DNA of 64,000 nucleotides from Tubulanus polymorphus (taxonomy: Eukaryota > Nemertea > Palaeonemertea > Tubulaniformes > Tubulanidae), in NCBI RefSeq assembly GCF_964204645.1, contig NC_134026.1, forward strand, positions 8,195,450-8,259,449. Direction: 5' to 3'. The notes under the pieces were generated by a model. The model was given only the letters and a program-made list of their open reading frames with translations, was not told where the DNA came from and ran no database searches. Shown one piece after another: positions 1 to 64,000 of this stretch. Numbering within the stretch: the first letter of the stretch is position 1; each line of letters starts with the position of its first letter. The translations under genes were made by a program, and so were the position numbers.

Positions 1-806
1 GCGAGCTGTAATGCAATATACGGTTCGAAACGTATGATCTGAAGATATCACAATGTTGCTGGCGCATAATTTTTGGAGTTACGGCGTTTGCAATTGCCTC
101 AGCATTCTGAAAAATAAAAGAGTAAATTGCTGTAAACTTGTGTCTACTGTAATCGATTTTGAAAAAATCCTCAATTTAATAAAAATGCAAAACCTTATCT
201 TTAATACCCTAAAATCCCCTGCTTTTGGTTCAACAGGTGGCGTCGAAATGAGAAAACTGTTCCGTTCTTCATTTAAGGCACTTTCTGAAATTCATACAAA
301 TAAATTAAAGATTAAAGCATAGAACGATAATACTTGCTGGTTTAAGGATGTTCGTGGTTACTCTTCCATGCGCCACGTGTTGCTTTCGTAACGCTGCTGA
401 ATAAGGACAATATTGCAGGCCTGTGCCGAGCCTTTTTGAGCGGCAGTTCTATTTAAAAAGGGCACCTTTTCACCGTATATATATGAAGTGCATATATCAA
501 TATGTAGTGCCCGGGTACCTGAATAAATCATTTGAGAAGAAATTACTTTTCATTTTCCAAAAGCATGAAAATTGAATCCAAATTTCGAAAAATCTTGACA
601 ATTTTTTGGCGCTAACTTTTTTTGAAGGGCACTACTTTTAGGGAATTTTTTGGGAGTTCGTTCGCTGGCCCCGAACGCCCGTCCCCTTCGGCACGGCTTG
701 AGGTGATGGAATTCCGAACTAGTTAAATATGTAATATGTAAATAATTAATTTTGGAAATTTAAACCAGGGACATTGGGACTTCTAATAAGCCTTAAAATC
801 TTGTTA

Positions 807-901
807 CTAATCACCACGCCTAATTGTGATGTACCGCTATGCAACCTAAAGGTTCTGCCTAGGTTGCAAACCATTACTTCACAATTAGGGGTGGTGATTA
901 G
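807..901. mobile_element. Small hairpin MITE
   Basis: Inverted arms at 807-829 and 879-901 differ at one position. A second inner stem (841-850 with 860-867) nests inside, so the whole 95 bp can fold into one hairpin. No coding capacity. The transposon superfamily is not determined. Confidence 0.7.
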
Positions 902-984
902 GCGTTGCATAGTTTACATTTCAATCGAAAATCCGTGGGTATCATGATGAATCAATTGCAGATCACAATATCCGTGATAAAACG

Positions 985-1195
985 ATACGAGTAAAATCCC
1001 ATCCCACAATGAATGAATTTAGTGATAAAATGTTTATTAAAACATATAAGAAATATTTCGAAGAAGGGTGGTAGAAACCACCCTTCTTCAGTCTAAAATG
1101 ACTGAAGAAGAGTGGTAGTAACCACCAAATATTTCTTATATGTTTCAATAAACATTTTATCACTTAATTCATTCATTGTGGGATTTTACTCGTAT
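985..1195. mobile_element. Hairpin MITE with ~70-bp terminal inverted repeats
   Basis: The outer arms start ATACGAGTAAAATCCCA at 985 and end with the inverse at 1195. They match over about 70 bp with a few indels, including an extra ATCCC in the left arm. Two smaller stems lie between the arms. The TTGTGGGATT block in the arm recurs in other dispersed repeats of this window. Confidence 0.75.
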
Positions 1196-1360
1196 AGTTT
1201 ACATTTCAATTCAATCAACACAAATCTTTTGTTTTTGAAATATATATAGATAAGTTTATTCATGCAATAATGAGAATAAGTACTAACGGTAATCTTACAA
1301 AATAAAAAAAGGCAATAACAACGTCATTACAAAATAAAGACCTCCGATTGAGATATTCCA

Positions 1361-1439
1361 GCGGCCGCAATTTGTGCGGCCGCGGCCGGGGCCGCGACTG
1401 TATTTCATACCAGCGGCCGCGGCCGCGACCGCGGCCGGC
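1361..1439. repeat. GC-rich island with four NotI-type palindromes
   Basis: The octamer GCGGCCGC occurs at 1361-1368, 1376-1383, 1413-1420 and 1419-1426. Two GC-only blocks are separated by a short TATTTCATACC spacer, and TTTCATACC recurs directly after the second block. The surrounding DNA is AT-rich, so this is a sharp compositional anomaly. Function unknown. Confidence 0.7.
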
Positions 1440-2118
1440 TTTCATACCCTACCATTTTCAGGAACGAATCAGGGTAGACTGGTTGCCGGTCTCTACCTCA
1501 CTTAAGACCTATTTGCGTGCGATCGGTCTGTATAAATCGTTTCGTGGCGTTTTTTACCAAACTGATCCTTTGTAAATCGATTTTTAAATGATGAAAAAAG
1601 AAAAATTGAATTGGCTCATTTTATAGATCGGGCTCAAGACCCTGAGATCACAGCTGGTCGGCACCTCACTAGGAGATGGCAGGTCCAATTTACTAAAATG
1701 AAAATCATTGCGAATCCCTGACTGAACTGGCGTAAACTAAGGTAATGGTAGAATGTCTAATATTATTGCGGCATGTCCGCTTCATACATATTCCGAAAAG
1801 GACATATATATTCTGACAATGATAATGATGATAATTCAGTATAACTCGGACTTTTCAATCCGGCAATTTCATTTAATTCGGATGTCCATTTAACCTGGAA
1901 CCACGTAAACTATCTGAAATCTTGGCAGTTCCTATAGTCATTCAATTAAGTAAGTCCAATGAGTAAGAATTCCTAGTATAACCATTCATGTTTTAACTTA
2001 AAACATCTGGATGGTAGATTAACTTTATACTTAATTCGGATGACTCGGGACTGCCATTTATTGATGATCATAAGATGTATCGATTTAGATACAAGTTTAA
2101 GTTTTTATGTCAAGTTCA

Positions 2119-2124
2119 TTTATT
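2119..2124 (-). terminator. Candidate polyadenylation signal of transporter copy 1
   Basis: AATAAA on the minus strand (TTTATT on plus), about 195 bp downstream of the copy 1 stop codon. It lies in a segment that is deleted in copy 2. Confidence 0.45.
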
Positions 2125-2318
2125 TCATAAAAAAGAACATGTACAACATAATGACATTTACAATTACAGGTTTGAGAAAAGTTAGATTTTTCCTCCGTTA
2201 GACAAGTACAAAAAATCATAATTTTGGCCAATTCCATTTCTTTGCTTCAATTTTACAACAAAAGATACACGATTAAATCTACACTGCAAATATTGGCTAA
2301 TTAGTATCCAAAAGGGAA

Positions 2319-5300
2319 TCACGAGGTTAAAATGCCTTGTTGTTTTATAGGCCTACACCGCCGTGTCAGTTGATCGATTCTTTCCCCGAACATCACAGAT
2401 AAAGGTTGTAGAAATGACAATACGACGCCAACTATCATAAATAGCGATGGCTAAAATTCGAAATAAAAATTTCAAATACATGTATATATTTTATAGATGT
2501 TTATACACATTTAAAACAATTTAACTACATTAACGGGACTTTCTTGCACCTTCCCTAAATTTCTAGGGTTATATATGCGATAAGTTGGATCGGTGATAAA
2601 TTGGGGCACTATGCGTCGATGGAGATGTGCCTTCACAGTTTAATTCAGGCATGGCATGTTTCTAATCAGCAGTACCGTGTAACATTTCATAGAAATAAAG
2701 TGGGACGGGTATATACTTACTGGTAGGTAATCAATAGGTGGTCCTTCTCCCCATTTGAACAATGGATACTGAAGCATTCCTATGATCCCACCATTTACAA
2801 TCCTCAAAGTTCCGTACAATCGACCAAAATGTTCCACTGGGAATCTACGGTTATTAGCATCAGAAATGAAAAGATGAAACTCCTATCAGCTGCGATCATC
2901 CGAGCGTTTATGCCCCGGGCCGTTCACCGTTCACACGGGGTCCGAATTTGGCCCCACCAAAAACGTCGGACCAGGCCCGAGCCAAATTTTAGCAGGGGGC
3001 AAAATGATTGCGTTTGAATTACTACTGGTTCCAGGTGTGACTGACCGCATTTCTAGCACGGGTGACGTCACATTTGCGTACGTGAATTTCTACTGACTCC
3101 ACCCGGAAGTGACTAGCTTCGCTTTGCCACTGCATTATTATGTATCGAGTGAGTGGTTTGCGTGTGGACGCGCTCTGTAATTAGGCACGGGCCAAATTTG
3201 ACTTTGATGTGATCCGGCCCAGCAGGGCCAAATCGTCTCCGTGTTATTTCAGCTATCTAATAACTTCATAACTAACCAGTACTTACGCCATGAATAGGAA
3301 CGCTCCACCCAGACCGTAGAGAAACGCTCTGAATACAACGATAGAGATGAACTGTACGTAAAGTAGACCTTCAACAGGAATCAAAACTAGTACCGACAGT
3401 AACAAACAAACAAAACTACAGAACGCCTGAGGTAATGCAGCTGGTCTTATCTGATCATAATAATTCGGATTATCACCTGTAAAATTGTAATAGAAATAAA
3501 AACAAGACAATTTTCATTCAAATATTGTGAATTATGTATCAATATCGAAATGCAAGATGTGTACAATGTTGGTATGCGCCAGCAGAGGTAACAAGAAAAT
3601 TAACTTTAATAAATTATTTGACGCCTGCGAAAAAATGTAGAATTTCTGGGAGAAGCTAATGTGGAATTGCAAATTTGAAATCGAAGTTTTAAGAAATTTG
3701 GGGAATTATGAGATTTGGCGATTGGGTAGATGATACAGTCTTCAACTGGTCTAATTTTAAAAAAATTGTCAACTTGTGGCCGACTTCGATTCACTTTTGC
3801 CTCTAAGCTGGTTTGCAACCTCATTACCTCCATGGTTGAAGAAAGAGTTCTTTGGATGTTTGCTTCATCATGACGTTGAGCATATCGTGTAGCCAGCCGG
3901 CCCGGTCCTGGGGCCCGGTTTGGCTGTCACTCGATATCCTAGACTTGAGTCTGGGTTGAAGTAGACATTGTCATTTAAAGAACTTATTCATGTTGTTCTG
4001 TATGAATTAACCGTGTGTCTTGTATTTTGTATTTTCTTATTTTAAGATTTGTAAGTTTTTTAAATTTTATCCCGGAATTTCAATGTAATAATGATCAATA
4101 AAGTATTGAATTGAATTGTCACCTTATACACATGCCATCAATGGACGCGGAGCCGTATATGACAGCTATGCTATTATAAATTGCTAATCTCATGAAACTT
4201 GCATACCCCTTGTATCGAACATATTTTCTAAAACATTTGAATATTGAAATTATATGTTAACACGTTTTTATATAGACCGCTTGTAGCCGCCGATGAAATT
4301 CACGCCGGCCCTACTCAGATCGTAGATAGCTTCGTCATTCCACTAGCATCCCCATGTCAGGGTCTGACTTTTATATCAGACTTCCAAATCGTGTATACAT
4401 CCGCCATTTAACCGAATAATCCGATTTACTTATCATTTCTATTTATGCCTGCCGCTCCTGATATAATCATACATCCTTTACTATTACAATACGTCTTCTC
4501 ATGATATTCAATGCAATATAACATTTCGACGTTCAAATAGACGTCATTATATAATCAAAGGGAGCCATTCTACATCTTTATCAATAATATTTTGCCAAAT
4601 AGCTTGTATGTGTACACATAAACCTGTGACGTTTTGCACATCGATTTACGGTTGTCGTTTGTAAAATGACGCTGAATGGTTAACATTGTTTAGGTTTCAT
4701 AATGGTAACGTTTTATAAGGCGTCAAAAAATGCCAGCGGTGTAAAAAAGGTTACACGTCACGAGTCCGACGGTTCACGAATTTTGAATTACGTATCAACA
4801 TCAAAACGACTTTCTTATTCAATAAAACATGAAGCAGCACTTGGGAAAAAGAAATGCAAGATGTGTACAATGTCTGTATGCGCCAGCAGAATAAAAATGC
4901 CAGGGGTGTAAAAACACCAGAGGAAAAATGCCAAAAGGAGATTGTTGCGTTTTTTTCAGTACGGACATAAGTGTTCAAACTGAAATCAAACAAGTGATTC
5001 CCAGAAACTTTTGATTCGATTTATCATAAAAAACTTGGGTGTCAAATCGTCTCCTAAACTATTCATTTCATTGTTGATTTGATATTATTTTAGATTACAG
5101 GAAATTTATTGATCGCAACAATGCATCAATTTTTCTAATTTACAATAATCTAGAAATATGTTGTATCTAAATGTCATCTAGTGTGAATAAGAGGAAACAG
5201 GTAAATAATCCCCCAGTAAAAATCCCACAAGATCTATGTACCTGTATTCCTAAATATTGTTCTGAAAAATGTCATGCTCTAATTTTCACCTAAGATTTGT

Positions 5301-8176
5301 ATTCTAATTTGATTGAAAACTGAACTTTGGGGGGATTTTTGCTAGAAGAAGTTTTTTCTCGGGATTCCAGTAGGATTTTTACGGGGAAAATATCCCCAAT
5401 TCTTCAAAGTGGGTAAAAATCCCCCACTTTTAACTTGCATGTATATACAACCTAAGGATTTGGGGATCTTTTACTCAGGGGATGTGTACTCGGTAGATCT
5501 TTGCTTATAACCGAGAGGGATTTTTACCTGCATTCTAAATAAGACTATCGTGTTCAATGTTAATACATTCTCATGTTTTAATTGTCTATTTGTCTTTTAT
5601 GAATTACGGATTCACAATATTTCAACTGTGCATGCAGTATGTGAATGTCATGTTTAATGTTTACAAATTCTCATGTTACAGTAATCTCTGCATATTTCCT
5701 TCTGGTATTTTTGCCTGATTTTTCCTCTGGCATTGTTACCTGTGTTCTATATTGCCAGGTACTTGGTGGCCGATTCAAACAGATCACTGTACATGATAAG
5801 ATCATAGAAGACAATTATGGCAAGCTTTACATACATGTATATAGAAAATAGACTTAAATACATACGGTGAAGACGTTTCTTCTCCAAGTGCAAAAATAGT
5901 CCTTCCAATGGTCCAAGAAATATGCCGCCAAGCAGAATATAGGAAAATATATTCGTGAAAAAACTCACTGTAAAACATCAAACACATAGTATAACTGTTA
6001 TTACTGGGTATTTTGCGGTTTTGCGTATCAATTAGGCCTACCTTTATCAACATCGTTTTTAGTGAAGCGGGTGAGCATTGGGTTTAAAGTGCCCATATAA
6101 TAGAAGAATTGTAGTTGAATTATAGCCTCCCACATCAATTCTAATAGATAGACTCTACTGAACAAATAATATGTCAAAGCTTTCACCTTACGTTCATCAA
6201 CTGTAAAATGAAACCGGTGTTAAATGAGTTGTGGGCTGATAATATGAAATCCTAATATGCAGTACTTTCAGCAATGCAGTCTAACCTTTCGGTTCGTAAG
6301 AAGTTTGTATTTCGTTCGTTTGGTTACTCGCATCTTCGACTGAAACTGTACCAGCTATATATCCTACTTTGGGGTCTGCGTCGTCGTTCGAACGATTCTT
6401 ATCACTTCCTCGCTGATGATCTTTCGGGAAAACTTTGAACTTAGGAAGCAGGGCGAATGTGCTTATCGACACCATCACCACACTCAATACGCACAGAACA
6501 ATGAAATAGTGTAATCGTTTCACACCTTTGCCGTGCAAATGCTGCAAGAATGATTCCACTTGATAATCACAACATAAACTGACATTACAAAATCTTGAAT
6601 AAACTACTCAAGGAATCATTTTCGGACTTAAATTTTCGTTATTATTGTGGGATTCTCTTTATATCATCGTCTCAACGCAGATAAAGTGTGCTATTAATGG
6701 CGATTAAGGTAAGCTCGCTATCCGAGCAGTAAGCCTTTTTAATTACTTGTCTCCTATCATTTGAATAAAATTCATCACAATTTTCACTCCTTTTTTCTGA
6801 AGTCCTTCTGGGATGGAAAATGCTCAAATAATAAGAAAAAAATGTATTTTCCTTTTCATTTTTTCTCTTCGCCCTCCCAACGTTTTGTTGAAAAAATACC
6901 CCGCTCTCCAACTAATTAGAAAAGGCCTCAGCAAAATGAAAGGGATGCGGTTCTGTGGCATCCTAGGAACTTAAGGTTGTGTGATTAATCGGCAAGAAAT
7001 TAACTTATTGATTACCTTCATAATTAACATTACAAAACTGGAAATGTCAAACGAAGAATTGTATAACGTAACAACCGTTAAACGAGCTGTATCAAAATAA
7101 TTGCCAATCTAAAAAGAAAATTACAATTTTTTCTTTAAACAAAACACAATTATATCACTATCAAAAATATTCAAAAGCGTGCTGTTGTTCAAATGAAATT
7201 ATGATTTGTACCATGACGTACCTGCATATTAGTTGCAAGCAAGCCTATGCCTCCGATACCAATACCAGCTAACCCAGGAAATACGAGGACAGGAACATCT
7301 GTATGCACAAATTTTCCGATCATTGAGCAGGTTGCCGAAATATCAGGACCGTATCACTGCTTCTGGGCCCAATCCCTGCCTTGTCAAGCGAAAATATTGA
7401 TTCAAGAAAACGGATTTTTTTGCTCAATTTACATAGTTGAAATAAAATTGGGGGTTGCAAAACTGTAACCCCTGTTACAAACCTAGAAAGTCTAAATCAA
7501 AAGTTATTGTAATTTACGTACCCGGACTTGCAAAACCCAACATTAAACAGCCACTGGCATATGTAATGCTGAAAGGAAAATTTAAAAAATCATTATGCAC
7601 TACGGTGGCTGATTCGGGCTATACTAAAATATTTTCTGTATGGCTAAACGAACGATGAAAATATGCGGTCAATTTTCTTTTGTTTTCTCGCTCTATCCGA
7701 ATAATGCCTCTTCTCTTCTGGAACCCGGCCTTCCAAATTTCCTAGATCCGTTCATGAAACAGCATATGAATACGTTTGAATACGTTATCAACTTACATGA
7801 TAATAATTCGCGTTACTCTGGTTCCATATTTATCTAACAACCAACCAATAACTGCAGCAGAACAACTTAGAGCTGCTACGCCTATCGAAAACACTAACAT
7901 TAGCATGTCATTCTGTTGGAGGCACGTCGGATAGGCTACACTCGCATTGTTGTCATCTTTAGTCACAATCTCTGCAAATGATTCCGAATCACTCGCCGTA
8001 TCGCTACCGTTTTTTAGACCGATGTTGCACAAATGGCTATAGACTCCGTCTTGCTTAAGGACAAAAACTAATGGCACCCAGCCGAATATGCTGCCAGCAA
8101 ATATTAAACATTCGAACCATCCAAATAGAAACGAAACCAAGTTCCTTAGACGTTCATTACGGTGATAATTCTCCAT
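2319..8176 (-). CDS. SLC43-family transporter, copy 1 (SLC43A3/ENBT1-like)
   Basis: This is a complete major-facilitator membrane transporter gene. The SLC43 family moves large neutral amino acids (A1, A2) or purine nucleobases (A3); exon-by-exon similarity is best to SLC43A3. Coding exons, 5' to 3': 7797-8176, 7522-7568, 7222-7298, 7016-7108, 6286-6541, 6042-6200, 5866-5967, 3287-3476, 2721-2844, 2319-2450. All junctions are GT-AG and in phase, giving 519 aa (human SLC43A3 is 491). The start is the ATG of MENYHRN; the upstream codon is GTG. Visible features are TM1 with FGWFECLIFAGSIFGW, a glycosylatable loop (NGS, NAS), the MFS loop motif GWLLDKYGTRVTR, IGNYFDTAR, a charged central loop in exon 5, and FPVEHFGRLYG in exon 9. 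The fifth-exon acceptor at 6541 was chosen because it keeps phase and matches the family length exactly. Substrate cannot be decided from sequence. Confidence 0.92.
2905..3252. mobile_element. MITE in intron 8 of copy 1 (GGGCCAAATTT family)
   Basis: The ends carry inverse CCGAATTTGGCCC / GGGCCAAATTTG-type blocks. Related sequence is in the same intron of copies 2 (13393-13740) and 3 (23625-23815, shorter by about 130 bp internally), and a stand-alone copy lies at 58918-59165. Non-coding. Boundaries approximate. Confidence 0.6.
5198..5530. mobile_element. Intronic MITE with repeated GTAAAAATCCC motifs, copy 1
   Basis: The termini are inverse (CAGGTAAATAATCCC at 5198; GGGATTTTTACCTG ending 5530). 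GTAAAAATCCC or its inverse recurs several times inside, so several alternative stems are possible. It is present at the matching place in copy 2 but absent from intron 7 of copy 3. Confidence 0.6.
7601..7619. repeat. Solo end of the TATGGTGGCTGATTCGGGC transposon family
   Basis: This 19-bp block, lying between exons 1 and 2, matches the terminus of the complete element at 44418-44874. It recurs in copy 2 (about 18104) and copy 3 (about 26918), so it predates the triplication. Confidence 0.5.
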
Positions 8177-8339
8177 GCTCACGCTTAGATTGTGCGTGTG
8201 ATATTACTTTGAATGCGTTTTGAGCATATAGATATTACGCACAGCAGAAATCGCTTCTTGTCGAATTCAATGGGGACATTGATTTTTTTACGAGATTAGC
8301 CGAAATTTGACCTAATATATATGATATATACCCGGTCTG

Positions 8340-9718
8340 CAGAACAATGTGTGGCTTAAACTTAAGCGTACTCATTTACGCCGATAATACGGTCCTATTC
8401 GCCGATAGTCCACAAGGACTTCAGCATTTAATTGATAACCTGTATGCCTACTGTAAAAAATGGAAATTATGTATTAATTGTGATAAGACGAAAGTGATGA
8501 TTTTTTCTAAACGACGGTTACGGATCTTACCTGATTTCTTTATAAACGGCCAGAAACTGGAAATAGTTGATAGTTATAAACACCTGGGTATAATTTTTTC
8601 TTATACAGGATCCTTTGTTCAATGTCGTAAAACTCTAGCGGAGCAAGCAAGGAAATCGTTATTTTTTGTACTAAAGAAGGCCAGCGAGCACTCCCTACTT
8701 AGATATAACTTTAAAACTTTTCGATAGCATGGTATTACCAATTTTATTGTTTGGCTGCGAAATTTGGGGTTTTGAAAACCCCCAGGTACTTGAAGGAGTC
8801 CAGTTATCTTTTTTCAGTACATACTTAGAGTAAAGCGATCCACCCCTAGTATTTTCATCGATGGTGAACTGGGACGCCACCCCTTGGATATTTTTGTTAA
8901 AATCAGAATGGTGAAATTCTGGGCCAAATTAGTCAATGAAACAAACAATATTTCTTCGTTAATATATAAACATGGTTATTACATGCACATCAATGGACAA
9001 TCTAATAATGGATTTGTCATGTTAAGAATATCCTTGTGAGAAATGGCCTCGGTTACTTCTGGGAGAACCAGGCAGTCCCTGACATCAACCACCTAACTGC
9101 TCTTTGCGACAAAGACTGACTGACCAGTATACCCAAGACTGGCACGCGAAAATCAATGAATCACCAATTGCTGCATCTTACAGAAAATTTAAACATCAAG
9201 CCGGTTTCAAATTTGAAGATTATTTAACTTCCATCCCTTTAAACATCCGTGTAGAGATGTGCCGTTTCAGATGCTCCAATCATAGGTTATCTATAGAGGA
9301 GGGTAGATATCGCCATATTGAGCGAAATGAAAGAATATGCACTAAGTGTAATATGGGAGTGGTTGGTGACGAATTTCATTTTCTTTTAGTGTGTCCATTT
9401 TCACAAAATTTAAGAACTGAATTCATCCCTAGATATTTCTGGCGCTCCCCACACCAAAGCCAACTCCAAAATCTGTTCAACTTATCTGGATCACTCCTTC
9501 TCAATTTGGCGATATATATCAAAAAAGGTTTGCAATTATTCTATTAATATCTGTCATGTTCGCCGTATTGTTATTATGTGTATATACGTGTATTGTAATT
9601 TTTCTAATTTTTCTCTTTTGCTTTTTCTTTTCTATAAATATATTGTATTGTATGTTTAACTCTGTGCAATGAGTTAATTGTGGAGCAATAGACTTAACTT
9701 AACTTAACTTAACTTGAA
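8340..9718 (+). mobile_element. 5'-truncated, decayed non-LTR retrotransposon (LINE), copy 1
   Basis: The fragment starts in the reverse-transcriptase palm, where the catalytic box reads YADN instead of YADD. It continues through LINE-type residues (KTKVMIFSKRR, YKHLGIIF) to a frameshift near 8727. After several stops it resumes at 9104-9547 with a C-terminal zinc-knuckle-like C-x2-C...H-x4-C segment (CTKCNMGVVGDEFHFLLVC). A short ACTTA repeat at about 9694-9718 looks like the 3' tail. It cannot encode an active enzyme. It sits about 165 bp upstream of the copy 1 start codon, in opposite orientation. Family assignment (CR1/L2-like) is inference. Confidence 0.85.
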
Positions 9719-9865
9719 CCTGACCTCGCGTGTATTGTGATGTATGTATATCGTAAATTAAGTGTACAAAGTGTCATAACAGAACAAGTCATTTTATTAT
9801 CAACGGATGAATGATGAATCGTGATTGTGACGCGTGATCAGTGATTGACAAATCGGATTTTACTT

Positions 9866-11631
9866 AATAAAGAAGTTTCCAGTTTCTAGGCGCCATTTTG
9901 TAGCGGTCCCTCGAGGTCCCCATTGTTGCGATTATTTGCGCTCATTTTCAAAACATAAGTTTAGATTGAATATCATATAGTTCTGCAGTCCCTTGCTCGA
10001 TGAACTTAATTTATACACCATTTTAATGGAAATGAAATGCAAATATTTGATGGTGATTCTTGGATTTTTTGAACGCAGCAATTGAGAACAGTGACGATAT
10101 GAAACCAAGGACCGCATATCTTAACCGCGCGTAAAAGAAATCGCGATATTTATTAATTCTGAAATATCTAAGTATATCTTGAAGCTATATTTCCAATTTT
10201 CACATAGGTTAAAGAGGGTTATTTGCAGTTTAGGCCTGCTTTAAAATGTTTTGAATATCTTTCCTGAGGACTGATCTGTACCCGCTTGAGTTGAGATTAC
10301 GCGCAAAAGGGGTCTCCCACTGCGCACCGCCATTTCACCGAACATTGAGATTTGCGAAAAGAAATCGCAAAAATAAGATTTTATACTGGTTTGATATCAT
10401 TAATATTGCTTCTTATGGTTATATATTACCTTTATTTTCGTATGGTTAAAAATGGACTTTGAGTGCTTTGAGGAATTTGAGTTTTGTAGCGTTGGGAAAT
10501 TGAAGGATTTCTTGTAAGAGTGGGGACGTTCTGTGTTGGTTGCAAAGGTGGCCTAGTTGAGAGCCTAATTTGCTTTCCAACAGAATGTATCACTCATGGA
10601 TGGACACTAGAACAAAATCTAAGTTTTTATATAATTTTGAATATGCGGCGCAGCTTTAAGTAGCCCAACTGGACGTTGACCCCCTAAAACAGAATATCAA
10701 ATTGGGGACAGGAACCCCTTCAAATATAATATTGGAATTTTATATCAGTAAGGTTATCTGGTCGATGTTTTCCAGCAAGAAGGTTGAGATTCAGTAAATT
10801 CATCGTATGATCCCAGGATGAGGGATTACCAGAGGGAGAGAGATATGTGTTGAAATATGTCCTAAGCGTTTAAATTGACTGGCACATTTCACCATGGACT
10901 CTAAAACGTTTTGGGCCTATGATTTCACCGAACACAAAATCGGCGCTAGGCTGGACGGGCTGCATGCGACAATTCCCCAACTGGGCCTTTCAAACTTCAA
11001 AGCGGGACAAACCGGATCCCGAAACAGGCTAATCAAATTGCCCCCGCCAAAATACAGTACAAACAAGTTATGGATTATAATCTCAAAATATCCCCATGGA
11101 AAATGTGAAGAAATCAAATTGCATTTAAAGATTTCTTGTCGCAAATCTCAATGTTCAGTGAAATTGCAATGCGCAGTTGGAGACCCCTTTTGTGCGTGAT
11201 CTCAAACTCAAGCGGGTACAGATCAGTCGTCAGCAAAGATATTCAAAAGATTTTAACGCAGGCTTAAACTGCAAATAACCCTTTTCAACCTCTATAAAAA
11301 TAGAAAATACAGCTTCAAGAGATACTTAGATATTTCAAAATCAATAAGTATTGCGATTTCTTTTACGCGCCGTTAAGATATGCGGTCCATGGACTCACAT
11401 CGTCACTGTTCTCAATTGTTGCATTCAAAAATTTCAAGAATCGCCAACAAATATCTGCATTTCATTTCCTTTAAAATGGTGTATAAATTAAGTTCATCGA
11501 CCAAGGGACTGCAGAACTATGTGATATTCAATCCAAACTTATGTTTTAAAAATGAGCGCAAATTATCGCAACAATGGGGACCTCGAGGGACTGCCACAAA
11601 ATGGCGCATAGAAACTGGAAACTTCTTTATT
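9866..11631. mobile_element. Foldback-type element with ~500-bp inverted arms, copy 1
   Basis: The arms run about 9866-10380 and 11130-11631. The outer ends are AATAAAGAAGTTTCCAG and its inverse. The arms contain the same diverged sequence in opposite orientation, with a ~750-bp unrelated middle that has no convincing protein. A solo fragment of one arm lies at 50866-51040 inside FGFRL1, which shows that the family is dispersed. Probably a non-autonomous DNA transposon; no target-site duplication could be settled. Confidence 0.8.
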
Positions 11632-12806
11632 TGGAGCAGAAATTTTGCCTGGCAGTCCCTAGTCATCCGAATTAAGTAAGTTCGATCTACTGTGTTTGGC
11701 ATTTCCTAATCTCCGAGGTATAACCATACATTCTACTGTTTTAACTTAAAAGATGTGCCATTTTTGATGATCAAGCTTAAGACGCATCGATAAAGATACA
11801 AGTTTTTATGTTCAAGTTCATTTATTTCACATTTTACAATTACAGGTTTGAGAAAAGTTATATTTTTGAGTAAGTTTAGATGATGAAAGAGCTCGAGCCT
11901 ATACGTATAGGAAAAAATGAGATTAGTAACGATGATAAGAAATAGTTAACAATTACCTGTTCATGTGGACTAGAATTCATTTTATCTATTCAAATAAATG
12001 TGACCAGGTTGACGATCATCACGGACGGTTATTAAGATGCAACAGCAGTTGTTTAAGAACTTCTATGAATGAATATAGAATTCTTCACTTACGACAGATA
12101 GATTAAGTTTACAGTTAATAGGAATAAACAATAATTACGAGACCTCGCACTCGGCAGCGCGTGCCATTTTGTCGAGATCGGGATCTGAATTGACAGGTCT
12201 GTTTAGCGCGGTGATATTTTGAGTGAATTCCCACGGGTCCTGACAATCCAATGAAAAATACACACGAATGAATGAGGTAATTTGACTTCTTTGTCTGAAT
12301 GAAGTTCAGTCGATGCCTAGTTCCGAAGGCGCCTTGATCAGAGTGGACTCCAGCGAAGTGGAAAACGAGATCTTCTAGTGTTCACGGTCAGACGCGCACG
12401 GTATGATTTTTTCCTCCGTTAGACCAGTACAGAAAATTATGATTTTGGTCAATACCATTTCTTTGCTTCAATTTACATAAGATACATGATTGAATCTATA
12501 CTGTAAATATTGACTTAGTATACAAAAGGGAACCTGGAACCACGTAAACTATCTGAAATCTTGGCAGTTCCTATAGTCATCCAATTAAGTAAGTCCAATG
12601 AGTAAGAATTCCTAGTATAACCATTCATGTTTCAACTTAAAACATGTGGATGGTATTAAGGTTTGAGAAAAGTTAGATTTTTCCTCCGTTAGACAAGTAC
12701 ACAAAATCATAATTTTGGCCAATTCCATTTCTTTGCTTTAATTTTACAAAAGATACACGATTAAATCTACACTGCAAATATTGGCTAGTTAGTATACAAA
12801 ATGGAA

Positions 12807-15800
12807 TCACGAGGTTGAAATGTGTTGTTGTTTTATAGGCCTACACCGCCGTGTCAGTTGATCGATTCTTTCCCCGAACATCACAGATAAAGGTTGTAGA
12901 AATGACAATACGACGCCAACTATCATAAATAGCGATGGCTAAAATTCGAAATAAAAATTTCAAATACATGTATATATTTTATAGATGTTTATACACATTT
13001 AAAACAATTTAACTACATTAACGGGACTTTCTTGCACCTTCCCTAAATTTCTAGGGTTATATATGCGATAAGTTGGATCGGTGATAAATTGGGGCACTAT
13101 AAGTCGATGGAGATGTGCCTTCACAGTTTAATTCAGGCATGGCATGTTTCTAATCAGCAGTACCGTGTAACATTTCATAGAAATTAAGTGGGACGGGTAT
13201 ATACTTACTGGTAGGTAATTAATAGGTGGTCCTTCTCCCCATTTAAACAAAGGATACTGAAGCATTCCTATGATCCCACCATTTACAATCCTCAAAGTTC
13301 CGTACAATCGACCAAAATGTTCCACTGGGAATCTACGGTTATTAGCATCAGAAATGAAAAGATGAAACTCCTATCAGCTGCGATCATCCGAGCGTTTATG
13401 CCCCGGGCCGTTCACCGTTCACACGGGGTCCGAATTTGGCCCCACCAAAAACGTCGGACCAGGCCCGAGCCAAATTTTAGCAGGGGGCAAAATGATTGCG
13501 TTTGAATTACTACTGGTTCCAGGTGTGACTGACCGCATTTCTAGCACGGGTGACGTCACATTTGCGTACGTGAATTTCTACTGACTCCACCCGGAAGTGA
13601 CTAGCTTCGCTTTGCCACTGCATTATTATGTATCGAGTGAGTGGTTTGCGTGTGGACGCGCTCTGTAATTAGGCACGGGCCAAATTTGACTTTGATGTGA
13701 TCCGGTCCAGCAGGGCCAAATCGTCTCCGTGTTATTTCAGCTATCTAATAACTTCATAACTAACCAGTACTTACGCCATGAATAGGAACGCTCCACCCAG
13801 ACCGTAGAGAAACGCTCTGAATACAACGATAGAGATGAACTGTACGTAAAGTAGACCTTCAACAGGAATCAAAACTAGTACCGACAGTAACAAACAAACA
13901 AAACTACAGAACGCCTGAGGTAATGCAGCTGGTCTTATCTGATCATAATAATTCGGATTATCACCTGTAAAATTGTAATAGAAATAAAAACAAGACAATT
14001 TTCATTCAAATATTGTGAATTATGTATCAATATCGAAATGCAAGATGTGTACAATGTTGGTATGCGCCAGCAGAGGTAACAAGAAAATTAACTTTAATAA
14101 ATTATTTGACGCCTGCGAAAAAATGTAGAATTTCTGGGAGAAGCTAATGTGGAATTGCAAATTTGAAATCGAAGTTTTAAGAAATTTGGGGAATTATGAG
14201 ATTTGGCGATTGGGTAGATGATACAGTCTTCAACTGGTCTAATTTTAAAAAAATTGTCAACTTGTGGCCGACTTCGATTCACTTTTGCCTCTAAGCTGGT
14301 TTGCAACCTCATTACCTCCATGGTTGAAGAAAGAGTTCTTTGGATGTTTGCTTCATCATGACGTTGAGCATATCGTGTAGCCAGCCGGCCCGGTCCTGGG
14401 GCCCGGTTTGGCTGTCACTCGATATCCTAGACTTGAGTCTGGGTTGAAGTAGACATTGTCATTTAAAGAACTTATTCATGTTATTCTGTATGAATTAACC
14501 GTGTGTCTTGTATTTTGTATTTTCTTATTTTAAGATTTGTAAGTTTTTTAAATTTTATCCCGGAATTTCAATGTAATAATGATCAATAAAGTATTGAATT
14601 GAATTGTCACCTTATACACCATCAATGGACGCGGAGCCGTATATGGCAGCTATGCTATTATAAATTGCTAATCTCATGAAACTTGCATACCCCTTGTATC
14701 GAACATATTTTCTAAAACATTTGAATATTGAAATTATATGTTAACACGTTTTTATATAGACCGCTTGTAGCCGCCGATGAAATTCACGCCGGCCCTACTC
14801 AGATCGTAGATAGCTTCGTCATTCCACTAGCATCCCCATGTCAGGGTCTGACTTTTATATCAGACTTCCAAATCGTGTATACATCCGCCATTTAACCGAA
14901 TAATCCGATTTACTTATCATTTCTATTTATGCCTGCCGCTCCTGATATAATCATACATCCTTTACTATTACAATACGTCTTCTCATGATATTCAATGCAA
15001 TATAACATTTCGACGTTCAAATAGACGTCATTATATAATCAAAGGGAGCCATTCTACATCTTTATCAATAATATTTTGCCAAATAGCTTGTATGTGTACA
15101 CATAAACCTGTGACGTTTTGCACATCGATTTACGGTTGTCGTTTGTAAAATGACGCTGAATGGTTAACATTGTTTAGGTTTCATAATGGTAACGTTTTAT
15201 AAGGCGTCAAAAAATGCCAGCGGTGTAAAAAAGGTTACACGTCACGAGTCCGACGGTTCACGAATTTTGAATTACGTATCAACATCAAAACGACTTTCTT
15301 ATTCAATAAAACATGAAGCAGCACTTGGGAAAACGAAATGCAAGATGTGTACAATGTCTGTATGCGCCAGCAGAATAAAAATGCCAGGGGTGTAAAAACA
15401 CCAGAGGAAAAATGCCAAAAGGAAATTGTTGCGTTTTTTTCAGTACGGACATAAGTGTTCAAACTGAAATCAAACAAGTGATTCCCAGAAACTTTTGATT
15501 CGATTTATCATAAAAAAACTTGGGTGTCAAATCGTCTCCTAAACTATTCATTTCATTGTTGATTTGATATTATTTTAGATACATGAAATTTATTGATCGC
15601 AACAATGCATTCATTTTTCTAATTTACAATAATCTAGAAATATGTTGTATCTAAATGTCATCTAGTGTGAATAAGAGGAAACAGGTAAATAATCCCCCAG
15701 TAAAAATCCCACAAGATCTATGTACCTGTATTCCTAAATATTGTTCTGAAAAATGTCATGCTCTAATTTTCACCTAAGATTTGTATTCTAATTTGATTGA

Positions 15801-18678
15801 AAACTGAACTTTGGGGGGATTTTTGCTAGAAGAAGTTTTTTCTCGGGATTCCAGTAGGATTTTTACGGGGAAAATATCCCCAATTCTTAAAAGTGGGTAA
15901 AAATCCCCCACTTTTTAACTTGCATGTATATACAACCTAAGGATTTGGGGATCTTTTACTCAGGGGATGTGTACTCGGTAGATCTTTGCTTATAACCGAG
16001 AGGGATTTTTACCTGCATTCTAAATAGGACTATCGTGTTCAATGTTAATACATTCTCATGTTTTAATTGTCTATTTGTCTTTTATGAATTACGGATTCAC
16101 AATATTTCAACTGTGCATGCAGTATGTGAATGTCATGTTAAATGTTTACAAATTCTCATGTTACAGTAAATAATCTCTGCATATTTCCTTCTGGTATTTT
16201 TGCCTGATTTTTCCTCTGGCATTGTTACCTGTGTTCTATATTGCCAGGTACTTGGTGGCCGATTCAAACAGATCACTGTACATGATAAGATCATAGAAGA
16301 CAATTATGGCAAGCTTTACATACATGTATATAGAAAATAGACTTAAATACATACGGTGAAGACGTTTCTTCTCCAAGTGCAAAAATAGTCCTTCCAATGG
16401 TCCAAGAAATATGCCGCCAAGCAGAATATAGGAAAATATATTCGTGAAAAAACTCACTGTAAAACATCAAACACATAGTATAACTGTTATTACTGGGTAT
16501 TTTGCGGTTTTGCGTATCAATTAGGCCTACCTTTATCAACATCGTTTTTAGTGAAGCGGGTGAGCATTGGGTTTAAAGTGCCCATATAATAGAAGAATTG
16601 TAGTTGAATTATAGCCTCCCACATCAATTCTAATAGATAGACTCTACTGAACAAATAATATGTCAAAGCTTTCACCTTACGTTCATCAACTGTAAAATGA
16701 AACCGGTGTTAAATGAGTTGTGGGCTGATAATATGAAATCCTAATATGCAGTACTTTCAGCAATGCAGTCTAACCTTTCGGTTCGTAAGAAGTTTGTATT
16801 TCGTTCGTTTGGTTACTCGCATCTTCGACTGAAACTGTACCAGCTATATATCCTACTTTGGGGTCTGCGTCGTCGTTCGAACGATTCTTATCACTTCCTC
16901 GCTGATGATCTTTCGGGAAAACTTTGAACTTAGGAAGCAGGGCGAATGTGCTTATCGACACCATCACCACACTCAATACGCACAGAACAATGAAATAGTG
17001 TAATCGTTTCACACCTTTGCCGTGCAAATGCTGCAAGAATGATTCCACTTGATAATCACAACATAAACTGACATTACAAAATCTTGAATAAACTACTCAA
17101 GGAATCATTTTCGGACTTAAATTTTCGTTATTATTGTGGGATTCTCTTTATATCATCGTCTCAACGCAGATAAAGTGTGCTATTAATGGCGATTAAGGTA
17201 AGCTCGCTATCCGAGCAGTAAGCCTTTTTAATTACTTGTCTCCTATCATTTGAATGAAATTCATCACAATTTTCACTCCTTTTTTCTGAAGTCCTTCTGG
17301 GATGGAAAATGCTCAAATAATAAGAAAAAATGTATTTTCCTTTTCATTTTTTTCTCTTCGCCCTCCCAACGTTTTGTTGAAAAAATACCCCGCTCTCCAA
17401 CTAATTAGAAAAGGCCTCAGCAAAATGAAAGGGATGCGGTTCTGTGGCATCCTAGGAACTTAAGGTTGTGTGATTAATCGGCAAGAAATTAACTTATTGA
17501 TTACCTTCATAATTAACATTACAAAACTGGAAATGTCAAACGAAGAATTGTATAACGTAACAACCGTTAAACGAGCTGTATCAAAATAATTGCCAATCTA
17601 AAAAGAAAATTACAATTTTTTCTTTAAACAAAACACAATTATATCACTATCAAAAATATTCAAAAGCGTGCTGTTGTTCAAATGAAATTATGATTTGTAC
17701 CATGACGTACCTGCATATTAGTTGCAAGCAAGCCTATGCCTCCGATACCAATACCAGCTAACCCAGGAAATACGAGGACAGGAACATCTGTATGCACAAA
17801 TTTTCCGATCATTGAGCAGGTTGACGAAATATCAGGACCGTATCACTGCTTCTGGGCCCCAATCCCTGCCTTGTCAAGCGAAAATATTGATTCAAGAAAA
17901 CGGATTTTTTTGCTCAATTTACATAGTTGAAATAAAATTGGGGGTTGCAAAACTGTAACCCCTGTTACAAACCTAGAAAGTCTAAATCAAAAGTTATTGT
18001 AATTTACGTACCCGGACTTGCAAAACCCAACATTAAACAGCCACTGGCATATGTAATGCTGAAAGGAAAATTTAAAAAATACATTTATTCATCATTATGC
18101 ACTATGGTGGCTGATTCGGGCTATACTAAAATATTTTCTGTATGGCTAAACGAACGATGAAAATATGCGGTCAATTTTCTTTTGTTTTCTCGCTCTATCC
18201 GAATAATGCCTCTTCTCTTCTGGAACCCGGCCTTCCAAATTTCCTAGATCCGTTCATGAAACAGCATATGAATACGTTTGAATACGTTATCAACTTACAT
18301 GATAATAATTCGCGTTACTCTGGTTCCATATTTATCTAACAACCAACCAATAACTGCAGCAGAACAACTTAGAGCTGCTACGCCTATCGAAAAAACTAAC
18401 ATTAGCATGTCATTCTGTTGGAGGCACGTCGGATAGGCTACACTCGCATTGTTGTCATCTTTAGTCACAATCTCTGCAAATGATTCCGAATCACTCGCCG
18501 TATCGCTACCGTTTTTTAGACCGATGTTGCACAAATGGCTATAGACTCCGTCTTGCTTAAGGACAAAAACTAATGGCACCCAGCCGAATATACTGCCAGC
18601 AAATATTAAACATTCGAACCATCCAAATAGAAACGAAACCAAGTTCCTCAGACGTTCATTACGGTGATAATTCTCCAT
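12807..18678 (-). CDS. SLC43-family transporter, copy 2 (SLC43A3/ENBT1-like)
   Basis: Same ten-exon structure as copy 1, 519 aa. Exons: 18299-18678, 18012-18058, 17711-17787, 17505-17597, 16775-17030, 16531-16689, 16355-16456, 13775-13964, 13209-13332, 12807-12938. All splice sites and the frame are intact. Comparing exon by exon, I found only three residue differences from copy 1: D to N in the exon 9 segment GEGPPIDYLP, and two changes near the C-terminus (QQGILTS in copy 1, QQHISTS here). Membrane topology, glycosylation sequons and the MFS loop motif are the same. The 3' flank lacks a 157-bp segment that includes the nearest AATAAA of copy 1. Whether the two copies differ in expression cannot be told from sequence. 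Confidence 0.92.
13393..13740. mobile_element. MITE in intron 8 of copy 2 (GGGCCAAATTT family)
   Basis: Near-identical counterpart of the copy 1 element at 2905-3252, duplicated with the unit. Confidence 0.55.
15682..16015. mobile_element. Intronic MITE with repeated GTAAAAATCCC motifs, copy 2
   Basis: Counterpart of 5198-5530, carried along by the 10.5-kb duplication. Confidence 0.55.
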
Positions 18679-18841
18679 GCTCACGCTTAGATTGTGCGTG
18701 TGATATTACTTTGAATGCGTTTTGAGCATATAGATATTACGCACAGCAGAAATCGCTTCTTGTCGAATTCAATGGGGACATTGATTTTTTTACGAGATTA
18801 GCCGAAATTTGACCTAATATATATGATATATACCCGGTCTG

Positions 18842-20220
18842 CAGAACAATGTGTGGCTTAAACTTAAGCGTACTCATTTACGCCGATAATACGGTCCTAT
18901 TCGCCGATAGTCCACAAGGACTTCAGCATTTAATTGATAACCTGTATGCCTACTGTAAAAAATGGAAATTATGTATTAATTGTGATAAGACGAAAGTGAT
19001 GATTTTTTCTAAACGACGGTTACGGATCTTACCTGATTTCTTTATAAACGGCCAGAAACTGGAAATAGTTGATAGTTATAAACACCTGGGTATAATTTTT
19101 TCTTATACAGGATCCTTTGTTCAATGTCATAAAACTCTAGCGGAGCAAGCAAGGAAATCGTTATTTTTTGTACTAAAGAAGGCCAGCGAGCACTCCCTAC
19201 TTAGATATAACTTTAAAACTTTTCGATAGCATGGTATTACCAATTTTATTGTTTGGCTGCGAAATTTGGGGTTTTGAAAACCCCCAGGTACTTGAACGAG
19301 TCCAGTTATCTTTTTTCAGTACATACTTAGAGTAAAGCGATCCACCCCTAGTATTTTCATCGATGGTGAACTGGGACGCCACCCCTTGTATATTTTTGTT
19401 AAAATCAGAATGGTGAAATTCTGGGCCAAATTAGTCAATGAAACAAACAATATTTCTTCGTTAATATATAAACATGGTTATTACATGCACATCAATGGAC
19501 AATCTAATAATGGATTTGTCATGTTAAGAATATCCTTGTGAGAAATGGCCTCGGTTACTTCTGGGAGAACCAGGCAGTCCCTGACATCAACCACCTAACT
19601 GCTCTTTGCGACAAAGACTGACTGACCAGTATACCCAAGACTGGCACGCGAAAATCAATGAATCACCAATTGCTGCATCTTACAGAAAATTTAAACATCA
19701 AGCCGGTTTCAAATTTGAAGATTATTTAACTTCCATCCCTTTAAACATCCGTGTAGAGATGTGCCGTTTCAGATGCTCCAATCATAGGTTATCTATAGAG
19801 GAGGGTAGATATCGCCATATTGAGCGAAATGAAAGAATATGCACTAAGTGTAATATGGGAGTGGTTGGTGACGAATTTCATTTTCTTTTAGTGTGTCCAT
19901 TTTCACAAAATTTAAGAACTGAATTCATCCCTAGATATTTCTGGCGCTCCCCACACCAAAGCCAACTCCAAAATCTGTTCAACTTATCTGGATCACTCCT
20001 TCTCAATTTGGCGATATATATCAAAAAAGGTTTGCAATTATTCTATTAATATCTGTCATGTTCGCCGTATTGTTATTATGTGTATATACGTGTATTGTAA
20101 TTTTTCTAATTTTTCTCTTTTGCTTTTTCTTTTCTATAAATATATTGTATTGTATGTTTAACTCTGTGCAATGAGTTAATTGTGGAGCAATAGACTTAAC
20201 TTAACTTAACTTAACTTGAA
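18842..20220 (+). mobile_element. Decayed LINE, copy 2
   Basis: Duplicate of the element at 8340-9718, with the same YADN palm, the same frameshift and stops, and the same ACTTA tail. One residue differs in the palm segment (R to H). It was already dead before the duplication. Confidence 0.85.
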
Positions 20221-20367
20221 CCTGACCTCGCGTGTATTGTGATGTATGTATATCGTAAATTAAGTGTACAAAGTGTCATAACAGAACAAGTCATTTTATT
20301 ATCAACGGATGAATGATGAATCGTGATTGTGACGCGTGATCAGTGATTGACAAATCGGATTTTACTT

Positions 20368-22133
20368 AATAAAGAAGTTTCCAGTTTCTAGGCGCCATTT
20401 TGTAGCGGTCCCTCGAGGTCCCCATTGTTGCGATTATTTGCGCTCATTTTCAAAACATAAGTTTAGATTGAATATCATATAGTTCTGCAGTCCCTTGCTC
20501 GATGAACTTAATTTATACACCATTTTAATGGAAATGAAATGCAAATATTTGATGGTGATTCTTGGATTTTTTGAACGCAGCAATTGAGAACAGTGACGAT
20601 ATGAAACCAAGGACCGCATATCTTAACCGCGCGTAAAAGAAATCGCGATATTTATTAATTCTGAAATATCTAAGTATATCTTGAAGCTATATTTCCAATT
20701 TTCACATAGGTTAAAGAGGGTTATTTGCAGTTTAGGCCTGCTTTAAAATGTTTTGAATATCTTTCCTGAGGACTGATCTGTACCCGCTTGAGTTGAGATT
20801 ACGCGCAAAAGGGGTCTCCCACTGCGCACCGCCATTTAACCGAACATTGAGATTTGCGAAAAGAAATCGCAAAAATAAGATTTTATACTGGTTTGATATC
20901 ATTAATATTGCTTCTTATGGTTATATATTACCTTTATTTTCGTATGGTTAAAAATGGACTTTGAGTGCTTTGAGGAATTTGACTTTTGTTGCGTTGGGAA
21001 ATTGAAGGATTTCTTGTAAGAGTGGGGACGTTCTGTGTTGGTTGCAAAGGTGGCCTAGTTGAGAGCCTAATTTGCTTGCCAACAGAATGTATCACTCATG
21101 GATGGACACTAGAACAAAATCTAAGTTTTTATATAATTTTGAATATGCGGCGCAGCTTTAAGTAGCCCAACTGGACGTTGACCCCCTAAAACAGAATATC
21201 AAATGGGGGACAGGAACCCCTTCAAATATAATATTGGAATTTTATATCAGTAAGGTTATCTGGTCGATGTTTTCCAGCAAGAAGGTTGAGATTCAGTAAA
21301 TTCATCGTATGATCCCAGGATGAGGGATTACCAGAGGGAGAGAGATATGTGTTGAAATATGTCCTAAGCGTTTAAATTGACTGGCACATTTCACCATGGA
21401 CTCTAAAACGTTTTGGGCCTATGATTTCACCGAACACAAAATCGGCGCTAGGCTGGACGGGCTGCATGCGACAATTCCCCAACTGGGCCTTTCAAACTTC
21501 AAAGCGGGACAAACCGGATCCCGAAACAGGCTAATCAAATTGCCCCCGCCAAAATACAGTATAAACAAGTTATGGATTATAATCTCAAAATATCCCCATG
21601 GAAAATGTGAAGAAATCAAATTGCATTTAAAGATTTCTTGTTGCAAATCTCAATGTTCAGTGAAATTGCAATGCGCAGTTGGAGACCCCTTTTGTGCGTG
21701 ATCTCAAACTCAAGCGGGTACAGATCAGTCGTCAGCAAAGATATTCAAAAGATTTTAACGCAGGCTTAAACTGCAAATAACCCTTTTCAACCTCTACAAA
21801 AATAGAAAATACAGCTTCAAGAGATACTTAGATATTTCAAAATCAATAAATATTGCGATTTCTTTTACGCGCCGTTAAGATATGCGGTCCATGGACTCAC
21901 ATCGTCACTGTTCTCAATTGTTGCATTCAAAAATTTCAAGAATCGCCAACAAATATCTGCATTTCATTTCCTTTAAAATGGTGTATAAATTAAGTTCATC
22001 GACCAAGGGACTGCAGAACTATGTGATATTCAATCCAAACTTATGTTTTAAAAATGAGCGCAAATTATCGCAACAATGGGGACCTCGAGGGACTGCCACA
22101 AAATGGCGCATAGAAACTGGAAACTTCTTTATT
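20368..22133. mobile_element. Foldback-type element with ~500-bp inverted arms, copy 2
   Basis: Duplicate of 9866-11631, offset 10,502 bp, with only scattered substitutions. Confidence 0.8.
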
Positions 22134-23032
22134 TGGAGCAGAAATTTTGCCTGGCAGTCCCTAGTCATCCGAATTAAGTAAGTTCGATCTACTGTGTTTG
22201 GAATTTCCTAATCTCCGAGGTATAACCATACATTCTACTGTTTTAACTTAAAAGATGTGCCATTTTTGATGATCAAGCTAAAGATGCATCGATAAAGATA
22301 CAAGTTTTTATGTTCAAGTTCATTTATTTCACATTTTACAATTACAGGTTTGAGAAAAGTTATATTTTTGAGTAAGTTTAGATGATGAAAGAGCTCGAGC
22401 CTATACGTATAGGAAAAAATGAGATTAGTAACGATGATAAGAAATAGTTAACAATTACCTGTTCATGTGGACTAGAATTCATTTTATCTATTCAAATAAA
22501 TGTGACCAGGTTGACGATCATCACGGACGGTTATTAAGATGCAACAGCAGTTGTTTAAGAACTTCTATGAATGAATATAGAATTCTTCACTTACGACAGA
22601 TAGATTAAGTTTACAGTTAATAGGAATAAACAATAATTACGAGACCTCGCACTCGGCAGCGCGTGCCATTTTGTCGAGATCGGGATCTGAATTGACAGGT
22701 CTGTTTAGCGCGGTGATATTTTGAGTGAATTCCCGCGGGTCCTGACAATCCAATGAAAAATACACACGAATGAATGAGGTAATTTGACTTCTTTGTCTGA
22801 ATGAAGTTCAGTCGAACGCCTAGTTCCGAAGGCGTCTTGATCAGAGTGGACTCCAGCGAAGTGGAAAACGAGATCTTCTAATGTTCACGGTCAGACGAGC
22901 ACGGTATGATTTTTTCCTCCGTTACAGTACAGAAAATTATGATTTTGGTCTGTTCCAATTCTTTGCTTCAATTTACAAAAGATACATGATTGAATCTATA
23001 CTGTAAATATTGACTTAGTATACAAAAGGGAA

Positions 23033-26000
23033 TCATGAGGTTAAAATGCCTTGTTGTTTTATAGGCCTACACCACCGTGTCAGTTGATCGATTCTTTCCC
23101 CGAACATCACAGATAAAGGTTGTAGAAATGACAATACGACGCCAACTATCATAAATAGCGATGGCTAAAATTCGAAATGAAAATTTCAAATACATGTATA
23201 TATTTTATAGATGTTTATACACATTTAAAACAATTTAACTACATTAACGGGACTTTCTTGCACCTTCCCTAAATTTCTAGGGTTATATATGCGATAAGTT
23301 GGATCGGTGATAAATTGGGGCACTATGCGTCGATGGAGATGTGCCTTCACAGTTTAATTCAGGCATGGCATGTTTCTAATCAGCAGTACCGTGTAACATT
23401 TCATAGAAATTAAGTGGGACGGGTATATACTTACTGGTAGGTAATTAATAGGTGGTCCTTCTCCCCATTTAAACAAAGGATACTGAAGCATGCCTATGAT
23501 TCCACCATTTATGATCCTCAAAGATCCGAACAATCGACCAAAATGTTCCACTGGGAATCTACGGTTATTAAATTCAGAAATGATAAGATGAAACTCCTAT
23601 CAGCTGCGATCATCCGAGCGTTTATGCCCCGGACCATTCACCGTTCACACGGGGTCCGAATTTGGCCCCACCAAAAACGTCGGACCAGGCCCGAGCCAAA
23701 TTTTAGCACGGGTCAAAAGGATTGCGTGTGAACGCGCTCTGTAATTATTAGGCACGGGCCAAATTTGACTTTGGTGTGATCCGGTCCTGCAGGGCGAAAC
23801 CGGCGCCGTGTGATTTCGGCTATCTTATAACTTCAAAATTAACCAGTACTTACGCCATGAAAAGGAAAGCCGCGCTCAAACCGAAAAGAAACGCTCTGAA
23901 TACAACGAGACAGATGAACTGTACGTAAAGTAGACCTTCAACAGGAATCAAAACTAGTACCGACAGTAACAAACAAACAAAACTACAGAATGCCTGAGGT
24001 AATGCAGCTGGTCTTATCTGATCATAATAATTCGGATTATCACCTGTAAAATTATAGATAAATAATAACAAGACAATTTTCATTCAAATATTGTCAATTA
24101 TGTATCAATATCGAAATGCAAGATGTGTACAATGTTGGTATGCACCAGCCGAGGTAAAAATGCCAGAGGTGTAAAAAAGGTTACACGTCACGAGTCCGAC
24201 GGTTCACGAGTCCAACGGTTCACGAGTCCGAGAGTTACGAATCGGATATTTGCTCTTGAAATGGGGTAATTTTCCCTCATCTATTTGATTGATTGATTTT
24301 GATTTGATGTGCTTTGGAGACCCACCAGTCACACCTCCTTTTAGATCGGAAATTGAGGTAGCCTACAGATATGTATTCAGTAGATGATCGGTCGAATTTA
24401 GAACATGTTTGTTTAATCAAATCGACGTACACGTAGGGCTACATGTTATTGTAATGGGACATTTCGATTCGGGTTCATGTAAACAATTTATAGGGTAATT
24501 TTCTTGGATGCTAAAGTTTACATATTGAGTTCTCAGCAAATATATCATTTGGCTTTTCAGGAAATATTATTGAACTTTCGGTTATCAGCGGTTAAACAAT
24601 AGCCAACAAGTAATGTACGACAGCTGGTCAGTGGTCCGATCCCGCAACCAAGCGTGTGGTGAGGTGTAAAGAATACTGAAAAATACGGAAGTCAAGCTTA
24701 CGTACTTTATGCACGGCCCCCTACAGGAGCTGATATTGCATTGCATGTATAAAAGTTTTTATCTTCGCTTGAAATTATATTATACCTTCGGACTCGTGAA
24801 CTGTCGGACCCGTAAACCACGGACTCGTGAACCGTCGTACTCGTGGGCTGTTTCCGATAAGGATCCCCGGCAAGATTATCACCGAATTCTATATTGCCAG
24901 GTATGAAGACCGACTCTAGACAGATCCATTGTGCATGATAATCTCATAGATGAAGTTATCAAGATAATTATGCCACGGTTTACATGAAACTATGGAAATA
25001 TATAGACTTTAATACATACGATGAAGACGTTTCTTCTCCAAGTGCAAAAATAATCCTTCCAATGGTCCAAGAAATATGCCGCCAAGCAGAATATAGGAAA
25101 ATATATTCGTGAAAAAACTCACTGTAAAACATCAAACACATAATCTAACTGTTATTACTGGGTATTTTGCGGTTTACCTAACAATCAGCCCTACCTTTAT
25201 CAACATCGTTTTTAGTGAAGCGGGTGAGCATTGGGTTTAAAGTTCCCATATAATAGAAGAATTGTAGTTGAATTATAGCCTCCCACATCAGTTCTAATAG
25301 ATAGACTCTACTGAACAAATAATATGTCAAAGCTTTCACCTTACGTTCATCAACTGTAAAATGAAACCTGTGTTAGGTGAGTTGTGGGCCGACTATGATA
25401 TCCTAATAGGCAGCACCTTCAGCAATGCAGTCTAACCTTTCGGTTCGTACGAAGTTTGTATTTCGTCCGTTTTGTTTCTCTCATCTTCGACTAAAACTGT
25501 ACCAGCTATATATCCTACTTTGGCGTCTGCGTCGTCGTTCGATCGATTTTTACCACTTCCTCGCGGATGATCTTTCGGGAAAATTTTGAATTTAGGAAGC
25601 AGGGCGAACGTGCTTATTGACACCATCACCACACTCAATACGCAAAGGACAATGAAATAGTGTAATCGCTTCACACCTTTGCCGTGCAAATGCTGCAAGA
25701 ATGATTCCACTTGATAATCAAAACATAAACCGACATTAGACGTATCTAATATTAGAAAATATCTAGCTCGCTAATAATAAGAAAATCCCACAATGATAAC
25801 GAAAAATTAAGTCCGAAAACGTTTCAACGTTTCGAGTTATAGATAGCTTATTCAACGTTTCGAATATATTTATATCCTAATAAGTCATCTGAAGATGACT
25901 ATTAGGATATAGTTTTGTGTTATTATTGTGGGATTCTCTTCATATTATTGTCTCAACACGGATAAAGTGTCTCATCAATGGCGATCTAGCTCGCTATCCG

Positions 26001-27805
26001 AGCAGTAGGCTAAGGCGTTTTTTAATTACTTGGAGTACGGATCCGCCGCCCAGAATTCTGCAAAAATCATCATTTTAGAAAGAAGTAAAATTTTTTGTCC
26101 TCCTGCGTGTCTTCATCACGATTATTTAATGAATTTTTTTTGTTATGTCCGTCTTGATTTTCAATCTCATGATTTGCAAAAATTTTTTGAATTCCAACAA
26201 TCAATTCTGTTCAATCAATCACAATCAATTCTGTTCGCCCTCCCACTATTTCTTGAAAAAAAAAATATATGCTCTCCAAGTAATTAAAAAAGGCTTAAAG
26301 GATTACCTTCATAATTAACATTACAAAACCGGAAATGTCATATGAAGAACTGTATAACGTAACAACAGTTAAACGAGCGGTATCAAAATAATTGCCAATC
26401 TAAAAAGAAAATTACAAAATCTTTAATAAAAATAAAACAAAATTATACCTCTACCAATATTTATCTTCGTTGTTGTTCAAATGAAATGATCATATTTGTA
26501 CCATGACGTACGTACCTGCATATTTGTTGCAAGCAAGCCTACACCTCCGATACCAATACCAGCTAACCCAGGAAATACGAGGACAGGAACATCTAGAAAT
26601 TGCACAAATCCCATCATTGATCAGATGTCGAAATATCAGGAGAGTATCGCTGCTTTTGGGCCCCAATCCTTGCCTTGTCATGGGGGAAAATCCCATATTT
26701 ACCATATTGATTCATGAAAACAGATTTTTATGCTCAATTTACATAATTTATTTGAAATATCATTGGGGTTGCAAACTATAACCACTGTTACAATCCTAGA
26801 TCAAAAGTTATCGTAATTTACGCACCTGGACTTGCAAAACCCAACATTAAACATCCACTGGCAAATATAATGCTGAAACGAAAATTTAAAAAATACATTT
26901 ATTCATCATTATGCACTATGGTGGCTGATTCGGGCTATAATAAAATATTTTCTGTATGGCTAGACGAACGATGAAAATATGCGGTCAATTTTCTTTTGTT
27001 TTCTCGCCCGAGAATTCAAAAAGTTTGGTTTTCTCGTGTAAAAAACCAAAAGCTCATTAAGATTGCCCTTTTCGTTAAGTCAAAGATCTTTAAACCAGCA
27101 ATTTTGACATTCATCCTATCGGAAACTACATATTTCCTGACGTATTTCTTCAAAAATATCTGATAGTAGCCTATGAAATGGCCGCTCTATCTGAAAATGC
27201 CTCTTCTTCTCCTCCCGACCCCGGCATTCCGAATTTCCTAAATATCTTCTGTTCAGCTAGACGAACGATGAAAATATGCGGTCAATTTTCTTTTGTTTTC
27301 TCTCTCTATCCGAAAAATGCCTCTTCTTCTCTTCTGGACCCCGCCCTCCAAATTTCCTAGATCCGTTCATGAAACAGCATACGTTTGAATACGTTATATC
27401 AACTTACATGATGGTAATTCGCGTAACTCGGGTTCCATGTTTATCTAACAACCAACCAATAACTGCAGCAGAACAACATAGAGCTGCTACGCCTATCGAA
27501 AACACTAACATTAGCATGTCATTCTGTTGGAGACAAGTCGAATAGGCTACACTCGTATTGTTGTCGTCATTGGTCACGATCTCCGCAAATGATGTTTCAT
27601 TTCTGCTGGATTCCGAATCACTCGCCGTATCGCTACCGTTTTTTAGACCGATGTTGCACAAATGGCTATAGACTCCGTCTTGCTTAAGGACAAAAACTAA
27701 TGGCACCCAACCGAATATACTGCCAGCAAATATTAAACATTCCACCCATCCAAATAGAAACGCAAATATGTTCTTCATACGTTCATTACGGTGACAATTT
27801 TCCAT
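23033..27805 (-). CDS. SLC43-family transporter, copy 3 (SLC43A3/ENBT1-like)
   Basis: Complete third paralogue of 525 aa. Exons: 27408-27805, 26826-26872, 26516-26592, 26307-26399, 25437-25692, 25195-25353, 25020-25121, 23854-24043, 23435-23558, 23033-23164. Exon lengths equal those of copies 1 and 2 except the first, which is 18 bp longer: the first extracellular loop gains SRNETS, adding an N-x-T glycosylation sequon. Other differences include RLFGSLRIINGG in exon 9, N-terminal MENCHRNERMKN, and several changes in the central loop. MFS signature GWLLDKHGTRVTR is kept. The start ATG aligns with the other copies; an upstream ATG in the same frame (27859) is not conserved. It is the 5'-most gene of the array in transcriptional order. 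No frame break seen. Confidence 0.92.
23625..23815. mobile_element. MITE in intron 8 of copy 3 (GGGCCAAATTT family, short form)
   Basis: Same flanks and ends as in copies 1 and 2, but about 130 bp of the interior is missing. It was present before the triplication. Confidence 0.5.
24187..24849. mobile_element. Element bounded by short inverted ACGAGTCCGACGGTTC arrays, copy 3 intron 7
   Basis: The left border carries three near-copies of CACGAGTCCGACGGTT (24187-24235). The right border carries four in inverse orientation (24788-24849). Copies 1 and 2 have a single such motif at the corresponding place (about 4757-4777 and 15241-15261). Intervening sequence is unrecognised and non-coding. Confidence 0.5.
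25780..25995. repeat. Dispersed repeat with TTATTGTGGGATTCTC end
   Basis: It contains a palindromic core (ATCCTAATAAGTCATC with its inverse GATGACTATTAGGAT) and CAACGTTTCGA blocks. Related ends are at about 6590-6720, 17080-17210 and 63640-63855. Probably an old MITE or SINE tail. Confidence 0.5.
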
Positions 27806-28737
27806 GCTCGCGGTTAGAGTAGATATTACTCTGTATACGCATTGAGCAAAGATAAGCACAGTAAAATTAATCGACTTGGGGCCACAGATCTTTTCACGAG
27901 ATTAGCCGAAATTCGACCTAAAAGAAGTCATTTTATCATATATACGGGTGAATGACGAATCAGGTGATTGTGACACGTGATCACTTTTATGAATGGAGTT
28001 ATCACACAATTATAGCAATAGCGGATTTAGGGTACCTCACATGCCTCCCCTTTTTGGATAGGCGAAAAAAAATCGAAATGAATTTGAAAAAAATGTTTTA
28101 TCGAGCTGAATTTCCTGAGGGTGTACCTCAAACGGTTGGGTCCTGCTGAGAGATGTTTCGGATATTCGGCAAACGTTGAGAATTTTCTGGAATTGAAAGA
28201 AAGGGCAGTGAAAGAAATTAGGGTTTTGTGTCTGAAAGTGATGAAAAATGGCATCAAGCGTAATATGTATGTTGAAAATCTAAGGCAAGAAGAATGTTAT
28301 TCAAAGTAAGAATATTTCAAGAAACCGGCCTAACCATTTCACGCAGGAATGCGTGCCCTAATTTTCCCGTTTGTAGATTTTCGAATTCGAATGAAGAAAT
28401 CTGTCAAAAAAGGCTAGATTTTTTTGTAATCTAGCAAAGTAGTTGTTTTTACTGCGTACTTTTTCGCAAACAGGACGTGCCCTTTTTGGCAAAGGATGTA
28501 CCTATCCTCAAAAATCTTGGCTGAGCGTGTTGAAAAAAGCACATTCGATAAGGAGTAAACGTAAATTATGGTTACGCTAGGTTTCTTTTTAAGACAGTAA
28601 AAAATCGTTGTAATAAAAATGAATTATATTATGCATTTGGGTTGATTCCTATTATCTCTTTCCTTTGCTGGATCCGGCATGTTGAATTTCTTCGCCAATT
28701 TTCCCCCGTTCATTATCTTTTTTTATTTCGTCCGTAT

Positions 28738-28773
28738 CTCTTCTTCTTCTTCTTCTTCTTCTTCTTCTTCTTT
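28738..28773. repeat. CTT microsatellite
   Basis: About twelve uninterrupted CTT units. Confidence 0.95.
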
Positions 28774-28861
28774 AGAGTAATGTGGAGGACCCGCATTGTC
28801 CCACAGCGTCTTTTTTTTTTAATCAGTGAGTCGACGAACACTGATATGTGTCCTGCCTGAA

Positions 28862-28938
28862 TGCATGGTTTCACTAGGATTCGAACCCTCAACCTCTCAG
28901 TTGTGAGTCAAACACCTTATCCACCATGCCACAGGACA
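28862..28938 (-). mobile_element. tRNA-derived SINE remnant
   Basis: The minus strand shows an A-box-like TGGCATGGTGGATAAGG and a B-box GGTTCGAATCC at tRNA-like spacing. The acceptor and T-stem do not pair, so this is a pseudo-tRNA or SINE rather than a working tRNA gene. Confidence 0.6.
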
Positions 28939-29322
28939 GGACATCTCCTGGATTGGATTAGATAGAGACGAAGAAGTGAAAATATCGATGGACTCAGCTG
29001 ATATGATATTACTCATTCATGTACGTAGTTCCTGCAACAATGTTACGTTGGTGAGGATGCATTGAATTTTCGAATTCACCGTTTCGTGCAATATGGTCGT
29101 GAGTTTGGGTTTTTTTCGGGACCAATTCAATTCAATTCACCTGTGGTGAAAGGTCTGTCATGTCAAAATAAATTGAATTCAATTCAATTGACAGGTTCTG
29201 GAAACTCTGCAGACATTCCGCTCATAGATAAACATCAACCAAATTGTCAGCTAGTGGACTTTCATTCATAAGATAAGGTTCTTGACTTAAGATTATCGTA
29301 TCGTATCGTTTTCATGGCCACC

Positions 29323-29559
29323 GTTAGTCAGTAACCTGTCCGTGGTTTTTACGATCGGATATTTTCACAAACCACATCCGATTGGTAGAGGTATAAGCCC
29401 ATCCGATTATAAAACTTACCACCAACGATTAGTAGGTAACTAACTACAACAACGAGAGGCAAGTTGACTTACCTACCTACTTAGTTAGTTACCTAATCGT
29501 TGGTTGTGAAAATATCCGATCGTGAAACTAAACCACGGCACAGTCAGGTTACTGACTAC
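29323..29559. mobile_element. Hairpin MITE
   Basis: Long imperfect inverted repeat. GTTAGTCAGTAACCTG at the left end pairs with CAGGTTACTGACTAC at the right, CGATCGGATATTTTCACA pairs with its inverse further in, and CCAACGATTAGTAGGTAAC pairs with the opposite arm. Confidence 0.75.
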
Positions 29560-29771
29560 TTCTAGTTGTACGTGGTAACTTAGACAAAAGCATCAAACAA
29601 CATGAACATAGAAAGTTTTGAGGGTCCCCATTAAGAGGGAAAATTGGGTTTCTAAATGCTCTGAACGAACATCGCTTGTCATCGCAGTGAATGGTAGAAT
29701 GTTAAAGAATTTACTCAACTATTCATAATTTGTTTTTCATTTGATTAGTTGCAATACAGTAGGCGTCGATT

Positions 29772-32700
29772 ATGTTTAATGATGAATCGTTAGATGCCAT
29801 AGAAATCAAGTCGACATGGAAAAGAGAAAGGTACTAGGCCCTATAATTTATAAGTTCATGATAAGGGGGGAAAGCTTAGCACTAAGCAAGTATAATTCAA
29901 GTCATGAAAATGACATTTTTTCAGTAGAATAGTATTGTAACCCATGGTAATCTCTAGTAGTATGAAGTAATAAGATGTAGCGTATAGTAATGTATAGCAA
30001 TCTGAAGTAGGCCTAGAGTAACTGATAGTAATGTAATGTAAGTAAAATGAAGTAATGTCTAGTAATATGAAGTAATAAGATGTAACCGAACCCATAGTAA
30101 TGCCTAGCAATATCGAGTAATATAGTATATAGTATAGTATATACCTATATAATTATAGATGCTATAATTAGGCATCAATACAATATCCGAGTTGTATATT
30201 ATGTATTGCGTAGATGGTTCACAAAAAATATTTCAACAAACTTCGCAATGGATTGGTTGTCCCTGTCGATTGGATCCGACTTGAGCGTAGTCTACTGTAG
30301 TTAGCCAAAAAAAAGCGTGATGGTGATATATGTGCGAGGTGCTATTTTTCAGGTCACTGGCAGAAGCCCATACGCAAACGCGAGAAATTATTTCGGATGA
30401 AATAGGGATCCAAAGTGTTTCAAAAGCAAATGCTCAAGTGAGTATAAAGAGAGATTAAACCAGCCAACCCGAGCTAGATTGATATTCTTCGTAACTGTAT
30501 TGAGTTATAAACATGTATATTACTATCATAGGTGCAAACCGACGAACAGCCTGAAGAAGATTTCAGCGAAATATGCGATGACTCGGATGATTTGATCGAA
30601 TTTCTGAAGAAATGGGAGCCGTACATCGCCAGACAGTTAGAGAGTAACAGGAGAAGCCATGCTTTTGATGGTTAGTCAATACAGTAGAATTCGCTTGATT
30701 CGGATCATTTGAGACCAACAAAATTCAGCGGGTTTATGGCAAATCCGAATTCAAAGACATGTTCTTGTAGGCCTAAATTAATGAACAAATGGATTGCAAA
30801 TATTGTCCGGATCAGACCGAAATCCGGATTAAGCCTATCAGCCATTTAGCGGGTTTGATTGTATTTTGATTCATGTCGGCTACAGCTACACAGTTCACAT
30901 CCTCCCCTGGCAGGGATTCGAACCTATGGCATCGATATTAGCACGGTACGAATCGCGCAGCTACACTTGAAGCTTAGATGAATGAGCCAATGAGTCATTA
31001 TTAGCCAATCACATAGGCCTATTCCGTTTTAATTTAGCCCGAGTTTTCCCATTTATAGTTCTTGCGTGAAATTTGCCTGAACGATTTTACAACAAGCAAT
31101 CTGATTGGTGCCGCAAGTTCGTGTGGTAAACCTGCGCATGCACAGCCAACCCGGTCTAGTGTGGCAGGGTTTCGTGGCGTGGCCGAGTGTAGCGATGCCA
31201 TCAGGTTTGAATCCCTGCCGAGGGACGATGCATGGTTCAGTAATGAGATACTTTCATTTAACTCTGACTAAAGTTCCACTGTTCTAGAATATAATTCATC
31301 TTTTTGTTGAATTAGATCTAAAGTGTTTCATTGTAGGGTAAAATTTTACTTAAAGACTAATTTGATATGTACATGTCGTAGGCTTGAATGGAAATATTTT
31401 TAAATCGCTCTATTTGTAGGCTATCGCGTTATGTGGGAAGAACAAAACTCATCAGTTTCGTGTATTCACACTTTGAAGAACGCGAGTTTAACAGATTTAG
31501 AGGTGACAAGTTTAGCATGGAATTGCACTGGATCTGTGATTGCTGCAGCGTATCCTTTACCTATTAGATATTGTTTATCTTTGCGATGAAGAATTTGTTT
31601 AGATGTGCGTGGTTAGTATGTAGGCCCGTGATGACTTCATAGATGATTTAATCCATTTTTGGAAGTAGTCTAAAGCTGCTTAGATACTCTCTAATTTTAG
31701 AATGGCTTTTACATTTTGAATACATGTACCTTAGAACATATGATTGATTCTCACATTGGTAAGACAGTTACTTTTCAGAAACAAATTGAAAATGTCCATA
31801 CAAACAGGGGAAAAGATGCCCGTCAAAAAGGACAAAAATTATCAATGGGGGCAGGACAGAAAGTGTTTGGCAAACCCGACAAAAATGTCCATGCATGCTG
31901 GACAAAATATGCCTGTTTAACAATGACATAAATGCCCATGAGAATAGGACACAAAATTTCCATGCAAACGCGACAAAAAATTTCATTTACTTCTATTTGC
32001 TCACCCTTTAGCTAGTCAGAATTCATCAAAATGTGCCATTTCAAAATAACTATAACAATAATTTACCACCACTCTTCTCGTCCCCCTTTGAGGATTCCCA
32101 ACTTTTTGGTATTTCTCCGCTCTCATACCTGTAAGTTTTAGATTAAAATCCTTAATCAGTGTGAAGTTATGGAAGATACGATCACGAGGACTGGTGTACG
32201 CATAAATCGAGTTTGTGTTTTTGGAATCTGAATCGTCGATCTTTGGACGCCGATAAACCGGAGCAAACCGTCGATTTGTCGAGTTGTTTGATGTGCATCT
32301 CATTTCATCCGAATCAACCGGCTTTAATTGCGGGCGGAACATTCAACGGTAGGTCGATTTAATTTTTACTGATAATATCCATGTCAGCCAGGAGAGAGAT
32401 GCATTTCCACTGACTCCGGTTCGGTCACCAGTGCCATTACGAATATACTCGTAGCTGATTCTTCCTATTTACAGTTAGATATTTGCACTCTGGCACATGG
32501 GAATGACACAGTTCCTGAATAACGGGCAGTGTGAACAAACTCTGCTTCATTCTTGATGCTCATTAGTCAATTTTCGAGCAAACGCCGACTATGTAACAGA
32601 TCCAATGCTAACCTACGAGTAATACTTATCCAGCTACGAGTATACTCTTAGTGGTAGTTGGGGGCAGCACCGTTTTATCACTGTGGCAGCAGACATGTTA

Positions 32701-35700
32701 ATGCAGGAGGTGTGAATACAGGATCTTCTATCAACTTGCCAAAAATCCAGTATCCATCCTTGATAAACACCTGGGCCCGGTTTTATAGACTGGTATCAAC
32801 TTTTGACCTTTTGACCCGGGGGCTAAATCAATTCATTTTCAATTGAGTTAACCCACGGGTTAAAGTTAATACCAGTCCATAAAACTGAGTCCTGGTTAAC
32901 ATGGCACAAATTTCATAAAGCAGAGTATCTCCATCGACTAAAATCAGACCCTTTTCCAGAAGTCCTGACAACTAGACAACCGTCAGAATCTAGCCTGTGA
33001 ATATCTCTGTCGAATTAAACGTCCCCCTCGTTTGATACATACACCAGTCAACTTTCAGCTTCCAGCCTCTATGATTATTTTGATGTATTCACCGATGATT
33101 TGGTGTGTACTGTATATTGTATCCAATAGGGGAGGTTATTGTATGGGACACGGCTAATGAAGATGATATAGTAGCGGCTAGTTCTGGTATAGGAGATGAT
33201 TCTCATCGTGAACCGGTATCGAAAGTTCATTGGGTCAAAGATCTTCAATCAAAAACGTCAACAAAATATAACGTACGTATTGAACGAAAGTAAACTTACC
33301 AAGGAGCTTGTCACATATAGCTGGTTTCCATCAGAGTTTCCTACTATTTAACCTTTTTGTAATTATATCAGTTGGTGTTTGCCAGGATACGAGGGCGGAG
33401 CTTTCATTAGGGGTGGATATGTGACAAGCCCTGAGGGCCCAGTTTCACGAAAAGGATTAAGGCCTAAATCGATTTAAGATAAACTGAGTTAACACTTTCA
33501 GTGCTGACTAACTGATACCCTATAGTGCTGGAGATAACTTGAAAATTTTGATAAATTCCACCCTAGTGTGTTGTAGAGCGGGAATACCGTTACAGTACGT
33601 CTACACCGTGGTGCGGTGTATTGCTAGTTACTAAAATTTCACTATGTTTGACAGGTGCTGCCATTTTTCAATAGAGATAAAAACTAATTACTAATTACAT
33701 CAATGCACCGCGGTGCAGCGTACTAGCAAAATCCATCACCGATTTATACACTGCAATGCGGTGTAGACGCACTGAAAGGTGGAACAATGGGAATACCACT
33801 ATAGTGGTATTCCCATTGTTCAACACACTAGGGTGGAATTTTTTAGAATTTTCAAATTTTCTCCAGCACTATAGGGTATTAATTAGTCAGCACTGAAAGG
33901 GTTAACTCGCAGATTTTTCCCTCATTTCACTCTCTAGCTTGTCAGCGTCAGCGGTGATGGTAAAATGCTCACGTGGCAGTTGAATTTACAGAAGCGAAAA
34001 CTAAACCTTATCGAAGGGTGAGTTCGAACAATTTCCTACTTAAAAATCTAATGTCTATTTCAACTTGACTTGAGAGCACATCAGGTGGCCTAGTTTTGGT
34101 GGTACATACCTGATAAAAGTCTTATTAGAACCAGAAAGGAGTGGTATTTGAACTAAAGCATTGTTTTCTAGTCCATTATTCACTGTACTGAGGGACAGCA
34201 AAAAAGTCTTCATTGAAAGGGGTTCATGAGAGAAGAGACTCCATGATTTAAAAGTTTAACAATATGTTTCCATGCCTACACACCAAACTACAGTTGGTAT
34301 GCTTGGAAACATATTGTTAGACTTTCAAATCATGGAGTCTCTGTTTTCTCTCATGAACCCCTTTCAATTAAGACTCTTTTGCTCTAAAGTCTGGTTGAAA
34401 TTGACATTAGTCGCGAAGATGAAGGCGAGTTTGCATGCAGGTAATGTGCGTTTCATATTTTGTAGACATATATTACTGACAGAGAGCCTGCCGCGTTCGA
34501 CACGAACTCAACAAGGCCACGAGATGGGCGTCACTTGTATATCGTTTTCGCGTGATGATAAGTCGACATTTTTAGTCGGTTCGGAGTGTGGCGGTTTATT
34601 CAAATGTTCGATGCGTATGCGAGGAACTCCGGCTGGTAGTAAGTACCACTCGTAGCCTGGAACCAGTTCCTCGCAGTTGTGAATTTAGAGTTCACTCTTG
34701 AATTAGAATTAATTCGTTACTCAGCAACTGCAGAAACGTATCCTTTGTGCTAATAGTTTCTGATCTCAATTGAAAAGGTCTTTTCATGTTATCGTGATCA
34801 GCGGCCTAATATACAGAATTTTTTGTTTAAATCGAAGCACATGATTTGGAAATTTCGGTCCCAATTCATTCAAACAATCTTCTAACCAGTCTGAATCGGC
34901 AAGCAACTGATAAGGGTTAATTTTGTTGGTTGCCTAGTTTGATATATCAAGATTTAAACTATACTATACTATAAAGTAGAACATTGACTTTAAAGTTATG
35001 TCATTCTTTCTTATTCCATTTTAGGTCACATCAAGTCTTCAGTAATGTTGACATCACCGGTAACATTCAGTTATGATACCCACACTGGTCCGGTCTATTC
35101 AGTCGATTGCTCTCCGTTTCATAGAAATCTGTTCGTTTCTTGTGGATCGGATTCATCCGCCAGACTATACAGCATGTTACTGGTAAGGTTTTCAAAAACT
35201 TGTTTTCTTCAATACGTTTAAGCGCCGGTATAGCTGAGGGTGAATGATGTCAAAATTAACTAGAAATGACTAATTTCAGCATTATTTGGATATAGTCTAG
35301 GATTATAGTTGTTTAGAATTAACTTATTTGATAACAAATGAAAAAATTTTTATGGTAATAACTGTCGAATTCTGGTGTTGTTTTGCCATTTTAGTCCAAA
35401 CCAATAATGACCTTCGAACCTAGTGCTGGGTATTTGTTCTCTGCTCACTGGTCGCCCGTGCGTCCGATGGTGATCGCTATGGTATCGGAAAGTGGACATC
35501 TCATCATTTACGACCTGGAATTGAGTAATGCGCCGAAATATAAACTAGAGGCCAGCGCGAATAAATCTCCGGTGTTCACTCTACAGTTCAACAATCATTT
35601 GTAAGTTGTAATCAGTAACTATTGTATCAAATACTCAGGGGGTCTTGAGCAAACCTCACGTGGCGAGTTCCAAGATCGATACCTTGAATTTTGGAATACC

Positions 35701-36680
35701 GCATAAGAATTAACTAAATAAGGAGTTATAAAGGGAGTTAAGTTCATCTTTTCCACAAATATAGCATACTTATGATCTTTGTAGGATTCTTGCTACTTGC
35801 ATACATGTACAGTAAACCCCCGATAAACCACCACAACGGTGCAGAATGATTTTGGCGGTATAGAGAATATGGTGGTTTATCGAGGGTGTTTTACTATGTA
35901 TTTGTATTGTATTGTGGGGTTGGCGGTATATGGGAGGGCGGTATATTGGGGGTGACTGTACTTCGATATTGCTGGTTACCAACTGATTACAATTAATCAT
36001 ACCCAACTTTTCAAATGTGCACCAATGATAATTATTGACGTAGAAAAACCACTATCCGTACCATAAAGGGACGCAAACTCTCTTGAAAAAGGTTATAATC
36101 GATTACCTTTGGAGCGAATTGCAAATCCATTTAACCCTTTCAGTGCGTCTACACCGAATTTTACAAAGTTATCTCCAGGCCCAGTTTCATGAAAAAGTTG
36201 AACTCACATTTTTGGCGTAATTGCTATTGATTACTTCATGTTTTCAATGAGGACAACATTTCAAACTTAACCGTCTTAAGCTTAAACTTTTTCATGAAAC
36301 CGGCCCCTGGGCTCGGTTTCACAAAAAAGTTAAACTCACATTTTTGGTGTAATTTCCATTGGTTACTTCATGTTTTGATTGAGGACAACAATTAGAACTT
36401 AACCGTTTTAGGCTTGAATTTTTTGGCGAAACTGGGCCCAGTCCTGTAGTGTTAATATTAACGAGCCAGAGCAGTGAAAGCGTTAAAACCTTAGTCAGAA
36501 TTATCGGTCTTTAAACTCAAAAACATCGGTCATGATTATCATCATTTCAGAAATCGATTGTTGGCGACTGGCGGAGCAGACGGGTGCATAAAAATCTGGC
36601 AGCTCAGCAACGACTTAACAACGCAAATCGACAAGGAAGAAGAGAAATTCAATCAGTTAGCCGACTCCTTCGTGGATTAA
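29772..36680 (+). CDS. DYNC2I2: Cytoplasmic dynein-2 intermediate chain 2 (WDR34)
   Basis: Intermediate chain of the dynein-2 motor, which powers retrograde intraflagellar transport in cilia. Eleven coding exons, all in phase: 29772-29830, 30353-30437, 30532-30670, 31420-31549, 32167-32348, 33130-33272, 33938-34017, 34466-34638, 35025-35182, 35395-35600, 36551-36680. This gives 494 aa (human 536). The N-terminus carries two light-chain-binding-type motifs, TQT (27-29) and VQT (49-51), then a helical segment ending RRSHAFDGYRVMW, a family hallmark. Seven WD repeats follow, including SLAWNCTGSVIAAAYG, ISFHPNQPALIAGG, VSVSGDGKMLTWQL, VDCSPFHRNLFVSCGSD, WSPVRPM and LLATGGADGCIKIWQL. The first exon was chosen because MFNDESL... 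ends in the exact phase needed by exon 2. The exon 4 donor (GTATCC) and exon 5 acceptor (GAAG) are weak but needed for an unbroken repeat. Confidence 0.95.
29925..30135. repeat. Degenerate AGTAAT-rich low-complexity tract
   Basis: Irregular repetition of TAGTAAT, GAAGTAAT and ATAGTAT units over about 200 bp, inside intron 1 of DYNC2I2. It resembles an eroded minisatellite; a GAAGTAATAAGATGTA block occurs twice. Confidence 0.6.
30682..30860. mobile_element. Pogo/Tigger-like MITE remnant
   Basis: It begins CAGTAGAATTCGCTTGATTCGG, and a partial relative lies at 43861-43895. The right end is eroded. Family label is by resemblance of the terminus only. Confidence 0.35.
30893..30972 (-). mobile_element. 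tRNA-derived SINE, family A
   Basis: On the minus strand, CGATGCCATAGGTTCGAATCCCTGCC carries a perfect B box. Related copies lie at 31148, 49496 and 63462. It lies in an intron of DYNC2I2. Confidence 0.6.
31148..31245 (+). mobile_element. tRNA-derived SINE, family A
   Basis: A-box-like GTGGCGTGGCCGAGTG and B-box AGGTTTGAATCCC are about 30 bp apart, too close for a functional tRNA. Shares GCCATCAGG and CCCTGCCG with the copy at 49496. Confidence 0.6.
32771..32895. mobile_element. Hairpin MITE of the GGGCCCAGTT group
   Basis: Ends CTGGGCCCGGTTTTATAG and its inverse. The arms contain GACTGGTATCAACTTT paired with AAAGTTAATACCAGTC, and the tip is CATTTTCAATTGAG. It lies in intron 5 of DYNC2I2. 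Confidence 0.7.
33488..33905. mobile_element. piggyBac-like MITE flanked by TTAA
   Basis: TTAA at 33488-33491 and 33902-33905 flanks inverse ends (ACTTTCAGTGCTGACTAA; CAGCACTGAAAGGG). Arms of about 110 bp pair, and a perfect palindrome around 33786-33810 (GGAATACCACTATAGTGGTATTCC) lies inside. TTAA targeting and C-rich ends fit piggyBac derivatives. Confidence 0.7.
34061..34390. mobile_element. Hairpin MITE, family H, copy A (DYNC2I2 intron)
   Basis: Arms at about 34204-34276 and 34304-34379 pair across a 27-bp loop. A further 140-bp left segment (CAACTTGACTTGAGAGCA...) is shared with copy B at 37719-38010 in LYAR intron 1. Confidence 0.75.
35810..35958. mobile_element. Pogo-like MITE (CAGTAAACCCCCGATA end)
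   Basis: The left end CAGTAAACCCCCGATA is mirrored on the right by TATTGGGGGTGACTG. The interior repeats GGCGGTATA blocks. A second copy, interrupted by a larger element, is at 41885-43281. Confidence 0.7.
36131..36486. mobile_element. piggyBac-like MITE with nested tandem insertion
   Basis: TTAA at 36131 and 36483 flank CCCTTTCAGTGCG and CAGTGAAAGCG ends. The copy is split at AGTTATCTCCAG by 36178-36440, which holds two tandem ~130-bp units, each starting GGCCCAGTTTCATG / GGGCTCGGTTTCAC. Confidence 0.65.
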
Positions 36681-36929
36681 TCCTCGAAGCTGTTCGTATC
36701 TGGATATAAATGAACTCGTGACTGTTTATTTTCATTTCGATATTGACGATCTGTGATCACATTAGAATACCTAATCAACAACTCTATCCGTCCACATCGT
36801 TCTGTGCATCCTAGAATTTGTCATCAGCTAATTGAGCATTTATATAAACGATGCTTGTATGATATGATATTAGTGTGTATTTATTTGTTTGTATACAGTA
36901 GTTTAATTGTATATTTTATCTATTTGTAG

Positions 36930-36935
36930 AATAAA
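36930..36935 (+). terminator. Polyadenylation signal of DYNC2I2
   Basis: AATAAA 250 bp after the stop codon, the first canonical signal downstream. Confidence 0.6.
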
Positions 36936-37466
36936 ATCATTCGTATGGTTCATTTACACATTTTATCAAAGTATGTTTTTGATTTTCTCAGTGCTCCTAA
37001 CTCTGCTCTTTGGTCAGGTTTTTAAAACCACTATTAGTATCAAGATAAAGTTTTAAATTTCCAGAGATTTTTGGTCGCAAGGTAAATTCGGATTCGAACC
37101 CGAACGATCGTCATCCACCGCCGATGACGTCATTTGCGCCGGGCTTCGCGAAATATCCATTGCCACGTACATGTTGGAATTCGGTGTAATTTCTTGAACT
37201 TTTTTCACCATTTCTAGCTCGACGTAAGCTAACAAGCTTCCGATATATTATATTTGTATTTTAATTGAGGGTATCAATGCTTTGAAGAATTTAAAAACCG
37301 TTTTTTTTTGTCGAAACAAGGCGTCAAATGTGAATGCGAGAATGGATGCCGTACTAATTACCGCCCGATGTCTATCGAAAACAGGAACATCATGGCATCC
37401 GCTTGGATACGCAAATGCTTGATTTTCGCTCTCTTTTCAGAGTGAGAAGTTGGAAACCCCATAAAT
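36936..37466. other. Intergenic DYNC2I2-LYAR spacer
   Basis: About 530 bp after the DYNC2I2 polyadenylation signal, presumably including the LYAR promoter and 5' UTR. No TATA box or known motif stands out. Confidence 0.4.
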
Positions 37467-40400
37467 ATGGTGTTCTTTAACTGTAATGCGTGCGGTGAAA
37501 GTATGAAAAAGAACCAAGTCGACAACCACTGTCGAAAATGTCGCAATTGTCAGGTGGTGTCATGCGTTGATTGCGGAAAAGAATTTTGGTAAATATCTCA
37601 GTCTGGGTCAAGAAAAGTATTGGGATGGGACGTTTCCCTATGGGTTAAAATTCGACTGCAAATTTAAGAAAGAAAATATTCAATCCACTGGAACACAGCA
37701 ACTCAAACCGGATCCTTTCAACTTGACTTGAGAGCATATCAGGTGGTCTAGCTCAGTCAGTTTTGGTGCTACATACTTGATAAAAGTCTTATTAGAACTA
37801 GAAAGGACTGGCAGTTCACCTAAAACATAGATTTCTAATCCATTTTAGACTGTTTTGAAGGATATCCAAAAAGTCTTGAATGAAAGGGGTTAAAAAGAGG
37901 AAAGTGACTACATGATTTGAAAGTTTAACAACATTTTTATATATGAAAACATATCGTTAAACTTTTAAAATCATTGAGTCTCTTTTCTCTCATGAACCCC
38001 TTTCATCTCTCACGATTTTGATAGATTTTACAAAAAACCTAGAAAGATCAGGAAATTTGGGTTTCTTTATAAATATGCGGTTAATTAAAAAGAATGATTT
38101 GTAACATTTTAAACTAAGAAATTCGTCGGATTTACTCGGGGAATTTTCTAGGAAAACAGGGAATTTGTGTCAGTTAGTGGAAAGAAGCCACCCTGTATTT
38201 GTTTTAAAAATTGTTTCATTCTTTTTCTATTTCATTTACAGGGGTAACGATTACAATGAACACGTAAAGTGTATCAGCGAACAGGAAAAATACTCTGGGA
38301 AAAATTACAAACCGACTGTCAACAAGGGTGAAGTGAAACAGTCAGCTTGGATAGACGTAAGGATTAACTGTACTGTCAATTCCCAACCCCCTATATACCT
38401 CTCACATCGATGATTTAGGATTTAAAGCGGTTGGCTGCATATCAGGCTTTTACCCTTTCGCTGCGTCACTGTGGTGTGCTGGGGTCCCCAGGTCAAAAAT
38501 AAAAAAATTCAAATTAAAGAATACCATTAATTTTTTTGGGCTGTATTCATTATGATATTTCCTGATGTTTCTTCGATGAAAATAACTAGAAATATTGAAT
38601 AAAAATTTTTATCAGATGCAATGAGCCTTGCAAATGCCGATGGCGCACATCAAATGCCTATTTTATGACAAGCCCAGCTCGTCCTATGCAGTGAACGGGT
38701 TACGTTTGACTAGTTCCAAAACAAAACACAGATGTTCTATTCTTAGAAACTTTGTGTTAGGCGGGTTTGGCAGTTTATCGAAAGCTAGGTGGTGTATTAG
38801 GGATTGCTAAAGCCTGCTTGATCTTTGTCACATTGTTTTGTAATCTGAATTCTCAAAAGTTGTTGATCTTTCTTTGCAGCAATGTCAGAGAGCCATCGAT
38901 AAACATAAAAACGACATCCAACTGAAAGACTTACTCATACGACTTCAGTCGTATCCAAATATTCCTCGCAAGAAAGCTAAATTTCTGGTACGGATATTTA
39001 TTTCCTCGCGATCGTTCTACTAAAGTCCATTTTGCCGTCATCTTACCAATATCTATTAACTGATTCATCAATTCTTTTCAGAACTTTGCCAGGAGTAGTT
39101 TGAATTTGAAATTCAAAGAATATCTAGTCGGGAAACTTTGGGAGGTGCTCGAAGCTGAAGCTAATATAGATAAACAGGTAAACCGATGATATCAAGATAC
39201 ATTCCAATCTATGCCACATGCAATTACTCTGAGCTAGGTGTTGATGAATTTTTTCTCACCATTGTTTCCAAATTTTAAATTTTAAAACATTTTGACGAGG
39301 GGAGGGTGGTCTCTGACCTAGAAAACTCAGGTAATCAGAAAAATCATGAAAAACCAGGGAAAACTCAGGGAAATTTATGTTATCGGCTACACTTGTCTTT
39401 ATCAATGCGCGATTCATTAAAAATGATTAAATCTTCTCATTTTCGACAAAGAAATTCCTTGGATTTACTCGGGGAATTTTTTGTATTATAACATGGAAAA
39501 ATCTGAGAATTCGTAGATTTGTGGAAAGTTGCTACCCTTGTGGGGATAGGATGATTAGTGCTTTGCAAGAAGATTTGAAAAGATTGGGAAAATGAAACTG
39601 TATCGTTGAAATTTGGGTTAAGCAAATTGAGGATTGTGCTAGCCTTTGTCTATTGCCAGAAAAGAAGTTAACAGGATTTGTCAAAGTCATGTTAGTTAGT
39701 TGGAATTTTGTATTCTAACAGAAAGCCGAAGCTGAGAAGGCCGAGAAAGGCGTAGAGCCAGAAAAAACTACAACGGTGACACAAACACCTGAAGAGACTC
39801 GAGTAGAAGCTCCTACCGAAAACGATGAAAACACGACAAAGAAAAAGAATAAACGCGAGAAAAAGGAAGAAAGAAGCGGAAAGAAAGCATCGAAAAAAGA
39901 GAAGAAAAATTCCGATCAACACGACCAAGCGGAGGAGAACGGTGAGAAAAAAACGAAGAAAAAGAGGAAACGAAAGCACGACTCGGAGAGCGAGGAGAAT
40001 GAAGGGGTGACCACAGAAGCTAAGAGAGTTAAACGTGATGATACCGACGCGGAACAGGTTTGTATTCGTCAAAGTCTCTTCAGGGAAAAAAAGTTTACAC
40101 AACCTTGATATTGGAATCTAAATCTACCGTTACCCTGAGGGATGAAATTTTGAAATGGAGATCTGGGAGATTCCTTATTAGTTTTGTTTTGATACACCAC
40201 GCATTAGTCAGAATTGGATATTTGAAAATTGTTGAATTTGATTTTGAGGTTGACTCTAACTCAAAGGCGTCCCCAAGGGGGTGCGGGGGTAGCGGACGCA
40301 CCCCCTTTTCGAGATAGCGTACTTTTCAAGATACTATGTAATCAATGTTCAAGATTTTTCTTGCGAATTTGACTAGACTTTTAACTCTAATGATTCATTT

Positions 40401-43400
40401 AGAGCCTGGAAAATATCTCTAGCTAAAGCCTCCAATTGTCACAAAGTGTTTTTGGGTAGGCTTACCAAACACCCAACATTGTGGATAGGTCTACTCTACT
40501 GGATTGATGCTTATTCGAACCCCCTATGAAAATTCCTGGGGACGCCTATGTAACTCTTAACTTGCTTTGTTACTACCCTCCAATTAACTAGTGTTTTTCT
40601 CCCTGGGTCTTGTAATGTGAAAGAAGATTTGTTTGTTACAGTTTCATGACTTATTGTCCGAAATATATTGTAGAAGCCTGTCGAAAATGGTAAACATAAA
40701 GAAAAGAAGAAAAATAAAACGAGTCAGTTAGATACAAGTATAGCACCGAATACAAATCACGACCATCCAGTTGAACCAGACACAGGTGAGATATGGAACG
40801 ATACTAACTCAAGAAATGCCCAAAACTCCTTAAAAACTCCTTCAATTTTGAGAAATAGGCAAATTGTACTACTACGCCTACACCTTAATGGGTACAGTTG
40901 GGACCAGGTGATAATCGAATTAGAACCCATGTTTAGAAGTGTAAATGATAATTGTCGATAACAAAACCACCAAATTAATGGTTTACCAAGATAAACGGTG
41001 GCTATTTAGGAGTCTCCTGTAATTGGGATATAAAAGTGATGCAGACACTTCCTCGAAATCTAAAACTTTTTTCCTTTAAAACTCCTTATAACCTGGATTG
41101 ACTGATCAATAGGGACCCTAATGGATGCCCAGCATTTACAGACCAGTTTTAACTTCAACCGAATTTGCCAATAGTTGAAAATCAGATCAGTTTGGAAAAA
41201 TAACAAGACTTTGATAACTTGTGCTGTACCGGTATTATTCTTCAGGTGATAAGTGTAGTAAGAAATTCAACTGGCTGAAGACGATTGTCAGTCTGTTAGA
41301 ACACAAGTCTGATAAAGAGATGGGAATAAACAAGCTGAAAAAGAAAGTGAGTGGATTGATACATAGATTATTTACAGTATTTTACACTTGTTGACTCAAG
41401 GCTGGTCGAGCTGGGCAATGGTTTTGCAGATGATGATTCGTTCATGAAGGTTTTTCAGCTAGGTTTGCTCCCATCTCCCCGAAAACGTATTCTGTGATGG
41501 ATTATGAAACAGCTGCGTCTTAAACACTAGGATCTGTAAACATTCATAAACAAAGTGACTCAATTCACGTGGATCATGGTACCGGAAAACAATGGTCTCA
41601 AATAGTCCCAGAGTCTTTGAAACGGAACCATTTTACAAAGTTTCTCTGGGGATGACCCCGAAACCCTTGAAAAAATGCGAATTTTTTGGTTGACACCTTG
41701 CGCCATCAGATATGGGCCGGGCCAATCAATGTCAACTCGCTTCAGACCAGTGTGGACCAGCCGTACCAGTGAAAATCAAACCCACCCTACTTCCAATTTT
41801 GAATTGCCAAATACACTAACACTTTAAAACAGCCATCGTACAGACTTCACATACTGATGCATGCAGGCTGCAGATGAATACTTACAGTCAACTCCCGAAA
41901 TGCCATTCACATCAGTGCAGAACAATTTTGGTGGTATAGAGAGTATGGCGGTATATCGGGGGTGTTTTACTTTGTTAGCCCACTTGGGACTTTAGTCCCA
42001 CTTGGGACTTTAGTCCCAGCGGGCTATTGCGTTCACTTTTTGTCCGTCGTCCGTCCGTTCGTCCGTCCGTAGACGGAATCCAGTTATTTTGGGAAGTTTT
42101 GAAGACACTTCAAGGTAATGTCTTGATATTTGGTTTATACATGTTTCTACCCTAGACACATCTTCAGCCCAAGAACTGGCCCTATCAGAATCAAGATGGC
42201 CGACTGGCAGCCATTGTTGTTCGCCAAAATCAGGACTTTTTACACATTTTCGAAGTTTACGAGGGAAACTTTGAAGACTATATGATCTTTCGAATATATT
42301 TGAATCTACCAAGGGCCCATCAGCATAAGAAAAATTGGGTCCATCTGACTCAAGATGGCCGTCCTATGACCTTTTTAGTGCCCAAAAATGTCAATTTTGG
42401 CCAGAATTCTAGGTCCTGTAGCTTCCTACTGGTTTGCCATTTCTCATTGCAATTTGTGATGGGTATTCTTTGTAAAGGGATGTTTTATACCTGAGATAGG
42501 TATTTTTGATCCGCCAATTATGACGCAATTGGCGGCCATCTTGGTGTCATTAGTACTCATTCGTAGGTGGGAAAAAGTTTTTCGACATTATATTGTTACC
42601 TAAGCATATTTTGTTACAACAATGAATTAGAAAGTTGTAGCGTATAACGTGTTCTATGATTGGGGTGAGTTTCAAGTTCATTGTTTTTTGTATATGGCCA
42701 CCAGGGGGCGTTGAATAATACAATATCTTAGTATTTCTATATTATATTTGTACCAATACATATTTGCAATCAATTGCAAAGTTGTAGCTCATGACATCAT
42801 CTATGATTGTGGTGAGTTTTAAGGAAATTAGTCTATATGGTCACCAGGGGGCGTTGAATAGTAGAATAACCTGGTATTTCCTTATTATATTGGTACCTAG
42901 GCATATTTTGTTACCATGATCAATTGCAAAGTTGTAGTTCATGACATGTTCTATGAATATGGTGAGTTACAAGGTTATTGGGTTTTGAATATGGTCACCA
43001 GGGGGCGTTGAATAGTAGATTAACTTAGTATTTCCATATTAAATTAGTAACGAGGCATTTTTTGTTATCACAATCAATTACAAAATCGTAGCTGCTGACG
43101 TGTTTTATGATAGTATTGAGTTTCAAGGTCATTGGTTTTTGTATATGGTCACCAGAGGGCGTTGAATATTGAAATTGTTAGATTGTTGAGCATTTGAAAC
43201 CACTTCCCAAGTGGGCATGGTGTCCCTGGACCCCTAGTTTTTGTTTAGAGGTGGGGGTGGCAGTAAATGGGAGGGCGGTAAGAAAGGATTGTTGTTTTTT
43301 ATACTGGTGTATGCATACTTATTTCTGTTATGTAGGTGATAGCAGAGTACATGGAAAAAGGCGGCAAACGAACGAAGTCGGAACACGAACTATGGGCTAA

Positions 43401-43476
43401 ATTCAGTCATAAGATCAACGCGCATCCGCGATTTAAAGTGTTAAAAGAACGCGTGAAACTGGTGGACGAGGGTTGA
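37467..43476 (+). CDS. LYAR: Cell growth-regulating nucleolar protein LYAR
   Basis: Nucleolar zinc-finger protein involved in pre-rRNA processing and transcription control. Eight exons in phase: 37467-37588, 38242-38356, 38880-38987, 39082-39177, 39722-40057, 40674-40785, 41246-41346, 43336-43476. This gives 376 aa (human 379). The N-terminus MVFFNCNACGESMKKNQV opens two tandem LYAR-type C2HC fingers (C6, C9, CRNCQVVSCVDCGKEFWG, NEHVKC). The middle exon 5 encodes a long Lys/Glu-rich nucleolar-targeting region. The C-terminus (FNWLKTIVSLLEH, INKLKKKV, FKVLKERVKLVDEG) is the conserved family end domain. Start ATG is the family start. It shares strand and a 786-bp coding gap with DYNC2I2, but there is no reason to infer functional linkage. 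Confidence 0.96.
37719..38010. mobile_element. Hairpin MITE, family H, copy B (LYAR intron 1)
   Basis: Same left segment and hairpin as 34061-34390, with indels. The arms carry GTTTAACAACATTT / TATCGTTAAACTTT around a short tip. Confidence 0.7.
38450..38703. mobile_element. Possible piggyBac-like MITE remnant
   Basis: Ends CCCTTTCGCTGCGTC and GCAGTGAACGGG are inverse-like and flanked by TTAC rather than TTAA. The interior is diverged. Tentative. Confidence 0.4.
41978..43216. mobile_element. Non-autonomous element with internal tandem repeats and GTCC-rich 5' end
   Basis: The terminal inverted repeat GCCCACTTGGG (41978-41988) is answered by CCCAAGTGGGC (43206-43216). After duplicated ACTTGGGACTTTAGTCCC comes a GTCCGTC microsatellite-like block (42043-42071), then unique sequence, then four ~150-bp tandem units from about 42593. 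No protein coding. Superfamily unknown. Confidence 0.75.
42593..43181. repeat. Four tandem ~150-bp units each with a CTCF-like site
   Basis: Each unit reads roughly GCATATTTTGTTAC...CAATTGCAAAGTTGTAG...TATGGTCACCAGGGGGCGTTGAATAG... The CCASYAGRKGGC-type cores sit at 42698-42710, 42841-42853, 42995-43007 and 43149-43161 (143 and 154 bp apart), all in the same orientation. The last unit reads ACCAGAGGGCG, still allowed by the consensus. CTCF is conserved in most bilaterians; binding here is inference. Confidence 0.8.
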
Positions 43477-43575
43477 AGAATGCGGTGTATGGTTTAAACG
43501 ATGCATTTATTATATAAGGTGGATGCGTGAATGCAAGTGCGAGGTTGTGTGAAAACATTATGTTAATGTTTTATG

Positions 43576-43581
43576 AATAAA
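43576..43581 (+). terminator. Polyadenylation signal of LYAR
   Basis: AATAAA 100 bp after the LYAR stop codon. Confidence 0.7.
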
Positions 43582-44417
43582 TATTTTAAAGATGAATTTG
43601 ATAATATTGTCATATGTTATGGTGGATTTCCGATTGTTCTTGAATCTTCGGAACCTTTTCGGTAAGCTGCAAGTTGCATTGAACTCTACGATGAATTTGA
43701 GGCGAGGCTTGGATTTGCTGATGCTAGAGGCAGAAAGAAATGGGGATAGAATTAATGGCTGAAAAGGGAAACTGGCAAAAACGAATACAAGCGATTTAGG
43801 AAGGAATTACATGGGCATGAATTCGTTAAAAATGTGGGAATGAATGAACACCCATTGTGCTGTAGATTCCGCTTGATACGGATCATTTGGGACAAACAAA
43901 ACGATATATAAGTATATGAAATATCAATGAACAAAAGGTGCTGCCGCTATGCTCGTCGTAAGCGGATTTTTTGTACACTAACATGAACCGACTCTGCCAA
44001 TCAAATAGACCGGTTGCCGCGGAATTGTAGTGAAAGACTGGTTGCCTGAGCTCTCGTTGGATTGCCAGAATCGGGCATCAGGACTCCAAATGAAAAAAGA
44101 GGAAAATTCGACGTTTTTCTCCGTTCTGGCGTTACGTGTCTTTTTGCGAATTTTACGTTTTGCCCAAATCAGTCAACATACCGGTGCCTAAATAGCAAGC
44201 AGTCGACAAAAGACGGGCGCGCTCCATTTTTGACCAAACGTGCACTGAGACCATTAAAAAACTATACAATTATTAATTTATTTGGACGGAAGCTGGTGCT
44301 TCCCCGTATGTCTCACACCCTCTTCCCTCCCCCTCAGTCGCCCCCTCTCCAGAAGTACACCGATGAAAACCGTATAAACCCTGGACTAGTATCTGATTCA
44401 AACTAAACTCAGGAAAC

Positions 44418-44874
44418 TATGGTGGCTGATTCGGGCCATGTAAAAAAAATCACAGACGTTGCAAATCTTTTTTTTACAGACGCTTACAAGTCATTTTATT
44501 GCGCAATAAAACGAAAATTACTACTCAATAACGTAAAAAAACCACGATAAAACAGGACATTTTCGTTTCTTCGTTTTATTGTCGCGTTCAAACGAAAAAA
44601 TAGCGATATAAAACGCGAAAAAACGACGTCTCGATAAAATGGAAAACAAAAATTTCCGTTTTCTCCATTTTCCCTTTTAATTTGGCAAGAAAACGAAAAG
44701 GTGACGATAAAACGACTTTTTCTCGTTTATCGCGCGATAAAACGAAAATATACCGTTTAATCATGGTTATTTCTCGTTTTAATGCGTGATGAAACGACTT
44801 TTAAGCGTCTGTAAAAAACCTTGCATTCTCTGTGCTTCTTATTTACGCGGCCCGTGCCCGAATCAGCCACCATA
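44418..44874. mobile_element. TIR element filled with CGTTTTATCG-type palindromes
   Basis: The termini TATGGTGGCTGATTCGGGC (44418) and its exact inverse (44856-44874) bound 457 bp. Secondary inverse blocks ACAGACGCTTA lie just inside. The interior repeats ATAAAACGA or its inverse many times (for example TTTATCGCGCGATAAAACG near 44740), so the strand is highly self-complementary. No coding capacity. Confidence 0.8.
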
Positions 44875-44949
44875 AGATTCTATTCAAAAAGGTTCATTTT
44901 GAACAAACTCTGAGTGGGGATGGATAGAAGCATTCTGCCCGAAACGTCA

Positions 44950-45090
44950 GGGCCCAGTTGCACAGTCGTGACTTAAGTCCAAAATTGGTCTTAAATCTTA
45001 AGACTGGTCTTAAGTTGTTAGATTGAGTATAGAACTAAGTTGGTCTTAGACCAGTCTTAAATCTAAGCCATGACTATGCAACTGGCCCCA
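44950..45090. mobile_element. Hairpin MITE of the GGGCCCAGTTGCA group
   Basis: The ends GGGCCCAGTTGCACAGTC and GACTATGCAACTGGCCCC are inverse. The arms repeat CTTAAGACTGGTCTTAAG. A half-copy lies at about 49236-49290. Confidence 0.75.
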
Positions 45091-45438
45091 GGATCACAGA
45101 ACGTGTAGTCATTTGATCACTTTGGTGGTTTTTATGGTATAGTTTACGAAGCTCCTTGAGGGGTTATTTCCACGTTAAACCAGCACGTGAGGCGCATATG
45201 ACGCGCGATTCTCGTATATTGGGTTCGACTCAAACCTACTTTATTGCTTCGGCTAATGATGAAATGAAACCCTGACAAGCGAGGACTTTCCGGTCGGTCC
45301 TACAGGGAGTCAACTGGAAGACATTCTTAGGCAAAAAGGGCAACCTTAAATAGAAAGGTAACTCAGCCCCCGTAATAATGAGCTTAGGGATTAAGAAATA
45401 TCAAGGAACAAAATATTTGTTGAAATTTTGTAAAATTT

Positions 45439-45448
45439 TTTATTTATT
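45439..45448 (-). terminator. Double polyadenylation signal, putative FGFRL1 3' end
   Basis: AATAAATAAA on the minus strand, giving two overlapping AATAAA signals. It lies 15 bp beyond the most distal miR-10 seed match, at the edge of the repeat-poor tract that follows the FGFRL1 stop codon. Confidence 0.5.
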
Positions 45449-48113
45449 GCTTTCTTAAATCGACCCTGTACAAAATATCTATGACTTTGGTCATATACTA
45501 TGACAATGACACTACAGTAAAACATAAACATTGATTGTCCTATGTTACAAGCAGCTATGCAATCAAAGAATATATTTACACATATATTGTTTATTGGACC
45601 ATAGTTGCCGCCATTAGAATAAATATGTCTTAATAATTTTTCTTTTTTTTGGAAATTTAGTACCTGCATAAAAGCATTCATCGTGATAAGGGATAATGCA
45701 GGCGGTGCTTTTGTACAGATTCAGGTACCAATACATGCTTAAATAACTAAATCCTGGCTCGAGTAATTTTCTGGAACCCGTCTCACAATTATTGATATCT
45801 ATATATAAGTATAACAATTCGAATTTTCAAAAATACAAGTCAGCAGAGTTGAATTTCAACTCAAAACTGTTGAAATTGCTGTTGTATTGGTACAAATTTC
45901 AGGAATAATATCTGCTATATAGAATATCCCCTAAAGTCGACCAAAATATCTAAAAGAATTTCGTCGACAACTATGGCCCACTAACGGCATCTCTGTCCCC
46001 AAAAAAGCTACAGTAACATATACAATATGATGCACGAAATGGTTTTGAAATACAGACCCTGGCTTCCGGAACAAAAAAATAAAAATCTCAATCAATGAGT
46101 TTAAAAAAAAACAACAAAAATGTCATCAAAATAATCATTTTACATATAGAAGAATAGATAGAATGAATTAGATTTCGCGTAAAGCCTTATAGTTTATTTC
46201 TAATTTCGAAATGTTTGCTTTAAAATCAATTAAACTACGACCCTGTTCTTCGATTACGTAATAAAATCAAACGTTTTGGACACTGGTGGTTAGAATATTC
46301 ATCCCATCATTAAATTTAATGAGTGGCTATACTTAGATGTATGTCTGGTTAGATTTGCTAGATTGACGCGGGTCTACAATCTTAAGTTCGGAAATACAGG
46401 AACCGCCGACGCCAACATTACTCATATTAATGAATCGTTTTTCAATCAAAACCGCTATTTCATCCATACACCAACGCCGATATACGAATACACGTATATA
46501 CCATGCGATGTATATACATTTATTTATATATACCCTGTTGACAATTATTATATAACGAATCTTCTTATTTTAAACTATATGGAATCACAATAATACACAA
46601 AGACGTGGAAGCATAAAAAATACAAAATAAATTATTTGGTTTGTGTCACCGTCTATTTACACAGACTCGCCGTTATAGAAGTACGCGCGAAACATTTCTA
46701 TTCATTTTCACGTTCTTCGTAATTGTACGAGTATACTTTCTTTCATATGATTATTTACAGTAATTCATTTCGTTAATCAGAGAGCTGTCATGGATATTTT
46801 TATCGGATTTTAGAATACTCATATTATATATATATATATTATGATAAAGCTATCACACGCGAATCTAGAGCCAAAATGCAGAAATCGTCCGCACGCGCCA
46901 CACGCGACTGGTGCTACATTTGTTTTTACACAAAAATATCGTAGAAACTTTCATATATCAATATTTATAGAGCAACGCAACTGCGAAAGCAACACATATT
47001 CCATACCGCCGTACTTAATTCGTTGAAATCATCAAATCGTCTTTAAGCAACGCCGACGATGAAGATACAAAAATGGAGAGCTACAATAGTTCGATAGAGA
47101 CGATTGGAGGGAACATTCTAGAAAAATCGCTAAATTTCTTTTAAAAAACTGTATTTTCATTTCGAATATATTGTTCTTTACGAAAGTTTTATTGCTTTAT
47201 ATACGCGGTGTGCATACGTTACTATTATTGCATGTGCAAATGACAACGGAAATTTGAAATTATCTATTTGTTGGCCGGTGCAAAATCTATACCAAAACGT
47301 TAAATTCATGGGGCAGAGTCACCAATTTTACTTGAAGGGAGTAGGATTACATTTACTAGCTAGATATATAAATAGTGCCCGCGTACGCATTCTTATTTGA
47401 CTATTTGATATAATTATTCTCTCCTAAGATTATTGAGAATGGGAAACGTACAAATATGATAAATGCAATGATTTCTACGCGAAACGCCCAGGAGTTGATA
47501 CTTGGAGAATTTTAAGGTATAGTAATGCATCGACGTTGGAGATACATATCAGTAACACATCTTTTTGCGTGTTCTTTTTCCATAAAAATTCCGGTCTTTC
47601 TATGTTTTTTTCTTTCAGTCCGAAAATATTCAATATCCGCCATTATCCATTATAACGTCTTTCCTTATAGCGTAGGAAGTTGTTTAGAATTTTCTTCGAG
47701 TTTTGGTACCGGACTAAAATATGATAGATATTGATGAAAAAAACTTCTAATTAGAATTACCCTGTAGATTAAAACATACTTTTGAGGTCGCGGTCATATC
47801 ATAATGAACGAGCCCGGTGTATTAAGTAAGAGAAATCGGATGCCCCCGGCCACCGCTGAACTCATCATCCATAGAAAATCCAAAGGAAATCACGGAAATA
47901 CGGTATCGCCGAGGTAGCAGACGTATTTTCAATTACCAGCATGACATTATCAATCACATGAAACCAATTGACTGGAACTATCATTATTTTACCAGTGCGG
48001 GGAAGGCACGGCTTATAACGAGAGAACGAACGAGGAAAAAAAATCATTCGCATTTCATACATCAGTAATCATAAGTACTTAATTTTCTAAGTACAATCAC
48101 TACAATATATGTT

Positions 48114-48139
48114 TATATATATATATATATATATATATA
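48114..48139. repeat. TA microsatellite
   Basis: About twelve TA units. Confidence 0.9.
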
Positions 48140-49495
48140 GGTATATGTATTAGTATACATCACAAAAATACAGGAAAACAATACTATCCGTCGCGAAGAC
48201 GATCGAAATAAAAGTGCCACGATTAGAATTTAGAAAATTAAATCGTATCGTTACTTTAACGGAATGCTGCCTCGTTGTACTAGGGGGCAGCCGATAGTCG
48301 GTATCAATACACAAGTTATGCCTTCTTAAAACTAAACGCGGCCTTATAGTCTATTGTAGTAGGATGCCTACTATATACCTTGTTTTTCAATTACCCTGTG
48401 AACGATTTCTTATTCGAACGAACAGACGCTTCGTTTTTATAGATTTTATATAGAAGCGCAAAATCAACGCTCGTCTTAATCTTAATTATATACCCTGTCA
48501 TTCGTGATCATTTACGTTAGTGTATATTGAATAATGAATAACGTTTTACGATAATTTCTTTTTTTTTCTTTAAAAACTCAAAGAGTACCCTGATTACTCC
48601 AATAACCCTGTTCACGATCATACGATGAATTGCGAGAAAGGCTGAACACGAATGATACCTTGCTTCTCCTCGGATCGGCCGGGTCATTTTAGTAAACCGC
48701 AATGAAATTTGTTATCAGTTCATTTCTACAGCTGCTCGGTCTGTTATGGTTAGCCTGATTATGATTTAAAAAAATAATGCACAGAGTAGATAGGCGGCCG
48801 ACCGGGTCAACAGAAAGGAAAAACAAGGTATCAATTTTCTAGCCTAAAATCATACTTTAAATTAATTTTTTATGAGTACCCTGATTAATCCAATTAATGA
48901 ATGAATGATTACACCCTGTTCACGATTCACGATTCTTTCGAATCCCCCCACCCGCCCCTAATTTTTAACCGCTCGTTTTTTCATTCATCGCAGTATTCAA
49001 CTTCGCGATATTCGTTTTTGTTCTATCATAATTTTACTCTCAGCTTGACGAAAGCCGTAGCGATGAATGCAACGTGCACGATATTATGCTTGAGTACACC
49101 TCAAATCGTGACGAAACATAACGAACAGCATAGCTGCGACAACTTAAGAGGCCATCCATTAAGTATGCATCGAAATCTAAATTAAGACATTTTTGAAAAA
49201 TTCTGAGAGGCTTTTACGTCAATGTTTAAGCCTCAGGGGCCGGTTCCGTAGTCATGGCTTAGACTTAAGACCAGTCTAAGACCATCTTAGTTCTATGGAA
49301 AAACTAACAAATTAAAAATTAAACAATGATATTGTTATGACTGCACGATAAAACCGTTTTTGAAAATGGCCCATAGAATTGGATAGAAACGTCAAATTAT
49401 CATTCAGTTTTTTTTTCATTATCTTGTGGGATTTCACTTCAATTATATCAGATAGTCACTTGTCTACGGAAACCAAAACGATTTGACGAGTTGTG

Positions 49496-49592
49496 CTACA
49501 AATTCTCATCCTCCCCGGGCAAGGGTTTCGTGCTGTGACCGACTCAAGCGATGCCATCAGGTTCGAATCCCTGCCGGGTGGGAAGCGAATTC
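49496..49592 (+). mobile_element. tRNA-derived SINE, family A
   Basis: B box AGGTTCGAATCCCTGCCGG with the GCGATGCCATC block shared with 31148. It is inserted in the putative FGFRL1 3' UTR, antisense to it. A TTGTGGGATT block lies just upstream at about 49424. Confidence 0.6.
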
Positions 49593-50237
49593 TTTGTGTA
49601 CAGAAAATTTTTAGACTATGAATACTTAATGAATGGCCTCGTTCGATGTACATGAAATAAATATTCAACATTCAAGAGATTTAAGAAGAATCGATGTGAA
49701 TCCTAACAAAAAAAGAAACATGACCATATCATACGTATATAGTCAACATATTTGTTTTGATAGCTTGACATAAAAATTTCATTTTCACGATAACTTTCTC
49801 AAAATGACATTAATAATGATAGCAATGATAACAATAATAATAATTATTATTATTACTACCATCACTGCGCTAATATACAATATCATCAACAACATTTAAT
49901 ATGTAAATAATAATAATCTTTCGCACACGCATACGTATGGTAATTTACATTTTTAAAAAAGAAGAAAAAATAACATATTTCACGAGTCGACGACGACGAC
50001 GTTGCCTCAATATACAATGACTGTGTGAACGCCTTTTTTCTATTATTACCCTGTTGTCCAGTTGAGAACAATACTGTCTATACACCGATATAATAACATA
50101 TACGGACATAACCAAAAAGCACATGCCCACATTTCGTAATTGGTTCATTCCTTTTTTTTCGTTAAATAATGAAGCTCGAGAAGAGGTTTTTTGTTTGTAT
50201 GTTTGTGTATACAATATATCACATAATCGTCACGAAC

Positions 50238-50273
50238 AGAGAGAGAGAGAGAGAGAGATAGAGAGAGAGAGAG
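50238..50273. repeat. GA microsatellite
   Basis: GA units with one TA interruption, about 60 bp beyond the FGFRL1 stop codon. Confidence 0.9.
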
Positions 50274-50330
50274 TCAGTGAGAGAGATAAACGACAAAAAA
50301 CATCGGTGACTAATAGCGGTCGTTACGGAA

Positions 50331-53300
50331 CTAGCATTCACCGTACATAGTGTGTTGAGGCGTTTGCATGTACATTCTCTGCATGTTCGACGAATTGTTG
50401 AAGTCCGACTGCGAATGCATGTCCGAATTGTAGTTTTTTAACATTCGTTCGGTGGTCGGCGCAGTGCCCGCGCCCGCGGCCGTGCCCGGCGCGTAGCGTT
50501 TCGCCGGCGTTTTCTGAGGTTTCCTCGTGCATTTTTGGCGCACAACGATTACGATGATTATTATTATAATGAGTAACGCGATCGGAATGCCAATGATTAA
50601 CGAATAGTTTGATATATCGTCCAACGGCGTCGAATTGTGAACCTTTTTCGTATGGCGGTCTAATGGCTTCGCGTTCGGATCTGAAAAAAACCGAAAAAAT
50701 TAGAAAAATAATGACGGTACTTCCAAGAATCACCGGCAAATACATGGGGTCAGTTGCTCTAAGGTTGGATAACCAGCGGATAACACAGTTACAATGCAAT
50801 TTCAATTATCACTATGTCAACTATCCGCTGGTTAACTCTAAACAATTTTTCAGCAACCGACCCCTGCATTTCATTTCCTTTAAAATGGTGTACAGATTAG
50901 GTTTATCAAACAAGATACTGCATAGCTAATTTAGATTCAATGAAAACATATGTTTCAAAAAAGCGTGAACATTATCCAAACAATAAGGATCTCGAGGGAT
51001 CGCCACAAAATGGCGCCTAGAAACTGGAAGCTTCTTTATTATCTCTGAGTTTCATTTATCTGGTATTATTCTGATCGTTAAACTATGATGAAACCGGCGA
51101 TATTTAGATAGTCCATTGGCAACGAAATGATTGACGGAAAAATCTGAATTAAATGTCGAACACATTACGGTTGAGTGGGGATGTGCTATTTCGATCGGGA
51201 AAGTGAAACTTGACTATAGGAAAGTCCTTGATCAAGATACGTTACGCACCGCATTAACGGGCGATTCTGTAAACAACATTATTGAACGTTAATGCACCCG
51301 TAACTAGATACGACGAATACTCTTAACGGCGTATATTTACCTGGCGTTACCACTAAATATGCTTCTTTGTAGTTATATCCGCGGTTATTAGCACCAAGAC
51401 ACACGTACATGCCGGCATCTTCCGCTCGTGCGTTGTGAATTGTCAGTTTATTTAAATAGGAGCCATCTTTGCGGAACCAGACCTCTCCCTTTTTCAGCAC
51501 GTGTAAAACCATGCCGTTCACTTCGATAGTTTGATTCGGCTGCGTGACGGGCATTTTACTGTCTAACTTTTTCAACCACTGAAACGGTTAGAGTATAGGA
51601 TGATGAATGATACAATCTATATAGGAGCCAGTTGCTCAAAAGTTAGCTTAAGATAACCGGTGGATAAATATCATAGTTAAAAGAACTTTTAATTGTCACT
51701 ATGTCAACTATCCACTGGTTAACTCTAAGCAACTTTTGACCAACTGGCCCCTGGTTGTACAGACAAACTATCAGAGGCTTCAGTTGAGATCTTTTTATAC
51801 CCAAAATATCATAAACTGACATGCAACCAGACCCACGACTAAAACAGAACCATAGTACAGTGGAACAAGTACCAGGTACTCCTCTCTATCAAAGGGGATT
51901 AAAAAAGCATCAAATTATTAAAATGGACTTTTTGAAGCCACTTTCCAAGACATAAGTTCTATCAGTTCCCAGTTTTCTCAACACCCAAATCCCGAATTCC
52001 AAGTGTAGAGTGCTATCTCAGCTTCTCGTTGAAGATTCAACCTTTTTAACATTTTCCGTTATAATCGAATCGTAGGAACTTTGTCCAACAAATGTATTAT
52101 TGTATAATAACATTCAGATTCACTTAATACACAAAACAAACAACACTTACCGTTATATGAGGAGCCACCTCGCTGCGAACCTTACATTGGAAGGAAGCCG
52201 TGTGACCGAACTGAACAGTAGTGTTCACGGGATGTGGTGGAATTAACTCCGGTTTCAACATTAGTTCGCGTTCTGTAAATATCATAAACATCGCATGTTA
52301 TATCGTATAAATATCTTAAGTGTATGTGCCAGTTTTTCTTAAATGTTACAAGAAGACCGAATAGCCGAAAACTAATGAAAATCACTACGACCTCATGGTA
52401 CAGAATTTCATATGAAAATCCTCTCTCGAGACCTCGGAGAATTATCGGAGCATTATCAAATCCGATAGTTAATCTTAGGTCCGTATAGTTTTTGATGGAC
52501 AAAAAACTAAAGCGATCACGGTCTTTTGAGCAACACAGGATCTCGAGAGAGTATAGGCTATATACACTTTATAACGCGTGTTGAAAAAAATAGCAATATA
52601 ATTCTGCAATACAAAATTACGAAATCTGCTAATTTCAAATTTTCATTAGAAACTACGTTTCAACTAGTCACTTCCGGCCACCATTCCATTTGACGATGGC
52701 TGGAAGTGACCAGTCGAAATGTCGTGGCTACTGGAAAATCGAAAATTCGAAATAAGCAGATTTCGAACTATTTCGTTTTATTAATCAAAGATTGACAAGG
52801 TTGAATAATAGTAAATAAGAATTTGAATGATCCGGTATCTGCAGCAAAATTTACAAAATCTCTGACGTTGCCCACACTCTCGACTTGAATGTCTCTTCGC
52901 TTCTTACGCGAGAACGGACATAATGGAGACGAGAATATTTTGAAATATCAAAGGTGATGCAACGCTCCAGAGGATGATGTCATCTTTTCCTCTGGCAGTC
53001 GTTGTTTCGTTCTCATCAATTTTCATTAATGTATTTTTATATGCTGATGTGTTTAATGCTCCCCGCGGTGGTAATTTATCCTAAATTATGCAAACACGAA
53101 TATGCTTATCGTTCCCATGGGCTGAATGAGCGATATTGTATTGCGTAATAGATCGTCGGAAAAAAATATCCTCGCTTATTAATCGTGAATTAAAATTCTT
53201 CCTCTTAGGCGGAAAAAAAATAGAATTCACCGCGAAATATATTCTACAAATCAATGAAGACTATTTGTTTTGTAAACTCGCAGAAAACGAAAATATTGTT

Positions 53301-55376
53301 CTTCATAGATAAGCTTATTCAAAAGTTTTTTATTCATTTATTTTATCAAATTGACATTGAAACTTTCGGACAGCAAGCTTTTTCGCGTCTAGCGCCAAGA
53401 CTTTGTGGAATAAATCAAATCTTTCCGATTTATGTCATCTCAATCTGGATCAGTTATAAAGACATCTCAAAACCACTTTGTTCTGTGACTATTACGATAA
53501 GATTTACCCACAGGGGCGCATATTGCTCTGTACTATAGGATCCTTGCGCGATATAAGAACAATTTATCATTCATTATTTCTATCAAATTTAACACAAGCC
53601 TGTGGCACGTAATTCCCGAATCTTACCTATTATTTTAAGCTCAAATGTGTAATTTACATATCCGACGCGGTTTTCGGCTCTGCACATATATTTGCCACTG
53701 TCCTCTTTATGCAAATTGGCCAACTCGAGCGTCCACTGGGACTTCTTGATTCCTTGCGTTTCTCTCCATTCTCCGTCGACCTGTTTGAACCAGGTTATTG
53801 TCGGCCGCGGTTTACCTTTCGCTTTGCATTTCAGCCGGATGTCGTTGCCGACTGGCCGTAGTATCGGCTCCCTCCGTAGCTTCTCCGGGTGTACGAACAA
53901 GGGCGCAACTAGATTTCGAGAAGAAATGGCCAATTAGAAAAATAAAAAGGCTTTTACACCACCCTCGATGACACCGAAATAGGTGCTGCCAATATTCGCA
54001 ATCGATTTAGGCACTACGATAGATAAATCAATCATAAACAGAATTGCGAAATCGACAAAACTGTCCAATACGTTCTATCATCAATTTCACAATGTAAACT
54101 AATGGAGTAGGTTTTTTTCCGCTTCTGTATATAAACCAAATTCAGCCATTTTGATGAAATCTTGAATTTCGCTGTTTTGCAATTGAATGATTCTAAGGAG
54201 GATAAACCGATCAAAGTGAAAATATTTCCGACATTTTTGAATCCACTGTTACGAAGATATAAAGAAAGAATTCATTTCATTAGGACATGAATATCTTATG
54301 AAAATAAAGAGATCAAACTGAAAAGTATGTTTTTGCAATTTTTGAATCCATGTGTACACATATAAAGAAAAGATCGATTCAGTTTGCACCTGAATGCAAG
54401 CCACAAACCACGGAAATTGTAGTCCAGTTTTTTATTGCTTTCTTTAGATTTTGTTAATAACAGATTAAATTCTATATCGAATTACGTTCCGTACGGCAGG
54501 GTCAATTTCCAAGGCAGATTCTCTCCGGGATCTCTCAACACGATCGAGATTACAACCGAAGGATCGGATCTCGATCGGAGGAAAGCAACCAGAAATCCCG
54601 GAGAGAAAAATCGTTTGTCAGCAATAAGAGTATCGGCTGATTTCGCGGAAGCTACACCGTTCGAAACTAGCAGCAAATTTGAAATCAATATGGCTGTTGA
54701 TGATTGGTTAGCGATGAAATATAGCTGATTGCCAATTTCGAGTTGCTACACGGAATTCACACCCGACGCATTCGTTCACCGGGGAACGCAGATACGGAAG
54801 GCTCCGAAGAGACCCGTGATTTGGAATTGAATTTCCTCCGCGCATTGATAGCGTATATAACTCGAGTTAACGCGGGCGAAAATTTGTTACTAGCTTTATG
54901 GTCGGGCTACACAGTGCGCAGAATTTATCAACTCGAAATTGAGCGGAATGAACTGAATACGAGGAATACCCTCGGTACAGGGAGCGAAATGATTATACAT
55001 AAACGTTCGAATCTCCTACCGAAAAAGACACGATTGAATGGGTACCCGCAAAACCAGCTATCCCACCAGATGGCGTGACGAGCAGTAGGTCGTCGGTTGT
55101 CAAAAGTGAACTGGATTTTTAGACTCCCCAATAGGTATATCATCACAGCACCCAGAGAAAAGTTCATTTCGATTTAATTGAAATGTAGAAGAAAACGAAG
55201 GCGGACGACCAACTTGCTACTAGCGAACCTGGCGGATCCTCGCCTGCCATGCGTGGAATCCTCGATTGACACAGCAGCACCCCTGCGGGTACCTCATTGA
55301 CTTGAGATGATGAATATCGATATGAATTTACACTTACTTCCCGGTGAATTTGAAAAGTTCGCCGTGGTATTTCCAT
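50331..55376 (-). CDS. FGFRL1: Fibroblast growth factor receptor-like 1, 3' part
   Basis: Kinase-less FGF receptor relative that binds FGF/heparan sulfate at the cell surface and acts in cell adhesion and signalling. Exons on the minus strand, all in phase: 55338-55376 (39-bp linker), 53627-53908 (Ig2), 52151-52272 and 51341-51578 (Ig3), 50331-50680 (transmembrane and tail). Ig2 has [16 protein letters not shown] and [12 protein letters not shown]. Ig3 has [29 protein letters not shown], and the family-specific KDGSYLNKL and [14 protein letters not shown]. The TM helix is [20 protein letters not shown], followed by a tail of about 70 residues without kinase motifs, ending MYGEC. The human tail is His-rich near its end; this one is Met/Gln/Asn-rich. 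Incoming phase 1 shows that upstream exons exist. Signal peptide and Ig1 were not found up to 64,000. Confidence 0.95.
50745..50864. mobile_element. Hairpin MITE of the GGGGCCAGTTGC group
   Basis: The ends TGGGGTCAGTTGCTC and GCAACCGACCCC are inverse. GGATAACCAGCGGATA pairs with TATCCGCTGGTTAAC. It starts 65 bp upstream of the FGFRL1 last-exon acceptor, within the intron. Confidence 0.75.
50866..51040. mobile_element. Solo arm of the long-inverted-repeat element
   Basis: Matches the right arm of 9866-11631 from TGCATTTCATTTCCTTTAAAATGG to ACTGGAAGCTTCTTTATT, about 175 bp, directly abutting the preceding MITE. Confidence 0.75.
51624..51752. mobile_element. Hairpin MITE of the GGGGCCAGTTGC group
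   Basis: Ends GGAGCCAGTTGCTCAAAAG and CTTTTGACCAACTGGCCCC-type inverse. The interior matches 50745-50864 (CACTATGTCAACTATCC). It lies in the intron that splits the Ig3 domain. Confidence 0.75.
52620..52766. mobile_element. Hairpin MITE in FGFRL1 intron
   Basis: CGAAATCTGC pairs with GCAGATTTCG at the ends. The inner stem AGTCACTTCCGGCCA pairs with TGGCTGGAAGTGACC. Confidence 0.7.
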
Positions 55377-58300
55377 CTGCAAAATAGAAAGACGAAAATT
55401 TAAAAAAAAAACGATGATATATTATTTCAGACGTGATATAGAATCTATTACGGGTAAGGGTTATACATGGTCGGATGTGACATTTTTGACAAGGCGAGCA
55501 TTTTGTTCGGCTTATCGTTGGGAAATGGAAGAGGATTTCTGATGTCCCTGAGGCAGTAATTAATTGACTTCATACGACAAGTGTGAGTGAAACAAATTGC
55601 TTTCTGATCAATTTCTGCCCAGTCGCAGTTGCTTATATACGGGTGGTATTTAAATGAGATCGGACGACGAGAAAGTAACGCTCTGACCGGTTTGTTGCAG
55701 CCGATTATCTGACCGCGGAGCAACAGTCAATTGTGCGCGCGCGATGGCCGTTCGGACCACGTAATTTCGAGTGACGTCTAGCAAGGAAGGATTACTAATA
55801 TCGCAGTTGATTTGAAGGCGCCGACTTTCGATACGAACTGGCGTGCCGAGTAATTCCGAACACGGCGTTTTGTGCGCATAACCTGAAATGTGTCGTTCCA
55901 AATCTCTTACTATTTCGATCATTTCTTTTCCGGTCGAAAAGACCTCATCATCCCGAAATATCATCATTTGCTCCACTAACCTACATTATCATTATTGTAT
56001 AAGAGAACCTTGTGGCCTTCTCTTCGTTATGTCATTATCGTCAAACTATTTGGTTTCCAGCATTTCAGATGATTCAGGTTTCATCATCTAGACGTGCCTT
56101 ATCGTTTTCTGAGAATCTGAAAGCGACCTCCGAAGCATTTTCAAAAACTTAAACCGACACCAAACCAAACCTACATTTCTATTTTTCTGTAAATCCGAAA
56201 CAAAATGGCGGCCTTTACGTAGTAAAGCGGCCTCCGAAGCATTTTCGAAAACCTTAAACAAGAAACCAAAGCTATATTTCTCTTTTTCTGTGAATTCGTA
56301 ACAAAACGGTATTTTTCATACTTATTCAGGAATCAGTGATCAAAGTAGAATTTTCTGATAATTCTGATAATTCGTATCACGGTATTTCTCGACGATAAGC
56401 AGGCCTCGGCAACCTTCGTTGCAGAAATTTTTCCAGTTTTTTTTCTCTCCCCGCGGACGATTTCAGTCGCATATGGCGCGGCATTAAAAATACTAACTCT
56501 CCCGACTAAAATTGTTACCAGACGAAAACATGAAACGATTTTCAGGACTTATATCAGTGCTGTTGAAAATCAACGTGTCAGTAGACTTCTGTGTTAATTC
56601 ATTCGGAGCTCTCTGTCAATCACAATCGGATGTATACACGTAACCCTGACTTTTTTTCGTGAGTCATTCCATGACCGAACGCTCTCGTATCCCACAGGAA
56701 AACTTGGGCAAATAACATGCATGAATTGTGCAGCGTTTGAGCTGTCATTGTGCGCGCGCGTGTGTGCGTTTATTGTGAATCATCTAATTAGAATATTTGC
56801 ATAAACATATCATATTATTATATCCCTCGATTACAGCCGACATGATTCTTTTCGCCGACCCCGAAAACCACTTTCCGCAGCGAAAGAGACGAACAATTCA
56901 AACAAAATATCTTATGTTTTATGTTTTTTCTTTTAAGCGCGGAATTTCTTCAATATGCTCGATCGGCCGGTCGGTCGATCGTTCATACCTCTTTTTGAGA
57001 TTTAGGATTGAGTCTATTAGAGTTTGAATTCTTAGAATAAAACTACAATATTCGATTCAGATGAGATCCGGATAAGAATATATACCCTACTGATTTCTCT
57101 TCGAACTGAATAAAACATTATTATCATTATCATAAAGTATATATATCTAATATCAAAATTCCTTAAGACTGTCTTTATGCCTTTTGCTAATATTCAAGCC
57201 AAGAAATATCAATATTCTGACGAAATACATAGTTATAAGGGTTTATTGAGAAGATAGTAGACCCTTAGCGACCAATGATTGAGAGTGTGGCAGGTAGCGA
57301 TTGATATTCGAAAATACTTTCGAATGCAAATATTGCGTTCATCATTACATCGAAATTATGTGCGAACTTTTATGACATAGCACGCTAAACAATACACAAG
57401 CACTATCATAATATTATATAAGCAAATATGCGTTATGTAATACAACCTTTACTGGTGGCGCACTGAGCAAATTTTTGTTCGGATTTTCCATAACAACAAT
57501 TATATCAAATATTGTTACGCAATGCGGCCGGGATGGAAAGGTATGGTTGTATTATATTTGTATTTATCCGGTCGAAGATCTAACAATATATATGAATATC
57601 ATTTCGTATATCGGTGCCATGATGCTCTCCGATTATTTACTTGTATTTGACAGACGTTATGTTTGTCTAATACATTAAATATTGATCGTTAGGTAAATAC
57701 GACGGAAATTTCTGCGAAAATCTACGCCAGCCATAGGCTATACCGCACGAAGACTAGATCCGTATACCCACGGACGAACGAGGCATTCGTCAGCCCGAGG
57801 GAATTTTGTCTTTACCGGAAATCATTTTGAGACAAACAAGTGCCTGATTTATCGCGAGACCGATCTAATATATTCAAAATATTCATCAAATATACAAAAA
57901 GCCCATCGGAATAAGATGGCGTAATTAAATTTTTCCTGATTTTTCAACGCGACCGCCGCGAATCGACCGAGTATCGATATTTCCTTCGGCGTTTCAGCGA
58001 GAGATGGAAAAATAGCTCTATCCAAGAATTGTTTCGAATTTAAAACTGTCGCGCGGTACAAAAACAGCCTCGGCACTCGTATTGAAGCTGACACATGTTA
58101 GTTAAACGAAGTTAGACTCATGAATACTGGTTGTTTTTAATGACCGCGTCGGGCGTTCTTCCTCCGCGCTGCGCAGCTTGACAGCTCCAATTCTAATGCG
58201 AGTCTAAAATCGTTAAAATTCTGTTCACGCCGGAATATTTTTCCCGGCAACGACGCGTAATGAAATTACCGAAGACTGGCTTTCAGAGATTACCTTGTTT

Positions 58301-61300
58301 CAATCTCTGGGCGGCGTATATAAGCGTATAGATCAATCGCTACCTCGGCGACTTGAAATTGAGTTCAGACGTTCTGACACGGGATCGACGCTGATTCATT
58401 CAAATTCGAAGTCCCCGCGAACGCGGCCGGTCATAACATTATGCGACATTTATTTAAAACGAACGACGCGGACGCCGCTCTAAATAAACCTAAAATAAAG
58501 GGATCCCGGTTGCTTCGTTATTTCCCGAGGGAGACGGCATAGCATATAGCAATCACGCCACAGTCAGTTGAGGTCTTCATGTAAAGGCTTTCTGGTTGAC
58601 TGACGACGTCAAAGTGATTAGAAGCGTTCGTCGATCATTGATTGGGTTTTTTTTCATAATCATGATAACATTTGAATAATTGGTTTACGGCAAAAATGCT
58701 TGTCACAGTGATAGGAAGCATAAATGGATTGCCCGTAAGGCATTCAGATCGAGTGAACCTCCGAGAGACTCTGAACTATGATTGAAAGCCACGGATATTT
58801 TGCTGATCGTGATTTCCAACGGTCGAAAATACGACTGCTGTTACTCGAACTTGTTACAGCCGCTGATGATGAACAACTTGAATCGAAAGCGTCTCTTGAA
58901 AAGTATGAGCAGCAATCACGCAATGGTTTTTGGCCCGTGCCAAAAGGAGCAATCGTTCACAAAGGTGCTAAATGGATCCGTGCCTGTCTAGCCCGAACAG
59001 AAAACGTCGTACCAGGCCCGGGCCAAATTACTCTGTATGAATTGCTACTCGTTCCGGAAGTGTCTCATTTTGTAAAAATATGGTGAACCCGCTCTCTGAT
59101 AAGGCGCAGGCCAAATTTTACTCGGGCCTGATCCGGGCCAAATTGTCTTCGAGTGATCGCGGCTATAGTGTTGCATAAGTATGATCTTGTAGTTTAGCAT
59201 AGAATGTACAAACTACATTATACGTCCGTGATCTCAGCAACACCGCAATATGTAACGGATTCTAAGCTCGTTATAAGAAATGTTTTGAGAAGAAAATTTG
59301 TAATTCACAAACAAATATATCAATGAATTGGTGCTTTCATTTACGCAAAAGAAATCTCGCTTCAAATCACCACCTTCATAAAGCATTATGTATCGAGTTC
59401 ATGCATTAAGGAGAGCTATTTTTCCTCTTCGGAAATGTTGTTGTTTCGGCCTCCAAAGCGTAAAGACGTATATGATTGCTTTTCGCTTTTTGCAACAGTA
59501 GTTCTCTGTGTGCGCTATTCTCCCATTACTAACTAGTTCGAAGCGGCAAATTATAATAAGGGGTATCCGCATAGCGCGGCGAATAAGCCGAATGAAATGC
59601 CAGCGTCGAGCAAGCTGCGTCGGCAACTGGGCCTCTGACCCCAACCATCACGAGAACTCGACGGTTAACTGTGTTTCAACAAACAAGAACATCGACTCCG
59701 GTGGGCAGGGATTGTGTAACCGACCGTGCTTCGCAGACATAAGGGATATCCGATTTACTAGAGGATGTAATTTTTTATCGTACCCGTCCAATATGATACG
59801 GCCGCCGCCGAGATAAGCGAGCTTTTAACAGGTAAAACGGTAAATCGGATCCCGTCTTATCAACTTATTGTGTTTTCTGCTCGACGCCGACCGGCATTTC
59901 AATCACGAAACATTTCAAACATTTTCGAATGAACGGCGCTCGAGCAAGAGCTGATCGTAGATTCGAATATCAACAAAGCAAGTATATTTGAAACGGACAA
60001 CGCCGTAACATGGCTATAGTTCCTATAGCGAATGGCCTGTGTGATGATATGAATCAAGAAAATTTGCCGGACGAAAAATCTGCTCTTCGCCCTTCGACAG
60101 TATGGAACCGAAACATTGTGTGTCGTTTCAAAAATTCGCTGTTATGGGGGAATTTCAGATAATCGTTTCCAATAAACATGTGAAAAAACAGATCGCCGAA
60201 AGTCCCTGCCAAAATGAATCAAATTTTCAAGGACAAAAGGACGCTACAACGTACGTAAACATATTTCAGAACTTTTGTTAATTAGTACAATGTGTTTCAT
60301 TCAAAGTTTTCAGCTATGAAAACGTCACCTAAACACAAATACTTAAAGATATCGCCATACTTGAAATTCTGGTTCATTCATTCACCAGTGAAATATGAAC
60401 ACGCACGAAGTTTTATACATAAAAAGAACGTTGGTTCTATAGAAATTCGATGAGATAATTTATTCGTTGACGAGTGATTGACATTGCGGGGTGTTTGTCA
60501 AAACGTAAAATGAGCAAGATGAGAAAAAGAAAAGCCAACTATGTGAGTCACCTTTGTTGTTCTTGTAAAGACCGTGCCCTACCAACAGGATCGTCAAACA
60601 AAACCGTAATTATATCTAGCTGTATGATTGACAGCAGGTATATAGGAAGTAAACAATAATAGCCGAGTATGTATACATTCTTGCCGTGACAAACTTTGCC
60701 CCTGAGTTCATATACCGTCTTCCATTATTAGCCATTTCCCGAAGATATAGTGTACACTTGCACGCCACGATGTTTGGATTTCGACAAAAGCCTTTGTCGC
60801 GATATCAAACACATGGCATTCGACCGGGACTGGAGACATTATAGGCCATCTATAGTTTCAATTACAAGCTCTTTTTGAATTCAATGCTAAAATCGTTTGA
60901 TCGCCCCCGACTTATTCATGTTCTATTTTCGGCGTCCTGGACCGCTTGAATACGCCAACATCAACGGCATTACAAGGGATTCTGCTCTTTCACAATTGCT
61001 GCCAAACCTCCGGTCCTCGTTCCGTTGAACCGTCCAACAAATAGAATAGAAGCGTCTTCAAACCGGCAGCAGAAATCTGGGTTTGCCTGTAGGCAGTCTG
61101 TGCGCGCACCGGGGCACAAAATGGCAAAGCTTATTCATTTCTGTTTGGAGGAAGAAGAAAAAACAACCCGAAATAAAAGGTTTTTCATCCGCATCGACGC
61201 TCTAAAAAATGCCAAATTTCTATTGACGGAGTTGCCGGGCATCTTTGTAAAACTACCTGCTCGGGAGGCCTCTTAACATATCATAAATCATCAATATAAA

Positions 61301-61793
61301 GTGAGTAATGACAGCGCGCACACTTCTCCTTCTGGGCTGCTATCAATAATGCCGAGCAAGTAGAGAGATACGGTTAGGGCTCCGTGCATTAGTTTAACTA
61401 TTGACTCTAAAACGTTACCATGGTTTAACTCGAGCACCGGGACTTCTCCAAGCGTTAGTAAGCGATGACCCGGTCAGAAAATAGGCCGTTCGGGGGCAGG
61501 TAGGCTCCCCGCTAGCGAACCAATTTGTATCTGGCTGCTAAAACTTCTGACAGGTTTTGCTAACACTGACGAACGCTCTTCTATCTTATGCGAAAACCCA
61601 TTAATCACTTGACACGTATATGAGTGAAAGATGGAATTATAATGTACAGGCTATCTTTATCAATACTTAACAACAACTAACAAGCATACGAGTAATAGCG
61701 TATATCAGCCATAATGATATCGTATATACAACTTGCATCTCAATACCGTTCTCATAACAACTTTATGAATACCTGTCCACTAAACAACACGCG
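55377..61793. other. FGFRL1 upstream intron or 5' region
   Basis: No coding exon recognised on either strand. A GGGCCAAATTT-family MITE is at 58918-59165. The rest is mostly single-copy sequence with no further transposon that I could define, more than I would expect given the density elsewhere. It could hold regulatory DNA, but nothing in the sequence shows this directly. Confidence 0.4.
58918..59165. mobile_element. MITE, GGGCCAAATTT family
   Basis: Stand-alone relative of the intron 8 element of the transporter array; shares AACGTCGTACCAGGCCCG, a GAATTGCTACTCGTTCC-like block and GATCCGGGCCAAATTGTC. Confidence 0.6.
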
Positions 61794-62017
61794 TTAACCC
61801 TTTAAAGCCCGGGCCATCCTAGGAAACTAATCGAATGTGAGTGCGTGACGCACATCCCTATCACCTGCCTTCTATAATTTCCCAGAGAGGGAGTTTGTCA
61901 ACAACCAGTATGCTGGGCAGGATACAGAATCTACATCCCGGAGGAATCAGGCCCGATTCCCGTCCGCCTTCATACTTGGCGTCGACTCAAAAGGTGCCTT
62001 GGGCTGTAAAGAGTTAA
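61794..62017. mobile_element. piggyBac-like MITE flanked by TTAA
   Basis: TTAA at 61794-61797 and 62014-62017. The ends CCCTTTAAAGCCCGGG and CCTTGGGCTGTAAAGAG are inverse-like. Confidence 0.55.
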
Positions 62018-63461
62018 ACGAGCGCTCGTTTCTGCGCGATTCATGCTTCTCAACGCAGAAACTGTCGAGCACTAAAAACAAACCCTCAAGTTCGTTCCCT
62101 TCTCTAGACGCATGAAAGAAACACAACCCTTATACCATTTACGGTTTCTACGCGTTTAGATATGGATCGACCTTTTTGTTACGTATATGCATCAATCTCA
62201 ACGGCACCGTTCTCTTTTTTCCGCTAGGCGAGTTAGAAAAAAATCGATCGTCTTTTTTTGAGTTGAATTTATCTTGATAGCACCACCACCGCGTGGCATT
62301 CCAACTTTCGCTGCAGTTCGAATTCCTGTACACCGAACGCATCGAGATTGTGAGAGACGTCTGAGATTTCCGTTTGGTTAAAGAGAACAAGTTTGCGAAT
62401 GTTTGGCAGTTACTCGGATGAAGGGTTCATTGGAGTGCATAACAATGTTTGATCAACCTCTCCATGTCAAAAATCACGCACTGCCTATTTGGTGAACCCA
62501 TTTGCCAAAGTTGAATTTCGGGTCTTGTGACAAACAACACAGGTCAATCTATCAAACATCGATGTGATCTCGAAAGTTTAACTAAAATCTAATTTTGATT
62601 CGAGCGTCGATCGTGATAATGTGTATTCAATGACAATCGGGGGTTCCAAAGAACTGTTGACCAAAATCTCCCCCTCAATCGTTTTGCTAGAATTTTTTCT
62701 CACGGCCAAGTTTGAGAAATGCTTCAGTTTGAAACAATAAAGTGTGAACCATTGTGCTTATTGAGAACTTAAAGTGTACACATCCAAATTAAACCACACT
62801 TTTCAGGTAAACCGGGGCCACGATTTGAGTCATGAATGAATATGTATACCACAGACAAACCTTTCGAATACAGGGACGGATCTATAGAGTCTGATTTAGG
62901 GAGGGGTGCAACCCCGAAAAAAGGCATTTCATATAATTACAAAGACACCCCGAAAGAAAACCCATCGCAAAATATTAACTCATTCTTGGAACTTCGTATG
63001 AATTTAAACTTTTTAAGGTATACCAGTAGTTGTTTGATATTTTTCATTTTCCAGTTAAATTTTAATTCTAGGGCAACTTGACATTTTAAGGGGCGCACCC
63101 TCCCATAACTCCCCTTGGTTCTGCCCCTGAAATACGGTGATGTTATTTGTTGATTTATGTTGGGCGAATATGATTCTATAATGGATAAAGAAATCCAATT
63201 CCGATTCTGAATTCGAATTACACCCTTTCCCTGTCGCTGTCCTAATGCAAACCATCATGAATTGAAAGATCTAAAACAAACATCATCCGGGATTAAGAAT
63301 AATCCTTGTAAATAACTGTTGTCATGGTGATTGTAATCAATCGTAGCTTAAAAGATGGTCTAATTTGTTGGTCATGTTCGACAACACACACGGATACACG
63401 CCATCTTTGATGTCGAATCCAACGACCTCGCTGAGATGAGCGTTGCGAATGTCGTCGCTGC

Positions 63462-63512
63462 AAATATTGTCACATCGTCCCTCGGCATGAATTCGAACCT
63501 AATGGCATTTTC
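63462..63512 (-). mobile_element. tRNA-derived SINE fragment, family A
   Basis: Minus-strand GCCATTAGGTTCGAATTCATGCCGAGGGACGATG, sharing CCGAGGGACGATG with the copy at 31148. Confidence 0.5.
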
Positions 63513-63639
63513 AAACAATACCATACGAAATAATATTTTCGAAGTTTAGAGCTTATGATCGAACGCATTATAACTCGGTCTTATACCAATCTCACAGCGT
63601 CGGCCATCTTGGAATTAGGTTTCACCACTAATATAAGAA

Positions 63640-63855
63640 GGTCCCGCAACAATAACGAACAAATAAAGTCCGGAAATGTTTCCTTGAGCTGTTAATTTAT
63701 TCAACGTTTCGACTATATTCTGATGTTCACCATCTTCGGGAACACTGAATTCAGTATCGGCTTCAGTTGAATTCAGTTTTTTCGTCATTATTGTGGGATT
63801 CTCGTTATATTATCGTCGCAATACGGATATAGTGTCTCACTAACGGTGATAATAC
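63640..63855. repeat. Dispersed repeat with TTATTGTGGGATTCTC end
   Basis: Relative of 25780-25995, with CAACGTTTCGA and AAGTCCGGAAA blocks, then the shared right end followed by ATATAGTGTCTCAC. Confidence 0.5.
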
Positions 63856-64000
63856 GGTGACCAATGTTTCGATAAAAAAGGTCAAACCAACCGACGTTCC
63901 GTTTTACTAAAGTTCGCCAATAGTCAACCGACTACACAAAGGTCGCCATTAGTTCACCGGGCACGCAGCTATTTGACTTGGCACCATCGGCTTCACGATG

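Follow-up and report, generated by a model that had tools for sequence, protein, structure and literature searches.

Clustered canonical miR-10 sites in the putative 3' UTR of an FGFRL1-like gene

Introduction

A dense group of words complementary to the miR-10 seed lies downstream of the stop codon of a gene resembling FGFRL1, and this raises the question as to whether these words arose by chance, were brought in by repeated DNA, or serve as sites through which a Hox-linked microRNA acts on the mRNA of an FGF receptor-like protein. The role of Hox-embedded miR-10 has long been obscure, and the Hox genes that would be its natural targets show a weak response in flies; in Drosophila, Hox targets whose sites are conserved with high confidence are little affected by the miRNAs of the Hox complex (PMC3290615). 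The FGFRL (nou-darake/ndl)-Wnt circuits of planarians make FGFRL genes positional-control genes with anterior domains (PMC4865367), and the paper describing these circuits makes no mention of microRNAs. The locus lies in a 64-kb stretch of DNA, referred to as the window (C2:8195450-8259449), in a genome of 267.8 Mb.

The FGFRL1-like gene and its putative 3' UTR

The minus strand of the window carries the 3' half of an FGFRL1-like gene (Table 1). Its Ig-domain 2 exon aligns over its full length with FGFR1-4, with Robo, contactin and other Ig proteins scoring equally high or higher, and when used as a genome query it finds a sole near-identical place, its own locus; the second half of Ig-domain 3 is a weak match to FGFR3/4. 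No kinase domain is found after the transmembrane exon, where the frame ends at a TAG. The predicted product thus combines FGFR-type Ig domains with a transmembrane helix and lacks a kinase, as an FGFRL1-like protein does. A search for the exon of Ig-domain 1 did not find it. The product is assigned to FGFRL1 rather than to FGFR because of its short kinase-less tail and of residues belonging to motifs of human FGFRL1 (45 protein letters).

From the stop codon and the poly(A) signals, we infer that the stretch 3' of the stop is the FGFRL1 3' UTR. Candidate AATAAA signals lie at 47193, 46524, 46198, 45595 and 45448/45444, the double signal at 45448 reading AATAAATAAA, and a weaker ATTAAA lies at 49900. 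Within and just past the putative UTR, an element with TCTTAGACTGGTCTTAAGTCTAAGCCATGACTA-like sequence that resembles a short mobile element is present in two copies of opposite orientation (window 49220-49400 and ~45000-45080); further downstream of FGFRL1, a 154-bp unit is repeated in four tandem copies (window 42576-43168).

Table 1. Features of the FGFRL1-like locus, in transcript order (window coordinates)
Feature	Position	Strand	Basis or remark
FGFRL1 Ig-domain 2 exon	53624..53933	-	comparison with FGFR1-4
Stop-to-stop frame with FGFRL1 Ig-domain 3 first exon	52124..52297	-	frame (25 protein letters)
Stop-to-stop frame with FGFRL1 Ig-domain 3 second exon	51282..51587	-	frame (39 protein letters)
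Last FGFRL1 coding exon: juxtamembrane, transmembrane helix, short cytoplasmic tail, without kinase; acceptor ~50683	50334..50683	-	open frame DPNAKPL...MYGEC*
FGFRL1 stop codon TAG	50331..50333	-	
Putative FGFRL1 3' UTR, up to distal AATAAATAAA	45430..50330	-	stop codon and poly(A) signals
miR-10 8-mer ACAGGGTA	50047..50054	-	word scan
miR-10 7mer-m8, duplicated unit, upstream copy	48913..48919	-	word scan
miR-10 7mer-A1, duplicated unit, upstream copy	48877..48883	-	word scan
Dispersed repeat	48638..48858		40 other copies among the matches listed, 77-80% identical
miR-10 7mer-m8, duplicated unit, downstream copy	48605..48611	-	word scan
miR-10 7mer-A1, duplicated unit, downstream copy	48586..48592	-	word scan
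miR-10 8-mer ACAGGGTA	48491..48498	-	word scan
miR-10 8-mer ACAGGGTA	48392..48399	-	word scan
miR-10 8-mer, extended to 12 bases ATCTACAGGGTA, pairs nts 1-12 of miR-10 and miR-993-5p	47758..47765	-	
miR-10 8-mer ACAGGGTA	46531..46538	-	word scan
miR-10 7mer-m8	46240..46246	-	word scan
miR-10 6-mer, additional	46056..46061	-	
miR-10 7mer-m8, 14 bases before AATAAATAAA	45463..45469	-	word scan

Number, strand and enrichment of the sites

Eleven canonical miR-10 sites (five 8-mers, four 7mer-m8 and two 7mer-A1) follow the stop codon on the FGFRL1 sense strand, together with one extra 6-mer on the same strand; a scan of the antisense strand of the ~4.9-kb stretch returns no miR-10 site, and the core CAGGGT occurs 12 times in sense and 0 times in antisense orientation. 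A recount gives the same site types, strand and coordinates as the preliminary description, and a rescan of the 64 kb agrees with its remark that no 8-mer lies elsewhere in the window. The flanks of the sites are AU-rich (0.71 versus 0.66), and accessibility is about twofold that of matched positions, a marginal and non-significant difference (P 0.06-0.12) that amounts to a trend, so that a strong accessibility bias was rejected. The 3' supplementary pairing of the sites is no better than that of shuffled flanks (z -1.6 to +0.4), and an ATCG upstream of several sites, considered as conserved supplementary pairing, was discarded because shuffled flanks do equally well.

Canonical miR-10 sites are more frequent here than chance. 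Against the 11 observed, dinucleotide shuffles of the 4.9-kb stretch (n=5000) average 0.16 sites at least 7 bases long and never exceed 3, a comparison that the preliminary description had put forward as a check on its claim. Whole-genome counts on both strands (ACAGGGT 22,510; CAGGGTA 16,871; ACAGGGTA 4,789) set the expectation at 0.317 sites for one strand of a stretch as long as the UTR; the 11 sites then have P ~6e-14, and nine independent sites, with the duplicated pair counted once, P ~7e-11 (6.6e-11), or ~7e-6 after correction for all 109,000 such windows, these being Poisson values for a genome that contains tandem arrays carrying the word. For the 8-mer alone, five are seen versus 0.044 expected (P ~1e-9). 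Shuffling the whole 64-kb window and counting both strands gives an 8-mer mean of 1.06, with 1 of 100 shuffles reaching five; this is a weaker test, blind to the fact that all five 8-mers fall within 3.5 kb of a single strand.

An unsupervised ranking of words in the putative UTR, against a third-order background drawn from the remainder of the window, places CAGGGT, ACAGGGT and ACAGGGTA first among the 6-, 7- and 8-mers; AACAGGGT is likewise enriched. One-mismatch variants of the 7-mers stand at expectation (4 seen versus 4.2 expected), and the edges of the motif thus coincide sharply with the seed. In a panel of ~50 seeds of well-known conserved miRNAs, miR-10 alone is strongly enriched in the putative UTR, the runner-up being miR-252 (four sites, uncorrected P 0.002, three antisense). 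A general richness of this UTR in miRNA sites was set aside, as the other seeds total 32 sites versus 28 expected.

Origin of the sites

The site pair at 48586/48605 and that at 48877/48913 go back to a single stretch that was duplicated and has since diverged, which leaves about nine independent site origins. Between the two copies sits a dispersed repeat of ~220 bp without any miR-10 site. In the copies, the words and the bases next to them have been kept and the surroundings are unalignable, a retention that is suggestive of selection in what is a single case. The remaining seven sites are without evident flank homology; mean flank identity is 15.4/50 versus 13.8/50 at random, a mean that takes in the duplicated pairs. 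No tandem array was found over the FGFRL1 sites, and tandem or dispersed repeats were rejected as their source, since no array or element carries these sites and local duplication accounts for only one pair.

Elsewhere in the genome, two other 8-mer clusters were inspected and both are tandem repeats. Close, even runs of ACAGGGT or CAGGGTA at C1:1363277-1363812 and 1548653-1549293 are tandem arrays judging by their spacing; transcripts of that strand, should they exist, would be much richer in miR-10 sites than FGFRL1.

miR-10 genes and Hox genes of this genome

Four hairpins with a 5' arm starting UACCCUGUAGA are encoded in this genome, all of them inside the Hox cluster on C6. This cluster comprises ten genes, named from their homeodomain sequences, including Lox5, Lox4, Lox2 and Post2, which mark the animal as a spiralian. 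Amphioxus, initially considered on account of the tandem mir-10 copies, was dropped in view of these genes and of a miR-993-like hairpin. The miR-10 hairpin lies between Hox4 and Hox5, a miR-993-like one (by its 3' arm) between Hox3 and Hox4, and extra copies between Lox5 and Antp and between Lox4 and Lox2. All fold far better than shuffled sequence does (z -4.0 to -8.0); with the Rfam mir-10 model, one scores 49.1, above the cut-off of 47.5, another 43.9, just below it, and the two copies 35.8 and 33. The extra miR-10 copies, at C6:5362968-5363037 (Lox4/Lox2) and 5402695-5402768 (Lox5/Antp), have 3' halves GAACCGAGC... and fall below the Rfam cut-off. miR-100, with a different seed, is also encoded. 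The mature 5' ends of the four hairpins are predicted ones; with their 5' arms, the seed assumed in the preliminary description turns out to be the species' own. Similar extra miR-10 copies are known from Capitella and amphioxus, and those described here resemble Capitella's in cluster position; for Capitella miR-10b and miR-1991, possible seed shifting calls for caution (PMC3394115).

Hox genes served as a control set. Over the entire 7 kb after the homeobox, counted instead of annotated UTRs, eleven Hox genes have 14 sense versus 6 antisense miR-10 sites, with 5 expected per strand (sense P 7e-4), and each gene has 0-3 sense sites. Two to three are found for each of Hox1, Hox2, Hox3 and a probable Post1; the latter is on a separate contig (C7:16.16 Mb), apart from the Hox cluster. 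A miR-10 target network thus seems to be present in this genome, and the number of sites at FGFRL1 far exceeds that at any Hox gene tested.

Proposed mechanism and alternative explanations

FGFRL1 is best read as a very strongly selected putative miR-10 target of the lin-14/lin-4 kind, and its mRNA is likely to be a strongly repressed, probably switch-like, multi-site target of the miR-10 family of the Hox cluster. Strong repression fits the strand-specific, seed-bounded pile-up of sites without repeat origin. One or more of the four hairpins would supply a mature 5' end UACCCUGU, matching the seed of the sites. Argonaute loaded with miR-10, miR-993-5p and the two extra miR-10 copies would then occupy several sites together, as the pairs are 19 (48586/48605) and 36 bases apart (48877/48913), a spacing that favours cooperation. 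FGFRL1 would be sharply off wherever the Hox4-Lox2 part of the cluster is active, and its protein would remain in anterior or Hox-negative cells. A broader proposal, offered tentatively and with more doubt than confidence, is that in spiralians the miR-10 copies of the Hox cluster jointly shut off FGFRL1 and so fix how far posteriorly it extends; the Hox code would then be connected directly, at the post-transcriptional level, with positional signalling through FGFRL, in an arrangement that may be ancestral and akin to the planarian FGFRL circuits.

The preliminary description had left the choice between strong repression and a sponge, and the seed-bounded, sense-only and repeat-free sites speak for the former. 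That the FGFRL1 mRNA should be mainly a natural sponge, titrating miR-10 from Hox and other targets, is very improbable: a single transcript does carry 11 sites, more than any Hox gene tested, but canonical sites on a coding mRNA repress that mRNA itself and a signalling-receptor mRNA rarely reaches titrating abundance. Sponges are marked by very many sites or by extensive 3' complementarity through which the miRNA is protected or trapped, and with 11 sites and 3' pairing at the level of shuffled flanks the evidence does not take this part of the earlier claim past a possibility; the 12-base site at 47758 also falls short of the extensive near-complementarity of potent known decoys. Target-dependent miRNA effects have been discussed for lin-14/lin-4 (PMC3772890), which lends the idea some support, but Denzler et al., in the excerpt quoted in PMC13397817, saw titration only with very high target-site abundance; since titration requires, according to that excerpt, target-site abundance comparable to that of the miRNA, a sponge is unlikely here. 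The words might instead be sites of an RNA-binding protein or some other sense-strand element, with which the strand bias alone is equally compatible and the enrichment of AACAGGGT agrees; this is given very little probability, as the motif is exactly the complement of miR-10 nts 2-8 plus an A opposite nt 1, and its one-mismatch variants lack the usual halo of the motifs of such proteins.

Local duplication or mobile DNA could have left the cluster as a functionless by-product, given that four sites derive from one duplicated pair around a dispersed repeat and that the genome has tandem arrays carrying the word; this is hardly probable, however, with seven other sites in unrelated flanks, a dispersed repeat devoid of sites and an enrichment that persists, corrected or not, for nine independent sites. 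It is also improbable that the stretch lies outside the mature FGFRL1 mRNA, through early polyadenylation or as a separate transcript. Inserted repeats in the region would suit such an arrangement, but an mRNA ending at the first AATAAA (47193) would still keep 8 of the 11 sites, one ending at 46198 would keep 10, and the restriction of the enrichment to the sense strand suggests selection on RNA of the FGFRL1 strand.

Comparison with known systems

Targeting of FGFRL1 by miR-10 was not found in searches of the open-access literature, where the two are co-mentioned in cancer reviews, in keeping with the statement of the preliminary description that no case was known. FGFRL1 does not belong to the Hox genes, and its site cluster is by far the strongest encountered in this analysis; it is a testable candidate for a main target of miR-10, and the pairing would join the Hox and FGFRL systems of the body axis, hitherto studied separately.

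Sponges like CDR1as/ciRS-7 are abundant circular non-coding RNAs with ~70 sites; FGFRL1 resembles them in having many seed sites for one miRNA, but differs as a coding mRNA with 11. The vertebrate HMGA2 3' UTR, with seven conserved and validated let-7 sites, likewise belongs to a coding mRNA on which a deeply conserved miRNA has many sites, although both gene and miRNA differ. The lin-14 sites include bulged, imperfect ones, whereas the 11 sites of FGFRL1 are all canonical seed sites, the gene is FGF receptor-like and the miRNA is Hox-linked. The lin-14 3' UTR of C. elegans, with seven lin-4 sites, produces a sharp switch (PMC3772890), and in both cases the mRNA of one developmental regulator has many sites, here predicted ones, for a single miRNA. 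Hox targets of miR-10 such as Scr (PMC3290615) share the miRNA family and the axial context, and the Hox genes of this genome also have sense sites; in comparison with the fly Hox targets, on which there is little embryonic effect (PMC3290615), FGFRL1 is not part of the Hox cluster, and its sites are far more numerous. Multi-site miRNA targets are a known kind; what would be new is that miR-10 is paired here with a gene of the FGF receptor-like type.
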